Assembly (NCBI GenBank): GCA_028679075.1
Contig: JAJRCF010000015.1
Span: forward strand, 1-64,000
Source of the DNA: Methanoregula sp.
GTDB taxonomy: Archaea > Halobacteriota > Methanomicrobia > Methanomicrobiales > Methanospirillaceae
Reading direction: 5' to 3'
Length of the DNA: 64,000 nt
Under the pieces are notes generated by a model, which saw nothing but the letters and a program-made list of their open reading frames with translations, was not told where the DNA came from and made no database searches. Each line of letters starts with the position of its first letter. The stretch's first letter is position 1. Shown here piece by piece: positions 1-64,000 of this stretch. The translations under genes were made by a program, and so were the position numbers.

Positions 1-1
1 C

Positions 2-2450
<2,449 letters not shown>

Positions 2451-2476
2451 CTTTAGAACACTACGAGGAATTGCAC

Positions 2477-2767
2477 ATGGATTTTAATGCTTCACTCAGA
2501 AGGGCCATCAAGACAGGAAATGTAATTCTTGGCCAGAACAACACGGAAAAATGCATCAAGGAAGGCAAGGCCCAGATGGTTGTCGTAGCCGGCAACTGTC
2601 CTGCCGCCTTCAAATCAAAACTTGCAGGCTTCGAGAACCTCTTTATCCATACCTTCGACGGGTCCAGCGTGGCACTCGGCAAGGCCTGTGGTAAGCCGTT
2701 CATGGTCAGCACCCTCGCCATCGTGACCCCGGGCGAGTCAGATATCCTCTCCCTCAAGAGGGCCTGA
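2477..2767 (+). CDS. rpl30e: Large-subunit ribosomal protein L30e
   Basis: A 96-residue L30e/L7Ae-fold protein located between rpoA'' and nusA, as in most euryarchaea. The ATG at 2477 is chosen over an upstream TTG at 2471 because GAGG at 2465-2468 is 8 bases from the ATG and only 2 from the TTG. Sequence features are the N-terminal SLRRAIKTGNVILGQNNTEK segment and the central VVVAGNCP strand typical of L30e. It binds rRNA in the 50S subunit. Confidence 0.95.
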   Translation: MDFNASLRRAIKTGNVILGQNNTEKCIKEGKAQMVVVAGNCPAAFKSKLAGFENLFIHTFDGSSVALGKACGKPFMVSTLAIVTPGESDILSLKRA

Positions 2768-2782
2768 AACCGGGGGCATGCT

Positions 2783-3259
2783 ATGGTCGAAGTTAAACTG
2801 ACTGAAGACTGTATGCGCCTGATCTCCCAGTTCGAGAGCCTGACCGGCGCGGGCAGCCGCGACTGTGTCCTGGACGACCGCAACGGGAGGCTCATCTTCG
2901 TCATCAACCCCGGCGACATGGGGCTTGCGATCGGCAAGAAGGGTGCCTCGATCAAGAAGGCATCCGAAGTCATGGGCAAGAAGATCGAGGTTGTTGAATA
3001 CAACAACAACGCGGAACAGTTCCTGAAGAACTGCTTCCTGCCGGCCCAGGTCACCTCCATCCTTTTCGAAGGAGAGGATGACCAGAAGACTGCGACCGTG
3101 GAAGTACGGGACGAGGACCGTGGGATTGCAATCGGCAAGGAAGGCAAGAACATCTTCAAGGCAAAGAAACTGGCACTGCGCCAGCACAACATTGCGGACG
3201 TCCAGATCCTGCAAAAACCGATGGACGGCCAGCCTGACGATGAGCAGGACCCCCAGTAA
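2783..3259 (+). CDS. nusA: Archaeal NusA-like transcription elongation/termination factor (two KH domains)
   Basis: A 158-residue archaeal NusA, which lacks the N-terminal and S1 domains of bacterial NusA and consists essentially of two KH RNA-binding domains. The GxxG loops are visible as GKKG (residues 51-54) and GKEG (118-121). It follows rpl30e by 15 bases and is very likely co-transcribed with the polymerase genes. In many archaea rps12, rps7 and EF-2 come next; here the operon ends and an unrelated membrane protein follows. Confidence 0.93.
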   Translation: MVEVKLTEDCMRLISQFESLTGAGSRDCVLDDRNGRLIFVINPGDMGLAIGKKGASIKKASEVMGKKIEVVEYNNNAEQFLKNCFLPAQVTSILFEGEDDQKTATVEVRDEDRGIAIGKEGKNIFKAKKLALRQHNIADVQILQKPMDGQPDDEQDPQ

Positions 3260-3261
3260 TT

Positions 3262-3279
3262 TTTCTTTTTCTTTCCGGA
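3262..3279 (+). terminator. T-rich terminator after nusA
   Basis: Two T runs interrupted by C follow the nusA stop at once. Archaeal RNA polymerase terminates at such oligo-T tracts, and the next gene has its own TATA box, which supports an operon end here. Confidence 0.5.
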
Positions 3280-3302
3280 TTCGTACCGGGTTAAAACGCA
3301 CG

Positions 3303-3313
3303 AATTATATAAT
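3303..3313 (+). promoter_or_regulatory. TATA box for the 3333 gene
   Basis: AATTATATAAT sits about 25 bases before the ATG at 3333. That spacing places transcription initiation at or near the start codon, so the message is probably leaderless. Confidence 0.55.
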
Positions 3314-3332
3314 TTTGTAATTACTATCAGGT

Positions 3333-3941
3333 ATGGGTACCACCCGGACTGCCCTGGCAGTAACAACACTGGTCTTTTTCTGGCTCCCTGTATTCACGAT
3401 TCTCATGGTTACCGGCATTTTTTCTGCCATTGGTTATTCTTTGGGTACGGTCTTTCTCATAGTGGGGATCATCTCATCGGTTGGGTATATCGGTGCACTG
3501 AATTACCTGCGGCGTATTTCAAAACACTGGTACCTTGGCCTGCCGCTGGCAGCTGCGCTCATCGCTGGGACGGTAAGTGCATTTCTGGCAGTTAGTGTTA
3601 TACCGAACCTGACAACACCCAACGTTTTTCCGGGGCCCCTCATAACAAATTCAGGTACCGTTGCCCTCCTCAGTCTCGCACCGTGCTCCCTTCTCCTGTT
3701 CATCGCATTATCTTCCGTAGGTGAAAGGAATGACGTGATTACCGGGACCGCCGTAGTCACCTCCCTTGTCAGCCTGGTCTCCGTGGCCATGCTGGTGGAT
3801 ATGGCATTATCCGCCCTGAATCTATCCGCACAGATAATGTTCAGGCACCCAATTGGGGAGGGCATGATGATCCTCTATGGCATGGGGACGATGATAATCG
3901 GGATATTGTTCCTGATGGTTGTCCGCCGTTTGCCTGACTGA
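3333..3941 (+). CDS. Six-helix integral membrane protein, unknown
   Basis: A 202-residue very hydrophobic protein with about six transmembrane segments (near residues 8-30, 35-55, 68-90, 105-128, 137-160 and 175-198) and short basic loops. I do not recognise a family motif. It has its own TATA box and stands alone between nusA and the DUF457-like gene. Base composition is slightly lower in GC than the polymerase genes. The reading frame and membrane topology are well supported; function is unknown. Confidence 0.75.
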   Translation: MGTTRTALAVTTLVFFWLPVFTILMVTGIFSAIGYSLGTVFLIVGIISSVGYIGALNYLRRISKHWYLGLPLAAALIAGTVSAFLAVSVIPNLTTPNVFPGPLITNSGTVALLSLAPCSLLLFIALSSVGERNDVITGTAVVTSLVSLVSVAMLVDMALSALNLSAQIMFRHPIGEGMMILYGMGTMIIGILFLMVVRRLPD

Positions 3942-4088
3942 AGGCACGCGACCTGATGGTGCAGGGAAACATACGGCACGGGAACAAATGTGCCGAAGTT
4001 TTGCGCGTGGAATATGAGTGTAAGATTGTTGTGTGCATACGAAAGAGTGGAGAAGTCTGATATGCCCTCATAAACAACGGATCTGTGC

Positions 4089-4790
4089 ATGTTCGTCTTC
4101 GCCCACGTCTTCCTTGGTGCCCTCATCGGTCTTGGGTTCTGGCACCTGACACGGGACCGGCGGGCACTCCCCCTTTGTATCATTGGCGCAATCCTCCCAG
4201 ACCTTCTCGACAAATCGCTGGCAATGCTGCTCCCCGGTAGTTTTGGGTCCGGCAGGACCATCGGGCATTCGCTGCTCTTCTTCTCCATAACGGTTGCTGC
4301 CGGCATCCTCCTCTGGCACTACCGCCACACACTTCTTGGCATTGCCTTTGCCTGTGCAACCGTTTCCCACCAGATCATCGATGGGATGTGGAACGTACCC
4401 TCATCCTGGTTCTATCCGCTGATGGGCCCGTTCCAGATATTCATCATCCCGGATTATATCGGGCACTACTTCTGGCTGGAAGTATCCAACTTGTCGGAGT
4501 GGGTGTTTGCGTGTGCATCGCTCCTCATCATCGCGCTGTGGTACCTCGATATATCGGGACACCGGGTCCCGCCCCCGGCTCCTGGCAGGACCGGTACCGC
4601 ACGACTCGCCGTCGCCGTCATGTTGGGAATCGTTGGCGTCTGCCTGCTGGTCTTCGGCCTGTCCACAATCCCCCACGCGTTCTTCGCACCGACCTATGAT
4701 CCGGTAACGAATGCAATGGCAGGCCTCGTCGCCCTGTCCGGCACTATCGTCCTGATGAAATGGCCGGGACCAGACCGTGTTATACCGTGA
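4089..4790 (+). CDS. YdjM/DUF457-family membrane-bound metal-dependent hydrolase
   Basis: A 233-residue polytopic membrane protein with the histidine/aspartate signature of the YdjM (DUF457) family: FAHVFLGALIG at residues 4-14, GAILPDLLDK at ~37-46, GHSLLFF at ~60 and SHQIIDGMW at ~97. These His and Asp residues would co-ordinate a metal near the membrane. The C-terminal half has further helices. Substrate is unknown for most of the family. It stands alone, upstream of the tRNA gene. Confidence 0.8.
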   Translation: MFVFAHVFLGALIGLGFWHLTRDRRALPLCIIGAILPDLLDKSLAMLLPGSFGSGRTIGHSLLFFSITVAAGILLWHYRHTLLGIAFACATVSHQIIDGMWNVPSSWFYPLMGPFQIFIIPDYIGHYFWLEVSNLSEWVFACASLLIIALWYLDISGHRVPPPAPGRTGTARLAVAVMLGIVGVCLLVFGLSTIPHAFFAPTYDPVTNAMAGLVALSGTIVLMKWPGPDRVIP

Positions 4791-4875
4791 TGAGCCGGGA
4801 GCCTGTGCCCTGGAACGGAACTATTCCTGGTACAATGATCCCATTACCGGGACAGTCAGATCCTAAAACAGGAAC

Positions 4876-4949
4876 GGGCCTGGGGGGATTTGAACCCCCG
4901 ACATCCGGGTTAGAAGCCCGGCGCTATGTCCAGGCTAAGCCACAGGCCC
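4876..4949 (-). tRNA. tRNA-Arg (anticodon UCU)
   Basis: On the minus strand a 74-base cloverleaf folds. The acceptor arms GGGCCTG and CAGGCCC are perfectly complementary, the anticodon stem is CCGGG/CCCGG around loop CTTCTAA (anticodon TCT), and the T arm is GGGGG-TTCAAAT-CCCCC. CCA is not encoded. No intron is seen. tRNA-Arg(UCU) reads AGA/AGG codons. No integrase or attachment-site duplication is visible next to it. Confidence 0.97.
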
Positions 4950-5149
4950 ACTGTGCCTGTAACATTCGCGCTTGTGGATAATTAATCTGTTTCCGGCCGG
5001 ACATGACAGGGAGGCATGCCGCATGGCCGGTTGGTTATGTCTTACTGCCGGGATGCTCTGGACGGCATTCTGAAGAGAATACTGTGTGTTATCACAACGG
5101 ATCCTCCCTGAAAACGGGACAGCGGTTCCCGGTCCTATCACATTAATTT

Positions 5150-5162
5150 AATAAAATATATC
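5150..5162 (+). promoter_or_regulatory. TATA box for the first IPT/PEGA protein
   Basis: AATAAAATATATC matches an archaeal TATA element. Initiation ~25 bases downstream would fall after the ATG at 5171, which supports the ATG at 5213 as the real start of the following gene. Confidence 0.5.
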
Positions 5163-5212
5163 TGATTCTGATGCCCATGCTTTACATCTACGTAGAAAAA
5201 GGGAATGATATT

Positions 5213-6247
5213 ATGAAGACTGTCAAGATCCTGTTTTGTCTGCTTGTCCTGCTTGCCATCGCGATTCCTGTTGCCGATGCGTTATCGATCACCTCTATAA
5301 GCCCGGCTGCGGGGTATCAGGGTAAGACAACTACGGTTACGATCACCGGTACCGACTTTAATTCGTCCGTGTCGGTCCTCCTTATGAAGTCCGGTGAGGA
5401 TAATGAAACGGCATCAAGCATCGAATCCCACACCAGTACAGAGATTGTCTGTAAGTTCACAGCCTCTAAATTAACCAGCATGGAGGAGGGATCCTGGTAC
5501 TTCGTTGTTATCAATCCGGACAGTCAGGTTAAAGCGACTTCTGCGTTTTCTGTCCGGCCCCAGATGAAACTTACCTCCATTACCCCGACAAAAGGCAGGG
5601 TTAACAACGATAGTGTAAAATTTACCATTGTGGGTTCAGGGCTAGGTGATGTTGAAAAAGTATACCTGCATCACGATGAGTACGGGAATATCTCCGCAAT
5701 GGATGTTGATGCCACTTCAGCAACCAAGGTCACCGGCGAATTCGACCTGGACGACAAAGAAGTGGATGATGATTACGAAATCTGCGTTATGGACAATTAT
5801 GACATCGCAATATGCGACCTTGACTTTGAGATTACCTCGGATGCAGTCGGCAGCATTGATGTCGCCTCATCTCCCTCCGGCGCATCTGTCTATCTTGATG
5901 GTACGTTAAAAGGAACAACACCAATGACCATTAAAGACCTTGAGGTAGGGACCTACAAGCTCATCCTCAAGAAAGACGGGTACTCCGACTGGCTGAGGAA
6001 CGCAAAAGTCACGAATGGCGGCACAACCACCTATGATGCGGATCTCGATGTCATTAAAGCCGCGACAACCGCAACCACGGCACCCACCCCGGTGACCGCG
6101 GCCACCACGATTAAGGTCACGCGAAAATCCACGGTTGCCACGCCTACCCCCTGGCCCTCTGCCACCCCCACCCCGGCCTCCCCGGTCGATCCCCTCGTCA
6201 TCATCGGGGGCGTCGGGCTCGCGTTGATCGTCCTCCGGAAACAATAA
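5213..6247 (+). CDS. Secreted IPT/TIG + PEGA domain surface protein
   Basis: A 344-residue exported protein. It opens with a signal peptide (MKTVKILFCLLVLLAIAIP...DA), followed by two IPT/TIG immunoglobulin-like domains (residues ~24-115 and ~116-210, with the SISPAAGYQGKTTTVTITG signature) and a PEGA domain (~213-280, with SSPSGASVYLDG). Then comes a Thr/Pro-rich linker and a C-terminal hydrophobic segment ending in LRKQ, which looks like a membrane anchor or sorting signal. The upstream ATG at 5171 is rejected because it would precede the likely transcription start. It is a close paralogue of the next gene (6506). Likely cell-surface or cell-cell contact role; the ligand is unknown. Confidence 0.85.
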   Translation: MKTVKILFCLLVLLAIAIPVADALSITSISPAAGYQGKTTTVTITGTDFNSSVSVLLMKSGEDNETASSIESHTSTEIVCKFTASKLTSMEEGSWYFVVINPDSQVKATSAFSVRPQMKLTSITPTKGRVNNDSVKFTIVGSGLGDVEKVYLHHDEYGNISAMDVDATSATKVTGEFDLDDKEVDDDYEICVMDNYDIAICDLDFEITSDAVGSIDVASSPSGASVYLDGTLKGTTPMTIKDLEVGTYKLILKKDGYSDWLRNAKVTNGGTTTYDADLDVIKAATTATTAPTPVTAATTIKVTRKSTVATPTPWPSATPTPASPVDPLVIIGGVGLALIVLRKQ

Positions 6248-6505
6248 CCCGGGTCCCCCGGCAGTATCATTTTTCTCATCGTTCCGGCCGGTAATAACCC
6301 GTACGGTTTTCCGTCACGATCGTTTCAATAACCCTGAGATCATCCGGGAGAACCCCCTTTTTACTTCTCGTCATCAGACGATGGTATCCCCGCGAAGCGA
6401 TATTATGCACTCCGTGGTGAATATTATCCCCATTTTCATGAACTGAATTTATCCATGGGTGGCGGCAGAATAGTGGCCTGATAAAACCCCTATGGAAGCT
6501 AACGT

Positions 6506-7561
6506 ATGAAACAACCTGTTTTTCTGGTATACCTCACCTGCCTGATCCTGCTGACCGGCATGGCTGTCCCTGTCGCAGCAGAAACATCAACAATCACCTC
6601 GATCAGTCCGTCCGTGGGCTACACCGGTACCTCCACAACGGTGACGATCACCGGGACGAACTTCAATGAGAGTTCCGTGAAAGTCAAGCTCATGATGGAA
6701 GACGAGTCAAATATCACGTCAACGATCTCCTCTTTCAGCAGCACAGAGATTGTCTGCAAGTTCACCATCTCCTCATCCAAAGCCACAGGTGACTGGGACC
6801 TGGTTGTCATCAACGAGGATGACTCGGAAGTGGTGGAGACCGAGGGATTCTCCATCCGTGACGCAATTACCCTGTCCTCTATCTCTCCCGACACTGCCCG
6901 GACCAACAACGAGAGCGTTGAATTCACTCTTGAAGGCTCCGGTCTCTCGGATATTTCCGAGCTGTACCTCTATCACAAGAGCTACGACAACCTCTCCGCG
7001 AGCATTGACGACATCGACTCAGACGAGATCACCGGGACCTTCGACCTGACAGATATGGCGGAGGTCACCTACAAGGTCTGCGTCATGGACGCATTCGGCA
7101 CCCGGGAATGCGATCTGTCCTTTGAGGTCACCACCGACGAGCTCGGCAGTATCGATGTCTCGTCATCCCCCACCGGGGCATCGATCTACGTGGACGGCGA
7201 TTACGCGGGAGTGACCCCGGAATCTGTTGGTGAACTTGCGACCGGGTCGCACAAAGTCCTGCTCCAGAAATCCGGGTATTCCGACTGGGCAAAACTGGTA
7301 AAAGTCACATCCGGAGATACCACATCTGTTGACGCAGATCTCATCAAGGTTGCAACAACCGCCCCGACAACGGTTCCCACAACCTCCCCGACACCCGTAC
7401 CTGCAACCATAAAACCCGTCCAAGCGTCCGGCACTGCAAAGGCACTCACTCCCTGGCCGACTTCGACAACGGCGACCCCGACAACACAGGCCTCCCCACT
7501 CGAAGGTGCAGTGGTGCTCGGTGCAATCGGCCTTGGCCTGGTCGCGGTACGGAAACTCTGA
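6506..7561 (+). CDS. Secreted IPT/TIG + PEGA domain surface protein (paralogue)
   Basis: This 351-residue protein has the same architecture as the gene at 5213: signal peptide (1-25, cleavage after VAA), two IPT/TIG domains, one PEGA domain (SSPTGASIYVDGDYAG near residue 220), a Thr/Pro linker and a C-terminal SPLEGAVVLGAIGLGLVAVR hydrophobic tail with basic end. Long stretches align with the neighbour (TEIVCKFT, GYSDWA/L, CVMD), so the pair arose by tandem duplication. The first-domain loops and linkers are the most divergent parts. Anchored surface protein by inference. Confidence 0.85.
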   Translation: MKQPVFLVYLTCLILLTGMAVPVAAETSTITSISPSVGYTGTSTTVTITGTNFNESSVKVKLMMEDESNITSTISSFSSTEIVCKFTISSSKATGDWDLVVINEDDSEVVETEGFSIRDAITLSSISPDTARTNNESVEFTLEGSGLSDISELYLYHKSYDNLSASIDDIDSDEITGTFDLTDMAEVTYKVCVMDAFGTRECDLSFEVTTDELGSIDVSSSPTGASIYVDGDYAGVTPESVGELATGSHKVLLQKSGYSDWAKLVKVTSGDTTSVDADLIKVATTAPTTVPTTSPTPVPATIKPVQASGTAKALTPWPTSTTATPTTQASPLEGAVVLGAIGLGLVAVRKL

Positions 7562-7566
7562 ATTCC

Positions 7567-7598
7567 AAAAAAAATATTTTTCAGGCCGGTTATCCGGC
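7567..7598 (-). terminator. Shared terminator between convergent genes
   Basis: On the minus strand GCCGG-ATAA-CCGGC is followed by a long T tract, giving an intrinsic-like terminator for the PAC2-DUF473 pair. The opposite strand has a weaker A/T tract just after the 7561 stop. Confidence 0.45.
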
Positions 7599-7991
7599 GT
7601 GGTAGCACGAGGACTTGAGCACTTCGACTTCGGTCGGTTTCATCAGCCCCTCGTGGAAGACTTCCTTGATGACCGAGGTGGCGCAGAACTTCACCTGCAC
7701 CCGTGCGGACATCCGCTCGCGCTCTTCGTACACCATCCCCCCGTGGGAGAACTCCACGATCCGCTTCATGGAGAGGCTTGTGGCGATGAGGTACACGCAG
7801 ATCCCCGCATCCCCGGGGGAGAGGTCCTCGATATCGATCGAGGTCATGAAGATATGGGTCTCCGGCCCCGGCTCGACAGCGGCGATGGTGATAATGTTGT
7901 TGGTGCTCTGCAGCTCGATGGTCCGAGGCCTGCCTGCCTTGAGGTCCCGGATGATATCGGGCGAGATGCTGGTTAATGCGGCGCACTTCAT
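7590..7991 (-). CDS. Conserved methanogen protein, probably DUF473
   Basis: A 133-residue soluble protein beginning MKCAALTSISPDIIRDLK and ending with a Cys/His-bearing tail. I match it to the archaeal family DUF473, of unknown function, from memory of its N-terminal pattern; this needs a profile search. It starts 6 bases after the stop of the PAC2-family gene, so the two form an operon. No signal peptide or membrane segment is present. Confidence 0.7.
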   Translation of the reverse strand: MKCAALTSISPDIIRDLKAGRPRTIELQSTNNIITIAAVEPGPETHIFMTSIDIEDLSPGDAGICVYLIATSLSMKRIVEFSHGGMVYEERERMSARVQVKFCATSVIKEVFHEGLMKPTEVEVLKSSCYHAG

Positions 7992-7997
7992 CTCAGG

Positions 7998-8804
7998 TCA
8001 CCCGTACATCGGCAGGTCTTTCTTCGGCGTGGCATCCGCAGACTGCTGCACTTCCTCGGCGAGTTTTCCCATGGTCTGTTCGATTTCGACGGCCTGCTCG
8101 ATCAGCGGCTGGATGTCGAGAGCAAGGTTGTACATCTTGTTGAGCACTTCGATGGTTGCCGCGGATGCCCGGGGATCGGGGGCGTTGATCGTCTCCCCCA
8201 GCAGCCCGACGGCCGGGATGTTGCGGGCCTTGCATTCGGTAAGGATGCTCGACGCGATGCCCGAGATGCTCCCGATGGGGAGGACGAGCGTGATGTCCTG
8301 GATCCGCTGGAGCGCGTCCGTTGTCGTGGCCACGCCAAAGACCCGTTTCTCCGGTTCGTTCGTGACAATACCGGCAATAGTGAGCACTTCCTTTGGCTTG
8401 AAGGCCTGGACCCAGTCCATGATCGCGTTCGAGATCTCGTAGCAGATCGGGGGGGCGATCGGGATATCGGCAACGATCGCGGCGATCGGGTAGTCACCGG
8501 TAGTCTTGGCATAGACGCGGACGGGATCGTTGATGAGCCCCTTGTTCATCATCGCAAGGGGGGGAAAATAGCGGGAGTTCATGGAGCCGATCTGCTCGAA
8601 TCCGAGCTGGTCGACCATGTACTGGAGGGCGATGGTCCCGACAAGTCCGCTCCCCGGGAACCCCATGAGGACTGCACCGTTCTCCGGGAGCGGCCGGCAT
8701 ATGATATTGAGATCCTTCTTTGGGGCTATTTCCACAAGGTCCTCGTGGACTGCGCCAAGCTTATTGAGGATCTTATTACAACACTCTGGAGCATCTGCCG
8801 TCAT
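7998..8804 (-). CDS. PAC2-family protein (proteasome-assembly-chaperone-like)
   Basis: A 268-residue cytoplasmic protein of the PAC2 family. The glycine-rich GFPGSGLVGTIALQYMVD segment near residue 50 and the conserved ITLVLPIGSISGI and GLLGETINAPDPRA stretches near residues 180-215 are diagnostic. Archaeal members are ATP-grasp-neighbouring or proteasome-chaperone-like proteins of uncertain role. The ATG at 8804 is preferred to a TTG at 8822. It is divergent from the 8840 gene with only 35 bases between starts, so the promoters overlap and messages are probably leaderless. Confidence 0.82.
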   Translation of the reverse strand: MTADAPECCNKILNKLGAVHEDLVEIAPKKDLNIICRPLPENGAVLMGFPGSGLVGTIALQYMVDQLGFEQIGSMNSRYFPPLAMMNKGLINDPVRVYAKTTGDYPIAAIVADIPIAPPICYEISNAIMDWVQAFKPKEVLTIAGIVTNEPEKRVFGVATTTDALQRIQDITLVLPIGSISGIASSILTECKARNIPAVGLLGETINAPDPRASAATIEVLNKMYNLALDIQPLIEQAVEIEQTMGKLAEEVQQSADATPKKDLPMYG

Positions 8805-8839
8805 TAGATTAACATACACCAAAGTACTAAAAAAGTATT

Positions 8840-9157
8840 ATGCAAGAGTACCCTATCAAGCGCGGGCTGACCAAGGACCTCGATACACGGGCGGCAGCGG
8901 AACTGAAGAACTGTTTCGGCATTGAGCCGACAAAGACGGAGAAGGGTTACCGGATCGTGTTCGGTGCACTGAAACGGCTGGACGTCAACCCCGGGGCTGG
9001 CGGGAAGACCGTCACAATTAATACCGAGTCGGACCTGAGTGCAAGCGACGTCGTGATCATCGATACCAACAAGCGCTTCCGGAAATTCCTCGATGCCGTG
9101 ACCGGCTTCTCAACAAAGGAACGGGTCAAGCGGGCGAAGAGTGTGACCGGGGAATAA
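8840..9157 (+). CDS. Small conserved archaeal protein, possibly DUF5611
   Basis: A 105-residue, highly charged soluble protein (MQEYPIKRGLTKDLD at the start, FSTKERVKRAKS near the end). It resembles a small family confined to methanogens that I believe is DUF5611; function is unknown. It is divergently transcribed from the PAC2 gene with 35 bases between start codons. The dense charge and conserved core (VVIIDTNKRFRKFLDAVTGF) make a real gene very likely. Confidence 0.72.
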   Translation: MQEYPIKRGLTKDLDTRAAAELKNCFGIEPTKTEKGYRIVFGALKRLDVNPGAGGKTVTINTESDLSASDVVIIDTNKRFRKFLDAVTGFSTKERVKRAKSVTGE

Positions 9158-9181
9158 ACGCAGGTCTCCCCGGCGCCATAC

Positions 9182-9187
9182 TTTTTT
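9182..9187 (+). terminator. T tract between convergent genes
   Basis: A TTTTTT run lies 24 bases after the 9157 stop and before the convergent 9204 gene end, consistent with a plus-strand terminator. Confidence 0.35.
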
Positions 9188-9203
9188 CTTACCTGGCCTT
9201 TTG

Positions 9204-10466
9204 TTACCGTTCAGGTCTTATGAGACAGAGTGCACCGGCAACCGCCGGAATAATGATCCACATGCCGACCGGTGACTGTTTCGTCGGGGTGGGCGTGGGA
9301 ATGGCAGTCTCCTGCACAGTCTCTTCAGCAACCGGGACGGTGGTTGCGACCGTTGTTGCAGCCGTCCTCACCGGGTTGAGCGTGGCGGCAACAAACACCG
9401 TGTCGGAAGCGGTCTCTTCCGGGCTGATCCCGGAGAGGCTCATGCCGTACAGGTAATACTGGTCTGCTGCAACAACTTTCGACCCGTCCCTGCTGACGGC
9501 AATGGACCGGGGCTGGATGCGGCTGTCGAATTTCCGCTGCGTCTGGAGTTTCCCCCCGTTGTTGAGGATGAAGACCGTGCCGTCGTTTGCACCAACGGCA
9601 ATAACGCTCCCGCTCCGGGAGACACTTACCGCGTTCGCCCACTGCCCGGTCTTGTACGTCCAGTGGACCTTGCCGTACCGGTCAATGGCCCGGACCGTGT
9701 TGTCCTGGCTGCCGACAACGATGATCGAGCAGTCCTGGCTGCATGCGATGTCATTGATCGCTGCATCGGAGACGTCGATCTGCCAGTTGAACGCGCCTTT
9801 TCTCGTGTGCGATGAGACGCGGGACCCTCCCGCGGTGATGACGGTCGAGCCGTCGTCCGATATGACGATGTAGGTGTCCAGGCTCCCGGCGCGGCTGTCG
9901 GTCCAGACCGGTTCGAGCGAGGAGGTGAAGAAGCGGATGCCCGCTTCCGTTGTGGCAACGACAAGGTCGCCGCTGGGTGCAATGGCCACCTGTTTTACCA
10001 CGTCCGTCTTGTTCCTGCCGATGAAGTCGCCGTTGGACGCCCACGAGTTGTAGTTGCCCTTGTCGTCAACGGAGATCACGAAGCTGGCATTGGGTGCAAC
10101 CGCAACGGCCTTGATCGCACCATCCATGTTCCGCGGCCAGACCTGGATGCCGCTGACGTTCAGCAGGGTCACGGTCTTGCCGGAGCTCGTGACCACGTAG
10201 TTGCCGTCAGCGCTCATGTCCGCAATGAACCCGGCCTGTCCCCCCCAGTGGACGTCCCCGTCCCAGGTGCGGACCAGCAGCTGGCTGCCCCCGCTGAAGA
10301 CCTTCGATGCGTCCGGGGTGATGGTGACCCCGGAGAAAACATTGTCCGCGAGCATGGGGGCCTGTCGCCAGTCGATCCCCAGGCTCGCTGCCGACACCGT
10401 TCCGGTGAGGCATGCGGCGATGACGAGGACCAATACAGGGAGTCGTATCCGGGTGGTAAGGTTCAT
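9204..10466 (-). CDS. Secreted WD40/PQQ-like beta-propeller protein
   Basis: A 420-residue exported protein with a signal peptide ending near TVSAA (residue ~27). Seven to eight ~40-residue blades follow, each with a pattern such as (S)ISRDGSKVVAA or VAPSGDLVVATTEAG, which fits a WD40 or PQQ-type propeller (residues ~40-350). A Thr-rich linker and a hydrophobic C-terminal tail (SPVGMWIIIPAVAGALCLIR) complete it. No catalytic signature is visible; probably a surface protein held by its C-terminus. It converges on the 8840 gene. Confidence 0.82.
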   Translation of the reverse strand: MNLTTRIRLPVLVLVIAACLTGTVSAASLGIDWRQAPMLADNVFSGVTITPDASKVFSGGSQLLVRTWDGDVHWGGQAGFIADMSADGNYVVTSSGKTVTLLNVSGIQVWPRNMDGAIKAVAVAPNASFVISVDDKGNYNSWASNGDFIGRNKTDVVKQVAIAPSGDLVVATTEAGIRFFTSSLEPVWTDSRAGSLDTYIVISDDGSTVITAGGSRVSSHTRKGAFNWQIDVSDAAINDIACSQDCSIIVVGSQDNTVRAIDRYGKVHWTYKTGQWANAVSVSRSGSVIAVGANDGTVFILNNGGKLQTQRKFDSRIQPRSIAVSRDGSKVVAADQYYLYGMSLSGISPEETASDTVFVAATLNPVRTAATTVATTVPVAEETVQETAIPTPTPTKQSPVGMWIIIPAVAGALCLIRPER

Positions 10467-10550
10467 GGAATATCTGAAAGAAGCGTATCATGCCCCGGGA
10501 TATCATATTTATGTAACCCCGGGGTTATACGAATGGAGATCAGCAGACTC

Positions 10551-11732
10551 TTACGTTTTCCTCCGGATGGATATCAACACAGCAGCGCCGATTAACGCAA
10601 GCACCGCGAATACAATGCCCATTGCCATCATGAGAGGTACGCTGGCTGAAGCCTCATTCCCTGTAGCCTGTGCTGCAGGACCCGGAACTGGCGCCATCTG
10701 TCCTGAGACCGGTGCCGGTGGAGTGTACGGTTTTGTGGCAACCAGCCCGAATGTCGAAAGTCCATGTGGGGATGCTGCCGTGAATATCAGGTAACCGTTG
10801 TTGCGGTCATACCCGGTAAACGATGTGATCAGGCATTCTGTAGTTCCATCATCGCCCATCCTGACAATCTGTATCGCATCGATCCCGCCATTCCTGGTAA
10901 CCCAGTCCTGGGGAGCGGTCATGCTGATGGTCGCCGGGCCGGTTGAGGTTGTGCCCGTTTCCTGGATGATCATGACGTATGCCAGGCTGCTGATCTCCAG
11001 CCCGGTACGGTGAAATGCGTTGGTAAATGTATCCAGTGTTGACATGTCCGGGTCCTGCCGGATCACGGTGATAATCCGGGCATCCGGTGCCGGGGGGTCA
11101 TTGATCCGTGTTGTCCACCATACGGTTACTCCCGGCATACCCCCAAGATCTGCGGTTAGCGGGGTACTTGCAAAAGACCCCATTCCGTTCACCGGTGTCT
11201 CCGCTGATGCCTCGGGTGGTGCCAGCTGGCCAAAGAATGTCTGGAGGCCTGCAAAGAGACCGGAACTGCCTGTTCCCCCTCCGCCTCCACCCCCTCCGCT
11301 ACTCCCGGATGAAGAGGGGATTATCGGACCTGCCATGGACTGGAGTCCGGTTATGTAGTTCTTCGCTACCATTGTGGAGGAACCTGCTTCATTTGAGACG
11401 GTCAGGGTCACCGTATAGGTCCCGGCTGTAAAGATATGCGTCGGGTTCTGCTCCGTGGAACCCGTGCCGTCACCGAAGTCCCATCTCCAGTATGCCGGAT
11501 CATTACCGGACTGGTCGGTGAATTGTATGCCAAGGGGTGCAGGACCCGATGTACTATTGACAGTGAACCGGGCGAGAGGAAAATGCATAACATTTCCTGT
11601 AATGGCCGTGGTACCCGTGGTCCCTCCCGAAACAACCATGGGAATTATAAGAAACGCGAGAATTCCCATTAAGAGAACGCACTTCCGGAGTGTATCCGTC
11701 TTTATCCAAAGGAATACTGGTTTCTTATTCAT
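10551..11732 (-). CDS. PKD-domain surface protein with PGF-pre-PGF-like region
   Basis: A 393-residue exported protein. Residues ~1-36 form a long-n-region signal peptide, ~52-130 a PKD domain (WRWDFGDGTGSTEQNPTHIF), ~140-155 a Gly/Ser stretch, ~200-335 a domain resembling the PGF-pre-PGF region of archaeal surface proteins, and ~365-390 a transmembrane segment with basic end (ISIRRKT). Such proteins are usually S-layer-associated. It is transcribed towards the 9204 gene but has its own promoter region. Confidence 0.8.
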   Translation of the reverse strand: MNKKPVFLWIKTDTLRKCVLLMGILAFLIIPMVVSGGTTGTTAITGNVMHFPLARFTVNSTSGPAPLGIQFTDQSGNDPAYWRWDFGDGTGSTEQNPTHIFTAGTYTVTLTVSNEAGSSTMVAKNYITGLQSMAGPIIPSSSGSSGGGGGGGGTGSSGLFAGLQTFFGQLAPPEASAETPVNGMGSFASTPLTADLGGMPGVTVWWTTRINDPPAPDARIITVIRQDPDMSTLDTFTNAFHRTGLEISSLAYVMIIQETGTTSTGPATISMTAPQDWVTRNGGIDAIQIVRMGDDGTTECLITSFTGYDRNNGYLIFTAASPHGLSTFGLVATKPYTPPAPVSGQMAPVPGPAAQATGNEASASVPLMMAMGIVFAVLALIGAAVLISIRRKT

Positions 11733-11932
11733 AGTGTGAGTCTGATTTCGAACCGAAGTGATTGCTAATTATAAAATCTCCTTAAAATAGTGTCTACCCG
11801 GTTGCAAAGTTTGCAATGGCATGTTGCAGTTTTTGCTGATTGATGTATCTGTTTTTATAATATTTTTTATTTTACAGGAGCCATCTTATTATCCCGGGCA
11901 ATGACAGGAGCATGTCTTTCGAAAGGAGAAGG

Positions 11933-12490
11933 ATGAACAATGAAGTGATAAATATGATGAACAAAATTCCAGTTTTATGCGGCGTGCTCGTTTGCATGCT
12001 GCTGATTGCACCGGGAGCACTTGCACTCACTTCGGGAACCGCAGAAGTATCCGGGAATCCCGATTTATCCCTGAGTCTTACCGTGACCGGTGCAGCGTAT
12101 GCATTCGGGAGTGCAATGCTTATCGGGGACAATGTCAACCTGACCGCAGATACCGTAAAGGTAGGCGTTGTCAGCAATGCGCCCTGGGCTGTTGGTGTCC
12201 ATGATGCAGAAGTAAGAACTACAACAGCAGGTCATATGGCCGAATGGGATGGCACAGCGTATGTGGGTACAACCGGAAAAACGCTGACGAATGCGCTCCA
12301 GATTGGCAAGAAAACTGATGGCGGCACCTACGTCACGCTGACCGATGCATCGCTGCCGTTATGGTCAGGAGTTGCCGGGACAGTTGACAACTACCCCTGG
12401 TTCAAACAGACCATTGATGTAGCGGATACACGTGTAGCGAACGGTCATACTTACAAGGTGGTAACTACGTTCACTGCAACACCAACCTAA
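11933..12490 (+). CDS. Small secreted beta-sandwich protein (WxL-like fold), copy 1
   Basis: A 185-residue exported protein. The ATG at 11933 follows AAGGAGAAGG and is chosen over 11912. The signal peptide ends at GALA. The mature part is beta-rich, with VSNAPWAVGV near its middle and SLPLWSG...GHTYKVVTTFTATPT at the end. It is clearly paralogous to the 14633 gene, sharing TSGTAxVxGNPxLxxSLTVTGA, NAPWA, LWSG.AGT and FKQTI.VADTRVA.GH. The overall pattern recalls WxL/coat-protein-like beta sandwiches, but the canonical WxL motif is not intact. A DUF916-like gene follows, which is the partner expected for WxL proteins. Confidence 0.7.
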   Translation: MNNEVINMMNKIPVLCGVLVCMLLIAPGALALTSGTAEVSGNPDLSLSLTVTGAAYAFGSAMLIGDNVNLTADTVKVGVVSNAPWAVGVHDAEVRTTTAGHMAEWDGTAYVGTTGKTLTNALQIGKKTDGGTYVTLTDASLPLWSGVAGTVDNYPWFKQTIDVADTRVANGHTYKVVTTFTATPT

Positions 12491-12497
12491 TCTTCTC

Positions 12498-12504
12498 TTT
12501 TTTT
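12498..12504 (+). terminator. T tract after copy 1 of the small secreted protein
   Basis: A run of seven T bases lies 8 bases after the stop, typical of archaeal termination, and separates this gene from the DUF916-like gene, which has its own TATA box. Confidence 0.4.
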
Positions 12505-12598
12505 AATTGAACCTGGCAGAATGTTATGCCCTTCACCATGACTGACGCATGAGTCAGAGTGTAAATCATCTTTGCAAATATTGCCAGAACCCCGATGT

Positions 12599-12607
12599 CT
12601 TATATAA
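12599..12607 (+). promoter_or_regulatory. TATA box for the DUF916-like gene
   Basis: CTTATATAA lies 37 bases before the ATG at 12644, so a short leader of about 10 bases is expected. Confidence 0.55.
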
Positions 12608-12643
12608 CACATTTTTCTATAGTATCCATCAGGTTGACCGTGT

Positions 12644-13963
12644 ATGTATTCTATAAACCGCTTTTATCCGTTGTTAATGATGGGGATTCTCATTCTTCTG
12701 GTCATATGCCCGAATCCGGTATCCGCCATCAATGTTGTGGGAGCAAAGTATATGGAAACGGTAAATCCCGGGGACACCGTGACCCATATGATCACCGTCA
12801 GCACAAAAGCAACGGATCCTTCCATGGATATCGTTATTGATACCTGGGGTTTTGGACAGACTCCGGCGAAAAGCTATTCCTCGCTCTCCGCGGCAGATGA
12901 TACCAGTCCGTACTCGGCCCGGAAATTTATTACCCTCGATACCGCGTCTTTCCACCTGAACCCCGGTGAATCCAAAAAGATCAAGGCAACGATCGTTATA
13001 CCAAGTGATGTAGGGGATGGCGGGCGTTATGCCATTATCTCGCTTCACAATGCACCGTCCGGGGATGGGACCACGGCATACATAACGGCCATCTCCGTCC
13101 CGGTCATGATCACGATCGCCAAATCCAGTCTCATTGAGGCAGGTTCAATAACCGATATTAAAGTCGGGGACATTGTCACCGGGCAACCCCTCATGATTAC
13201 CACCTTGTTAAAAAATACCGGGAACATCCATTATTACCAGACTAAAAATACCGTGACCGTATCGGATAACATGGGAACCGTAATCGGGACAGCCAGCACG
13301 GCTCCTTCGGTCTATGCAATTATCCCGAACTATACGGTGGATTATGATGTCACTCTCGATACGTCGTTGTCTCCCGGCACTTATAGTGTGAAATCAGAGG
13401 TGAGCCTTGAGGACGGGACACTTCTTGATTCAAAGACCTCCGCGTTTGAGGTGAAGAGCAGCTACATTGCCCCCTCTCCGGACACGAGTGTCACCCTGAC
13501 CCCCCAGGAATCCTCGGTCCTGGCATCGTCAGACGGGAGGATATCCATAAGTTTCCCGGCCGGGGCGGTAATCAATGACATTACGGTTACGTTAAAACCG
13601 TTCTCACGGGACCAGCTGCCCACCATCCTGACGGAAGCAAAAGCGGGCGGCACATGTTTCCAGGTCGAGGGGTTGTCCGGAATCCTTTCGAAGGATGCAA
13701 CGATTTCGGTAAAGTATTCTGATGCAGACCTGGCCGTTGCCGGCGGGGATGCATCGAACCTTGTCCTTGCACGGTACGACCAGTCTGACAGCAGGTGGAC
13801 CCAGCTCACTACGACCGTGAACAAGGACACAACGACCCTGTCTGCAACCACGAACCGGTTCAGCACCTGGGCTGTCATGACCGCGTCTTCGCAGTTTTCA
13901 CCAACCGCAGGACAACAAGGAGGAATTATGGAGTATATCCTGTCCTTCCTTCACTGGGGCTGA
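12644..13963 (+). CDS. Secreted DUF916-like (WxL-interacting-protein-like) protein
   Basis: A 439-residue exported protein. After the signal peptide (ending PVSA) residues ~30-180 hold a beta-sandwich with NPGDTVTHMITV and HLNPGESKKIKATIVIPSD, the two strand patterns of DUF916. A second sandwich (~180-280) contains LKNTGNIHYY. Residues ~285-425 carry a ZU5/Ig-like segment (SDGRISISFPAGAVIND), and the end is a short hydrophobic stretch. In Gram-positive bacteria DUF916 proteins pair with WxL proteins; here two WxL-like small proteins flank it. Domain match is by eye. Confidence 0.7.
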   Translation: MYSINRFYPLLMMGILILLVICPNPVSAINVVGAKYMETVNPGDTVTHMITVSTKATDPSMDIVIDTWGFGQTPAKSYSSLSAADDTSPYSARKFITLDTASFHLNPGESKKIKATIVIPSDVGDGGRYAIISLHNAPSGDGTTAYITAISVPVMITIAKSSLIEAGSITDIKVGDIVTGQPLMITTLLKNTGNIHYYQTKNTVTVSDNMGTVIGTASTAPSVYAIIPNYTVDYDVTLDTSLSPGTYSVKSEVSLEDGTLLDSKTSAFEVKSSYIAPSPDTSVTLTPQESSVLASSDGRISISFPAGAVINDITVTLKPFSRDQLPTILTEAKAGGTCFQVEGLSGILSKDATISVKYSDADLAVAGGDASNLVLARYDQSDSRWTQLTTTVNKDTTTLSATTNRFSTWAVMTASSQFSPTAGQQGGIMEYILSFLHWG

Positions 13964-14168
13964 AGTTCGCAGCCCAATCGCGGTGGAAGAAAAGACAAGA
14001 TTACATCCTTTTTTCTTTGATCTCTATGTTACTCCTTACCTTTTACCTTCCATGAGTTTATCCCCGCCATGCCGGCTCCACCCTGATGCGATGATGTCCG
14101 GAAAGATACGATAAGATATGCTCTGTAGAAAACCATTTTTGAAATAACATTTCTCACTACCACTTTTT

Positions 14169-14395
14169 GTACACCGCCCGACCCCCGTTCTCCCATGGGG
14201 CCTGGACAATCCCCTCATTCATCCCGTAAAAATGCACAAATCCGGCACGAAAATGGGAGAGGCCCTGCGGGGGTCGGGCGGTGTACTTTGATACTTTATC
14301 GCCCGTGACCAACAGATCTGGGGGAAAATTTACGATAGTACTTACCTGAATCACATCAGTATGTTCGCACGGGAAGTACACCGCCCGACCCCCGC
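14169..14395. repeat. Three copies of a 20-bp element in a 660-bp gene-free gap
   Basis: GTACACCGCCCGACCCCCG occurs at 14169-14187 (+), as its exact complement at 14267-14286 (-, 20 bp with one more C), and again at 14376-14395 (+, 20 bp). Spacing is about 100 bp. The first two also contain inverted TCTCCCAT/ATGGGAGA just inside, so a long imperfect hairpin can form. The gap 13964-14623 otherwise holds no convincing gene. The element could be a palindromic mobile remnant, a protein-binding cluster or a structured RNA. Confidence 0.8.
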
Positions 14396-14632
14396 AAGGA
14401 GTGCAACGCAAACCCGGGTGCGTCAGCATCCAGAAATGATTTCTCCAGGGCAATAAAAGAAACAAAAATCCTGTCCGCCGGTTCATCGTGGTCTGGCAGG
14501 TCTCTCTCTATCCTTGTCGGTGTATTTACATTTTTTATTTTTCGCAGGACAGTTTATGATAACCGGAATCAACCAAATCCTGTCTTTCAATGGGGGAAGA
14601 TAACAAAAATGTAAAAACACGATGTGAGGAAA

Positions 14633-15166
14633 ATGGTAAAAAAAATTCTCTTTTTCGTGAGCGTGCTGTTAAGTATGCTCATACTTATTCCTGGAGTAAC
14701 CGCTGATACTTCGGGAACCGCACCAGTCGACGGGAATCCCGCGCTGACGATGAGTCTTACCGTGACAGGTGCTCATTCTTTTGGGGATATGAATCCCGGG
14801 GACAATGTCAATACAACATCAAATACGGTAAAGGCAACCGTGACCACGAATGCCCCCTGGGCCATAAGTGTCTCCGATGTTCTTGATGCAAAACCGGCAG
14901 GTTCCGATGGAAAAATGGCTGAATGGAATATTACCGGATCCAGTTGGGTAGCCGGCGGAAAAGTGCTGACGCATGCATTCAATGTGGGTTCAACTACGGA
15001 TACGTGGGTCCCCCTCACTGCCAGTTCACAACAATTATGGTCAGGGCATGCCGGGACATTCGAGAAGTACCCCTTTTTCAAACAGACCATCGAAGTTGCA
15101 GATACTCGTGTGGCCATCGGCCATAACTACCGGATTGTATCAGCGTTTACTGCAACAGCAACGTAA
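14633..15166 (+). CDS. Small secreted beta-sandwich protein (WxL-like fold), copy 2
   Basis: A 177-residue exported protein paralogous to the 11933 gene. The ATG at 14633 is used; a GTG at 14624 is possible. The signal peptide ends at GVTA, then the same order of motifs: TSGTAPVDGNPALTMSLTV, TTNAPWAISVSD, QQLWSGHAGTF, FKQTIEVADTRVAIGHNY. The insert between NAPWA and LWSG differs most between copies, so that face may carry specificity. T-rich DNA at 15171-15180 may terminate it. Function unknown; probably assembled on the cell surface. Confidence 0.7.
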   Translation: MVKKILFFVSVLLSMLILIPGVTADTSGTAPVDGNPALTMSLTVTGAHSFGDMNPGDNVNTTSNTVKATVTTNAPWAISVSDVLDAKPAGSDGKMAEWNITGSSWVAGGKVLTHAFNVGSTTDTWVPLTASSQQLWSGHAGTFEKYPFFKQTIEVADTRVAIGHNYRIVSAFTATAT

Positions 15167-15355
15167 CCATCTTTTTTATTGAATCCGTTAGATTTTCTCT
15201 CCTTCCCGGGCAAGAAGCATGACCTCCCGGCTTCCCGTGGTATCCTGAAGTGGCCACCCGGGTACATTCCCTCGTAATCCCCATTGACCGGGCGATAACC
15301 CCGATAACGGATCTTCTCATGGTGCCTGTGAAGAACCTGAAAAAATGCGAGGAGA

Positions 15356-17026
15356 TTATAGACTGCCGACGGTGAGGGTCACTACGATGTGGTATACATC
15401 GCTACCGGGAAGAACCAGGTCGGTTATTTTTACCTCCTGCTGGATACCCAGGATATAAGGGGTGCCGGACACTTCAGCCGTACCGGTCTGGATTCGTATG
15501 GCGGAAATACTGTTTGTCGGCAAATTCACATAATTATTACCGGAATTTTGTCGTACCTTAAAGGGCTCGCCGAGATGAGCAGCTGAATTAACGTCCGTCA
15601 TAAAACCCGTGGCAGCCGTATCATAAGCCGTCACTTCCCAGCCCTTAGTGCTATTCACATAGAATTCGATCGCGGTATTCGTTGTCGTCTCACCGGAAAC
15701 GAGTGGCAATAAAACGGGTACGTTTACCATAGTAATTTCAAATGAATCCTGAGTCACGACCGCATCGGTAACGGTCTTTGTATTCGTTGCCGAGTTTCCG
15801 TCAGTAACGGTCAGGCTGACGGTATAGGTGCCCCCGGAGGCGTAGGTGTGCACCGGGTTCTGGAGTGTTGCATTCGTGCTGTCGCCGTCACCGAAATTCC
15901 AGTTCCAGCTAATCTGGCCAGCCGGCGTTGAACCATCGCTAAAGATAACGGTAAGAGGTGCCGGGCCACTTGCCGGAGTGAACGTGAAATCTGCAACCGG
16001 GGCTGCGTTTGCGGTAACCGTATCGAGTTTTGTGGCGATTGCCCCGTAACTATCCGTAACGGTCAGGTTTACCGTGTACAATCCTGCGGTATCGTAGGTG
16101 TGTGCCGGGCTCTGGGTGGCATCATTGGTCCCGTCACCAAAATCCCATGCCCATTGGGTTATCTGACCTACGGGGGTCGAAGTATCGGTGAAGACCACGT
16201 AAAGAGGCACTGTCCCGCTGACATTGGTGAACGTGAAATCTGCCACCGGGGCCAGTCTTGGCACGGGGACTGTCACTGAACTTGTATCAAGGGTAACCGT
16301 TGTCTGAGCCAGTGCTCTCCCGTTTACTATTGCACCAGACCCCATCGTTATCGCTCCGGCATCCAGGATAGTTCCCTTGAAACCGGCATTTGCTCCAAGC
16401 CCCGTGTCGCCGGCGACAACCCAGAATATGTTGCTTTCCTGTGCGCCGTTACTGAGGATTACGTTTTTACCCGCTTCGATCGTGAGAGCTCCTGCGGTCC
16501 TGAATATCCAGACTGCATTCGCATCGCCCTGGCCGTCCAGCGTGAGATCGGCGGGGATGGTCACGGCACCTCCCCATGTATAGACCCCCGGGGGGAGTGT
16601 CTGCCCCCCGATTTCTCCAGCGCCTCCATTGCTGTAATCGGGGGTTTGTGCCATCGCATTGGAGTATGCCAGTTCCATGTCGCTTACCGCCGTGCCCGCT
16701 ACCGTTGGTTCTATCGTCGCACATGAAGGACCGCCATTATCGACAAGGTAAATTGTCCCGCCAGACATCTGCGTACAATTATTAAACCCGATAATCGCAC
16801 CCCCGAGTCCCGGGCTCAGTCCCACATCCCCGGTTATTGCTGACAATTCCAGGGTATCGGTAATTCCGGTTTTTGCCAGTACTGCGAAATTGCCGGCCGA
16901 CCCGAGATCCACGTTTGTTGCAATCCCTCTGACGCCGGGAATTATCGCAGCAGTCACCAGGCAGATCAACGCTACGGTAAGAATTAGGGAGAACCGGTTT
17001 CCTGCACTTTTTTTCAGACTATTCAT
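15356..17026 (-). CDS. Ice-binding-like (DUF3494) + two PKD domains surface protein
   Basis: A 556-residue exported protein; ATG 17026 chosen over 17047 because it opens a compact signal peptide. Residues ~35-245 match the ice-binding-like adhesion domain (DUF3494): LGSAGNFAVLAKTGIT, TGDVGLSPG, LPPGVYTWGGAV, DANAVWIFRTAG, NVILSNGAQESNIFWVV. Two PKD domains follow (~255-335 and ~340-420). The C-terminal ~120 residues are another beta-sandwich (VSGTPYILGIQQEVKITDL). No terminal anchor is seen, so it may be released or bound through its last domain. In bacteria and archaea this fold is often an adhesin rather than a true antifreeze. Confidence 0.82.
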   Translation of the reverse strand: MNSLKKSAGNRFSLILTVALICLVTAAIIPGVRGIATNVDLGSAGNFAVLAKTGITDTLELSAITGDVGLSPGLGGAIIGFNNCTQMSGGTIYLVDNGGPSCATIEPTVAGTAVSDMELAYSNAMAQTPDYSNGGAGEIGGQTLPPGVYTWGGAVTIPADLTLDGQGDANAVWIFRTAGALTIEAGKNVILSNGAQESNIFWVVAGDTGLGANAGFKGTILDAGAITMGSGAIVNGRALAQTTVTLDTSSVTVPVPRLAPVADFTFTNVSGTVPLYVVFTDTSTPVGQITQWAWDFGDGTNDATQSPAHTYDTAGLYTVNLTVTDSYGAIATKLDTVTANAAPVADFTFTPASGPAPLTVIFSDGSTPAGQISWNWNFGDGDSTNATLQNPVHTYASGGTYTVSLTVTDGNSATNTKTVTDAVVTQDSFEITMVNVPVLLPLVSGETTTNTAIEFYVNSTKGWEVTAYDTAATGFMTDVNSAAHLGEPFKVRQNSGNNYVNLPTNSISAIRIQTGTAEVSGTPYILGIQQEVKITDLVLPGSDVYHIVVTLTVGSL

Positions 17027-17162
17027 AGCATACTCATTACTGAACACAGTCCATGACGGTTCGGAGAATATACCTACCCGGCTATTGCAGTTATTGGAGC
17101 AGTTATTGCAATACCGGGACCGTCCCGTCAGGAGAACAATGTCCGAAAAATGGGGAGATTGA

Positions 17163-17201
17163 TTATTCAGTAATAATCGACGGCCTCTGCGGCAGTGCGG
17201 T
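17163..17201 (-). pseudogene. Possible remnant of a leuS 3' end
   Basis: On the minus strand this stretch reads NVTALPQRPSIITE followed by a stop, very close to the LeuRS C-terminus in this window ([15 protein letters not shown], stop at 21769). The DNA on both sides is not coding in that frame. A short stray duplication of the leuS tail is the simplest reading; chance similarity of a 14-residue stretch cannot be excluded. Confidence 0.35.
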
Positions 17202-17331
17202 CACGTTACCGGTAATGCCGGTCAATTACACTCAAAACCGGGGGAGCCGGATGCTGCACATCCCGGTAAGGCCTGCGGCAGCGATCAAGAACATAATGCC
17301 CTGTATAAGGCCACGCAGGTAAGCGGAAAAA

Positions 17332-18738
17332 TCAGGGTGCGGTCTTTCGCAACAGGATTATTGCACCCAGCACAGAAAGGCCGGCAACCGCCCCGAATCC
17401 CGGAGTTCTCTTTGTTGTAGATGCAGCCGTGGCAGCTGGTGCAGCCTGCGCCGGGGATGTCACCGGGAAGGATTCCGCCGGGCTGATCTCCCCGGCATAT
17501 GATTCGTTCCGGGTCGGAGTGACTGTCCCCGTTGCAGTGGTTGTCGTATCCGGGGCAATTACATACTGGAACGATGTGGATGATCCTGACGAGCCACCCT
17601 TCCCGTAGGCATTGGTGATCGTGAGCGGGAATGACCCAAGAGCTGATGCCGGGGTGATAATGGTGAGCTGGTTGTCGTTGATCACCTTCAGGCCCGTCCC
17701 CGGTTTCTCCCCGAACACTACGTCCGTTGTGCCGGTAAACCCGGAGCCCGTGAGCGTGACTACTGTGCCTCCGTCCATGGAGCCGGAGGAGGGGGAGATA
17801 TTCTCCAGTCGCGGGAACGGGATATCGTAGCGGAACATGGAACGTGATTCTGAAGAGCTGCCGGCATGGGCGGGATTGATGACGGACAGGGCAGCTATCC
17901 CGGCAGGGCCCGGTGGCGAGATCACCGTGAGCAGGGTGTCATTGATGACCTCAAGACCCGTCCCGTTATTCCTGCCGAACGAGACATTCGTTGCGCCGGA
18001 GAACCCGGACCCCCTGACCAGGACAACCGTCCCCCCGGTGGTGAAGCCCGAGGTGGGCGAGATGTTGTAAAGGTCCGGGAGCGGGTATTCAACAAGGAAC
18101 ATGGTCGATGGCCCGGCAGAACTGCCGGTCCCGTGGGCATTCTTGATCGAGACCGGGACCAGCCCGGGGGGAGAGTAAAGAGTAGTGACCCTGAGGTGGC
18201 TGTCATCGGTAATTGTCGGGATTACTCCGTATTTCCCGAAATAAACGTACTCTGTACCGGAGAACCCGGACCCCGTGATGGTGACAACGGTACCTCCGTT
18301 CATGGGGCCGGAGTCGGGCGAGATGCCGGACAGTCTCGGGAGCGGGAACTCCTCGTAATTGTACATCGTTGCCGGGTCCGGGGACATCCCTGTCCCGGCG
18401 GGAGTGGTGATGGAGATGAACACCGATGCGGCATCGTGGGGTGGGGTGGTGATGGTGAGCTGGGTGTCATTGAATATGTTCAGGCCCGTCCCGGATATTT
18501 CCCCGAACCGGACGTCCGTTGTGCCGGTAAAACCGGACCCTGTGATGGTAACCGGGGTGCCCCCGGCAAGGGGACCGCCGGAAGGTGAGATACTGTATAT
18601 CACCGGCACTGAGACTGCGGATACCAGCCCGACTGATGCGGAAAGGATGACGATGACCAGGATACAGGACACTCTGTTGAACGGGACCGTGCGTTTTTTT
18701 TGGCCTCGCGTTCCCTCGCTTATACCGGCTGCTGACAA
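17332..18738 (-). CDS. Secreted protein with four IPT/TIG domains and PGF-CTERM-like tail
   Basis: A 468-residue exported protein. A long basic N-terminus precedes the signal helix (residues ~22-42). Four tandem ~85-residue IPT/TIG domains follow, each starting with I(S)PxxGPxxGGTxVTITGSGF and carrying FG...(G)TGL.. and I.T.P. A Thr/Ala/Pro linker leads to TPGFGAVAGLSVLGAIILLR, a good PGF-CTERM-type signal for archaeosortase processing. The start is a TTG behind AGGAG. The four domains are 60-70% alike by eye, so they arose by internal duplication. Confidence 0.85.
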   Translation of the reverse strand: MSAAGISEGTRGQKKRTVPFNRVSCILVIVILSASVGLVSAVSVPVIYSISPSGGPLAGGTPVTITGSGFTGTTDVRFGEISGTGLNIFNDTQLTITTPPHDAASVFISITTPAGTGMSPDPATMYNYEEFPLPRLSGISPDSGPMNGGTVVTITGSGFSGTEYVYFGKYGVIPTITDDSHLRVTTLYSPPGLVPVSIKNAHGTGSSAGPSTMFLVEYPLPDLYNISPTSGFTTGGTVVLVRGSGFSGATNVSFGRNNGTGLEVINDTLLTVISPPGPAGIAALSVINPAHAGSSSESRSMFRYDIPFPRLENISPSSGSMDGGTVVTLTGSGFTGTTDVVFGEKPGTGLKVINDNQLTIITPASALGSFPLTITNAYGKGGSSGSSTSFQYVIAPDTTTTATGTVTPTRNESYAGEISPAESFPVTSPAQAAPAATAASTTKRTPGFGAVAGLSVLGAIILLRKTAP

Positions 18739-18818
18739 TGAACAACGCTCCTGAATGATGTGTTTATAATCATTTTTTAATAAATATAATTATACCGAAA
18801 AGAATCTGATGCTGCCGC

Positions 18819-21056
18819 TCACTCGTACTCTACAAACAGCGCCGGGTTCTGTCGTCGCCTCCACCAGCGCCGGGCCATAAACCCTCCTGCGGCAAGAATC
18901 ATGAGCCCGGCAGCAGCAGGCATAGCTGATGGCAGCGGAGTGGCCGTCCCGGATCCTCCGGGGGCCGGGACAGCGGTGGTCTCTGTTGACACCACAGCCG
19001 GTGCCTGCACTGAAGTCGGCTCGGTCGTTGGATTATTATGTGCGGAGACCCCGGCCAGCTCACCGATGGTGGCAAGGGTCGGGGTGGCACTCACATGTTC
19101 TCCCGTATGCGGTACGGCACTGATTGCGTAGAGCGAGGACCCGGTGGTCGTGGAGGTGAATAGTGTGAATCCATTGACCGTTTCCCCGGGTGTTGTCGGC
19201 AGGGCGGTCCATCCTGATCCCGAATAATGGTACAGCACAACGTCCCGCGGGTCCAGGCGATGTTCCTCCAGCCATGCTGACGGGACGGCAAAGACGATCG
19301 TTGCGCCGGAGATGGTGAGGAACCGGGAAGGGACAAGGTCAACATATTCGTACACGGTTCCCGGCGCCGGGGGAATGCCGGTCCCAGACCCGGCCAGCGG
19401 CATTCCGGTGATAATAAGATCAGTAATCCCGGTCCCGGTCACCGTGACGCTGATGATGGACGACCTCCCGCCCACGTTCGTGCTGCCCGTTGTTGCCGTG
19501 CCGGCGGGTGGGGATGCCGGGGGGTCGTCACCGCCGTTGACCGGGACGGATGTGGGTGTGATTGTTGGCGGGACTGTCGTGGGAGTTGGTAATGCCGAGA
19601 CGGAGATATACCCGGCTTTCGACAGTGTATCGGTGACGCTGGCGCGGGAGACCGTGAGGTTGACGGTATAGGTCCCGGTGCTGGTGTATATGTGCGTGGG
19701 GCTCCGGGCAGCAGTGTCCGTTGTGTTGAACCACCGGCCGTCCCCGAATGACCAGTTCCACATTGCAGGCGAACCTCCCGATGCATCGGTAAAGGCGACG
19801 GTGAGCGGGACAGTCCCGGATGACGGTTTCCCGGTAAATGAGGCATTGAGTGTTGTTATCAGGACCGACAATGATTCGTTGTCAACCGTTGCATTGACCT
19901 GTGATGTCCCCCCTCCGGAGGGGGTGAACACGGTCGTGTTTGAACCTGAAGTGATGTTCCCGGCAGCGGGCAGGATACTGCCGGTGCCACCCGTTATGCC
20001 AAACGCTACCGGGATCCCGTCCGGCACACGCCCCGAGCCGGAGGTATCGGCACCATTGGAATTGAACGTCAGGTTTGCCCGGATCCGGGCTGTCTGAGTA
20101 CTGGTGATCAATACTGCATCGGCAGTAGTCCCGAGTTTCAGCCAGGGATTCGTGTTCACCGTGCCAACCCCCCCGACAGAGCCGGAAGGATTGGCATTGC
20201 TGCCCCACCAGTCGTTCGTCGCGTCGAGCGTGCCGGTCGGTGCGCGGAAATTCTGGTTGTACACAACCGTTCCTGTGTTGTTGATAAAACGTGAGAAGTG
20301 GATGGTTGTACCGGCATTCTCTGAGTGAACGGCACTTCCGGTAGGTGCTGAACCATCTATAAACGTGGAGGATGTGATCCTCATCTGATCGAACATGACA
20401 TAAATTGCACCTCCGGCTGTGGTTGCCGAACAACCGGAGAAACCGGAGGCGGTTATAGACGAGGGAGTAACTCCTGACGTATCGATAAAGATCGCGCCGC
20501 CATATGATGCTGTACAATTTACGAATTTCGAAGAAGTTATGAACACGGGGCTCCGGTAGGAATAAATTACCCCCCCGTGGTAGCCAGGATTGCTAAAGTG
20601 CTGAAAAGTCAGGTTGTCAAGGGTCATCGCGCATCCGGGGTCTGGTGCATGGAACATCTTGTTCCGGTATCGTATACCGTCGATTATGGTATTTGAGGGA
20701 TTCCCCCCATGTGAGGTGTTTGCCGTGATCGTGATGGGTTTCGAGATCGTTATCATTGCATCAATAAAATACGTCCCCGGATTCAGGATGACGGTACCAC
20801 CACTGCCCGCATTATTTATTGCCTGACTGATCCCCCCGGCAGTTGTGTTGTATATCGTGACGGTAGCTGCAGAGGCCGGCATGACCGTGATGAGCAGGGC
20901 GACAGTGAGGATGCAGGTAAGTATGAACAACCGTCCTGAGGATCCTGTACGATTGTTATGGCCGGCTCTTCTCCCGGCAGTACCCGGTATGTTTTTCCGG
21001 CAGGGGGAGTGTCGGCTGCCTTCCCGGGGTATGCGTATCACCACGTCATCTCTCAC
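18819..21056 (-). CDS. Secreted right-handed beta-helix + PKD surface protein
   Basis: A 745-residue exported protein. Residues ~1-60 are a long leader with a signal helix ending MPASA. Residues ~65-305 form a right-handed beta-helix (polymorphic-outer-membrane-type repeats such as YGGAIFI, GGAIYVMF), ~310-395 an Ig-like domain, ~400-490 a PKD domain (WNWSFGDGRWF), ~520-680 a PGF-pre-PGF-like domain, and the end a membrane segment with a basic WWRRRQ tail. The GTG start at 21056 lies inside a 24-base-arm palindrome that probably is an operator; the regulator gene is immediately upstream. Confidence 0.82.
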   Translation of the reverse strand: MRDDVVIRIPREGSRHSPCRKNIPGTAGRRAGHNNRTGSSGRLFILTCILTVALLITVMPASAATVTIYNTTAGGISQAINNAGSGGTVILNPGTYFIDAMITISKPITITANTSHGGNPSNTIIDGIRYRNKMFHAPDPGCAMTLDNLTFQHFSNPGYHGGVIYSYRSPVFITSSKFVNCTASYGGAIFIDTSGVTPSSITASGFSGCSATTAGGAIYVMFDQMRITSSTFIDGSAPTGSAVHSENAGTTIHFSRFINNTGTVVYNQNFRAPTGTLDATNDWWGSNANPSGSVGGVGTVNTNPWLKLGTTADAVLITSTQTARIRANLTFNSNGADTSGSGRVPDGIPVAFGITGGTGSILPAAGNITSGSNTTVFTPSGGGTSQVNATVDNESLSVLITTLNASFTGKPSSGTVPLTVAFTDASGGSPAMWNWSFGDGRWFNTTDTAARSPTHIYTSTGTYTVNLTVSRASVTDTLSKAGYISVSALPTPTTVPPTITPTSVPVNGGDDPPASPPAGTATTGSTNVGGRSSIISVTVTGTGITDLIITGMPLAGSGTGIPPAPGTVYEYVDLVPSRFLTISGATIVFAVPSAWLEEHRLDPRDVVLYHYSGSGWTALPTTPGETVNGFTLFTSTTTGSSLYAISAVPHTGEHVSATPTLATIGELAGVSAHNNPTTEPTSVQAPAVVSTETTAVPAPGGSGTATPLPSAMPAAAGLMILAAGGFMARRWWRRRQNPALFVEYE

Positions 21057-21084
21057 AACTTTTATTATTTATTAAAAGTTGTGA
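21053..21084. promoter_or_regulatory. Perfect 12-bp inverted repeat over the promoter/start of the beta-helix gene
   Basis: TCACAACTTTTA - 8 A/T bases - TAAAAGTTGTGA. The two 12-base arms are exactly complementary. It overlaps the A/T-rich promoter region and the GTG start of the 18819-21056 gene and lies 89 bases downstream of the MarR/GbsR-like gene. It is a strong candidate binding site for that dimeric regulator. Confidence 0.6.
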
Positions 21085-21173
21085 AACATAACAATATATC
21101 CTTTATCAAACGTTTTTAAAAAAACCGGTACTCACGGGCCTGAGCGTACCATTGCAAGAAGAAAAACAGCGAA

Positions 21174-21656
21174 TTATTCCTGCTCTTCCCGTTCGAGATC
21201 GGCAATGAATTTCGTCACGATCCCGTCAACAAAGAGAGAGTCGTCATAATATTTTTTGAGAATCTCGACCTGGGCCTTCTCGCGTTTCCCCAGCTTCTTT
21301 CCCTTAAGGGCCTCAAGCATGGGCGGGATCCCGGACTTAACCCTCGCGATCTCTCCCTGTTGGTACTGGGCCAGGACCGACATTACGATCTTCAGCATGT
21401 CCTTTGGGGCGTACACGTAGACTTTCCGGGTCCCCGGCCGGGGCCGTCGGACAATGAAATGGCCCGATTCGAGAATTTTTAGCTTGTTACTGATGGAAGC
21501 CAGGGAATAGCCGGTCTCCAGAGCAAGATCTTCCATTGCAACCTCTTCCGGGTCGATAAAGAGCCGGGCAAAGATCAGGGACGTGAGGTCATCGAAGTTA
21601 TAACTCTTCCCGATCGCCCGGTAAAAATCGATGAACTGCTGGTCGAGAGGTTCCAT
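21174..21656 (-). CDS. GbsR/MarR-family winged-helix transcriptional regulator
   Basis: A 160-residue DNA-binding protein. Residues ~22-90 form a winged helix: LTSLIFARLFIDPEEVAMED, ALETGYSLASISNKLKILES (recognition helix) and a wing FIVRRPRPGTRKVYVYAP. The C-terminal half is a long helical dimerisation region. This layout fits the GbsR-type branch of MarR regulators found in archaea. It is encoded just upstream of the beta-helix surface protein, and a perfect palindrome lies between them, suggesting local control. Confidence 0.82.
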   Translation of the reverse strand: MEPLDQQFIDFYRAIGKSYNFDDLTSLIFARLFIDPEEVAMEDLALETGYSLASISNKLKILESGHFIVRRPRPGTRKVYVYAPKDMLKIVMSVLAQYQQGEIARVKSGIPPMLEALKGKKLGKREKAQVEILKKYYDDSLFVDGIVTKFIADLEREEQE

Positions 21657-21768
21657 TGCTGTTCAGTTTTACTTTATCTTAAAAATAATAATAGTATTGT
21701 TGCCGGGGAACACGGGTGTGTCCGGGTGCACCACGGAGATACATCCGGGTATCATGGAAAAAGAAAAA

Positions 21769-24555
21769 TTATTCGATAATAATCGACGGCTTGAACGGCA
21801 GCGCTGTCAGTGCCTTGACATGGCCGCTCGCTTCCGCCTCGACAATGTGGACCGGCACGCCGAACTCCTGCTCGAGGAAGCCCTTTGCGGACTCAAAGAC
21901 GTCCCGTTCGCTGATGGGGTCCTGCACGAGCGGACCGACCACGTAGGGCGGCAGGCGGTGGATGAGCGTCGTGATCTGCTTTGCTGCATCGGTGGCTTCC
22001 CTGCCGCGTTTCCGCATCTTCTCGTCTTTCATAATCTCCTTGACCACGCTGTTTTTGTCGCTTGCCTGTGCGATCGTGCGGAAGACTTCGTGCTTCCACT
22101 CGGGGGCAAGGGCGATCGTGATCGCCTTCGGGCTAATCTGGATCAGTTTTTTGATCGACTCGACATCCTCGACCGTGCGGGCGAGGAGTTCCTCGGAGAG
22201 CTCGGCCTTCTCGTTGACCTGCTGCGCATCCATCTTCGGCCACGGGGCAAACGAGATGAGGCCCTCACCCGCGAGTTCCTTCCAGAGGTGTTCGCCCGTG
22301 AACGGGATGAACGGGGCAAGGAGCCGGACCCAGACCGAGCAGAGCTCGTGGAGTTCCCTTGAGCCATCGCAGTCCTTCGGGAGGCGCCGGCGGTACCACT
22401 TCAGGTCGGTCTCGATCCCGAACCAGGCTTCCTGCAGGGCCTGCCGGGTCTGGAAGTTGTCGAGCGCTTCGGTGGTCTTTGCTATGTGCGACTGGAGCCG
22501 GCTCGCGAGCCAGCGGTCGATGTCGTGCGGCTCACCGGTTGCGTCCTTGATCTCCATCACCGTGTTGTGGAACCGCTCGATCTGCTTCTTTGTCGAGAGG
22601 ACGAGTTCGTTCCTCCAGTCAAAGTCCTGCCATGGTTCGGCGCTGCCCATCAGGAACATCCGGACGGTGTCGCCGCCGAATTCCTTGACGGCATCTTCGA
22701 GCAGGAAGACGTTGCCCTTGGACGAGGACATCTTCGCACCGTTCAACAGGCCCATGCCAAAGACGACCATGCCCTTTGGGAGCTTGTCCTTCTGCCCTGC
22801 AAAGACCGTGCAGTGGTGGAAGATCTGGAAGGTGAGGTGGTTCGATATAAGGTCCTTTGCCGAAAACCGGAAGTCGTACGGGTACCAGTACAGGAACTCT
22901 TCCCGCATCGCATCGAGCTTCTTCTTCTCGGGAAGGTCTTCGGACTTCTTCCCGAGGAAGATGTAATCGAAGACCGCGGGGGTGAGGAGCTTCGAGTCGA
23001 GATCCTTGATCCTGTGGGCGATGGTGTAATACGCCATGTACACGGTCGAGTCCGAGAGGGGCTCGATCAGCTGCTGCGTGTCCCACGGGAACTTCGTGCC
23101 AAGGCCGACACGCCGTGTGCAGGCCCAGTCCTTGAGCCAGTCGACCGTGCGGTCGAATTCGACCCTGACCTCGGGGGGGACAAGAGTCATGTCCTTGAGC
23201 TGGTCGGAGACTTCCTGCTTCCATGCGGGGTCGCTGTACTTCAGGAACCACTGGTCGTGGAGGATCTTCACCTTCACGCGGTTGCCGCACCGGCAGACCA
23301 CAGGCCGGACATCGAATTCGTACATCACGACCGAGTCGTACTTCTCGGTCATGAGGGCGGCGACATCGTCACGGGCAACCCGGACCGGCTTGCCGCCGTA
23401 CTTCTCGAAGAGTTTTCCCTTCGAGAACTCCGCGGAGTAGATCTCCTGCGTGAGTGCGTCCATCCGGCTGTCCATCTGGTTCTTGATGCCGGCCTTCTCG
23501 ACCGCGAACTGGGCCGGGACTTCGCCATAGCCTTCGACCCTGATGAGCGGGATCGGCTTGATGTCCTTGTACCTGCCGGCCTGCTGGAGGTCGCGGAGTG
23601 CGATGTAATCGAACGGGGCGTGGGCGGGGACGCTCATCACCATGCCGGTTGCCATGTCGGGGTCTACGAACTCGGCGGGCAGGATCGTGATCTCGCCGCA
23701 GAGCGGGTGGCTGACCTTCTTGTCCACGAGCTCGCTGCCCTTGATCTCTTCCCGGATCTCGACCGTGTGGTCCTGCAGGGCGAGCTTCTCTGCTGCTTCC
23801 TTGCTTACGATCCAGGCCTTGCCGTCCACCATTGCCTTCACGTAGGTGACGCTCGGGTTCGCCCAGAGGTTCGTGACCCCGTGGATCGTTTCGGGACGGA
23901 GCGTTGCGGTCGGGATAAACGCGTCGCCGTACCGGAACATGACGAGCGTGAACTTGATCACTTCGGCCTTGTCGCCTTCGAGCAGGTCATGGTCTCCGAC
24001 AGGGTTCTCGTCCACCGTGCAGTACCGCACCGGGTGGGCGCCCTTGATCACGTGCCCTGCTTCGTAGAGGTGCTTCCACTGCCACTCGATGAACTTCGAG
24101 TAGCTCGGGTCGACCGTGATGAACCGCCGGCGCCAGTCAATCGAGAGGCCGCAGGCAGTCATGACCCGCTGGTACTCGGCCGCGAAGTGCTTGACAATGG
24201 TCAGCGGGTCGACGAACTCGTCGAGCACATTCTGCGGTACGCGGTAGAGGTCCCGGTAGAGACGGATCGTCTTCTCGTCCTTCTTGGCGATCCGTTTCGA
24301 GATGCCGACAACGGGAGCGCCCGTGACGTGGAACGCCATCGGGAAGAGCACCTGCTTTCCCTTCATCCGCCAGAAACGTGCGACCACGTCCGGCACGATG
24401 TAGGTCCTGCCGTGCCCGACGTGCATGGCACCGCTCGGGTACGGGAACGCGACATTGATGTAGAATTTTTCCAGGCGGGACGGGTTGGACTCAAACGCAT
24501 GGGCCCACTTCTCGTGCGCCTCTTCTTCGAAGGCTGAAAGATCGAACTGACTCAC
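21769..24555 (-). CDS. leuS: Leucyl-tRNA synthetase (archaeal/eukaryotic type)
   Basis: A 928-residue class I aminoacyl-tRNA synthetase that charges tRNA-Leu. The HIGH motif is HVGH at residues 45-48 and the KMSKS motif is KMSSSKG near residue 605. Between them is the large CP1 editing domain (~190-400, with GTG-like TLRPETIHG and GYGEVPA). The C-terminal anticodon-binding and archaeal extension regions are complete. The start is GTG. It runs in the same direction as the PIN/KH ATPase upstream, 22 bases away, so the two may be co-transcribed. Confidence 0.97.
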
Positions 24556-24577
24556 TTACATGCACCATCCAAAAAAG

Positions 24578-26539
24578 TTATACCGGCCTTAACTTGATGA
24601 CCTCGTTGTTCGTGTGGCGCCGGATCATCTCCTGCGCAATGCTCGAATTCTTGGCAAGGTTGATCTCGCCCTGCTCGTTCACGGTTGCGGTGAAGAGGTA
24701 TTCCTTGCCGGCAAAGACGTCCACGATCTTGCCGCTTTCGCCCGGGGCAACGATCGTGAGCTGCTTCTTGTCGGTCTGGATTTTGATCCCGCCGCCGAGG
24801 TTGTACTCCTCCTCGCTCTTTGCCGGCTGGGCCTGCTGCCGGTCGAACTCGGAGCGGGGCTTGATGTCGATACCGATGCCGAGCTTGTTGACGATGGCAG
24901 AGATGTTCTTGCCGCCCTTGCCGATCGCGGCGGGGACGTCCTTGTCGTCAATGTAGACAACGGCTTTTGTGTCGGAGAGCATCTGGACGTCCACGAAGCC
25001 TTCCGTGTACCGCCCGATCTCGCGCTGGATCTCTTTCTCGTTGAGCTTCCACCCGGGCCGGTCGTCGCTCTCCTTCTTTACGGGTTCGGGTGGGGCCTGC
25101 GGGGCCCTCATGGGCTCGCGGGAATTGACCGGCTGGCCCACGTGCTGTACCTGGGGCGGTGCAGCCCGGGCTGCCGGTGCCGGGACCGTGATCCCAAGGA
25201 CCGGCATCACGATGGTCTCGCCATCGTACCGGAAGATGTCGAGGACGAGCTCGCCCGTCTCGTGGTCGGTGACCGTGGTAACGGGCCGGAGGTGCACCTC
25301 GCCGCCCATGCCCTCGGGGACCTTGATGGTGAACCCGACATCGTAGATTTTAGTGATGACGCCCTGTTTTAAGAAGATGATCGTGTTGACGACCTGCGAC
25401 AGGACCGAGAAGTCCACCCGGTCGGAAAACCGCTGGACCGCGTCCTGCACGCCGTTTGCGTGGATGACGCCGACCATGCCGAGGCCGGCAAGGCGCATAT
25501 CGGCAAAGACACTGAAGTCCTCGGCCTTCCGGAGCTCGTCGAAGATGACGAAGTCGGGGCGGACAAGCAGGAGGACATCGGCGGTATTTGCCATGCTGCC
25601 GTCAAGCATCGTGTACTGCGTGATCTGGTCCGGGACCTGGAGTTCCCGCGGGGCTTCCATGGTCTTGACCACGAAGCCGCTTTCGGAAAGGAAGGTCGCA
25701 ACGCTCTGGGCGAGCGTGGTCTTGCCGCCACCGGGAGCGCCGACAATGAGCATGCCCCGCTTCTCGCTCGTGATCCTCTTTGTTATGATGTCGGACTTCG
25801 TGTAGTCCTTCAAGGTTACGTCCACGATTGGGCGGACGGCGGTGATCTCCATGCCGTCAGAGAACGGGCGTCTCGCGATTGCGATCCGCATGGAGCCGAT
25901 CTGGACGACCGTGATGCCCCGTTTCTCGACTTCGATGAAGCCGTCGGGGTCACGCTTTGCCCGCTCAAGGATCTCCTGCGCCATCATCCGCAGTTCGTAC
26001 TCGCTTGTGGGAGCGTCGCGGATCTTCACGAGTTTCATGTCGTTGATGGAGCCCTTCTTTGCCATCGGGCTGATCCGTTCCTTGAGGTACACGGCGATCG
26101 TGTGCTCGTCAAAGAACTGGTCGATGGCGAGCGGGACAAAATCGGCGACCTGGGGTTTTAGGTAGATTACGTCAAGCCCCTTGGCCCGGGCCACTTCGGA
26201 TTGCACGTTGTCGCTCGTGATGAACCGTGCATTATTCTCAATCGCGATGTGTCTGATCATCGCATCGATCTCGCCGCCGCTTGCAAGTTTTACCTGCTCG
26301 AGCGTGGGGCGGACACCGGAGAATTTCAATTCGATAATCTTCTCTTCGGCCATCCTGGACAGTTGCTGCAGTTCGTTCAGGCCCGAGAACCCGATCTCGC
26401 GACCGTTATTTGCCTGGGCCTCGAGTTCTGCAATCACCGCTTCCGGGACGATTATTGTTGCACCTTTGTATTCACCGGCTTTTATCATCGAAGTTATGCG
26501 CCCGTCGATAAGGACGCTGGTATCTGGTACTAAAATCAT
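24578..26539 (-). CDS. PIN-domain / secretion-type ATPase / KH fusion protein (PINc-VapC ATPase)
   Basis: A 653-residue multidomain protein conserved in euryarchaea. Residues 1-135 are a PIN nuclease-like domain with the acidic residues D6 and SGGEIDAMIRH, SDN. Residues ~215-450 are a VirB11/PilT-type ATPase with Walker A GAPGGGKTT at ~265 and FVIFDELR (Walker B). A Pro-rich linker follows, then a KH domain with GKGG at ~530 and a small C-terminal domain. An RNA-directed role is inferred from PIN plus KH; the biochemical function is unsettled. The ATG follows GAGAGGA with good spacing. Confidence 0.9.
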   Translation of the reverse strand: MILVPDTSVLIDGRITSMIKAGEYKGATIIVPEAVIAELEAQANNGREIGFSGLNELQQLSRMAEEKIIELKFSGVRPTLEQVKLASGGEIDAMIRHIAIENNARFITSDNVQSEVARAKGLDVIYLKPQVADFVPLAIDQFFDEHTIAVYLKERISPMAKKGSINDMKLVKIRDAPTSEYELRMMAQEILERAKRDPDGFIEVEKRGITVVQIGSMRIAIARRPFSDGMEITAVRPIVDVTLKDYTKSDIITKRITSEKRGMLIVGAPGGGKTTLAQSVATFLSESGFVVKTMEAPRELQVPDQITQYTMLDGSMANTADVLLLVRPDFVIFDELRKAEDFSVFADMRLAGLGMVGVIHANGVQDAVQRFSDRVDFSVLSQVVNTIIFLKQGVITKIYDVGFTIKVPEGMGGEVHLRPVTTVTDHETGELVLDIFRYDGETIVMPVLGITVPAPAARAAPPQVQHVGQPVNSREPMRAPQAPPEPVKKESDDRPGWKLNEKEIQREIGRYTEGFVDVQMLSDTKAVVYIDDKDVPAAIGKGGKNISAIVNKLGIGIDIKPRSEFDRQQAQPAKSEEEYNLGGGIKIQTDKKQLTIVAPGESGKIVDVFAGKEYLFTATVNEQGEINLAKNSSIAQEMIRRHTNNEVIKLRPV

Positions 26540-26698
26540 ATGATATCCTCTCGTATGGTCTTCTATGGTATGCTATCATATTCGCTTCCGGGGACACAGC
26601 ACGCATCCCCATGCTGTTCTGCATCCCACGCTTATACGGCGTGGATGCACGGATATTCAACGATACGGGATCGTTGATAGTGTACTGTATGTGACCAG

Positions 26699-26712
26699 CA
26701 AGTTTATAAATA
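26699..26712 (+). promoter_or_regulatory. Orphan TATA box before a hairpin pair
   Basis: AAGTTTATAAATAG is a good archaeal TATA element, but no convincing reading frame follows. Initiation ~25 bases later would start just before the hairpin at 26750, so a small RNA is possible. Confidence 0.45.
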
Positions 26713-26716
26713 GTGA

Positions 26717-26770
26717 GGGATGGCACGGATGTGCCGTCCCGAACTACGAGAAGAACACGAAGTGTTCTTC
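26717..26770. repeat. Mini-hairpin array A
   Basis: Two adjacent stem-loops. The first is GGGATGGCAC-GGAT-GTGCCGTCCC (26717-26740, one G-T pair). The second is GAAGAACAC-GAA-GTGTTCTTC (26750-26770, nine perfect pairs). The second has the same 9-bp stem and GAA loop as a hairpin at 39439 but different stem bases. The gene-free gap is 26540-26871; beyond the hairpins it is a G-rich, A/T-poor stretch up to 26860 with nothing recognisable. Confidence 0.7.
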
Positions 26771-26871
26771 GAGTGGTGAGGGGGATGGGGGGATTGCGTG
26801 TGTGTGGGAAGGGCGGGTTAGGGAGAATGATGGAAGCGGGCTGAGGGGACGGAAATGAGTAAAAAATATAT

Positions 26872-27543
26872 TTATGGATTAATTGTCACACTTTTTTCTT
26901 TATACATTATAAAACCTAAAACCCGGTAACAAAATTTTATTTTTATTTTGTGCGTAGTCATTGGGAAATATTTTTCTTTGTCGTGAATTCTGAAACAGCA
27001 TATAATCCCTCCAAAACCTTCGATTTCCTGATCGATAATTTTCTCTTGACCGTTCTGAAAATTCTCCACGAAACCCCGAGAGCGACCTCGATCATTTACA
27101 AAAAAACTAGTTCTTAAGATTTGTAAGTCACCTACTGCCGGATAATCAATTGTTATAGAATGAAGAATAATTTTTAAAAAACCTTCTTTAGAAAAAAGTA
27201 TTTCAATTTCTCGTTCCTTCTCGTGACTTATATCTTTTACACCGTACCAATTCTCGAGATCAATTAATCCAATTTTTGGTGGATATATGATAATGTCCAA
27301 TCGTTGAGTTTGGTAAATTAATCCAAAAATTGAGAAAACTAATACGATGTAAACGATAATATCAAGATCAGCCTTTAGAAATGATAAAAAATCAAAAAAT
27401 TGTGCACCGATTCTTAAAAAAATAATGATAATTGAAATTCCGGAAAAAATTTTCGGAAAATTTTCATTAGACACAAGTTGGCAAATGGGATTACAAAAAT
27501 AATAGAACCATTTTTTAAAAAATTCGAGAATACCTTCAGACAA
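26872..27543 (-). CDS. AT-island protein 4: two-helix membrane protein, unknown
   Basis: A 223-residue protein, last of a four-gene AT-rich operon. Residues ~30-50 and ~60-80 are strongly hydrophobic and form two membrane helices; the following ~140 residues are beta-rich (KIILHSITIDYPAVGDLQIL, HKIKIKFCYRVLG) and probably one soluble domain. Translation begins at a TTG, overlapping the end of the previous gene by 8 bases, with AAAGGGG as ribosome-binding site. No known family is recognised. It may tether the soluble partners to the membrane; that is inference. Confidence 0.65.
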   Translation of the reverse strand: MSEGILEFFKKWFYYFCNPICQLVSNENFPKIFSGISIIIIFLRIGAQFFDFLSFLKADLDIIVYIVLVFSIFGLIYQTQRLDIIIYPPKIGLIDLENWYGVKDISHEKEREIEILFSKEGFLKIILHSITIDYPAVGDLQILRTSFFVNDRGRSRGFVENFQNGQEKIIDQEIEGFGGIICCFRIHDKEKYFPMTTHKIKIKFCYRVLGFIMYKEKSVTINP

Positions 27544-28129
27544 TTTCTAACCCCTTTAGAATTTTATCGAAAATACTCACGACTCTGTCAACTTGAATTT
27601 CAGGAATAATACTAATTTTCCCATCAGAAAAAATTTTAATAACCGCTCCAATTTGAAGATTCTGAATAGTATCTAAATAAACCACTACTTTTCGAATCTC
27701 ACCTTTTTCCATTATTAATTGATAGAATTCAGCATCATGAATGTCCGATCCTGATATTGTAATTTCTTCAAGAATCGGTCCATGGATAATGGCCTCCAAT
27801 TCGATGATTTGATACTCAGCCTTGATAATTTTTTTAAAATTCTCTGTTGAGATTACGACCGGGGTTATTGTGACATGCAGCGTGTCCGAAAAAAAAGAAA
27901 TAACATTCAAAATTTTTACTTTATCGAACGTGTTAATCAAGAGGAACGGTTGATCATTAATTTGTGAGATAACACATTTACCAAATTCTGAATTATTAAA
28001 AATAATGGATACTGAATTATTTTCTTGAATGAACGACATCGATGCATCTATTTCACTGCTTACTAATTTTTTATAGAAAATATTAAGGTTTTGTGAAAAA
28101 TTTTGGATTTTAAAAAAAGTAAAAAGCAT
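27536..28129 (-). CDS. AT-island protein 3: unknown, with shared C-terminal module
   Basis: A 197-residue soluble protein, no signal peptide. Residues ~40-110 alternate beta strands and helices (FLLINTFDKVKILNVISFFSD). The C-terminal ~60 residues (EKGEIRKVVVYL..., then IKIFSDGKISII, then a final helix) align with the same region in the two upstream gene products. It starts 10 bases after the preceding stop. Codon use is extremely A/T-rich compared with flanking genes, a mark of transfer. No family recognised. Confidence 0.65.
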   Translation of the reverse strand: MLFTFFKIQNFSQNLNIFYKKLVSSEIDASMSFIQENNSVSIIFNNSEFGKCVISQINDQPFLLINTFDKVKILNVISFFSDTLHVTITPVVISTENFKKIIKAEYQIIELEAIIHGPILEEITISGSDIHDAEFYQLIMEKGEIRKVVVYLDTIQNLQIGAVIKIFSDGKISIIPEIQVDRVVSIFDKILKGLEIV

Positions 28130-28139
28130 ATTCTATCTC

Positions 28140-28823
28140 TCAATAAACATATTCATCTAGAAGTCTAAAAACCTCTTCCCATTCAAGAGGATTCTTGGAA
28201 TTATTGTAGATCAGAAGATTACCATCTTTTGATACTTTAATTGATAATTCCTTATTTAATAGGATTTTTCCATTAAATGAAGTATTTTTTATCTGACCTT
28301 TATCAAATAGAACTTTTACTTCATTATCTCCTAATTCATCGGATCGAATATTGATATTAAATTTTTTTGATAACGCATTGATCACATAACTTCCAGCAGT
28401 TTTTATGATGCAATCATCGTATAATTTTGAATACTTATTTTCATCGATTCCAAATTTTTCAATCTGGCCTTTTCCAAATTCATTTAGTAGCACAGTTTTT
28501 GTCAATTGATCTGAATTTATTAATTCTATTATTGTATTTTCTTTCAATTCCTTAATTGAGAATTTTGCAAATGAAAATCGCTCAACTTCTTTTAAATCAA
28601 ATTTTAGTTTTGAATTTTTAAAGATGGGTACTTTTATCTCAGTTTTGTATTGACACAAAAAACTATAGATGGTACGATTATCTACTTGAGATGTCTCGTA
28701 AATCCCGTATTCATAAAAGTCAGTTTTAACAGGATAGTTTAAGCTATTGATGATTTTTTGCGCATCATTTTTTTTATTAATGCTGAACAATTTTATTGAA
28801 ATCATTCTCTCAGTAATTTCCAT
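28140..28823 (-). CDS. AT-island protein 2: unknown, with shared C-terminal module
   Basis: A 227-residue soluble, lysine- and asparagine-rich protein. Its ATG shares a base with the stop of the previous gene (TAATG), so it is translationally coupled. The C-terminal region (FDKGQIKNTSF..., IKVSKDGNLLIY, then LEWEEVFRLLDEYVY) matches the end of proteins 1 and 3 of this operon. No catalytic motif is seen. The N-terminal 150 residues look like an alternating alpha/beta fold I cannot name. Confidence 0.65.
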   Translation of the reverse strand: MEITERMISIKLFSINKKNDAQKIINSLNYPVKTDFYEYGIYETSQVDNRTIYSFLCQYKTEIKVPIFKNSKLKFDLKEVERFSFAKFSIKELKENTIIELINSDQLTKTVLLNEFGKGQIEKFGIDENKYSKLYDDCIIKTAGSYVINALSKKFNINIRSDELGDNEVKVLFDKGQIKNTSFNGKILLNKELSIKVSKDGNLLIYNNSKNPLEWEEVFRLLDEYVY

Positions 28824-29665
28824 TATTCATCCCCTCCAGTATCTTGGATATAAAAATTATAGAGATTTTCCATCTCTTCAAAAATGATTGGAAATAAACT
28901 AGAGTATTGCTGTTCAGTGATTTTTGGGGGGCGAGAAATTAAGTTAATTTTACCATTTCTGTAAATATATGTTTTAATCGCAAATCGGGAATGAAGAAAT
29001 ATACATTTGATATAATCCCGAAGACCTTCATCCTTTACTTGTTCATATAGGTGATCATCTGCGAGATCCCCAGATGATTTGAGATTAGCAGATTCCGATG
29101 TAGAATGAGTGGGCGACTGATCCAGATCTGTCACTTTCGTTCCTTCGATACTCAGTAATTTACATGAAGGAGGAAATTTATCACGATGGTTTTTTGAGTT
29201 TTCAATTAACCACCTAATAAAAAATTCTACGTTCGCAGAATTTGCATAATTCGGCGGTTGGAAATGCATATCCCCAACACAGGAATTAAGAATTGAAAGA
29301 ATTTTATGAACTTCAACAATACTCGAGTTGAAAATTATTAATGTACGTTTATGGTAATCGTATGTGATATCTAAATACATTGGCCTGTACTGAACGTCTT
29401 TTGAGAATCTGTCGATATCTTCATAATATTCTTGATAAACAGCTTGAATGCTTGTATGATTTATATCTCGGAAATAAAATTCCGGAATTGGCACCCCAAG
29501 GTTTTCTGTATCGATATTGATATTTCGAAATCCCTTTCGATTTTTTTTATTACCCGATTCAACAATTTTATGAGAATTGATGCAATCGATTATTGCAGTT
29601 TTTAATTCAGTCCCATTTAATTCGCTCTCTACTTTTAGGATATACGCTGCCTTCCCCCGACCCAT
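28823..29665 (-). CDS. AT-island protein 1: unknown, first gene of the operon
   Basis: A 280-residue soluble protein; ATG 29665 is preferred to a TTG at 29674 and lies ~30 bases from a TATA box, suggesting a leaderless message. Residues ~85-120 (RTLIIFNSSIVEVHKILSIL) resemble the equivalent part of protein 3. A Ser/Thr-rich hinge sits near residues 180-200. The last ~65 residues (KDEGLRDYIKCIFLHSRF, TYIYRNGKINLI, then a long helix) carry the module shared with proteins 2 and 3. No known family recognised. Confidence 0.65.
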   Translation of the reverse strand: MGRGKAAYILKVESELNGTELKTAIIDCINSHKIVESGNKKNRKGFRNINIDTENLGVPIPEFYFRDINHTSIQAVYQEYYEDIDRFSKDVQYRPMYLDITYDYHKRTLIIFNSSIVEVHKILSILNSCVGDMHFQPPNYANSANVEFFIRWLIENSKNHRDKFPPSCKLLSIEGTKVTDLDQSPTHSTSESANLKSSGDLADDHLYEQVKDEGLRDYIKCIFLHSRFAIKTYIYRNGKINLISRPPKITEQQYSSLFPIIFEEMENLYNFYIQDTGGDE

Positions 29666-29691
29666 AATAATCAATGAATATCATCTTATCA

Positions 29692-29704
29692 AATATAAAA
29701 TTAT
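29692..29704 (-). promoter_or_regulatory. TATA box of the AT-rich operon
   Basis: On the minus strand TAATTTTATATTT lies about 30 bases before the ATG at 29665. It is the only promoter-like element for the four overlapping genes. Confidence 0.5.
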
Positions 29705-29711
29705 TTTTAAT

Positions 29712-29738
29712 TACGTGTTTTTTCAATTGCGACACGTA
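29712..29738. promoter_or_regulatory. Palindrome upstream of the AT-rich operon
   Basis: TACGTGT - 13 bases - ACACGTA, seven perfect pairs, placed immediately upstream of the TATA box. It could be an activator or repressor site; it also marks the junction between AT-rich and GC-rich DNA. Confidence 0.4.
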
Positions 29739-29798
29739 GCGAGCCATTTGCGTATCCCCTCACCACAGCATTAATATCAAAAACCCCAACCCCTTCAT

Positions 29799-30121
29799 AT
29801 GGTATCGAACGTCTCGACCGTGCTGACCTTCGTCACCGCGCTGATCATCTCAACGGTCATCATTACTATATCGTAAAATTCTTCGGTGCAAAGGACAGCC
29901 TGACCACGGCAGTTCTCGCCGCATTGATCGGCACAGCCGTGTACACGATCTTTTATTACGTGCTGGGTCAGGGCCTGCTGCAGGTATTCATTGCCGGGAT
30001 CGTCTGGCTGCTGACATTGTTGCAGAAACTATACACGATCGGCTGGCTCCGGGCGCTGGTGATCGCGATCTTCATCTGGATCGTGACCTCCATTGTCGGG
30101 TGGTTCCTGTCGGTGCCGTGA
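29799..30121 (+). pseudogene. Frameshifted small membrane protein gene
   Basis: A start frame (MVSNVSTVLTFVTALIIST, from 29799) ends at a stop near 29873. In a second frame a matching continuation is open from 29867 (YIVKFFGAKDSLTTAVLAAL) to the stop at 30121. Joining the two across ~29866 with one added base gives a ~107-residue, four-helix membrane protein with a normal N-terminus. A single-base deletion, sequencing error or programmed frameshift would explain it. A TATA-like ATTAATATC lies ~27 bases before the ATG. No slippery run is obvious at the junction. Confidence 0.7.
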
Positions 30122-30179
30122 ACGGGGAAGTGTTTTGATCCATTCTCCGTTGATGTCCCGATACTCCCCCACTTTATGC

Positions 30180-30400
30180 AGCACCCTTGGACTTCTATCC
30201 CCCAGTGGTTCCTCTTCTCCGTCGGAGCATTCCCCCCATCCCCCAGTCTGACAACCCCTCCGGCACACCTCTCGACGTGAAAATGGCGTTCCAGATCAGC
30301 ACCCGGCCCCCTCGGCACGTCCTGCACCCAATTGGACTCCCTGTTCAGCCCATAGAACGCGAATACAGGCCTCTTTTCACTGGGTGAATTTTTGCAGATT
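30180..30400. repeat. Dispersed CT-rich intergenic repeat, copy 1
   Basis: This lies in the gene-free gap 30122-30969. Shared landmarks with copies at 36384 and 39370 are a CTCCGTCGGAG block (30219), CGACGTGAAAATGGCGTTCC (30277-30296) followed by a CCCGGC..CC stretch, and a CTTTTCACTGGGTGA tail replacing CTTTTTGCAGGGTGA of the others. This is the most diverged copy. The rest of the gap has short spurious frames only, ending in the short motif at 30911. Confidence 0.6.
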
Positions 30401-30910
30401 CCCCAACATAATCCGGCAGTCCGGTTTTGGGGAAGATCGTTCATTGTACTAGTGCTAAATATTGTCATTGTCCGGGTGCATTTTACCCTGATTTAAGGCA
30501 ATCCGGGAGGATTTTGGCGTTATCGAAAAACAATAGTGTCGTTTTTTCTGGAAACTATGTCACTGGGTCGGGAAAACAGGGTAAACGGGGACTGAAATGA
30601 GCCCGGATAGGAGCATGTCATAATCGGGGGGTCAAACAACGTCCCTCAACGGTGTGGCAACGCCCTCGTCACACCGGTCCTGCACTCCCCCTCACGATAG
30701 CAAGCCCCGACGGCCCCCCACCGATACAGGCATACCAGGGAGAAGAAACCGGAAGATATCCCGAAGATCTCCAGCGCTGCAGACTCCAACAGGATCTGAT
30801 CCTTCCGGACTTCTGTCTCTGGACCGTCATTGTTCTGTCCGGGCTCATCATCATCCATAGGATACCGTTCCCGCAGGTTTTCGTGAAGATTGTCATGACT
30901 GAAGGTTTTT

Positions 30911-30931
30911 TTTCACTCATCGCCGGGTTTA
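30911..30931 (+). promoter_or_regulatory. Recurrent motif TTTCACTCATCGC, copy 1
   Basis: TTTCACTCATCGCCGGGTTT preceded by eight T bases, 40 bases before the ATG at 30970. The same block recurs at 36313, 36945, 40064, 41421 and (weaker) 43999. Confidence 0.55.
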
Positions 30932-30969
30932 TCGTATCAGGTTAATAAAACCGGATATATGGTGATTGG

Positions 30970-33558
30970 ATGGAACCAGAAAAATCCCCTGCTCGTGGAA
31001 ACGCAGGTTCTTTTCATGTTACGCTGATTGTCGGATTTCTCTTTTTGCTCATAATGGTCATCCCCGTTAGTGCAACGGATGTCGCAATGTACCGGGGAAA
31101 CGAGCAGCATACCGGCGTCTATTCGACCGGCGGGATCGCGCCGGGGAACAATCTCCTCTGGAAAATACCGGTTGTCGACCCGACCGGTGATCCGGTCGTG
31201 AAGGACGGTATTGTGTATGTCGGAAACCTTAGTGGATCGCTCCTAGCCGCAAATGCATCAACCGGTAAGCTCGTCTGGAACGCCGCGGACCGGGACACGT
31301 GCGGGACGGGACAAGCTGCTCTCGGGACCTATTCCACACCCCTGGTGTGGAATGGTATGGTCTATTATCACTACCTGACACCCGGAGGTAACGAGAACAT
31401 CACGGTCAGGAATGCCCGTGACGGAAAACCGGCTGACGGGTCCTGCGGGGGCCATCCTTTAAGGATGTCCAACACCCGTCATGAGAATAATGTGCACTCG
31501 TCCCCGGTCCTGTATAATGCCAGCCGGAACCATATTGCGGTGGGAGCCGACGACGATGCAATCTGGGTCGGGGGCCCGGATATCGTCCCCTATGACTGGT
31601 TCTCCGATCTCAACGGGCCGATCCACACATCGCCCGCTCTCCATAACAACGTCCTCTTCTTCGGCGACGAGGTCGGGTATGTGTATGCCGCCCAGGCTTA
31701 TCATTTCACGAACTATAAACCGGTCTGGAAAGTGAAGATCGGCAATCAGATCCGTTCGTCACCGGCCGTTGCGAACGGCATTGTGTACGTCGGCAATGAG
31801 ACCGGCCTGCTTGCACTCAATGAGATGACCGGTACCGAGATCTGGTTCAATAGAATGGAAGGTGGCGTTATGTGGTCATCCCCTTCAGTAGCAAACGGCA
31901 TGGTCTATGCCATGAACGGCAACGGGACTGTCGATGCAATCGACTCTGCGGGCGGAACACGCATGTGGCGGAAGATTATCAAGGGTGCCTCGACTCCCAC
32001 TATCGCAGACGGTGTACTGTATCTCTGTATTTCCCAGCCGGGAGCTCTCGTAGCACTGGATCCCGGTACGGGAAACACGTTGTGGACATATCATTTACCG
32101 TCTGATATTGGTACCTTATCATCTCCGGTGATCGATCACGGTGTCGTCTATTTCACTGCGGAGTACGGGCCCCAGAACGGGTTCCTCTATGCGGTTGGAG
32201 GGCAGAAGCCACAGCCTCCGGTGATTGAATGGCAAAAGGCCTTTGGTGGTTCGAACGGTTATACACAGGGTGAATATGTTGTCCGTACTTCTGACAATGG
32301 AATAATTGTCGGGGGACAGACTTCCGCGTCCAATGGAGATCTTACGGGATTGGGATTCCATGGTCTCCAGGATATCGTGGTTGCAAAATACCGGGCAGAC
32401 AACTCCCTGCAATGGGCAAAATGTTATGGCGGCAGTGATGGAAGTTCTTCGCTGCAGCAGATACTGGAACTGGATGACGGGTATCTCCTGATTGGTAAGA
32501 CAAGGGCTACCAAGGATGATGTTGCAGGAGCAGGTCACCATGGTACCGATAATGATGATATCTGGCTTGTTAAAATTGATAAATCCGGTAATATCTCCCC
32601 CGGTTGGAGCAAATGTTTCGGGGGAACTCAGTCTGACGAACCAAAAGAAGCGATCCAGAATCTCGCGAAGGGATTCGTTATTACCGGGATAACCTCCTCA
32701 AATGATGGTGATTTCGCGGGTCTGAATCATGGCGGGGATTCCGGAACTTCTGATGCATTTTTCATGGTCCTTGATCAGCAAGGAAACATTGTTCAGTCCG
32801 GTGTCAGGTGTTTTGGAGGGAGTAAGAACGATGCCGCAGTTCAGCTGCTTCATGCGATAGATGGATCTGGGTTTTATGTCATCGGAACCACCGTATCGAA
32901 TGACGGGGATGTTGCCAATAAGAACCATGGCGGGGACTCCGGGACCGAGGATCTCTGGGTGTTTAAAGTCGATACCCTGGGAAACCTCCTGTGGTCATCG
33001 TGTTACGGAAGTACTGGCAATGAAGAGTCATCAGATATCCAGACTACTGCTGACGGGAATTATGTTCTCAGCGGCTGGACCGACTCAAAAGACGCTATCG
33101 ATCCACTTTTCCAGAATCACGGGAATGCCGGGACAAAAGACCTTTGGATATTAAAAATCGATCCCCGGGGCGGTCTTATCACATCCAGCCGCCACTGTTT
33201 CGGTGGGGCAAAAGACGACTGGGGAGCAAGCCTTCGCCCGATGATCAATGGCGTTATTGTCCTTGGAACTACCCGATCCAATGACGGGGATGTCAAGGGT
33301 ATGAATGCCGGGGGGGATACCGGAACGGCAGATCTTCTTTTAATGAAACTGGATCTGGCCGGCAATCCTGTATGGATATCAACCTACGGGGGATCCGGAG
33401 ATGATTTCGGGCACCAGTTCGGTATCCAGAACCAGCCGGATCCCGCTGTAGGTTATATTATCGGGACGACCACTTCGACTGAAATTCCGGGTTATCACGG
33501 AAGGGTTGACATGTGGATTGTAAAACTTCGTGCCAGTGCTGGAGATGAATTATGGTGA
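30970..33558 (+). CDS. Large secreted PQQ-like beta-propeller protein with C-terminal repeats
   Basis: An 862-residue exported protein. After the signal helix (residues ~18-36) residues ~40-415 form a PQQ-type propeller: VVKDGIVYVGNLSGSLLAAN, TGKLVWNA, VANGIVYVGNETGLLALN, TGNTLWTYH. Residues ~420-860 hold six ~65-75-residue repeats with DGDFAGLNHGGDSGT..D and W.KCFGG(T/S), giving a second propeller-like domain. No C-terminal anchor is seen. Enzymatic activity is not evident; such proteins in methanogens are often surface-exposed. It is followed by two more exported proteins in the same direction. Confidence 0.82.
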   Translation: MEPEKSPARGNAGSFHVTLIVGFLFLLIMVIPVSATDVAMYRGNEQHTGVYSTGGIAPGNNLLWKIPVVDPTGDPVVKDGIVYVGNLSGSLLAANASTGKLVWNAADRDTCGTGQAALGTYSTPLVWNGMVYYHYLTPGGNENITVRNARDGKPADGSCGGHPLRMSNTRHENNVHSSPVLYNASRNHIAVGADDDAIWVGGPDIVPYDWFSDLNGPIHTSPALHNNVLFFGDEVGYVYAAQAYHFTNYKPVWKVKIGNQIRSSPAVANGIVYVGNETGLLALNEMTGTEIWFNRMEGGVMWSSPSVANGMVYAMNGNGTVDAIDSAGGTRMWRKIIKGASTPTIADGVLYLCISQPGALVALDPGTGNTLWTYHLPSDIGTLSSPVIDHGVVYFTAEYGPQNGFLYAVGGQKPQPPVIEWQKAFGGSNGYTQGEYVVRTSDNGIIVGGQTSASNGDLTGLGFHGLQDIVVAKYRADNSLQWAKCYGGSDGSSSLQQILELDDGYLLIGKTRATKDDVAGAGHHGTDNDDIWLVKIDKSGNISPGWSKCFGGTQSDEPKEAIQNLAKGFVITGITSSNDGDFAGLNHGGDSGTSDAFFMVLDQQGNIVQSGVRCFGGSKNDAAVQLLHAIDGSGFYVIGTTVSNDGDVANKNHGGDSGTEDLWVFKVDTLGNLLWSSCYGSTGNEESSDIQTTADGNYVLSGWTDSKDAIDPLFQNHGNAGTKDLWILKIDPRGGLITSSRHCFGGAKDDWGASLRPMINGVIVLGTTRSNDGDVKGMNAGGDTGTADLLLMKLDLAGNPVWISTYGGSGDDFGHQFGIQNQPDPAVGYIIGTTTSTEIPGYHGRVDMWIVKLRASAGDELW

Positions 33559-33622
33559 TCGCCGGCATGAACGGTTCCGAAAAACGGGAGAATAAACAAA
33601 AATTTTTAATGGGTGATTTGCT

Positions 33623-35293
33623 ATGAAGGTATCAATTGGTGTAATATTGTTGTTGTTGAGTGCATTGCTGGTTACGGCTCCTGTTGAAGCATATTCAGTG
33701 TTCGCAGAAGGTGTCAACTGTCTGGCCAATGATCCATATTGTGCCTGCACGGGATCTTCCTGCGAATCTTCGGGAAATGTAGGGACCCCTAACGGTCTTG
33801 TGACAGATTTTACCTCTGAAATGTATAAACCCGGTCCAAACGGAGAATCCGGATGGCTGAACACGAATAATATCGGCGCCAATGCCCGGGAAACGCACTG
33901 GAATGAGAATAAAGCCAATTATCTTGAACAATCCGATTTCGGTTTTTATGCTGGTCATGGCAATGAGGGTCTGTTCACATTCTGCCAGAAAGATTCAGGA
34001 AAGACTGAGTATAACTTCTTTGTTTCTTCACAGCCGTCCTGGGGTTCCGGTGGAAAGCTGCGCTGGGTCGTACTGCATTCCTGCCAGACCCTGAAAAGTA
34101 CAGAATCGAATAAGAATAACTGGAAAAATCTGATCAAGAAAACCGGGACCAGCGGAATTCACTCGATCATGGGCTTTGATTCGGATGCCAAGGAGAAAAA
34201 CTCTGAGACGATCAAGTATGTTGATCTGATGAAAGGCCTGGCATCGGAGAATTATAAGACACCATGGACGATTTATTATTCATGGGTGTATGCGTTACAG
34301 AACTGTATAAATGAACAGACGACGGTAGGGGCAGTTGTTTATGATTATGCGACATTACAGGATTATCTTCCGGGATATGGCACTCAACAAACACCCAAGA
34401 GGCAGAACATCATCTATGATAATTTCTACTGTACACCTCCCGGGATATTAGAAGGAGAACCCGGATTATCCCCCGGTGTGTTCCCGGTAATTGATGGCAG
34501 ATATTTACTGAATGCAACTTTCCCGGAAGTCCCGTCGTCCATTATGGTCTATACTCCGGTCTCTGCAAAGGTTACCAGATCTGATGTGGAAAACCTTGCA
34601 AAGAACCTTGGATTGTCCGGCGTGGTTTGGGAGAACGAGGAGTTCTTTGGTATCACATCAAAAGAGTTCCTGTTTATTATGGACAAGGAATCCGGACATA
34701 TTTATTATTCGGATGTGAACCGGACCCGGCCAAATGGCAGGGATCTCCCCGGCAACCTGCCATCGGACGATGAAGCGATAAAACTTGCATCTGCATTTCT
34801 GAAAAATGCACAGATCATGCCAAAGGACTATTCAGCAACAAGAACCCTGCACCAAAACAAAATGGATATCACGAATAGTGAGCACCATTTCGTTGCATGG
34901 GAAGATGTCCAGGTATATTTCCAGCGCCAGATCGAGGGTCATGAAGTGATGGGATCCCGGTTCTCGGTTGATATTGGTGCGAACGGAGATATCATCGGCC
35001 TCAACACAAACTGGCGTAATTATGTTCCGTACAAGAAATACCCGCTGAAATCCCCGGAGCAGGCATACGACGAATTCAAAAAGACTGCGTTGCATACACA
35101 TGGCGAACCGGATTCTGTTTCCGTGAATCGCATAACCCTGGTATATTATACCCAGCCTGCTGCAGACAAGGAAAAGTATCTCCAGCCGGCCTACCTGTTC
35201 GAGGGGAACTTCCAGAAAGATGGTGAAACATCCAGTTTCGGGCATGTATATATCCCGGCCACCGATGATATTCTGGATACCCTCCCACAATAA
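33623..35293 (+). CDS. Secreted protein with caspase-like His/Cys dyad (possible DUF6345-type peptidase)
   Basis: A 556-residue exported protein with a signal peptide ending VEA (residue ~23). Near residue 110 is FGFYAGHGNEG and near 155 WVVLHSCQTL, each at the end of a hydrophobic strand. That His-Gly then Cys spacing is the catalytic-dyad layout of clan CD (caspase/gingipain-like) proteins, and resembles DUF6345. Residues ~330-550 form a second, PepSY-like alpha/beta region (LYFQRQIEGHEVMG-type strands). A peptidase activity is inference from the dyad. Short gap (64 bp) from the PQQ protein suggests a shared transcript. Confidence 0.68.
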   Translation: MKVSIGVILLLLSALLVTAPVEAYSVFAEGVNCLANDPYCACTGSSCESSGNVGTPNGLVTDFTSEMYKPGPNGESGWLNTNNIGANARETHWNENKANYLEQSDFGFYAGHGNEGLFTFCQKDSGKTEYNFFVSSQPSWGSGGKLRWVVLHSCQTLKSTESNKNNWKNLIKKTGTSGIHSIMGFDSDAKEKNSETIKYVDLMKGLASENYKTPWTIYYSWVYALQNCINEQTTVGAVVYDYATLQDYLPGYGTQQTPKRQNIIYDNFYCTPPGILEGEPGLSPGVFPVIDGRYLLNATFPEVPSSIMVYTPVSAKVTRSDVENLAKNLGLSGVVWENEEFFGITSKEFLFIMDKESGHIYYSDVNRTRPNGRDLPGNLPSDDEAIKLASAFLKNAQIMPKDYSATRTLHQNKMDITNSEHHFVAWEDVQVYFQRQIEGHEVMGSRFSVDIGANGDIIGLNTNWRNYVPYKKYPLKSPEQAYDEFKKTALHTHGEPDSVSVNRITLVYYTQPAADKEKYLQPAYLFEGNFQKDGETSSFGHVYIPATDDILDTLPQ

Positions 35294-35330
35294 TTTTAAA
35301 AAACCATGTAATCATATTTCTGGTGTAAAA

Positions 35331-36302
35331 ATGGATTGGAAAAGAAAATATATTATCACCGGCCTGATCGTGGCCTCAGTTCTTATCGGCGCTTTTCTCT
35401 GGATACAGATACCCGGCTCTCAGCCGGAGACTGCCACAGCAAACCTGTCCACTCTCCCCTCCGGTTCTATCATTGCCTGGGGACTGACCCTGAACGATCA
35501 CTGGAGCGTTCCGGAAGGGAATGATTTTGTTGCGATCTCTTCTGCAGGTGAAGATAATCTTGCCCTCCGGAGGAATGGCTCGATCGTATTCTTTGGCGAG
35601 AATGTGAGTACACAAAGTTATCCGTACCGTGTACCTGACGGTACTGATTATGTTGCTATTGCAGCGGGGGGGTCCCAGAGTCTCGCACTCACAAAAAAAG
35701 GTTCCATCGTCCAGTGGGGCCCTGCATCCTACCTGGACCGCGCTCCCCCGGGAGAATACTCGGCGATCTCATCGGGCAATGAACACAACCTTGCTCTCAA
35801 AAAAGATGGTTCGATTGTTGCATGGGGTATTCGCGATTATAATCTTTCAACCGCTCCTTCCGGTAATGATTATTCTGCGGTCTCTGCCGGCTTCCGTTAT
35901 CATAATTTGGCTTTGAAAAAAGACGGCTCTCTCGTTGCCTGGGGAAGTGATGATTTTGGTGTATGCGATGTGCCAGCGGGTAAAGAATTCATTGCCATAT
36001 CTGCGGGAAACCGTCATAATCTTGCTTTGAAAAAGGACGGCTCGATTGCTGCCTGGGGCGATAACCAGAACGGGCAGTGCGATGTCCCGCCTGGGAACGA
36101 TTACGTGGCCATTGCAGCGGGAATGACCCACAGCATGGCGCTGACGAAAAACGGGACGATCGTCCGGTGGGGAACAGATGCGAACCCCGGCAGTACCGGG
36201 GTCATAAAAGGCCTTCTTAAAGTCCCGCTTGGTGACGGGTATGTGGCTATCAGCGCCGGGACTTTTTATGGTCTCGCGATAAAGGGGAAGCAGCCGGTGT
36301 AA
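35331..36302 (+). CDS. Membrane-anchored RCC1-repeat beta-propeller protein
   Basis: A 323-residue protein; ATG 35331 replaces an upstream start that would overlap the previous gene by 74 bases. An N-terminal membrane helix (residues ~8-26) is followed by seven ~40-residue RCC1 repeats with the pattern LALKKDGSIVAWG, (V/A)P.G.DYVAISAG. This makes one seven-bladed propeller outside the cell. RCC1 repeats are eukaryote-typical but also found in bacterial BLIP-II-like proteins. It is downstream of and close to the caspase-like gene (37 bases). Confidence 0.85.
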   Translation: MDWKRKYIITGLIVASVLIGAFLWIQIPGSQPETATANLSTLPSGSIIAWGLTLNDHWSVPEGNDFVAISSAGEDNLALRRNGSIVFFGENVSTQSYPYRVPDGTDYVAIAAGGSQSLALTKKGSIVQWGPASYLDRAPPGEYSAISSGNEHNLALKKDGSIVAWGIRDYNLSTAPSGNDYSAVSAGFRYHNLALKKDGSLVAWGSDDFGVCDVPAGKEFIAISAGNRHNLALKKDGSIAAWGDNQNGQCDVPPGNDYVAIAAGMTHSMALTKNGTIVRWGTDANPGSTGVIKGLLKVPLGDGYVAISAGTFYGLAIKGKQPV

Positions 36303-36312
36303 CCGCAATCAA

Positions 36313-36334
36313 TTTCTTCACTCATCGCTATGTA
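36313..36334 (+). promoter_or_regulatory. Recurrent motif TTCACTCATCGC, copy 2
   Basis: TTTCTTCACTCATCGCTATG, 11 bases after the RCC1 stop. No gene start follows closely; the CT-rich repeat copy 2 does. Confidence 0.45.
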
Positions 36335-36383
36335 TTTGGTTGCAAAAGAGTAATTGCCGACTGTCCCCCCCCTCTTCCCCACT

Positions 36384-36575
36384 TCTCCGTCGGAGACCCC
36401 CCTTCCCACACAGGTCCGTCCATCACCCCCCGCTCCCACTAACCGACGTAAAATGCCCGTTCCGGATCCAACCCGGCTCCCCCCAACCACGTCCAATACC
36501 TTATGACACCCCCCGACTGGCCATAGGAACACGTCTATGTGCGTCTTTTTGCAGGGTGATTTCCCGGGTATTTTT
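36384..36575. repeat. Dispersed CT-rich intergenic repeat, copy 2
   Basis: Within the gene-free gap 36303-36992. It carries TTCTCCGTCGGAGACC (36384), CGACGTAAAATGCCCGTTCC (36452), GGATCCAACCCGGCTCCCC and CACGTCTATGTGCGTCTTTT followed by TGCAGGGTGATTTCCCGGG. The last ~100 bases match copy 3 almost base for base at several blocks. On the minus strand both read KSPCKKT(H/P)ID(V/A)F, so a decayed coding element is one possibility. The DNA from 36576 to 36940 shows no further structure I can name. Confidence 0.65.
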
Positions 36576-36944
36576 TTTATATGTCCAGAGTATCGCGGAG
36601 CCAAAGTATCGCCCATTTAAACAAGCTCTAAACAGGCCGGTTTTTTCCTGTGAGAATGAGTCCGTCTGGCATTCCGGCGCGATATTCCGTGATTTTCCAA
36701 AACCCCCTGAAAAATGACTAAAAACAGGCCGGTCGATGATCTTACATTTCTGGCAATCGGGGGTTGGAATGCGCTCCGTTTAGTATCCAGAGAGGTAGTA
36801 CTCCCTATGGTTGATCCGTTGGGGGAAGCTTACCGATAAATGGTTCCCGGCAACGCCCTCCCTTATCGCAGCCCGGGCCATCCTCCTCGCTCTCCATCCC
36901 CAACGGCTCCCTCCGTAATATCCCCGAAGGATAACCTCACCCAA

Positions 36945-36968
36945 TTTTTCACTCATCGCTGGTATTAT
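36945..36968 (+). promoter_or_regulatory. Recurrent motif TTTTTCACTCATCGC, copy 3
   Basis: TTTTTCACTCATCGCTGGTA, with the ATG of the 35-residue membrane protein at 36993, 25-30 bases on. Spacing is compatible with a promoter or 5'-leader element. Confidence 0.55.
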
Positions 36969-36992
36969 CCAACTAAAATCAAATCAGTTATC

Positions 36993-37100
36993 ATGGAACA
37001 TCTCGTAGCAGGTATCGGCGTAACAACGCTCTATGGTATTGCCGTAATCTTCGTAGCGATTATTGCATATCTGGTATGGAAAAAGAGAGCCGGAAAATAA
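36993..37100 (+). CDS. 35-residue single-helix membrane peptide
   Basis: MEHLVAGIGVTTLYGIAVIF begins the product, which is one membrane helix with a basic tail (WKKRAGK). The gene is short but its composition is that of a typical small membrane protein and it follows copy 3 of the recurrent motif. Possible roles are a membrane-complex subunit or a type I toxin-like peptide; neither is shown. Confidence 0.5.
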   Translation: MEHLVAGIGVTTLYGIAVIFVAIIAYLVWKKRAGK

Positions 37101-37241
37101 TAATCCGTTTCCTATGGCAGCTTGCCATTCTTCAAAACAACTCCAACCTCACAAACGGAAAAGTTATTCATAGCTCTGTCGGCTCCTTGCAACGCCCTTT
37201 TCGTATGCGTAGGAATAGCGAGCGATGGAGTTGTATGAGGG

Positions 37242-37423
37242 TATCAGTCTTTGATCATCAGGGCATAGACTGATATGAGAAGATGCCATCAGCGTATCTT
37301 CGAAGTTGATACAGAATGCTTTCAGTGGCCAGCTCGGGACGCTGGAAGCATGAGAATGTCGAAAGTCCTCAGACTTGAGACAGGAGAAGACCATCAGGTC
37401 TTCGACCGAACGCATAAGCGTTC
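37242..37423. repeat. Mini-hairpin array B
   Basis: Six stem-loops in a gene-free gap (37101-37464): TATCAGTCT/AGACTGATA (37242/37267), GAAGATGC-7-GTATCTTC (37279-37301, one G-T), a bulged ATGCTT..CCAGC/GCTGG..AAGCAT (37316-37351), AAGTC-CTCA-GACTT (37363-37376), GAAGACC-ATCA-GGTCTTC (37386-37403) and GAACGC-ATAA-GCGTTC (37408-37423). Flanking words GTCGAAAGTC and CTTGAGACAG recur in array C at 39.4 kb. Stem sequences change while pairing is kept. The gap from 37101 to 37240 has no recognisable gene. Confidence 0.72.
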
Positions 37424-37464
37424 TTCGAGGGCGTTCAGTGGGGGAACTGGCAGGATAACCCCGC

Positions 37465-37809
37465 TCACGCATATTCCCGGAGCAGCACCTTCACCACATC
37501 CACAAGCGGTGCGAGATCGTGCCGGCTCGTCTCCCAGATGATCGTCGGGCTTATCATAAAATAACCGTGCACCATCTTGTCCCGCATTCCCGCGAACTCT
37601 TTCCAGGGAACATCCGGGTGGCGATCGATAATCTCCTGAGGGATCTTTTTAATCGCCTCGCCAATCACGACAAAATTGAGAATGATCGCCTCGCGGGTTT
37701 TCCGGTCGGCAAGCAGTTGCTCGTATGTCATGTCCTTTGTGTAGGACTGGATCGTAGAGACTGCGTCGTCAATATCCGTGAGGTAGAGTTTCACCTCACG
37801 CTTAGACAT
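37465..37809 (-). CDS. hepT: HepT-like HEPN-domain RNase toxin
   Basis: A 114-residue all-helical protein of the HEPN/DUF86 family. The RX4-6H catalytic motif appears as RDKMVHGYF near residue 82, and the start MSKREVKLYLTDIDDAVSTI is typical. These toxins cleave RNA or are modified by a partner MNT nucleotidyltransferase. The gene overlaps the end of the MNT gene by 8 bases on the same strand, the classic arrangement. Confidence 0.9.
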   Translation of the reverse strand: MSKREVKLYLTDIDDAVSTIQSYTKDMTYEQLLADRKTREAIILNFVVIGEAIKKIPQEIIDRHPDVPWKEFAGMRDKMVHGYFMISPTIIWETSRHDLAPLVDVVKVLLREYA

Positions 37810-38098
37810 AGATGACCTCGGCGAGCACATCCTGACGGATCACCGGTTTTAAGGAATCGGATGTTACCAGATCCACCTGCTTCCCGAGTCTCTCAGAAAG
37901 GAAATTTTCAAGCCGCATGAATGTGACAAAACCCACCGGCTTTGAGAACTCCACCAGCAGATCAATATCGCTTTTGCCCGTCTGCTCATCGCGTGCAACG
38001 GAGCCAAACACCCCGATCGTCTTGACGGAATACTCATTCGTGACTTCCTCTTTGAGTTTTTTTAATGAGGAGAGAATATCCTGCCGGGTGGATTTCAT
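37802..38098 (-). CDS. mntA: MntA-like minimal nucleotidyltransferase antitoxin
   Basis: A 98-residue nucleotidyltransferase with the GSVARDEQTGKSDIDLLVEF signature at residues ~32-51 (GS x10 D x D). Such MNT proteins neutralise the HEPN toxin by adding nucleotides to it. First gene of the pair; an A/T-rich TATA-like stretch lies at about 38130-38148 on the minus strand. Complete and apparently intact. Confidence 0.9.
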   Translation of the reverse strand: MKSTRQDILSSLKKLKEEVTNEYSVKTIGVFGSVARDEQTGKSDIDLLVEFSKPVGFVTFMRLENFLSERLGKQVDLVTSDSLKPVIRQDVLAEVIYV

Positions 38099-38349
38099 GG
38101 CCGTACCTATGTAACAGTGGGTGATGAACTATTAATAAATATTTTAAGACCGGGCCTTTCATCTGGATTACTGTGCCGATCCTGTTAATTTTTTTAACAA
38201 CAATTTTTCCCTTTTTTTCGAACATCTGAAAAGACATTCTTATGAGACAGCCATTCGAGGGATTATTCGGGGATACCTGCGAGACCCGGCTCCTCCAGAT
38301 CCTGCTGATACCCCCCAGCCCAATTCAGATCCCCTTAACTTCCCCCAAC

Positions 38350-38653
38350 CAGACCCTGCCTAAAAAAAATTAATCAAGGTCTGCTAAAAAAATTTCAGTC
38401 AAACCCTGCCCAAATATTTTCAACCGGACCCTGCTCAAAAAAATTCAAACAGGGTCCGACCCCCACCATGCGTTCAGTTTTCCAAAGAAATATCCGGAAA
38501 AATCACGACGGACGTTGTACATGTTGTTAACTTTTATCAATCAAGGTCTGCTTAAAATTTTTTAATCAGACCTTGGCTGAAAAAAATTGAGCAGGGGGTG
38601 AGGGGGTGTTCGAAAAATTTTCAGCAGGGTCTGCCTGAAAAAAAATGGCAGAC
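38350..38653. repeat. Hairpin cluster with A/T-rich loops
   Basis: The gene-free gap 38099-38741 holds ~26-base units in two blocks (38351-38457, 38541-38655). Perfect inverted arms: CAGACC/GGTCTG (38350/38378), GGACCCTG/CAGGGTCC (38426/38450), CAAGGTCTG/CAGACCTTG (38542/38567) and GTCTGCC/GGCAGAC (38629/38647). Loops are A/T-rich, 11-22 bases, with long A or T runs. Each GC-rich arm is a variant of the word (A)GGTCTGC or its complement. No spacer diversity of CRISPR type. Probably a structured RNA, protein-binding iterons or a terminator array. Confidence 0.72.
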
Positions 38654-38741
38654 TTCATGAAAAATCCGCATGACTTTCCCCCATCCTCCGGAAAAACTCA
38701 AAACCATATCGTTTAATTCCATCGCCAATGCAGTATAATTA

Positions 38742-39350
38742 ATGTCAATTATAATTGAAGTGGCTTTTCTCTTCATCATCGCAGTGGTCCCGCTGCTCCT
38801 CTACGCGGGCCTGAAAAAAATTGTCAACCCGGTGCCTGTCGTGCTCCCGGTGATCATCGCGGGCATCGTACTTATCCCGCTGGATTTTATCACGCAGGAA
38901 CTTTTCACGCTGGACCTGATCCGCATGGAAAGGGGAGATGTGGCCCTTTTATCAAACGCCTATTTTGCACTCGTGATCCTGTTCGGTGCCATGGCAGTTG
39001 TCACTGCGTTTGCCTTCCTGGAGAGAAAGATGGCGCAAAGGCACTGGATCGCAATGGCACCTGCGGCCCTTGCCGGGGCGGTCTGTACGGGCATCTCACT
39101 CATTATTGAAACGACAGCTGAAGGCCCATGGCCCCATTATTCCCTCAGACTCCCGGTCTTCATCGGCGTTTTCATGGATTACATAATCGCGGTATTTCAT
39201 CTGGGTGATGTTGTTTATGGCCATGGGTCACAGGTCTATAATCTCATACTCTATGCAGGGCTGTTCCTTGAAGTGTTCATCGTCTCGGTGCTGGTCTATG
39301 CGCTGACCTGTTTCCCCTGGCCCAGGGAAAACCCTCGAAAGGACCAGTAA
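38742..39350 (+). CDS. Five- to six-helix membrane protein, unknown (paralogue of 51797 gene)
   Basis: A 202-residue polytopic membrane protein. VVPLLLYAGLKKIVNPVPVV at residues ~15-34 and the C-terminal LRLPVFIGVFMDYII...HGSQVYNLILYAGLFLEV match the same positions in the 51797 gene product (VLLYKGLKKLADPVP; RMPGSG.FLDTII...DSPVYLIGLAICLYLDV). The family is unknown to me. It lies alone between the hairpin cluster and array C. Confidence 0.75.
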   Translation: MSIIIEVAFLFIIAVVPLLLYAGLKKIVNPVPVVLPVIIAGIVLIPLDFITQELFTLDLIRMERGDVALLSNAYFALVILFGAMAVVTAFAFLERKMAQRHWIAMAPAALAGAVCTGISLIIETTAEGPWPHYSLRLPVFIGVFMDYIIAVFHLGDVVYGHGSQVYNLILYAGLFLEVFIVSVLVYALTCFPWPRENPRKDQ

Positions 39351-39415
39351 TCCCATTGTCGTAATCCCCTCCCCCCTCCGCATCTCCGACGTCCGACTGG
39401 TCATCAGAATTTCGA

Positions 39416-39495
39416 AAGTCATCAGACTTGAGACAGAAGAAGAACCAGAATGGTTCTTCGACCAGGAGGAGGAGAAGAAATCATCAGATTTCTTC
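39416..39495. repeat. Mini-hairpin array C
   Basis: Three stem-loops: AAGTC-ATCA-GACTT (39416-39429), GAAGAACCA-GAA-TGGTTCTTC (39439-39459) and GAAGAAATC-ATCA-GATTTCTTC (39474-39495). The first and the flanking TTCGAAAGTC and CTTGAGACAG match array B. Every longer stem starts GAAG and ends CTTCGA, while its inner 4-5 pairs differ. It lies at the start of the 39351-40245 gap. Confidence 0.75.
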
Positions 39496-39625
39496 GACAT
39501 AAAACAGGTGATCCGGATCCGATCCGGCTCCCCTCAGCCACTTCCTGAATCCTGTGGCACCCCCGTTTCGTCAAACAGAACGCGTCTATGGGCGTCTTTT
39601 TGCAGGGTGATTTTCGGGCAGGACA
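39496..39625. repeat. Dispersed CT-rich intergenic repeat, copy 3
   Basis: CGACATAAAACAGGTGATCC (39495), GGATCCGATCCGGCTCCCC, AACGCGTCTATGGGCGTC and TTTTTGCAGGGTGATTTTCG align with copy 2 (36452-36565). It is joined directly to mini-hairpin array C. The remainder of the gap to 40060 shows only short open frames in A/C-rich DNA. Confidence 0.65.
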
Positions 39626-40063
39626 CCCCATGAAAAGGATAGTCCGGATTCAGGGGAGTTTCCCGATCCAAAGAGACCTAAAGAGACATCTTTCCGAGCG
39701 TGATTTGCCCGTTTTTACAGCAATCCAAGCCCAAATCAGCGATATCCAAAAATATGGGACATGTTTTTTCGCGAATAAGACACTTAAATTCCCCCGGACC
39801 CGGGAATCCGGGGCCATTTCAGGTCCGGTTGGGATCAGCCCCCGGAACCTGATGAAACGATCCCCAGGTACCGCTGATGACTTCAGGGTTATCCGGCTCT
39901 TCATATCCCCCTGCTGGTATAGCCAATGTTAAATTCTGGACACGATGACCGCGAAACAGGCCTGTACTTCTGGTTAGTGACAGAACAGGCTGGATCATTC
40001 ACCGGAAAAAGCAGCGTGAAGTTTCTCGTAAACCGATGGTATGCAGCGGAATAACCGCAGATA

Positions 40064-40084
40064 TTTTTTCACTCATCGCTGGGG
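40064..40084 (+). promoter_or_regulatory. Recurrent motif TTTTTTCACTCATCGC, copy 4
   Basis: TTTTTTCACTCATCGCTGGG lies just before a 22-codon frame starting MMDEQSQ (40087-40155), whose first bases resemble those of the small membrane gene at 44182 (MHEQSH). The nearest large gene starts at 40246. Confidence 0.5.
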
Positions 40085-40245
40085 TTATGATGGATGAACA
40101 ATCCCAACTATATTTTGTAATACCATGCGGTCTGGAGCAATGGCGGCTGATTTGAAAAATTCTACAAATAAAATATGGCGATCAACCGTAAACGCAGCAG
40201 GACCAGGAATGCCATGAAACCTACCGGAACCGTAAGAGGCCAGAA

Positions 40246-41196
40246 TTGAAAGACCCGGCAGAAAGCGTCTCTCAGGTTGTAGAGACCCTGAAGAAGAACC
40301 CCTGGGGCCTCAGTATCCGGGAGATTGCCGGATCCTCCGGCATGAACCGGATGTCGGTTGCCAAGTACCTCGAGGTACTGATGGCAAAAGGGATTGTCGA
40401 GGTACGGCTGTTCGGGAGCGCCAAGGTGTACTATCTTTCACGGCAGATCCCGGTTACAACGTTCATCGAATATACCACAAGACACTATTGCATCATGGAC
40501 AGCAACTTAACGGTCGTCCAGCTCAATGGGTGGGTTCCCGAGACCGTAGGGATGGTCTACGAGGATATGATCAACCGCCCCATCCTTGAGGTTCTCAAAG
40601 GCAGGGTCGTCAACCTCGATGAATGCCGGATCGCCATGGAAAAGGCGCTTACCGGTGAAACGAGTATGGTAATTGTGGAGAACCGGTTTAAGGGCAAACA
40701 CATGTTCTTTGAGATCTTTCATATGCCGGTCCAGTTCCCGGACGGTTCCTGCGGCGTGATGGCGGTCTGTCAGGATATCTCTGAGAAGAAGCTTCTTGAG
40801 ATCGCACTCCGCAAGGAAGCGGAGCGGTTATTGGACCTTATAAATAATTTGCCGGATATTGTCTTCTCGGTTAATCCGGAGGGGGTACTCACCTATATTA
40901 GTCACAAGGTTACGGAGTACGGGTTTGTGCCGGGCGATCTTATTGGCCGGAGGTTCAACGGTATGATCGTACCGGAGGATCGGAACGCTGCAATGTCGCA
41001 AATCCTTTCAGTACGGAAGTCCGGCACCAGCCGTGGGATCCGGTTCCGTGCCGCTGTCCGGGATGGCCGGACAATCCGGTTTGAGGCAGACTGCATGGCC
41101 CGCAGGGATGCCTCGGGTACCTGCACTGAGATCAACGGGACGCTGCGGGACGTGGCTGCACAGGTCAGGCCGGTGCCGGAACCAGAGAAACCATGA
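40246..41196 (+). CDS. Winged-helix DNA-binding protein with two PAS domains
   Basis: A 316-residue cytoplasmic sensor-regulator. Residues ~1-65 form a winged helix (SIREIAGSSGMNRMSVAKYL, then the LYYLS-like wing), ~75-190 a PAS domain (CIMDSNLTVVQLNGW, FHMPVQFPDGSCGVMAV) and ~190-310 a second PAS with PAC-like end (EGVLTYISHKVTEYGFVPGD, EINGTLRDVAAQV). No kinase domain. The start is a TTG at 40246 with AAGAGG 6 bases before it; an in-frame ATG is only at 40342, inside the helix-turn-helix. It probably senses a small ligand or redox state and controls nearby genes. Confidence 0.85.
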   Translation: MKDPAESVSQVVETLKKNPWGLSIREIAGSSGMNRMSVAKYLEVLMAKGIVEVRLFGSAKVYYLSRQIPVTTFIEYTTRHYCIMDSNLTVVQLNGWVPETVGMVYEDMINRPILEVLKGRVVNLDECRIAMEKALTGETSMVIVENRFKGKHMFFEIFHMPVQFPDGSCGVMAVCQDISEKKLLEIALRKEAERLLDLINNLPDIVFSVNPEGVLTYISHKVTEYGFVPGDLIGRRFNGMIVPEDRNAAMSQILSVRKSGTSRGIRFRAAVRDGRTIRFEADCMARRDASGTCTEINGTLRDVAAQVRPVPEPEKP

Positions 41197-41350
41197 TGTC
41201 CCGGGTGACCGTTATTCCGGTGCTACGGCGTTTGACGTTGATTTGAAAATCCAGCATCCAACGCAATAAAACCTTAAAAACACACATAACAACGATCGGT
41301 GTTCTCTTTCTCTTGATGCCAGATGAAATCATGTTGCCCCGTTCGTTGTA

Positions 41351-41381
41351 ATAATCACCGGTGATAATCTCCGGTGATTAT
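41351..41381. promoter_or_regulatory. Perfect 11-bp inverted repeat before a TATA box
   Basis: ATAATCACCGG - 9 bases - CCGGTGATTAT, also a tandem CCGGTGAT. It lies just upstream of the TATA box at 41383 and 154 bases after the PAS regulator stop, so an operator for that regulator is plausible. Confidence 0.55.
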
Positions 41382-41382
41382 C

Positions 41383-41394
41383 AAATATATAAAA
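41383..41394 (+). promoter_or_regulatory. TATA box for the 41492 gene
   Basis: AAATATATAAAA-type element; initiation about 25 bases later would put the recurrent motif at 41421 in the 5' leader of the message. Confidence 0.5.
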
Positions 41395-41420
41395 TTCAAT
41401 CAATATAACTGCAAAAAAAA

Positions 41421-41440
41421 TTTCACTCAACGCCGTTTTT
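41421..41440 (+). promoter_or_regulatory. Recurrent motif TTTCACTCAACGC, copy 5
   Basis: TTTCACTCAACGCCGTTTTT after eight A bases, 52 bases before the ATG at 41492. It has CAACGC for CATCGC. Confidence 0.5.
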
Positions 41441-41491
41441 ATCATTTATTTGGATAAAATACCGTGCATAATCATTTGGAGCACGTTTTGT

Positions 41492-43792
41492 ATGAAACCA
41501 GATTATTTGCACGTGAAAACGATTGTTTTCCTCCTGCTTCTCGGAGTGATCCTGATCACTCCGGCCATGGCTGTTACCAACGGCCACTGGGATATCATGA
41601 CCGTGGAAAAAGATTTTCTCAACGGCCACACCGATGGCCTGTACACCTCGATTGTTATTGACAAGAACAACATTCCGCATGTCAGCTGGGTCAACGAAGC
41701 CCGGAACCAGGTGGAGTACGGCACGTACAAGGACGATATCTGGACGATCGAGCGGGTCGGCCCTATCGACAGCCGATCCACCGGCCGGGTATATTACACG
41801 TTCACCACGTCAATTGCCCTTGACCCGCAGGGAAATCCCGCGATCAGTTATGCCGGCATTGACGGGCACCTGTACTTTGCGCACCGGGATACAAACGGAA
41901 CCTGGACCATCAAGGATGTTGACGGCACTCCCTATTACAAAGACCAATGGTCTTCTCTCAAGTACAATCCGGTTAACGGCAAACCGTATATTGCCTTTAC
42001 CGGAAAGAGGTATGTTTCCGATGTTCCCTATGGGAGCCACCTGTCGCTCGCATCAATGAATGACAACGGGGACTGGAAGATCGATATTCTCGAAGCCTCC
42101 GACGATGTAACCTATGATGTCGGATATGAGCCCTCGCTTGCATTCAACAGCAACGGAAAAGCTACTGTGGTGTACCGGACCGGTTACAACACCTGGGGTC
42201 ACAAGCTGGAATATACGAGAATAGCGCGACAGCACGTTGATAACACGTGGGTAATACTGGGATCCCCGGTACAATGCGACGATTCTTATAAGTGCGGATT
42301 CCATTCCTCACTGGCATTGGACTCTGAGGGCAATGCACATTTCACCGGAGTCTCTGCGAATCCAACGAGAAAATGGACGGGTCTCGAGTTATTTGGACTG
42401 AATACCTCTGAGGTCACCGCAAAATCGTCGTCGGTATACATCCCCGGGTTTGGAGACAGCGATTACTCGGCGGATGTCTGGAATTCCCTGGTGCTTGATT
42501 CCACTGATAGTCCCCAGATCTCGTATTACGATCCCGGGACGAGGCACCTGATGTGCTATGGGGTGAATTACGCAGAGTATAACAACATAACCGCTGTTGA
42601 TGAACATGGCGATGTCGGGAAGTGCAATGCCCTGTCCCTCGACTCACGTGGCAACCCGTGGATCAGCTATCATGATGCAACGAATAATGCGCTCAAGGTT
42701 GCCCGGTGGGTGCCGGACACCGAGAGGTCCGTGAGCGAATCCTGGAAGATTACGACGGTTGCGAAAGGCGGCGGAGGACAGACATCCATCGCGCTGGACT
42801 CCTCGAAAAATCCCCGTATCAGTTATTACAATGCCTCGGGACAGTCCCTGGACTATGCCGAACGGGACAGTAAGGGAACCTGGAAGACTCAGACGGTTGC
42901 AGATTTCCACCAGGGAAAGTTTTCCGTGCTGGCACTGACCTCCGTCGGGAACGCCTGCATCGGTTACTACGATGAGACAAACCATGCCGTTAATTATGCC
43001 CAACAGACCGGGCCGGGCACCTGGAACATTGAAACGGTTGAAAAAGGCGTTACCCTCGGGGATGACGGCGGGCCTATCACGCTGGTCCTTGATCCTGTAG
43101 GAAATGCCCACCTTGCATATTACGATACCGAGGGCCAGCGCATGAGTTATGCCCAGCAGACCGGGACGGGAACCTGGGATATCGAGAAGGTCGATGCCAG
43201 CAGGATTGGGCAGCATCCCTCGCTTGCCCTGCATACAGCGGATAATGTTCCGGCCATCAGTTACCTGAGTGAAGATGGCGGCACCCCAAAACTGAAATAT
43301 GTCGACAAGACCTCGGGGTTGTGGGTCACGAACAATTACGATCTCCAGGCAACTGCGGGGCCGACCTCGCTTGACCTGAATGCAAATACAATCCAGGGAG
43401 AACGGGCAGAGATCGCATACACCGGTTCCGCTGACGGGAATTCCGGCAAGCAGTCCCTGGGCTATATCGAGATCGATCCCTCCTCCCAGTTCTCCTGGAA
43501 GCAGACGGTCGATAACTGGGACGAGACAACACAAAATGTGTGGATTAAGTCCCTCTCTCTCCGGCATGGCCTGCCGGGACATGCGGCCATTGCGTACTAT
43601 TACGAGAAATCGTCTTCAGAGAAAGGCCTGAAATATGCCACCGCGAGGTGGGGGAACTGGAAGACGGAAAACATTACCGACAACGCAGGGGGATACCTCT
43701 CGATGGTACTGGATAAAAAGAGTACTCCCTACATCAGTTACTATGATGAGTCGGATGATAGTGTGAAACTGGCCGTCCTAGAGAAGTCCTGA
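41492..43792 (+). CDS. Large secreted repeat protein, beta-propeller-like
   Basis: A 766-residue exported protein with a signal peptide (MKPDYLHVKTIVFLLLLGV ... PAMA). ATG 41492 is preferred to a TTG at 41450, which would displace the signal. The mature protein has about 12 repeats of ~45-55 residues, each with (N)P.ISYYD(...)L.YA and W.(I)E.V, e.g. GNACIGYYDETNHAVNYAQQ and AHLAYYDTEGQRMSYAQQ. This is a BNR/Kelch-like propeller pattern; two propellers could be made. No anchor at the C-terminus. Upstream lie a palindrome, a TATA box and the recurrent motif. Confidence 0.78.
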   Translation: MKPDYLHVKTIVFLLLLGVILITPAMAVTNGHWDIMTVEKDFLNGHTDGLYTSIVIDKNNIPHVSWVNEARNQVEYGTYKDDIWTIERVGPIDSRSTGRVYYTFTTSIALDPQGNPAISYAGIDGHLYFAHRDTNGTWTIKDVDGTPYYKDQWSSLKYNPVNGKPYIAFTGKRYVSDVPYGSHLSLASMNDNGDWKIDILEASDDVTYDVGYEPSLAFNSNGKATVVYRTGYNTWGHKLEYTRIARQHVDNTWVILGSPVQCDDSYKCGFHSSLALDSEGNAHFTGVSANPTRKWTGLELFGLNTSEVTAKSSSVYIPGFGDSDYSADVWNSLVLDSTDSPQISYYDPGTRHLMCYGVNYAEYNNITAVDEHGDVGKCNALSLDSRGNPWISYHDATNNALKVARWVPDTERSVSESWKITTVAKGGGGQTSIALDSSKNPRISYYNASGQSLDYAERDSKGTWKTQTVADFHQGKFSVLALTSVGNACIGYYDETNHAVNYAQQTGPGTWNIETVEKGVTLGDDGGPITLVLDPVGNAHLAYYDTEGQRMSYAQQTGTGTWDIEKVDASRIGQHPSLALHTADNVPAISYLSEDGGTPKLKYVDKTSGLWVTNNYDLQATAGPTSLDLNANTIQGERAEIAYTGSADGNSGKQSLGYIEIDPSSQFSWKQTVDNWDETTQNVWIKSLSLRHGLPGHAAIAYYYEKSSSEKGLKYATARWGNWKTENITDNAGGYLSMVLDKKSTPYISYYDESDDSVKLAVLEKS

Positions 43793-43998
43793 TGTCGGCG
43801 ATCAGGACCGGACTGTGCCCGGGGACACTCCTCTTTTTTTTGTGACCTTCACTGATTCCGGGGAAAATTCCCGGGTTTCCTGACGGGCACCCGGTCTTGC
43901 AACCCGGAAGCTGACGTGAAGGAACGGATCGGGATAACCTGAGGGAGCCACGGCCGTGCACTGCGGTCAGCAGGTCCCGGCCGGTTACTGAAAAAAAA

Positions 43999-44020
43999 TT
44001 TTCACCCAACGCCAGGTTCA
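43999..44020 (+). promoter_or_regulatory. Recurrent motif, diverged copy 6
   Basis: TTTTCACCCAACGCCAGGTT after eight A bases, 162 bases before the 44182 ATG. It has CCCAAC for CTCATC. The gap 43793-44181 has no other recognisable element. Confidence 0.4.
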
Positions 44021-44181
44021 TGAAAAGAGCCGCCGATGTTCCAATAGGAAATGCTGCACCTGCTGGATGCAGTGGATCTGCCCTGCCTTTGGATCACTGG
44101 CCCGAAATGCTGGAACCCTGAACAGGACCGGTAAGGCTCGTCCACAGGCAGTTGCTGGAAATTTTTAAAGAGGATGACCCT

Positions 44182-44319
44182 ATGCATGAACAATCCCATT
44201 CAACGGAAAAGAAGGCGGTCTGGACCAGGAAAGCCATTGGTAAGGGAATCTTCATTGTATTCTTTATCATAACCGTGTTCATCATGTTCTCTCTTCTTGG
44301 TATCATTGTGATAGACTGA
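44182..44319 (+). CDS. 45-residue small membrane protein
   Basis: MHEQSHSTEKKAVWTRKAIG is followed by one strongly hydrophobic helix (IFIVFFIITVFIMFSLLGII) and ends in VID. AGAGGA sits 8 bases before the ATG. Its length and single helix suggest a minor membrane subunit or regulatory peptide; no family recognised. Confidence 0.6.
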   Translation: MHEQSHSTEKKAVWTRKAIGKGIFIVFFIITVFIMFSLLGIIVID

Positions 44320-44460
44320 TTGCCGGGTGCCGTCCCCCGGCCAAACCCCCGTCCCCTTTTCCTCATTACCCTCTCTTCCGAAGTACATGACCTGCGTGAC
44401 CGCAACGATAACCGCAACCGGATTTTCACTTACCGGCAGCTTTAAGCACAATCCCCCCAA

Positions 44461-44486
44461 ATCCCGGTATTGGAAATACCCGGGAT
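44461..44486. promoter_or_regulatory. Palindrome immediately before the MFS gene
   Basis: ATCCCGGTATT-GG-AAATACCCGGGAT is a nearly perfect palindrome, with one bulged base, ending 3 bases before the ATG at 44490. It could be a repressor site or an RNA hairpin blocking translation. Confidence 0.45.
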
Positions 44487-44489
44487 ACC

Positions 44490-45818
44490 ATGCAGACCAG
44501 CGGACCCCCGTCACCCCAGCCATCCGGAGATATCGATGAGGACGCCGTTGACCGGAAGGTCTGGTGGCACATCATCCCGTTCGTTGTCATCCTGCTCGTG
44601 ATCGCCATCCTCGACCGGGTCAATATCGGTTACGCCGCGCTGACCATGAACGCGGACCTCGGCATCGATCCTGCCTTCTTCGGTTTCCTCTCCGGGATCT
44701 TCTTTGTCAGTTATGTCATCTGCGAGGTGCCGAGCAACCAGTTGCTCGTCAGGACCGGGGCACGGGTCTGGCTCACCCGGATCATGATCAGCTGGGGAGT
44801 CATCACGCTCCTGATCGCCTTTGTCCAGACACCGGTCCAGCTCGCGGTCCTCCGCTTCCTGCTGGGCGCAGCGGAAGCCGGGTTCACGCCCGGTATCATG
44901 CTGTACCTCACGTTCTGGTTCCGGAAGAACCGGATCTCGCAGGCGCTCTCCGTCTTCTTTGTCGCCATCCCCCTCGCGATGGTGATCGCGTCGCCCGTCT
45001 CCACCTTCATCCTCTCCCATGCTGCATGGGCCGGTCTTGCCTCGTGGCGCTGGCTCTTTGTGCTCGAAGGAGTCCCGGCGATCATCTTCGGGGCCCTGAT
45101 CCTCGTGGTCCTGCAGGACTCTCCCAGCAATGCGACATGGCTTAACGGACGCGAACGGTCCTGGCTCGCGGGCCGGCTGGACGAGGAACGGGTGAAGAAA
45201 GAGACACCGCGTGGCATCCCGTTCCGGGAACTGGTGGCAACCCCCGGGGTCCTGCTGTTGTGCACGAGCGGTTTTATCGTGGGGCTGTTCCTCACGAGCC
45301 TTCTCTTCTGGATCCCCCAGATCGTCAATTCGTCCGGGCTCTCAGGGTCGATTGAGACGACCGGCCTCCTGGTGATGGTCCCGTACACGCTCTCCGTCAT
45401 CGTGATGTACCTCTGGTCGCGCCGCTCCGACCGGTTGGGCGAGCGCCGGTGGCACATAGCGCTCCCCTTCCTCGCGGCTGCGGTTTTTTTGGTCCTGCTT
45501 GCCATCCCCCACGGTTCCCTTGCCGGGTTTATTTTCCTGTCCGGCGCGATCGCGTCCTGCTATGCGGCCTATGCGCCGTTCTTTGTCCTCGTCATGGAAG
45601 GGTTTGCCCCCGGGGTCCGGGCTGCCGGTGTGGCCCTGGTCAACGCGGTCGCGTCGGTCGGGTCCTTTGCCGGGCCGGTGCTCCTTGGCCTCGTGGGCGG
45701 GAATATCAGCAGCCCGGGTACGGCCGTGCTCTTTCTCATCCTCGGGATTGCCATCACCGCATGCGCAATCCTGGTGGTCAGGAATGTTCCGGGTATGGGG
45801 GACCATCCCAAAATTTAA
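44490..45818 (+). CDS. MFS transporter, anion:cation symporter type
   Basis: A 442-residue, 12-helix transporter of the major facilitator superfamily. Around residues 30-60 is LDRVNIGYAALTMNADLGID and near 85-100 GARVWLTRIMISWGVIT, both typical of the ACS (anion:cation symporter) family; the central loop carries SRRSDRLGERRW. Substrates are usually organic acids; this one is unknown. A palindrome just before the start suggests regulation. A small unknown gene follows by 27 bases. Confidence 0.88.
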   Translation: MQTSGPPSPQPSGDIDEDAVDRKVWWHIIPFVVILLVIAILDRVNIGYAALTMNADLGIDPAFFGFLSGIFFVSYVICEVPSNQLLVRTGARVWLTRIMISWGVITLLIAFVQTPVQLAVLRFLLGAAEAGFTPGIMLYLTFWFRKNRISQALSVFFVAIPLAMVIASPVSTFILSHAAWAGLASWRWLFVLEGVPAIIFGALILVVLQDSPSNATWLNGRERSWLAGRLDEERVKKETPRGIPFRELVATPGVLLLCTSGFIVGLFLTSLLFWIPQIVNSSGLSGSIETTGLLVMVPYTLSVIVMYLWSRRSDRLGERRWHIALPFLAAAVFLVLLAIPHGSLAGFIFLSGAIASCYAAYAPFFVLVMEGFAPGVRAAGVALVNAVASVGSFAGPVLLGLVGGNISSPGTAVLFLILGIAITACAILVVRNVPGMGDHPKI

Positions 45819-45845
45819 GCCATGAAAAGGCGAGAGCACTCGTGT

Positions 45846-46217
45846 ATGCCGGATTCCAAAACCCTCGTCTTCGTCTCCAACCTCGACAGCAGGGTGCTGC
45901 AGTCACTCCATGATTATTCTTCGGGCAAGGCGGTTGTATCCGAAGCGGACCTGTGTGCCCTCACCAGGATCATCTACAGCCCGGTCGGGATGAAGAAGGA
46001 GTGGAAACGGTTTTTGAAAGAATGTACGATCCCGTCACGGTCCCTTTCCCGGGATGAGTTTACCAAGGAGTTCGGGCACCTCGCGATCACCTTCCCGGTC
46101 GTGCTTTTGAAGAAAGGGACCGATCTCTCGGTCCTCATCAGTACCGAGGAGATCAACCGGTTTCTTGACCTCCATGAATTTATCCGCCTTGTTGAGGAAC
46201 GGGTCTCCCGCGTCTAA
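45846..46217 (+). CDS. Small soluble protein, unknown
   Basis: A 123-residue soluble protein (MPDSKTLVFVSNLDSRVLQS...). ATG 45846 is assumed; 45822, 3 bases after the MFS stop, is possible. The only notable feature is alternating strand/helix composition with FPVVLLKKGTDLSVLIST near residue 85. Close spacing suggests co-transcription with the MFS gene. No family recognised. Confidence 0.65.
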   Translation: MPDSKTLVFVSNLDSRVLQSLHDYSSGKAVVSEADLCALTRIIYSPVGMKKEWKRFLKECTIPSRSLSRDEFTKEFGHLAITFPVVLLKKGTDLSVLISTEEINRFLDLHEFIRLVEERVSRV

Positions 46218-46284
46218 TCCGCTCACGATTCATGCGGCCCGGATCATCCAGTCCGGCTGCCTGTGATCCCGGCAGTCCGAATCG

Positions 46285-46803
46285 TTACGCCTTTTTCCCC
46301 TTCCCAAACAACTGCTCGGCCGGACAACCCATCTCTCTCTGCTTACAATACCGGCAGGCCAGGTGTCCCCGCACAAGGGCATTGCCCACGAACCCGAGGA
46401 GGAAGAGGACAATGATGAGAATGAGTGTGGTCCAGGAAAATTCCTGTACCAGGAGCAGTATTCCCGCAAGAACCGGAATAATGAACACCAGGAAATCCGG
46501 GACAATATCTTTCCACGTCAGGTTCATATGGCTGAATTTTTCCGGGGTGCCTTTCCTGAAAAACAGGGCACTCAGCCGGCCTTTGCCAAACGCACAGGTC
46601 CTGCCGAAATAGTAACAGTCCACACAATGCCCCGAGAGCAGCCGGAATTCCAGGAGAAGAATAAAAAAAACATACCCGATGACCAGGACGATGCTGAACT
46701 GCAACAGGATTATTGCGCCAATGACGTAGATGAGGAGCGATAATAGATTTGATCCGATGACAATCGCGAGGGGATAATTCTCTTTACCGCCCGGTTCCTG
46801 CAT
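46285..46803 (-). CDS. Four-helix membrane protein with two cysteine clusters
   Basis: A 172-residue membrane protein. Helices lie at ~12-32, ~35-55, ~103-122 and ~125-145. Between helices 2 and 3 is CVDCYYFGRTCAFGKG and at the C-terminus CRYCKQREMGCPA, each holding three cysteines (CxxC...C), which suggests a metal or iron-sulfur site on one membrane face. It is divergent from the PKD protein gene. Possible redox or metal role is inference. Confidence 0.75.
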   Translation of the reverse strand: MQEPGGKENYPLAIVIGSNLLSLLIYVIGAIILLQFSIVLVIGYVFFILLLEFRLLSGHCVDCYYFGRTCAFGKGRLSALFFRKGTPEKFSHMNLTWKDIVPDFLVFIIPVLAGILLLVQEFSWTTLILIIVLFLLGFVGNALVRGHLACRYCKQREMGCPAEQLFGKGKKA

Positions 46804-47134
46804 ACCGGAAATAACGAATTACAAGATAATAAATTCCGTATATTTTCTCTCGCTGGCGTCCAGACTCTTCGGATCCGCGCTGACCCGCCCGGGCACCGTG
46901 ATAAAAAACCTCCCGTGCGCGGACATGTTCACCGGCTCCGACAGAGCCATACCGGAATCACCACCGTGGGGCGCGGAATTTTTCCAGGATGCGGTGAGAA
47001 GAGAACTCTTGTTTTTTTATAGAAGATCATCCATACTGTCCATCATAGATACTAACTGTGGGAATGATATGATTACCGATTACCTGCATCAACATGGAAA
47101 ACATCACTCATCTTCGAAGAAACCGGAGGCCGGC

Positions 47135-48712
47135 ATGCGGCTGAAACGGACAACCGCGAACAGGGTCTGGCCCCTGCTCCTGCTCGTCCTGATGATCGCC
47201 GGCATGGCAACGGTGGTCGGCGCCAGTGTGCCGGCCGCCTCGTTTACCGCGAACCGCACGAGCGGGGAGCAGCCCCTCTCCGTGCAGTTTGTCGATACCT
47301 CGAGCCATACCCCCACCTCGTGGTTCTGGTCGTTTGGTGACGGTTCGTCATCGACAGAGTCGGATCCGGTGCATACCTACACGATTGACGGGGACTATAC
47401 GGTCACGCTCACCGCTACCAATGCTGACGGCAGTGACACCGAGACCAAAGATGATTATATCTCGTGCACAAAGACCCAGTCCGCTCCTGTTGCGGCATTT
47501 ACGTCCTCGATCACATCCGGGATATCGCCGCTGACAGTGAATTTCATGGACTCCTCGGCAAACAGCCCGACCTCGTGGATCTGGTCCTTTGGTGATGGCG
47601 GGACGGCAACGGTGCAGAACCCGTCGCATACGTACACGACAAAAGGCACCTACACGGTCACGATGACCTCCACGAACGCCGGTGGCAGCTCAACGGAGAC
47701 GAAAGTAGGGTACATCAGCGTGACCACAGAATCGGCAGCACCGGATGCATCGTTTACCGCCACGACAACATCGGGATCGATCCCGCTCACCGTGAAGTTC
47801 ATCGATACCTCGGCAAACGGCCCGACCACCTGGCTCTGGTCATTCGGCGACGGGGATTACGACAGCGTACAGAACCCGACCCATATTTACAAAAGGAACG
47901 GGACCTTTACCGTTACCCTGACCGCCTCGAACTCCAAAGGCAGTTCCACGGCTTCAAAACATGAATATATCGAAGCGGAAGACGCCCTGCCGCTCGCATC
48001 CTTTACAGCGGATAACACCTCAGGGCTCGCCCCGCTGGTCGTGCATTTCACCGACACCTCCGAAAACCTCCCGACCTCGTGGAGCTGGTACTTTGGCGAT
48101 GAGGAGAGTTCAACCGTCCAGAACCCGGTCCATGTGTTCAACAACAAGGGGTCCTACACGATCGTCCTGACCGCAAAGAACAGCATGGGGTCCAACTCGA
48201 CGAGCCGGGTAAAGTACATCAACGTTACCGGGCGGGTCGCCCCGGTGGCATCCTTCTCCGTTGACACGTCCAGCGGACCCGGCCCGCTGACCGTGCATTT
48301 TACCGATACCTCGATCAACAGCCCGACCTCATGGCAGTGGTCGTTCGGTGACGGGTTCTCGACCGCAGAGCAGAACCCGGTCCATACGTATGCCAGTGGC
48401 GGCACGTTTACCGTCGTCCTGACGGTCACCAATACCGAGGGAAGCGATACCGAGACTTCAACGGGTCTCATCACGGTCACGGGGACGACGCCCGAACCCA
48501 CCGAGACACCGGTCACTCCTGAGGAAACCCAGACCGCGGCCCCCACAGAAACTCCCGCAGTGAGCACCCCCGCCGGAACCGGTTCCCTGCTTTCTTCCGG
48601 ATTACTGGTCCCGGCCCTGATCGTTATCATCATTGTCGTGGTCATCGCGATCCTCCTCCTCCGGAGAAGGTCCTCGGGAGGTCATTCCGGGTCGAGGGGC
48701 AGGGATCTCTGA
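47135..48712 (+). CDS. Surface protein with five PKD domains
   Basis: A 525-residue exported protein; ATG 47135 has GGAGG about 6 bases before it and opens a normal signal peptide, unlike the far upstream ATG. Five ~80-residue PKD domains follow, each with FGDG (one FGDE) and P(T/V)H(T/V)(Y/F), starting near residues 30, 115, 200, 285 and 370. A Thr/Pro/Glu linker leads to a membrane helix with a basic tail (LLLRRRSSGG). Inserted in the membrane with the PKD rod outside. The gap 46804-47134 upstream holds a TATA-like TTTTTTATAGA near 47009 and no other gene. Confidence 0.85.
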   Translation: MRLKRTTANRVWPLLLLVLMIAGMATVVGASVPAASFTANRTSGEQPLSVQFVDTSSHTPTSWFWSFGDGSSSTESDPVHTYTIDGDYTVTLTATNADGSDTETKDDYISCTKTQSAPVAAFTSSITSGISPLTVNFMDSSANSPTSWIWSFGDGGTATVQNPSHTYTTKGTYTVTMTSTNAGGSSTETKVGYISVTTESAAPDASFTATTTSGSIPLTVKFIDTSANGPTTWLWSFGDGDYDSVQNPTHIYKRNGTFTVTLTASNSKGSSTASKHEYIEAEDALPLASFTADNTSGLAPLVVHFTDTSENLPTSWSWYFGDEESSTVQNPVHVFNNKGSYTIVLTAKNSMGSNSTSRVKYINVTGRVAPVASFSVDTSSGPGPLTVHFTDTSINSPTSWQWSFGDGFSTAEQNPVHTYASGGTFTVVLTVTNTEGSDTETSTGLITVTGTTPEPTETPVTPEETQTAAPTETPAVSTPAGTGSLLSSGLLVPALIVIIIVVVIAILLLRRRSSGGHSGSRGRDL

Positions 48713-48833
48713 TCCGGCTCATCCTTTTTTTGCAGAGCAATTCCCGGTACGATTTTTCTGCCGGCTCCCCGTACGTTAAGACCCGGGACAACGAATTATT
48801 ACAACAAATTCCCTTACGGCAGGGAACAGCACC

Positions 48834-50456
48834 ATGAACCAGGTCTATCTTTTCGGTCACCGCCAGCCCGATACGGACAGCATTGCGTGTGTCATCGGGT
48901 ACGCGGAGCTGCTGAACAATGCCGAGCCCGGGAAATATATCCCGGCCCGGTGCGGCGAGCTGAACCCGGAGTCCCGGTACATGCTCGGACGGTTCGGCCT
49001 CAGCGAGCCGGTCCTCGTTGATTCGGTTGAGCCCAGACTCTCCGACATTGCGTACAAACCGGTCTTCTCTCTCCCGCAGGATGTCCCGACCGTGGACGTT
49101 GCAACCCTGATGGCAAAGGAAGGGATACGGAACGTGGTCATCACCGATGCAGCGGACCGGCCGGTCGGGATGGTGGGGGAACACGCGCTTGCGAATGCCT
49201 ATATCCGGAAGATCCATCTCTCCGAACTGACGGTCACGCCCATCCCGGTCGGGACGCTGGCACGGATCCTGAACGCGGCGGTCGTTGTTGCCGCCCACGA
49301 GACGCTTGAAGGCCGGGTCTATATCTCCATCGACGCCCTGCATGTCACCCTCGCGAAGATGACGAAGAACGATATTGCCGTGGTGGGTGACGATGAACCC
49401 GCCCAGCTGGCCTTCATCTCCGCGGGGATTGCCTGCCTGATCATTGCCGAAGGCGCTCCCGCTGGCGAACGGGTCTCCACGGAGGCAGGGAAACGCGGCG
49501 TCACGCTCCTCTCCACCGACCTCGACGCGTTCGGTGTCGGCAAGATGATCAACCTCTCCCTCCCGGCCCGTGAGGTGATGGAGACCGAGATGCCGGTCCT
49601 CACGTTCGATGACACCCTTGCCCGGGCCCGGAAGGTAGTCTCGGCCTCAAAATTCCGGGCAGCCTGCGTTGTCACGCGGGAAGGCACCATTGCCGGGGTA
49701 CTGACCCGGACAACGCTTCTTGACGATGTGAGGAAACCCGTCATCCTCCTTGACCACAACGAGTCCTCCCAGGCAGTGAACGGGATTGAGGAGGCGGAGG
49801 TGGTCGAGATCATCGACCACCACCGGCTCGGGACCATTACCACGTTAAAACCCATCCGGTTCCTGAACGACCCGGTGGGGTCGACATCGACCATCATTGC
49901 GATGAAATACCTCGAGTCCGGGCAGACCCCCACAAAGGCCGTGGCCGGGGCTCTCCTCTGCGGTATCCTCTCCGACACCCTTTCCCTCCGGATGTCAACG
50001 ACCACCGGGCGCGATACCCGGGCCGTTGAGTTCCTCGCGAAGGTTGCCGGTGTGAACCCCGAAGAGCTGGGAAAAGACCTGCTGGAGCAGGGCATGGACC
50101 TCTCGGGCGCAATGCTTGAAACCATCCTTGCCCGGGACACAAAAGCGTTTGACCTGTCCGGCAGGAACGTGCTCATCTCGCAGGTCATGGTCCCGTCATT
50201 TGCGTGGAACCATGAACGGGCGGGAGAGATACAGGCTGAGCTCGTTAAGATGAAGGCAAAGACCGGCGCGGACCTGGTCCTTGTCCTGTTCACCAGCGTG
50301 CTTGATAATTCCAGCGATTGTTACGGTGAAGCGGATGCGGACCTGCTCCACGCGGTCTTCGAAAAAACCCTGCCGGTCCACCTTGACGGCGTCATGTCCC
50401 GGAAGAAGGATTTCCTCCCATGGCTCGGGGCACGGCTCCGCACGATATCCGGATGA
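48834..50456 (+). CDS. ppaC: Manganese-dependent inorganic pyrophosphatase with CBS/DRTGG insert
   Basis: A 540-residue family II (DHH-type) pyrophosphatase that hydrolyses PPi to phosphate. Metal-site motifs: GHRQPDTDSIA at residues 8-18, and IIDHHRLGTI near residue 330. A first CBS domain (~70-125), a DRTGG-like domain (~130-235) and a second CBS domain (~240-310) are inserted; in the known CBS-PPase family these bind adenine nucleotides and regulate activity. All key residues of the DHH and DHHA2 parts seem to be present. Confidence 0.93.
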   Translation: MNQVYLFGHRQPDTDSIACVIGYAELLNNAEPGKYIPARCGELNPESRYMLGRFGLSEPVLVDSVEPRLSDIAYKPVFSLPQDVPTVDVATLMAKEGIRNVVITDAADRPVGMVGEHALANAYIRKIHLSELTVTPIPVGTLARILNAAVVVAAHETLEGRVYISIDALHVTLAKMTKNDIAVVGDDEPAQLAFISAGIACLIIAEGAPAGERVSTEAGKRGVTLLSTDLDAFGVGKMINLSLPAREVMETEMPVLTFDDTLARARKVVSASKFRAACVVTREGTIAGVLTRTTLLDDVRKPVILLDHNESSQAVNGIEEAEVVEIIDHHRLGTITTLKPIRFLNDPVGSTSTIIAMKYLESGQTPTKAVAGALLCGILSDTLSLRMSTTTGRDTRAVEFLAKVAGVNPEELGKDLLEQGMDLSGAMLETILARDTKAFDLSGRNVLISQVMVPSFAWNHERAGEIQAELVKMKAKTGADLVLVLFTSVLDNSSDCYGEADADLLHAVFEKTLPVHLDGVMSRKKDFLPWLGARLRTISG

Positions 50457-50518
50457 ATTCTGGGTGGCGGCCTTCATACATCTCTTTATCGTCTCACCCG
50501 CCAAGTAAGCATCACCCT

Positions 50519-50668
50519 ATGCAAAATACTGTAAAAAAGATAAAAATCATCCGTGACAAGTTGAGCAGGATCGGTATCGGGGAAAAGAACCTTGACGATG
50601 CAACCATTCTCGCATCGTATGGTATCAACCAGAAAGGCAACCTGTGTTCGGTTGCAAAAATCCAGTAA
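50519..50668 (+). CDS. 49-residue small soluble protein
   Basis: MQNTVKKIKIIRDKLSRIGI is followed by GEKNLDDATILASYGINQKG and ends VAKIQ. The ATG lies ~30 bases after TCTTTATCG, which suits a leaderless message. The charge pattern and TATA context support a real small gene. It is followed at once by a T-rich tract (50669-50683) acting as terminator. Confidence 0.55.
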   Translation: MQNTVKKIKIIRDKLSRIGIGEKNLDDATILASYGINQKGNLCSVAKIQ

Positions 50669-50683
50669 TTTTTTTTAAATTTT
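50669..50683 (+). terminator. T-rich terminator
   Basis: TTTTTTTTAAATTTT starts right after the stop of the 49-residue protein gene. Confidence 0.4.
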
Positions 50684-50804
50684 CTCCGGCCAACTGGGCG
50701 GACATGAGATCACCCCGCTTACTCACGCATGTCGTGATGGCGATGGGCGGATTTTTTTACCTTGCAGAGAAATCATGGTACCGCAAATGGTTCCGTAAGG
50801 TGAA

Positions 50805-51359
50805 ATGATGAAGACAACGGCACTCCTCGTTATCACGGTATGCATCCTGCTTATTGCCGGTTGCACGGCTCCGGCATCCGGTCCCGCTACAACAACAACC
50901 CCGGCAGGTACTCCCGCCGGGAACGTGCTCCCCATGAATGCGCACACGACGATTGGGTCCGGCAACAAGACGGTCGAGGTCTATGTCCACAGTTTTGAGC
51001 TCGGCGAGGAGCGGAACGGGACGCGGGATATCACGGTCTATGTTGCTGCCCGCAATACCGGCACCGAGCCCGTTATGATGGTCTGGTTCACCAGACTGAC
51101 GGACAATACCGGGACCTCGCATGGCGGTATCGGCATATCCCACGATGGAAATGGGGCCCGCAGCGGGTGGATCCTGCCGAACACGACTGAAGCGGCACGG
51201 GACTATGTCACCATCACGTCGAACCAGGACCTGCTCCAGCTCTCAAAAGGAGCCGTGCTGGACGTGTATTTCATGGACAAGCCCACGGAAGATACGGTCG
51301 TTTCCAATATCCCGGACTACCATGTCACCTGGATGATTGATCCGGGTGCAATCTTCTGA
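50805..51359 (+). CDS. Lipoprotein with Ig-like domain (DUF4352-like)
   Basis: A 184-residue exported lipoprotein. The lipobox LIAGC is at residues ~18-22, then a Thr/Pro linker and a ~130-residue beta-sandwich (GSGNKTVEVYVHSFELGEE, EPVMMVWFTRLTDNTG, GWILPNTTEAARDY), like DUF4352 domains. Anchored at the outer face of the membrane by lipid. The stop overlaps the region upstream of the zinc-finger gene. Confidence 0.8.
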   Translation: MMKTTALLVITVCILLIAGCTAPASGPATTTTPAGTPAGNVLPMNAHTTIGSGNKTVEVYVHSFELGEERNGTRDITVYVAARNTGTEPVMMVWFTRLTDNTGTSHGGIGISHDGNGARSGWILPNTTEAARDYVTITSNQDLLQLSKGAVLDVYFMDKPTEDTVVSNIPDYHVTWMIDPGAIF

Positions 51360-51465
51360 TTTTTTTTCTACGGATACGACAACACCAAAAGGAGTTCGGG
51401 AGTTTTCCCGCCCAACCTTTTCCCCATCGCAACCTATTTCGTCACCAACCCACGATGCACACGTG

Positions 51466-51738
51466 ATGCGCTGGTGTCATCACTGCGGGAAGATCCTTCT
51501 GGAAGTGCCGTTCACGTGCCAGCGGTGCGGACATATCTTCTGCTTTGACCATTTCGTGCCGGAGAACCATCACTGCTCACGGCTCCACCAGTACAACCAT
51601 AAGCCTCACCTCAAGGTCTGCCGGAACTGCGGGCGCGAGCTGAAACGCGGAGCGGTCCCCTGTCACCGGTGCGGCAGGCTCCTCTGCGATCACTGCCGGC
51701 TGCCGGAGAACCACGTATGCCGGGATAAAACCGGGTAG
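51466..51738 (+). CDS. Double AN1-like zinc-finger protein
   Basis: A 90-residue cytoplasmic protein with two consecutive zinc fingers. The first is CHHCGKILLE...CQRCGHIFCFDHFVPENHHC and the second CRNCGRELK...CHRCGRLLCDHCRLPENHVC, with eight Cys/His ligands each in the order typical of AN1 fingers. ATG 51466 is preferred to 51337, which would overlap the lipoprotein. In archaea such proteins are common and of uncertain function. Confidence 0.85.
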   Translation: MRWCHHCGKILLEVPFTCQRCGHIFCFDHFVPENHHCSRLHQYNHKPHLKVCRNCGRELKRGAVPCHRCGRLLCDHCRLPENHVCRDKTG

Positions 51739-51796
51739 TCATCCGGTCAATCGCAATTCAATATTATTGTATATTATATGGATTATATACCGGAAC

Positions 51797-52402
51797 ATGT
51801 ACGAGAACCTGATCTTTCCTCTTGTTGTTCTCATCTTCCTTGTTTTTGTCCTTATCATCCCGGTGCTCCTGTACAAGGGCCTGAAGAAGCTTGCAGATCC
51901 TGTGCCGTTCTGGATCGCAGTCGGTCTCGCGGTCGCGACCCTGTTTTTACTGGCGGTACTCCAGCAGACAGGTACGCTGCTTAACCTTGGTGCGATGGCC
52001 GGGACACTTCTCATGTTCGCGCTCATGTTCCTGCTCGTGGCGCTTGCCGTTGTCACCCCGTATTTTTATTTTGAGAGGAAGCGGGACACCGGCATGCCGT
52101 GGCTCATTTTTTCCCTGTTATCCTTCGTCGGGTGTTGCCTGTTCTTTTACACGACCATGGCCGAGTCATTGCACGGAATGCCGCTCCCCCTGTTCAGCTC
52201 CCGGATGCCGGGTTCGGGGTGGTTTCTCGACACGATCATCTCTGCCCTTTCGCTGAATGGACTCGTGTACGCATTCGATTCCCCGGTCTATCTCATCGGT
52301 CTCGCAATTTGTTTGTACCTTGACGTGCTTGTCATCGCCGCGATGTACTATGCAGTCCTGAGTATTGTCCCTCCTTCCGGAGGTCAGCAGAAGAACGGCT
52401 GA
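51797..52402 (+). CDS. Membrane protein, unknown (paralogue of 38742 gene)
   Basis: A 201-residue protein with about five membrane helices. ATG 51797 gives a start matching its paralogue at 38742. Shared positions are VLLYKGLKKLADPVP (residues ~18-32) and the C-terminal LFSSRMPGSGWFLDTIISAL and SPVYLIGLAICLYLDVLVIA. The hydrophilic C-terminus ends SGGQQKNG. No known family. It follows the zinc-finger gene by 58 bases. Confidence 0.75.
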   Translation: MYENLIFPLVVLIFLVFVLIIPVLLYKGLKKLADPVPFWIAVGLAVATLFLLAVLQQTGTLLNLGAMAGTLLMFALMFLLVALAVVTPYFYFERKRDTGMPWLIFSLLSFVGCCLFFYTTMAESLHGMPLPLFSSRMPGSGWFLDTIISALSLNGLVYAFDSPVYLIGLAICLYLDVLVIAAMYYAVLSIVPPSGGQQKNG

Positions 52403-52446
52403 TCCACAAGGCTCCCGGCAAAAAAAGCAATGGACGAAAAACCCGC

Positions 52447-53247
52447 TCACGCTTTTTTATAAAACACCATCTCAGTGCTGTCGAACCGGTCCATCTCGAT
52501 CGTCTTTAACGGGACGTACAGTTCGTAGGTGACCGGCTGGTCGATGGTCAGGGTCCGGTTCATCTTCAGTTGTGCCGTTACTTTTCCTTTGGACCTGACA
52601 CTGATGCCGATATCGTAGTCAGCAGGCCTGCCATTCCGGGGCATGATGGTGGCATCAATCCGGACAAAATTCCATGTCGGTGATGCGGGTACACCGGTAC
52701 ACTGTGCCCCGCCTAACGTATTGGGATCGATATAATTGGTGATCGCGGGATCAACGTCACGTGGATCGGATGCATACTCTCTGGCATTCGCCTTCAGGAA
52801 TAAGATCATCTCGTCAGCAGAGAATGCGGTAAGCGTTGTGTGGGGCTCCACGATCCCGTATCCCGTATCGTTTGCCACCTGCGGGAATGCCATCCTCATG
52901 CCACAGTCAGGAATGTCCGCATTGAAATATCCCTTCGCGAACTGCAGGAGGATGATCTGGGGGTCATCGGCTGCGCTCTCACCGGATGATTTTGGTATCC
53001 ATGTGGCCGTGACCGATGGAGCGAGGGACGGGGTGGTGCCGGCAGGTAACGGTCCGGTGGTTGTTGCAGGTACGGGTGTATCACCGGGAGATGCGACCGG
53101 CAGGGTGACCGTTGTCACTTCAGTCTGTGCCGGTGTCCGGGTTGCCGTGGCTGCACCGCCCGCAGAAGGTAACGATGTACATCCGGCACTGAGTACAAAC
53201 CCGGTGACAAGGATTATGCAGAGAATAATACGGGGGCTCACGATCAT
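52447..53247 (-). CDS. Secreted lipoprotein, unknown domain
   Basis: A 266-residue lipoprotein: signal peptide with lipobox LSAGC at residues ~19-23, a ~60-residue Thr/Pro linker and a C-terminal ~160-residue domain beginning QIILLQFAKGYFNADIPD and containing FLKANAREYASDPRD. The C-terminal domain has mixed alpha/beta character and I do not recognise it. Runs opposite to both neighbours. Confidence 0.78.
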   Translation of the reverse strand: MIVSPRIILCIILVTGFVLSAGCTSLPSAGGAATATRTPAQTEVTTVTLPVASPGDTPVPATTTGPLPAGTTPSLAPSVTATWIPKSSGESAADDPQIILLQFAKGYFNADIPDCGMRMAFPQVANDTGYGIVEPHTTLTAFSADEMILFLKANAREYASDPRDVDPAITNYIDPNTLGGAQCTGVPASPTWNFVRIDATIMPRNGRPADYDIGISVRSKGKVTAQLKMNRTLTIDQPVTYELYVPLKTIEMDRFDSTEMVFYKKA

Positions 53248-53439
53248 GGATCAATGATACCGGCGGGAATATGTTAAACGTGATCGTTTGCAGGTCTGCG
53301 GGAGGAGGTACTCGTGAAAAGAAAATTCCTGTGGTGCTGCTGCTTTTTCGACTGCCTGAAAATATCAATCCTGCCGGATTTTTATAAGATCATGCCTCAC
53401 CGGAAATACGCCGGACAATACGGTAACAGGTGAAACAAG

Positions 53440-54096
53440 ATGGATTTTGGAAACATGATTGGCGACTCCTTTGGCTATACAAAGGATTCAGTAATAGGCA
53501 AATGGATGCAGTGGCTGTTGCTCATCATCGCAACCGTCCTCCTCGCCCTCCCGCTCCTCGGCTACTCGCTCAAGATGCTCCGCGGCGAGAAGCCTGCACC
53601 GGAAGTAAATGACTGGGGCACCCTCTTCATTGACGGTATCAAGTACCTTATCGTCACGCTCATCTGGTGTATCCCGGCGGTAATCGTCCTCCTTTTCACT
53701 ATCGGTGCAGGAGCTGTTGCACTGGTCAGTGAACCTGGAGCAGCGATCGGCGCCATCGGCGGCATGCTCGTTGGATTCCTCATCTTTGCGATCGTTGCGA
53801 TCATCACGGGGCTTCTCGGCACTATCGGCATCATCCGGTTCGCACGGACCGGCAGCATGGGAGAGGCATTCAACTTCAGCGCGATCCTCGAGACCATCGG
53901 CAAGATCGGCTGGGTCAGTTACATCATCGCCGTGATCGTCATAATGATCATCCAGGTCATTTTCTTCGTCATTATCGGGGTCCTGTCAGTGGTCCCCTAC
54001 CTGGATGTCCTTGTAGAACTCATCTTCCTTGCTCCGCTGACCATCTTCGAGTCCCGGTACCTCTGCCTGGTCTACGATGCGGCTGGTACGGCATAA
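53440..54096 (+). CDS. DUF4013-family membrane protein
   Basis: A 218-residue membrane protein with five to six helices, beginning MDFGNMIGDSFGYTKDSVIG, a start seen in DUF4013 proteins of methanogens, and ending FESRYLCLVYDAA. The central segments are Gly/Ile-rich. TATA-like TTTTTATAAGATC lies at 53375 and AGGTGA before the ATG. Function of the family is unknown; it may be a membrane scaffold. Confidence 0.82.
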   Translation: MDFGNMIGDSFGYTKDSVIGKWMQWLLLIIATVLLALPLLGYSLKMLRGEKPAPEVNDWGTLFIDGIKYLIVTLIWCIPAVIVLLFTIGAGAVALVSEPGAAIGAIGGMLVGFLIFAIVAIITGLLGTIGIIRFARTGSMGEAFNFSAILETIGKIGWVSYIIAVIVIMIIQVIFFVIIGVLSVVPYLDVLVELIFLAPLTIFESRYLCLVYDAAGTA

Positions 54097-54191
54097 TACC
54101 AAAACCCTATTCAGTTTTTTTTTAACACCGGCACGGGGGTCCTGAGGAAGTCCTCCTGCCTGTTTTATTTCATGGCCTTACAGCCCCGCTC

Positions 54192-54503
54192 TTATCCGGT
54201 CCTGAACAGGTACATGATCCCGAGATTTGCAATCCCAAGGCCGCAGATCAGGAAAAATTTGAGCCAGGTCCAGTCCTCAAAGAACGGAACCGTGAAGACA
54301 ATAACCAGCAGGACCGCGAGGAGGAGGGTGAGACCTATCACGTACTCCCCGAACCGGGATGGTTTATTCTGCCGGGTTTTTGTCACACAGGACGGTTCTG
54401 TTCCGGAAGATAATGAGCATTTTGACAGGATCGCAGGATTTTCATGAAGGGGTTGCACGGCAGTCCCGCTTTCACGCCCCGCTTGCCTGTGGTTCATTCT
54501 CAT
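54192..54503 (-). CDS. Small two-helix membrane protein
   Basis: A 103-residue protein with a ~45-residue hydrophilic N-terminus and two membrane helices (GEYVIGLTLLLAVLLVIVFT and LKFFLICGLGIANLGIMYLF). The exact start is uncertain (54503, or M3). No family recognised. It is divergent from the 54532 gene with only 28 bases between. Confidence 0.6.
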   Translation of the reverse strand: MRMNHRQAGRESGTAVQPLHENPAILSKCSLSSGTEPSCVTKTRQNKPSRFGEYVIGLTLLLAVLLVIVFTVPFFEDWTWLKFFLICGLGIANLGIMYLFRTG

Positions 54504-54531
54504 GGACTGTCAACGGGGAGGCGGTGATGTG

Positions 54532-54810
54532 ATGCGAAGAACGGAACTGGACCCGCTGATCTTACGGTGGAAGAAGACCCCCCGTGCGCTGAAACTTCAT
54601 GAGCAACCGTACGGGAAGTACCTCACGGACATCCTTGAACGGCGGACCGACGCGGAACTGGCACGCTTCAGCGACCCGGTGGAAGCAGCGGCATTCTTCT
54701 GCCTGCTCGACCTCGTGAGGAGGAGCTGGCCCCCGGGAGAGTTTCCTCGTGGCCACCCGGCCGGCATACCGGGACAGTCCACACTCGAGCCTGGGTATCC
54801 CGTACCGTGA
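54532..54810 (+). CDS. Small soluble protein, unknown
   Basis: A 92-residue Arg/Leu-rich soluble protein (MRRTELDPLILRWKKTPRAL...). GGGGAGG lies 10 bases before the ATG. Its C-terminal end is Pro/Gly-rich and may be variable. No known domain. The gene ends shortly before convergent hisI. Confidence 0.55.
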   Translation: MRRTELDPLILRWKKTPRALKLHEQPYGKYLTDILERRTDAELARFSDPVEAAAFFCLLDLVRRSWPPGEFPRGHPAGIPGQSTLEPGYPVP

Positions 54811-54847
54811 CGGGAACGGAAGCGTCCTTAAAAAAAAGGTGCCGGGT

Positions 54848-55216
54848 TCAGTGCCCGGGCTTCTTGTACACTTTTTCCGGGTCAAAGACTTTTGTCCCGA
54901 TCACGGCACCATCGAGCGTGCGGTAGAAGCAGGTCCGGTATCCCGTGTGGCAGGCAGCGCCGGTCTGCTCTACTTCGTAGACAAGGCAGTCCTCGTCGCA
55001 GTCGGCAAGGACCCTCACCACTTTCTGGAAGTGGCCGCTCTCCTCCCCCTTCTTCCAGAGTTTCTTCCTGCTCCGGCTGTAGTAGTGGGCAAACCCGGTC
55101 TCCTGCGTAAGGCGGACTGCCTCGTTGTTCGCATACTCCATCATCAGTACGTCCCGGCTTGTCGCGTCCTGCACGATAACCGGGATCAGCCCGTCGACAA
55201 ATTTCAGGTTGAGCAT
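54848..55216 (-). CDS. hisI: Phosphoribosyl-AMP cyclohydrolase
   Basis: A 122-residue enzyme of histidine biosynthesis that opens the adenine ring of PR-AMP. Key motifs are [15 protein letters not shown] (residues ~48-62) and [19 protein letters not shown] (~72-90), with metal-binding Asp and Cys residues. The ATG at 55216 follows GGAGG, and the start is 1 base from the stop of the upstream prepilin-peptidase gene, so both share an operon. No hisE domain is fused. Confidence 0.95.
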
Positions 55217-55217
55217 A

Positions 55218-56420
55218 TCAGTATCCTCCGGCAAGCAGTTTCATGACCGCGAACAGGAAATCCCCGAAGACAACGGCGGTGATGAACCCGGCCGTGATGG
55301 GGATGATGAACGGGACGGCATAGGATATCCAGACCGTGCCGGCTTTCTTATATATTGAGAGTTCATGCGTAAATTCTTCCGGGTGCTCCCGGAGGTCTTT
55401 GGTGTAGACCCGTCCCTCTGCCGCATACATCCGCCGGATCGAATCGAAGAACCCGATGAACCTGCGGCTGACGGTGCCGTCTTTCTCCTCGAAGTCCTCC
55501 ATAACAAAACCCCATTCCTTTTGGATCTCGTCGCCTTTGACGGGGAACCCGAAGAAGAGGTACATGGGCGGGGCACGGTTGCCGCGGAGGATATTGATGA
55601 GGAAGATCCCCACGGGTGCAACAAGGTTGAGCAGGAGGGCGTTGATCAACACCGAGAAGGCAAGGAACCCGAGCGGGGAGACACCAAGGAGAGGGGTGAA
55701 CGGGAAGGTGGGGATGCAGAACGCGATGAAGATGAGCGCCCATGCGTCCGCCCCCCCGAAGAGGTGCATCCTCCCGAAGGTGTAGAAGACTCCGCAGAAG
55801 ACCGAGAGGAGCAGGACCACGAGTGCCGGTGTGCCCCACCCGCCGGCGCTCATGAGCATCATGGTTGCGGCGATCACAAAGATCAGGACGATGAGGACAA
55901 AATACCACCGGCCCAGCATGTCGCTGACGTTAGGTTCACGCGCAGCCTGCGCCTGTTTCCCCTTCTTCTTTTGTCCCGGTGCCGGCCAGCCCCGGTATTC
56001 CATCCACGTGATGTAGCCGAAGATCCCGGCGAACATCGCGTACCAGGGAACGATCTGGACGGAGACTGCCGGGGCAAGGACAAACCATGACAGTGCGGGC
56101 AGGACAAGGACGGGAATAAAATACCAGAAGATCCGCGACTCTGCGTAATACCCGGTGAGACCGGGCGAGTCCTTCCGACCCCGGTTGTCAAGGTAGTCTG
56201 CATACAGGAAGCTTGCGACAAGGGCGAGATAACCGGTGACAAGGCTTAAGTTTGCCGTCATCTGCCAGAGGAGCACGGACGTGCAGGTAACTCCCACGGC
56301 AAGCATGGGGAGCCAGTGGATGAACGGCACGCGACGGTCCCGCAAATCCAGGTATGACGTATAGATCAGGGTGACGAGGACCGCGACCGCCGAGATCACC
56401 ATCGGGTAGAACAGTTCCAT
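55218..56420 (-). CDS. A24-family prepilin peptidase-like protein
   Basis: A 400-residue membrane protein. The aspartyl peptidase (A24) signature is present: [19 protein letters not shown] at ~16-34 with its Asp, and [16 protein letters not shown] near residue 232 with the GxGD-type motif here GGAD. Twelve or so hydrophobic stretches, with a ~75-residue soluble loop at residues ~310-385. It cleaves type IV pilin or archaellin leaders by family knowledge. Starts at 56420 or 56435 are both possible. Co-operonic with hisI. Confidence 0.82.
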
Positions 56421-56579
56421 AATCCGGTATACCATCTTTTTCTTGGTGCACTTATGCATGACGATGAATATGGCGGCTCCTGGCAATCGCGTACCTATTT
56501 ATTGCCCGATACCGCATATTCCCCTGAGAAGACCCGCGGTCTGTTTAATTCCCCGGACAGGCCCGGCCGAGGACCGTTC

Positions 56580-57191
56580 ATGAAAATTCAGGAAATTATT
56601 GAGGCGATGCTCAGGGATGCCCGGGCGCTTGGGACGTTCACGCTCCCGGCCCTTTTGAGTACGGCCATGGAAGGTGGAAAGAGCGGCCTTGCCATTGTCC
56701 GGGAGCAGGACTCCCTCTCCTGCCTTGCCCTTGTGAAGGGTGAACCCGAAGGCGCGATCTTTTCTGATGAACACGGGGAACGGTTCGGGGACACTGCGGT
56801 CATGCTTATCGCGGGCAGGGAACAATTCGTGTTCTGGGAGGTACCGCAGGACATGGTCGAAGCGCTGGTGATGGGGTGCCGGATCTTCGAGAAGAACCGG
56901 TTGAAACAGGGCCTGGCACGGGACGTACCGGAGTTCGGCAGGAAGAGCGATGGCGTCGGCCACCTCACCGTCACCGTCATGCGGGGCCCGGCGCCGGAGA
57001 AAGGTATCCGCGTCTCCCTCCGGAAAGATGGCAAGATTGTTGGCAGCGATTTCACCGCGGGGGATGGCAGCGCCGGGTTCCGCATGATGCACGGGGATTA
57101 TGACTGCCTCGTGCAGGACCGGAGCCAGCAGGTCAGGACATTTGCGGTGCACTTCACGGAACCCGACCAGAAGATCCTTCTCAAACTTTAA
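56580..57191 (+). CDS. Two-domain protein: DUF2226-like N-terminus and CarboxypepD-reg-like C-terminus
   Basis: A 203-residue soluble protein. The N-terminal ~110 residues (GKSGLAIVREQDSLSCLALV, KGEPEGAIFSDEHG) have the same layout as the N-termini of the 60817 and 62044 products, which I think are DUF2226-like. The C-terminal ~75 residues (LTVTVMRGPAPEKGIRVSL...GDYDCLVQDRSQ) resemble a carboxypeptidase-regulatory or Ig-like beta sandwich. ATG 56580 is chosen; the longer ATG at 56454 has no support. Divergent from the A24 peptidase gene. Confidence 0.65.
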   Translation: MKIQEIIEAMLRDARALGTFTLPALLSTAMEGGKSGLAIVREQDSLSCLALVKGEPEGAIFSDEHGERFGDTAVMLIAGREQFVFWEVPQDMVEALVMGCRIFEKNRLKQGLARDVPEFGRKSDGVGHLTVTVMRGPAPEKGIRVSLRKDGKIVGSDFTAGDGSAGFRMMHGDYDCLVQDRSQQVRTFAVHFTEPDQKILLKL

Positions 57192-57292
57192 TATTGTGTA
57201 AATTTTTTATTAAAATTGCGGCGAATCCGGGCTTTTTCCTCGTGCCAAAACGGCCGAAATCCTTTAATTGCATAGAAACAGTACTCTGCTCC

Positions 57293-58405
57293 ATGAAGAT
57301 TGGGCGTGAAGATTTCGAGGCGCTTATCAAGGGAGAAAAGACCATCGCCCCCTATATCGAGCTCGACTGCCTTGCCGGCTCGTACTCGGTTTTTGGAGTC
57401 AGGACCGCAGGAAACCCGAACTATCTCATACGGGCCATATACGAGATGTACGAGGCAAACCTCAACAGGAAACTTGCCGTAAAGGCAGTCCGCAAGCTCT
57501 TCCGTTCCGTGGGCCAGGGATCGGTGGGCCTGAATAATCTTTTGAAGAAACTCGGCATGGACTTATCGCCATCGGAGTTCCTGGTGCTCGTGTTCCGGCT
57601 CCAGCACCAGCAGGGATGGGGCGCCCCGTTCGAGCTTGTCGAGGCAGGGGAGAAGCGGATCGTGCTCCGCACAAAACATACCTTCGAGTCCGAGGTGCTC
57701 AAAGACTGGAACATGCCGGTCTGCGGTATCCACCAGGGATGGATTGAAGGCGTGCTCAAGGCGGTCACCGGCAAGACCTGGTTCTGCATTGAGAAGACCT
57801 GCCATGCAAAAGGCGATGAGTACTGCGAATTTGTCTGTGACCAGGTCGAACCGAGCTGGAAGTTCAAGGCGGAAGCCGTGGTGAAGGGAGAATCAGCCAT
57901 AACCGAGTTCATCGAGCACAAGCCGCTCGAGGGCAAGATCCAGCTGATCGATGAGCCGGTGGTCATGATGCCCCGGTTCATCTTCACGTCCATGACCACG
58001 TCCCTGAAAAAGACGATGGGCGAGGCCCCGGCAAGCGGTGTCAACTACCGTGCCTACATGGACATGGGTAAGGAGAATGTGGAGCACTACAAGAAGATGG
58101 GGATCACGAACCCCAGGACCCTCTCCGACATGGCCTTTACCTTCTATTCCCAGATGGGGTGGTTCAATGTGATCAGGGAGGAGTGGGACGAGAAGACCAA
58201 GACCAAGACGATCACGCTCTCCCATACCGTGGAGTCGGAGTCGTTTGGCAGCACGGGAAAGAATGTCTGCTTCTGCACGGCCGGTCTCCTCGCGGGTATC
58301 ATCGAGGGGGCCTTTGGGATCCGGGTGCAGGCAAAAGAGATCAAGTGCAAGTCAAAAGGCGACGAGCACTGCGTCTTCACGATCACCAACAAACCGTCGT
58401 CATAA
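57293..58405 (+). CDS. Protein with two V4R (4-vinyl reductase) domains
   Basis: A 370-residue soluble protein with two V4R domains, around residues ~115-200 and ~285-365. Each has the ending C.(A/S)KGDE(Y/H)C.F: CHAKGDEYCEFVCD and CKSKGDEHCVFTIT. V4R domains bind small hydrophobic molecules or haem-related ligands. An N-terminal ~100-residue helical region (EANLNRKLAVKAVRKLFRS) resembles a heterodimerisation domain. It sits between the DUF2226-like and response-regulator genes and may be a sensor input for them. Confidence 0.88.
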   Translation: MKIGREDFEALIKGEKTIAPYIELDCLAGSYSVFGVRTAGNPNYLIRAIYEMYEANLNRKLAVKAVRKLFRSVGQGSVGLNNLLKKLGMDLSPSEFLVLVFRLQHQQGWGAPFELVEAGEKRIVLRTKHTFESEVLKDWNMPVCGIHQGWIEGVLKAVTGKTWFCIEKTCHAKGDEYCEFVCDQVEPSWKFKAEAVVKGESAITEFIEHKPLEGKIQLIDEPVVMMPRFIFTSMTTSLKKTMGEAPASGVNYRAYMDMGKENVEHYKKMGITNPRTLSDMAFTFYSQMGWFNVIREEWDEKTKTKTITLSHTVESESFGSTGKNVCFCTAGLLAGIIEGAFGIRVQAKEIKCKSKGDEHCVFTITNKPSS

Positions 58406-58485
58406 CGTATAAATCACCCAATTTGAATCAATTTTTATAAATAACATCTCGACTAAACTTGAATGAATTATATCTCGTGCTTTCT

Positions 58486-59280
58486 ATGGCCGCATCACCA
58501 CGCATCATGATCGTAGAGGATGATGAGATCATCTGCAACCTCATCACGACCCTGCTTGAACGGAAGGGGTACGTTATTGCCGGGCAGACCGGCTCCGGTG
58601 AGGAGGCCATCATGATGGCGGCGGATCTGGAACCCGATCTTGTCCTGATGGATATCGGCCTGTACGGGAAGATGGATGGTGTGGCGTCGGCCCGGTTCAT
58701 CTTCCAGCTCTTCCACATCCCTATTGTCTTTTTAACCGCCCACTGCGACGACTCCCTGATCGAACGGGCAAAAACCGCCCAGCCCCTCGGGTATATCCTC
58801 AAGCCGTTCACGGATAAGGACCTCACCTCGAATGTCGAGCTTGCCATCTACAACCACGGCGTCCGGAAGAAATTCCTCGACATCTGCCCGATCGGCGAAC
58901 CGAAGAAGATCCTGGCGCTCCGCGACCTTGTCATGGCACTTGACTTCGATGGCAACATTGTGTTTTTCAACCCGTATGCAACAAAGATGCTGGAACTCAC
59001 CGAAGACGAGATCCTGATGCACCCCTGGCATGACGTGATGAAGCTCATCAACACCCAGACAAAGAGGGAGATCCCGGACCCGGTTCCGGAGATCATCCGG
59101 GACAAGCTGGTCATCAAGCATGAATTCAATACTTCCCTGATCACAACGTCCGGCGAGATCAAATCCGTGAGTGTCGCGGTGCGTCCCATCAAGGACGACA
59201 AGCTCGAACTGGTCGGTGTCTTCATGTTTATCCATGAAAACGCCCCCGGCCAGATCAAGATAACGCCCTTAAAGAAGTGA
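58486..59280 (+). CDS. Response regulator receiver + PAS domain protein
   Basis: A 264-residue cytoplasmic protein. Residues ~1-125 form a receiver domain with IVEDDEII (acidic pair), VLMDIGL (phosphorylated Asp), VFLTAH and LKPF (Lys). Residues ~150-260 form a PAS domain (VMALDFDGNIVFFNPYATKM, GVFMFIHE). No output DNA-binding domain. The MinD/roadblock module follows on the opposite strand. Its cognate histidine kinase is not in the window. Confidence 0.9.
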   Translation: MAASPRIMIVEDDEIICNLITTLLERKGYVIAGQTGSGEEAIMMAADLEPDLVLMDIGLYGKMDGVASARFIFQLFHIPIVFLTAHCDDSLIERAKTAQPLGYILKPFTDKDLTSNVELAIYNHGVRKKFLDICPIGEPKKILALRDLVMALDFDGNIVFFNPYATKMLELTEDEILMHPWHDVMKLINTQTKREIPDPVPEIIRDKLVIKHEFNTSLITTSGEIKSVSVAVRPIKDDKLELVGVFMFIHENAPGQIKITPLKK

Positions 59281-59318
59281 ATGTACACGCGGTGAACGCA
59301 ACAAGTGTTACCTGCACT

Positions 59319-59340
59319 AAACCTGTCCGGGCACAGGTTT
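59319..59340. terminator. Hairpin between convergent genes
   Basis: AAACCTGT-CCGGGC-ACAGGTTT is an 8-bp perfect stem-loop centred between two convergent stops (59280 and 59343). It may end transcription from one or both sides. Confidence 0.45.
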
Positions 59341-59342
59341 GA

Positions 59343-60137
59343 TCAGTTCCCGGTCTTCTTCTTAAACAGCACCCGTGAGAACCGGTCGATGAACCCTTCC
59401 CTGACTGCCTGTGCCTTCTCCTCGGTATAAGCAACGCCGGCCAGGTCGGACGCGATCCGTTTTATCGCCTTGGATGCCGGGGATGCCGGGAACTTGATCA
59501 CGATCGGGGTCTTGGCGGATGATGCACGCCGGATATTCGCGTCTTCCGGGATGATGCCGATCACGGTAACCCCGAGGACCTTCTCCATCTTTTTGGTGAT
59601 GACATCCGTCTTCTCCTGGTCGACACGGTTGATGATGCAGCCAAGGACATGCCCGCCAACAACTTCGGTGAGGATCTTGGTCTTGAGGGCATCGACAATG
59701 GAGGAGAGTTCCGGGTTGACCACGAGGATCACTTCGTCGGCAACGGCGAGGGGCACGACACCGTCCTTGCTGATACCGGCCGGGGCATCGATTAAGAGGA
59801 ATTCGCAGTGCTTGACCAGCTCGCCCATGACATCCCGGATCTTATCCGGGTCTGCCTGCTGGAATCCCTGGAGGGAGATGCCGCTCGGGATCACCTTGAG
59901 GCCGCCCGGCCCGTTATAGATCGCGTCGTTGATCGTTGCGGTCCCTGCTAACACTTCATGCAGGGTGACCGGTACATCCTGCAGACCAAGGAGGAGGCCG
60001 ACATTGGCCATGCCGATGTCAGCATCCATGAGATAGGTCTCTTTCCCGAGCTGGGCCAGCATCGTCCCCAGGTTGACGGAAACTGTTGTTTTTCCTGTAC
60101 CGCCTTTACCGGAAGCGATTGTATAAACCTTGACCAT
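59343..60137 (-). CDS. MinD/ParA-family P-loop ATPase
   Basis: A 264-residue ATPase with the deviant Walker A motif ASGKGGTGKTT at residues 8-18, switch DADIGMANVG (~38) and Walker B LLIDAPAG (~115). This is a MinD-family protein; archaeal members position pili, archaella or chemosensory arrays rather than only the division site. The C-terminal part FIDRFSRVLFKKK may form a membrane-targeting helix. It heads the genes towards the roadblock proteins, although on the opposite strand to the ATPase at 62994. Confidence 0.9.
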   Translation of the reverse strand: MVKVYTIASGKGGTGKTTVSVNLGTMLAQLGKETYLMDADIGMANVGLLLGLQDVPVTLHEVLAGTATINDAIYNGPGGLKVIPSGISLQGFQQADPDKIRDVMGELVKHCEFLLIDAPAGISKDGVVPLAVADEVILVVNPELSSIVDALKTKILTEVVGGHVLGCIINRVDQEKTDVITKKMEKVLGVTVIGIIPEDANIRRASSAKTPIVIKFPASPASKAIKRIASDLAGVAYTEEKAQAVREGFIDRFSRVLFKKKTGN

Positions 60138-60208
60138 AAGGGGACCTGTTGTCGGGAGTATTGGCGGTAACCGGCGTTACGGGTTACCGGAGCCTTCGTA
60201 TATTCGTG

Positions 60209-60793
60209 TTATATCCACCAGTTTAAAATCTCTTGGGTGTCCTGCTCGATCATACGGCGGACGTCAGCGGGTATCCGGAGGTTGGTCCGGATGATCCCGA
60301 TGAGGTCCGATCCCTTATGGGTGAACCCGAACAGGGTGACCCCGGGGATAATTGCATCAGGGTCGGCTCCGTATTGTCCTCCAAAATGTGCTGCATCCTC
60401 CTGTGCGGATTTCCCTCCGCTCGATGCAAAGACAAGCCCGTCGGATGTGGCGATCGTGAACTGGTCGAGCGAGTACTTGTCCACGAGTGCCCGGAGGCTT
60501 CCGGAGATGTCCGTCATCCCCTCGACAACACCGGTGGTCTTCGTCCGGGGAAATTCGCCTGGTTTCCGGGCCGGATGGGGTATGGCCTTTTTGAGAACCG
60601 GGGAGACGGGTTTTGCATCCGGCTGGTAGGCGAGGTGCTGCGGGTATGATGACGGACTCTTTTCAGTAACCGGGCGGGTCTTCGTCCGCCGGGTCCGGGT
60701 AAGGTAGAATGCCGCGGCGGTTGCAACCGCGAGTGCCACAACAACTCCGATAACCAGAAGGGGGTCGGGGGCAGGAACTATATCGGGAATAAT
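60209..60793 (-). CDS. N-terminal membrane-helix + roadblock/LC7-like protein with probable ATT start
   Basis: A 194-residue protein. The roadblock/LC7-like domain is residues ~95-190 (DISGSLRALVDKYSLDQFTI, LVFASSGGKSAQED, LIGIIRTN). An N-terminal membrane helix is encoded (PDPLLVIGVVVALAVATAAA). There is no ATG in frame; the first GTG (60739) would cut that helix in half. An ATT at 60793 lies 7 bases after AAGGAG (60806-60801) and gives a complete helix. This is an unusual start codon; a non-canonical initiation or a wrong base are the alternatives. Membrane-anchored roadblock scaffold by inference. Confidence 0.72.
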   Translation of the reverse strand: MIPDIVPAPDPLLVIGVVVALAVATAAAFYLTRTRRTKTRPVTEKSPSSYPQHLAYQPDAKPVSPVLKKAIPHPARKPGEFPRTKTTGVVEGMTDISGSLRALVDKYSLDQFTIATSDGLVFASSGGKSAQEDAAHFGGQYGADPDAIIPGVTLFGFTHKGSDLIGIIRTNLRIPADVRRMIEQDTQEILNWWI

Positions 60794-60816
60794 CGGTCCT
60801 CTCCTTTTATGGATAC

Positions 60817-61422
60817 TCAGCGTTCCATGAGGTGCTCAAGGTTGAGCTGTTTTACCAGGGTCTTGCAATCGCTGCGGATACGGGCTGTCACGTGATCAAG
60901 GTCCATGGTGTCCAGTGCATCGAGGTCGCTCTCGATCGTCTCCTCTCCGGTGACTGGTGGCGGCTCCGCCACTACGCGGGGAGCGGCTGGCGACGTGAGT
61001 GCCTTGTGCCGGATCGCGGGAACCGGCGACACAGCCGTTATCACCGGGCGTTTTGGGGCCGGACTGGCCGGTGCAACAGGGGAAGCAGCCGGGTGTGCCA
61101 CCGGGGCTTTTTCTCCTTTCACGATCCTGCATGCGGGATTGAACTCAAGGGAGAGCTTGACCTGGGTCTCGTCCAGTGTGGAGAGGATGACATCGAAAGG
61201 CTCTCCTTCGGATTTCTTCATCTCATTCCAGCCGGCATCCCCGGGTTCTCCCCGGAACTTGGCGAGGATGCATGCCCCCTCCCGGAAGACAAATGTTCCC
61301 GTTGCAGGCCCGGCAAAGATACTGCAGGTACCGGTAAACCGTGTCTGTTCGAGTTCAGAAAGGACACCTCCGATAGTCGCCTTTTTTCGGATTTCCCGGA
61401 ATGTGCCCCGCGGGAGCTGCAT
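60817..61422 (-). CDS. DUF2226-like protein
   Basis: A 201-residue soluble protein. Residues ~1-95 (MQLPRGTFREIRKKATIGGV, FREGACILAKFRGEPGDAG) form a domain I would assign to DUF2226. A Pro/Ala-rich linker (~105-160) and an acidic/helical end (HVTARIRSDCKTLVKQLNLE) follow. Its N-terminus resembles those of the 56580 and 62044 products. It lies 24 bases before the roadblock gene 60209 in the same direction, so operon partners are likely. Confidence 0.72.
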   Translation of the reverse strand: MQLPRGTFREIRKKATIGGVLSELEQTRFTGTCSIFAGPATGTFVFREGACILAKFRGEPGDAGWNEMKKSEGEPFDVILSTLDETQVKLSLEFNPACRIVKGEKAPVAHPAASPVAPASPAPKRPVITAVSPVPAIRHKALTSPAAPRVVAEPPPVTGEETIESDLDALDTMDLDHVTARIRSDCKTLVKQLNLEHLMER

Positions 61423-61679
61423 GATGAGTAGTGTTACGATATCCTGCTATTTAGTTTCTTTTTGTTCCACTCACCGACGATGGGAAAGAACAACCGGCCA
61501 GGTATCCGGCGCGTTCCGGTTATGATTTCCGAAAACCGCGTGCAGAATGCCCTCTGGACCGGAACTGGTGCAGGTTTACGCGTATTTTACCGCCCCCGCC
61601 ACGCTATTTGGCGAAATTCAAAGACCAATCTTTTAATAGGAAAAAAGCAAGAAAGATCCATTTATATTCAGGTGCAGGT

Positions 61680-62027
61680 ATGCTGAAGCCATTGCTGGAA
61701 GAATTTCTCAAGGTGGAAGGAGTATCAGCTGCGGTGGTCGTGGGACGGGATGGATTTGTCATCGAGAGTGCGGTCTCGGGAAAAGTGGATATCGAGGCCC
61801 TTGGGGCCATGGCTTCAACCGGCCTCGGTACTTCCGAAGCAATGGGCTCTACCCTCGGTAAAGGAGAACTCTCCCAGATGCTCGTGGAGCTGGAGAAAGG
61901 CCCGATCTTACTCTCCCCGCTATCCGCTGACGAACTGATTGCGATTGTCGCAGACACCACCGCAAACGTCGGAAGGATCCGGTATGAACTGAAGAAGAAT
62001 AAAGAGCGGATCGTTGCTGCACTCTGA
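61680..62027 (+). CDS. Roadblock/LC7-domain protein
   Basis: A 115-residue stand-alone roadblock/LC7 protein. MLKPLLEEFLKVEGVSAAVV, VGRDGFVIESA and the C-terminal PLSADELIAIVADTTANVG give the typical alpha/beta roadblock order. These small proteins bind small GTPases or act as adaptors in cell polarity and motility. ATG 61680 is chosen over 61608. It overlaps no other gene and precedes the 62044 gene by 16 bases, so co-transcription is expected. Confidence 0.88.
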   Translation: MLKPLLEEFLKVEGVSAAVVVGRDGFVIESAVSGKVDIEALGAMASTGLGTSEAMGSTLGKGELSQMLVELEKGPILLSPLSADELIAIVADTTANVGRIRYELKKNKERIVAAL

Positions 62028-62043
62028 TCACCTTCACCATTTT

Positions 62044-62805
62044 ATGAAATTTCCCAAAGGAACCAATGGAGGCACCATTTCCAACCCCCAGGACGAGGGT
62101 GTTGCCCGGGAACTGATGTCCTTTGTCGGTGCAATCGAGATCGAGACCGGTTCCGGGCATGGGTTTATGCTGGCCGATCGGGGAACGCTGATCGCGGCCT
62201 ATTTCCGCTCGGAGCAGGGGGAGTTCAAGGCACATGAGGCCCTCTCGCAGATGACGGCTGACACGGAAGGGAATGATGAGCAGTGCTTCAGCCTGCGGAT
62301 CTATACTCCTGCAGAATTTTCCCAGGCGGTCCGGATCTCGGAGGCGGAACACCTGCTCCTTGCCGGGGAGGGACCGGCTCCGGAGCCGGGTGAGGATGAA
62401 CCGGGTATATCCGGATCAGCACCCTCCGGAACACCGGAAGAAACCGGCCCTGTACCTCTTGCGTCCCCGCGGCTGCTTGATGAAGCCCGTCTCCGGAAGA
62501 TCATGAACCAGCCCGGCGTGATTGCCGTGTCTGCCTTCTTCGAAGGATTCCCGGTCCAGTCCCTTGGGGACGAGGATTTCGAGCACGTGGCCGCATCAGC
62601 AGAGGATTTCATGCGGGCCGGAACAAAGATTGCCCGGGAGATGAAGATCGGGGACCTTGACCAGATGATCCTTGAGACGGCAGAGAACAAGTTCATCATC
62701 GCACCCTGTGGCGATCTCTATCTCTGCATATTTACCACGGCAGAAGCCCAGCTCGGTCTTATCCGGGTGGTACTCAGGAGCATCCAGAAAGAGATCAACG
62801 GTTAG
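62044..62805 (+). CDS. DUF2226-like + roadblock-like fusion
   Basis: A 253-residue soluble protein. Residues ~1-100 resemble the DUF2226-like domain (MKFPKGTNGGTIS, GFMLADRGTLIAAYF); an acidic, Pro-rich linker (~120-155) leads to a roadblock-like C-terminal domain (~165-250: RKIMNQPGVIAVSAFFEGF, DLYLCIFTTAEAQLGLIRVV). It combines in one chain the domains of two neighbours. ATG 62044 is the start that fits. Confidence 0.75.
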   Translation: MKFPKGTNGGTISNPQDEGVARELMSFVGAIEIETGSGHGFMLADRGTLIAAYFRSEQGEFKAHEALSQMTADTEGNDEQCFSLRIYTPAEFSQAVRISEAEHLLLAGEGPAPEPGEDEPGISGSAPSGTPEETGPVPLASPRLLDEARLRKIMNQPGVIAVSAFFEGFPVQSLGDEDFEHVAASAEDFMRAGTKIAREMKIGDLDQMILETAENKFIIAPCGDLYLCIFTTAEAQLGLIRVVLRSIQKEING

Positions 62806-62993
62806 CGGAGGAGATATGATTCACTCACTTGACAGGACCGGTTGCGTGTGGCGGACGGGTGACCCGGATATCTGCAGGCTTTCCTGTCAAGAGAGTACAT
62901 ATACTCAGAGGCAGAGTATTTTTTATCCGGCCGGAACAGTAAAAACCAGCGTGCCTGCAGGGCGCTCTGTACTTCAATGGGGAGAGATCCAGA

Positions 62994-64000
62994 ATGGGTA
63001 ACGAAGAGGAAGATTCGTTTGACGATGTGAATTCGCTCACGGAGATGATCGGGGGGAAGAAAAAAACAGTCCCCTCAAATGGCCAGAAAAACAGTCCGGG
63101 TTCACCGGCAGCTCCTGTGCTTCCGGAACAGCCGGCCAAATCCCCTTCCGGTGGAGGGGATTTCTCCCAGCTCATGAAAAAACTGGGCATGGCAAAACGC
63201 AAGGATGCCGCATCTGCATCAGCCCCGGACTCTCCCACAACTCCCCCCGCACCAGCTGATCCAGTACCTGCGCCCAGACATGCGCCGGAACCTGAGCCTG
63301 CCAGCTCCGCGATCTCGAGTCTCGATGACCTGCTTGAGGATGAATCCCCGGAGCCTGTTACTCCCCCTGCTGAGGAAGAACCCAGGCCCGCCATCGAGAT
63401 TATTGAAGAAGACACACGGCCATCCATCAGGAAAGGATTGCCGGCAAAAAAGGCCAAGATCCTCCCTGAACAAAAATCTCCCGCTGCACCGGGGACGGAC
63501 GAGGATGAGAAGATCATCACTGTCGACCAGATCTCCGACATATCCGGCCTGATCCTCCCCAAGGGGGCAACATTCCAGGTTGACGAAATCAACCTGCACG
63601 GCCGTGTCAATGCATTCGAAGGCACGGGTATCGGTACCCTCCCTGATGAGTTTGCCGAGATCTGGAAGAAGGAATTCTCAAAAGCCGGCTTCAAGGACCT
63701 CGACCTCGGTGATGCAGTAATCGCGGAGAAGGAAAAAGCCCTGCCTGCTGCAAAAAAATTCAGCATCTCCGGCCTGTTTGCGGCGATCCGCACCGAAGAA
63801 GAGGAGTACGATGCAAAGAAACACGGGCCGCTTGTCGACCTTTCTTTCAGCCCGAAGTCGGGAGTCGAAGAGATGGAGATGTACCCGGTCAACGAACCGT
63901 ATGCCTACATACGGATCATCTACGACCACTCCACTCACGAATACACCTACCAGGTGCTTGAACCGGTACTCACGGAACCGGAAAAGGACCTCTTAAAAGA
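62994..64000 (+). CDS. Type II/IV secretion system ATPase (N-terminal part, runs off the window)
   Basis: The first ~335 residues of a larger protein whose C-terminus lies beyond base 64000. A long acidic, Pro-rich N-terminus (~1-170) is followed by a region (ISGLILPKGATFQVDEI, SGVEEMEMYPVNEPYAYIRI) typical of the domain preceding the ATPase core in archaeal GspE/FlaI-type proteins. Walker motifs lie outside the window. ATG 62994 follows GGAGAGA. Next to roadblock and MinD genes, it suggests a pilus or archaellum assembly system. Confidence 0.72.
   Translation, partial: MGNEEEDSFDDVNSLTEMIGGKKKTVPSNGQKNSPGSPAAPVLPEQPAKSPSGGGDFSQLMKKLGMAKRKDAASASAPDSPTTPPAPADPVPAPRHAPEPEPASSAISSLDDLLEDESPEPVTPPAEEEPRPAIEIIEEDTRPSIRKGLPAKKAKILPEQKSPAAPGTDEDEKIITVDQISDISGLILPKGATFQVDEINLHGRVNAFEGTGIGTLPDEFAEIWKKEFSKAGFKDLDLGDAVIAEKEKALPAAKKFSISGLFAAIRTEEEEYDAKKHGPLVDLSFSPKSGVEEMEMYPVNEPYAYIRIIYDHSTHEYTYQVLEPVLTEPEKDLLK

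Follow-up and report, generated by a model that had tools for sequence, protein, structure and literature searches.

An AT-rich operon of orphan genes at a variable, defence-rich site beside the PIN ATPase gene promoter of Methanoregula

Introduction

The closest described counterparts of the locus reported here are the core hotspots cDHS1 and cDHS2 of Pseudomonas aeruginosa which, in the accessible part of their description, have a fixed conserved flanking gene, variable content including many defence systems, lower GC and no single type of mobile element (PMC10250203). The same part of the text places cDHS1 between two conserved flanks, with a length of 1-224 kb (median 26 kb), and names transposases as its commonest mobile gene (PMC10250203). 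The archaeal 'dark matter' islands provide another point of reference: these comprise orphan, fast-evolving and often membrane-associated genes and are proposed, in the title of the paper describing them, as a source of new defence systems (PMC4158269). Neither Methanoregula nor Methanomicrobiales is mentioned in the accessible main text of that paper.

Here we describe a site in Methanoregula, in contig C15 of a 2.5 Mb, 40-contig genome assembly (G000), of which the 64,000 nucleotides analysed are called the window. Its content is AT-rich and varies between genomes, and many of the alternative cassettes found there carry immune-type domains. In the window it is occupied by a four-gene operon, just upstream of the promoter of a PIN-domain ATPase gene. 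Like cDHS1 and cDHS2, as far as the accessible text describes them, the site has a fixed flanking gene, defence-rich variable content and low GC (PMC10250203); like the dark-matter islands, within the same limits, the operon brings together orphan archaeal genes, one of them with predicted membrane helices (PMC4158269). No description of the site was found in the literature searched, as judged by titles.

Results and Discussion

The operon and its promoter

The features of the operon are as follows.

28823..29665, minus strand: gene A, 280 aa; orphan, without a membrane segment; C-terminal block at residues 199-271
28140..28823, minus strand: gene B, 227 aa; orphan, without a membrane segment; C-terminal block at residues 162-227
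27536..28129, minus strand: gene C, 197 aa; orphan, without a membrane segment; C-terminal block at residues 128-197
26872..27543, minus strand: gene D, 223 aa; starts at TTG behind an AAAGGGG ribosome-binding-like site; a possibly beta-rich domain follows two hydrophobic helices
29691..29700, minus strand: archaeal-type TATA box (TTTTATATTT), 31 bases ahead of the gene A ATG
29712..29738, minus strand: inverted repeat with 7-base arms, TACGTGT...ACACGTA, ahead of the TATA box
26859..29748, no strand: AT-rich cassette, inferred extent about 2.9 kb; left end at a composition shift, right end at the onset of similarity to the G035 flank (29749)

The four reading frames and their junctions (TAATG, a 10-base gap and an 8-base overlap) proved to be as described in a first-pass annotation of this DNA, as did the single TATA box and palindrome upstream of gene A. 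Its remark on A/T-richness also holds: genes A-D have 27-34% GC, against about 50-60% nearby, and third-position GC is 0.22-0.28 compared to 0.81 and 0.86 in two genes on the left. In all four, GC and purine content peak at codon position 1, and the chance of an open frame this long, at each gene's own base composition, ranges from 4e-8 to 1e-10. GGAGG/AAAGGGG-like sites precede the starts of genes B and D, and the genes, all intact, are tightly coupled to one another. The position of the TATA box suggests that gene A is expressed from a short-leader or leaderless transcript of archaeal type, and the 7-base inverted repeat could be an operator or may have arisen by chance. Elsewhere in the region, Rfam gave two matches over 24000-33000, both under the gathering threshold, and terminator-like signals numbered 3, compared to 2.5 in shuffled sequences.

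The left end of the cassette, near 26859, lies just past a copy (26748-26772) of a hairpin repeat dispersed through the genome. The pattern GAGAAGAAC(2-12)GTTCTTCGA has 47 exact copies in G000, compared to 0 of a reversed control. By eye, its inner stem varies while pairing is often kept (CCC/GGG, GCG/CGC), in the manner of bacterial REP palindromes. In the window the hairpin marks the left edge of the cassette, and similar hairpins were seen by eye near the site in G034, G014 and G019.

Searches for relatives of the four proteins

The operon matches no family in the libraries searched. Neither Pfam nor NCBIfam gave anything above curated cut-off for the four proteins, in agreement with the initial failure to recognise a domain, and no PADLOC model was matched at E values up to 10. 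The strongest hit in PHROGs had E 0.16, that among PDB sequences E 0.024. Pfam, PADLOC and NCBIfam provided neither a cyclase family match nor a toxin-antitoxin match, and no match to integrase, transposase, capsid, replication or other mobile genes was found. No catalytic motif was identified in A-D. A likeness of protein A to RdgC (NCBIfam E 0.002, 17 bits where the cut-off is 227) was too weak and was set aside.

Among genomes, in overlapping samples, no convincing relative emerged for A (199 genomes from the order, 383 from the phylum), for B (100 related genomes and 383 of the phylum) or for C and D (294 phylum genomes each). Outside the operon's own genome there are weak matches only, with E values of 3e-4 to 0.09; since such values arise across hundreds of genomes, all were taken as chance. 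Those inspected fall within unrelated genes or outside any clear gene (by eye, radical SAM, RecQ-like, LeuRS-like, tRNA-guanine transglycosylase-like, V-ATPase subunit and tetratricopeptide), while those at L005-L007, L012, L014, L149, L163, L165 and L167 were dismissed on E-value alone. Viral contigs and plasmids, searched with all four proteins, and genome contigs and phages, searched with A only, yielded nothing, such single-protein contig scans reaching close relatives only.

A C-terminal block shared by A, B and C

The three soluble proteins had been proposed to be paralogues ending in one module. Sequence statistics favour a shared C-terminal block, the resemblance being modest yet above chance; A and B lack a direct match, and protein C bridges the block by matching both. 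Models made by AlphaFold without relatives were unusable (pLDDT 36 for C and 41 for D), and paralogy is partly supported, by sequence statistics. The parallel claim for D, of two membrane helices and a beta-rich domain, stands for the helices, where hydrophobic segments were found; the domain following them is possibly beta-rich according to the low-confidence model.

The likeness of the C-termini might be accidental, a product of AT-driven composition and a common strand-turn-strand-helix pattern, with A, B and C as unrelated orphans, an explanation compatible with the other readings discussed below. This seems unlikely. Both matches to C exceed nearly all pairs among 27 proteins of similar composition, and in that comparison no triple without known homologues attains the A-B-C score sum; moreover, all three blocks are C-terminal and their genes are consecutive.

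A profile of the C-termini searched against 232 genomes recovered its own three members and three weak matches; the two weak ones examined by eye (L147, L148) were a V-ATPase subunit and a repeat protein. The idea that the C-termini are TBP-like was supported by no profile.

The PIN gene and its leader

The left side of the site is formed by the following features.

24578..26539, minus strand: PIN-domain ATPase gene, a conserved core gene; Pfam PIN (4e-10) and T2SSE (2e-9), with KH_1 below cut-off
26540..26712, minus strand: conserved PIN-gene leader with its core promoter, containing a TTTATAAAC box and a TCAACG...CGTTGA repeat; the hotspot's fixed left edge

The PIN gene is present in 34 of 39 genomes of the genus, including all 23 of good quality. 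Among congeners some 100-210 bases of leader are kept, including the TTATAAAC box and the TCAACG...CGTTGA repeat, and directly past the leader the sequences diverge. The repeat is nearly invariant and close to the expected transcription start, with a variable GC-rich palindrome further on (26540-26712; L030-L044, L126-L138). Its role could be that of an operator or of an RNA hairpin serving autoregulation; folding of the leader from 20 genomes gave one 6-pair hairpin, with no compensatory change and no covariation. A 15-mer at the hotspot edge is present as a single copy in 11 of 39 genomes, always, by position, at this site, and is therefore no repeated target.

AT-rich content across the genus

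Upstream stretches were taken from 31 other congeners, many of them metagenome assemblies, and oriented alike. Counts are based on the 28 genomes, window included, having at least 1200 bases upstream, a genome being scored when a 500-base stretch falls below 36% GC. In the interval 200-1200 bases upstream of the PIN start such a stretch is present in 15 of 28 genomes (16 at a limit of 40%), leaving 12 or 13 with none. In successive 1-kb bins further out the figures fall to 7/26, 6/25 and 2/24, then 0/23, 1/23 and 0/23 (4.2-7.2 kb) and 1/7 (7.2-8.2 kb); at the 40% limit the same outer bins give 9, 8, 5, 1, 3, 1 and 2. The first bin differs from that at 4.2 kb with a Fisher p of 2e-5, genomes being counted irrespective of relatedness. 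For comparison, six 1-kb bins downstream of the PIN gene (2.9-8.9 kb, database records) contain no such stretch in the 14-20 records per bin (0-2 at 40%). In more distant relatives, with a PIN protein below 78% identity, 4 of 45 have an AT-rich stretch, three of these in loci AT-rich throughout. Scoring instead a drop of 12 points relative to local background (0.52 being assumed where the stretch was short) gives a similar picture: 12/28 at the site, 0/23 further out and 1/45 in the more distant relatives. The content of the site is lower in GC than the chromosome, which is one mark of a hotspot.

Two of the 15 genomes (G023 and G001) lack an ORF of 100 aa within their AT-rich stretch, and G004, counted only at the looser 40% limit, has an 85-aa remnant. 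Since four genomes with large cargo (G037, G034, G021 and G018) carry it within single-contig assemblies, an assembly artefact is disfavoured.

Cargo of the site in congeners

AT-rich ORFs of at least 150 aa occur at the site in 13 of 28 genomes, window included. Scanning with Pfam and PADLOC covered 19 proteins at the site, all of at least 100 aa: 18 from the twelve of these genomes other than the window's and one from G008 (where the contig ends inside the gene). The cargo is as follows, HEC-01 being the PADLOC name for an AAA ATPase with a partner (DUF4276 in one case).

G025: HEC-01A/B (E 4e-140, 3e-54)
G031: a different HEC-01 type (9e-157, 6e-76)
G030: Mrr plus sub-threshold nSTAND1, 940 aa
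G028: NB-ARC, TPR and sub-threshold Mrr, 915 aa
G034: CAP12/Pycsar TIR (8e-25) and a transglutaminase-like protein
G008: Mrr and a zinc ribbon, the ribbon below cut-off
G037: HD-CE and HATPase
G015: CoiA nuclease domain
G019: an orphan and SLFN_AlbA_2
G018: Arf-like GTPase and 8xMP
G021: zinc ribbon only (L033 6434-7201)
G035: no domain (L041 1156-1878)
G006: no domain (L040 6488-7381)

PADLOC models were matched at E<=1e-3 by 9 of the 19 cargo proteins and by none of ten controls, which were hand-picked at greater distance in six of these stretches and are not AT-rich (Fisher p 0.011, from a small sample); one of the nine matches, mad8 at 6e-4, is weak. Immune-type domains, namely nuclease, AAA/STAND-like, TIR, HATPase, Schlafen or GTPase-plus-8xMP proteins, occur in 9 of the 13 cassettes counted with the window, the last few of these families being ones we take to be immune from general family knowledge. 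Because the cargo of the window, G035 and G006 has no domain and that of G021 a zinc ribbon only, the site may also accept other genes.

The AT-rich single-gene cassettes of G021, G035 and G006, which contain no informative domain, are further candidates for unknown systems. In G031 the HEC-01 pair is followed by a 668-aa protein (L036 3008-5014) whose HATPase similarity is sub-threshold and which matches no PADLOC model, itself a candidate defence gene.

Flanks and cassette exchange

Exchange at the site is best seen in the close pair G021 and G018. Their left flanks are 99.5% identical over 204 bases of leader and their right flanks 94.4% identical over 2539 bases, and between them lie 0.9 kb at 31% GC in one case and 1.4 kb at 28% GC in the other, with different Pfam domains and nucleotide matches at chance level only (best E 0.04). 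Similar differences in cargo are found for G015 and G035 (flank about 82%) and for G023 and G036 (about 87%). No target duplication was seen by eye at the G021/G018 junctions, and the window cassette contains no integrase and no tRNA, the only tRNA in the window being at 4874. The simplest explanation would be recombination between shared flanks. The left flank, on the PIN side, is fixed across the genus and the right is kept only within subsets of genomes; in the window the latter is represented by

29749..30122, plus strand: region of a small membrane-protein gene, common to G025 and G035.

Some other features of the surroundings deserve mention. The small membrane-protein gene (29802-30122) is in two frames in the window and intact in G035 (L041); in G017 its second half adjoins the PIN-gene promoter, and another copy lies about 6 kb away. 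G030 has an AT-rich DDE transposase gene (L035 6057-7109; Pfam 9e-17) outside the cassette, some 5 kb away from the PIN gene. In the window, at 37465-38098, a HepT-like RNase gene (Pfam 2e-27) adjoins a gene for a nucleotidyltransferase (7e-16), an arrangement known from HepT/MntA toxin-antitoxin pairs, and a HepT-like gene (1e-27) is also found near the hotspot in L032 (3956-4300).

Interpretation and alternatives

The operon is very likely a horizontally exchanged cassette at a hotspot beside the Methanoregula PIN ATPase promoter, a site with the behaviour of a core defence hotspot at which cassettes are exchanged. The earlier suggestion of recent acquisition gains support from the foreign composition, from the genes being found in no other sampled genome and from the different AT-rich cargo of relatives. 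Past this point we infer rather than observe. Because of its address, we read the operon as one more immune cassette and, judging from the neighbouring cassettes at the site, it is probably an antiviral defence system. An undescribed defence system was among the roles offered at the outset, and the contrast in PADLOC matches between congener cargo and hand-picked controls makes it the more plausible; an adhesion or signalling role, named beside it, may instead apply.

A rather doubtful competing view takes the site as a general landing spot and the operon as non-immune cargo, whether pieces of an integrated element or virus, or else a signalling or surface module associated with the membrane. 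It draws on the three cassettes without a recognised domain, on the transposase gene of G030 and on the archaeal dark-matter islands which, in the accessible text, contain small orphan and membrane proteins in abundance, many of the islands having mobile-element genes (PMC4158269). Proteins A-D, however, match no mobile gene, no viral or plasmid relative was found (phages being searched with A only), immune-type domains prevail among the cassettes and all four reading frames are intact, with tight coupling between them. Still less probable is a toxin-antitoxin or addiction cassette securing its own maintenance, with D as membrane toxin and one of A-C as antidote: the compact overlapping genes, the possible operator at the promoter and the small membrane protein ending the operon would suit it, yet four genes of about 200-280 aa exceed the usual size of such pairs, three proteins with a common module are left unexplained and no toxin-antitoxin model was matched.

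If the operon is an immune cassette, a membrane-effector mechanism may tentatively be outlined, in which soluble sensors or adaptors act with a two-helix membrane effector. A, B and C would assemble through their common C-terminal module, either among themselves or onto the cytosolic domain of D, and their differing N-terminal parts would sense a viral cue; D, anchored by its two membrane helices, would then damage the membrane, so stopping the infected cell. Membrane damage is a usual output of small two-helix proteins in such operons, and D is proposed as effector on the strength of its two hydrophobic helices. That all of this should amount to a new archaeal immune system, having three possibly separate sensors, a shared C-terminal docking module and one two-helix effector, and passed between Methanoregula genomes as one cassette that swaps into a promoter-side slot without a recombinase of its own, is rather unlikely.

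Several cassettes at the site, the operon included, have no informative domain, and inspecting, genome by genome, what lies ahead of the PIN-gene promoter offers a simple route to candidate methanogen immune systems. The close pair G021 and G018 makes integrase-free exchange of defence genes directly testable in archaea.

Comparison with known systems

CBASS effectors of the Cap15 type possess two membrane helices and a beta-barrel. Protein D would have a similar general layout, with two predicted N-terminal membrane helices and possibly a beta-rich domain; a CBASS with a Cap15-type effector, however, needs a CD-NTase cyclase, and the operon has no cyclase match. The HEC-01 systems of G025 and G031 share the chromosomal slot of the operon, while A-D match no PADLOC HEC-01 model. 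With none of its four proteins matched by PADLOC, the operon does not count as a known defence system; nor does the cassette, which has no integrase, transposase or replication gene, count as a mobile genetic element.

The site, in turn, has the attributes of a hotspot: a conserved marker gene, content that changes while flanks are kept, enrichment in defence genes and low GC. Many dark-matter islands, unlike the operon, consist of or include mobile elements, according to the accessible text (PMC4158269). In contrast to cDHS1, as described in the accessible part of its source, the Methanoregula site is archaeal, with one flank fixed genus-wide and AT-rich cassettes of roughly 1-4 kb that as a rule contain a single system, and the window cassette is without a mobile gene (PMC10250203). 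The Methanoregula site is of the kind known from core defence hotspots, but is compact, has one flank fixed across the genus and usually carries one system per genome.
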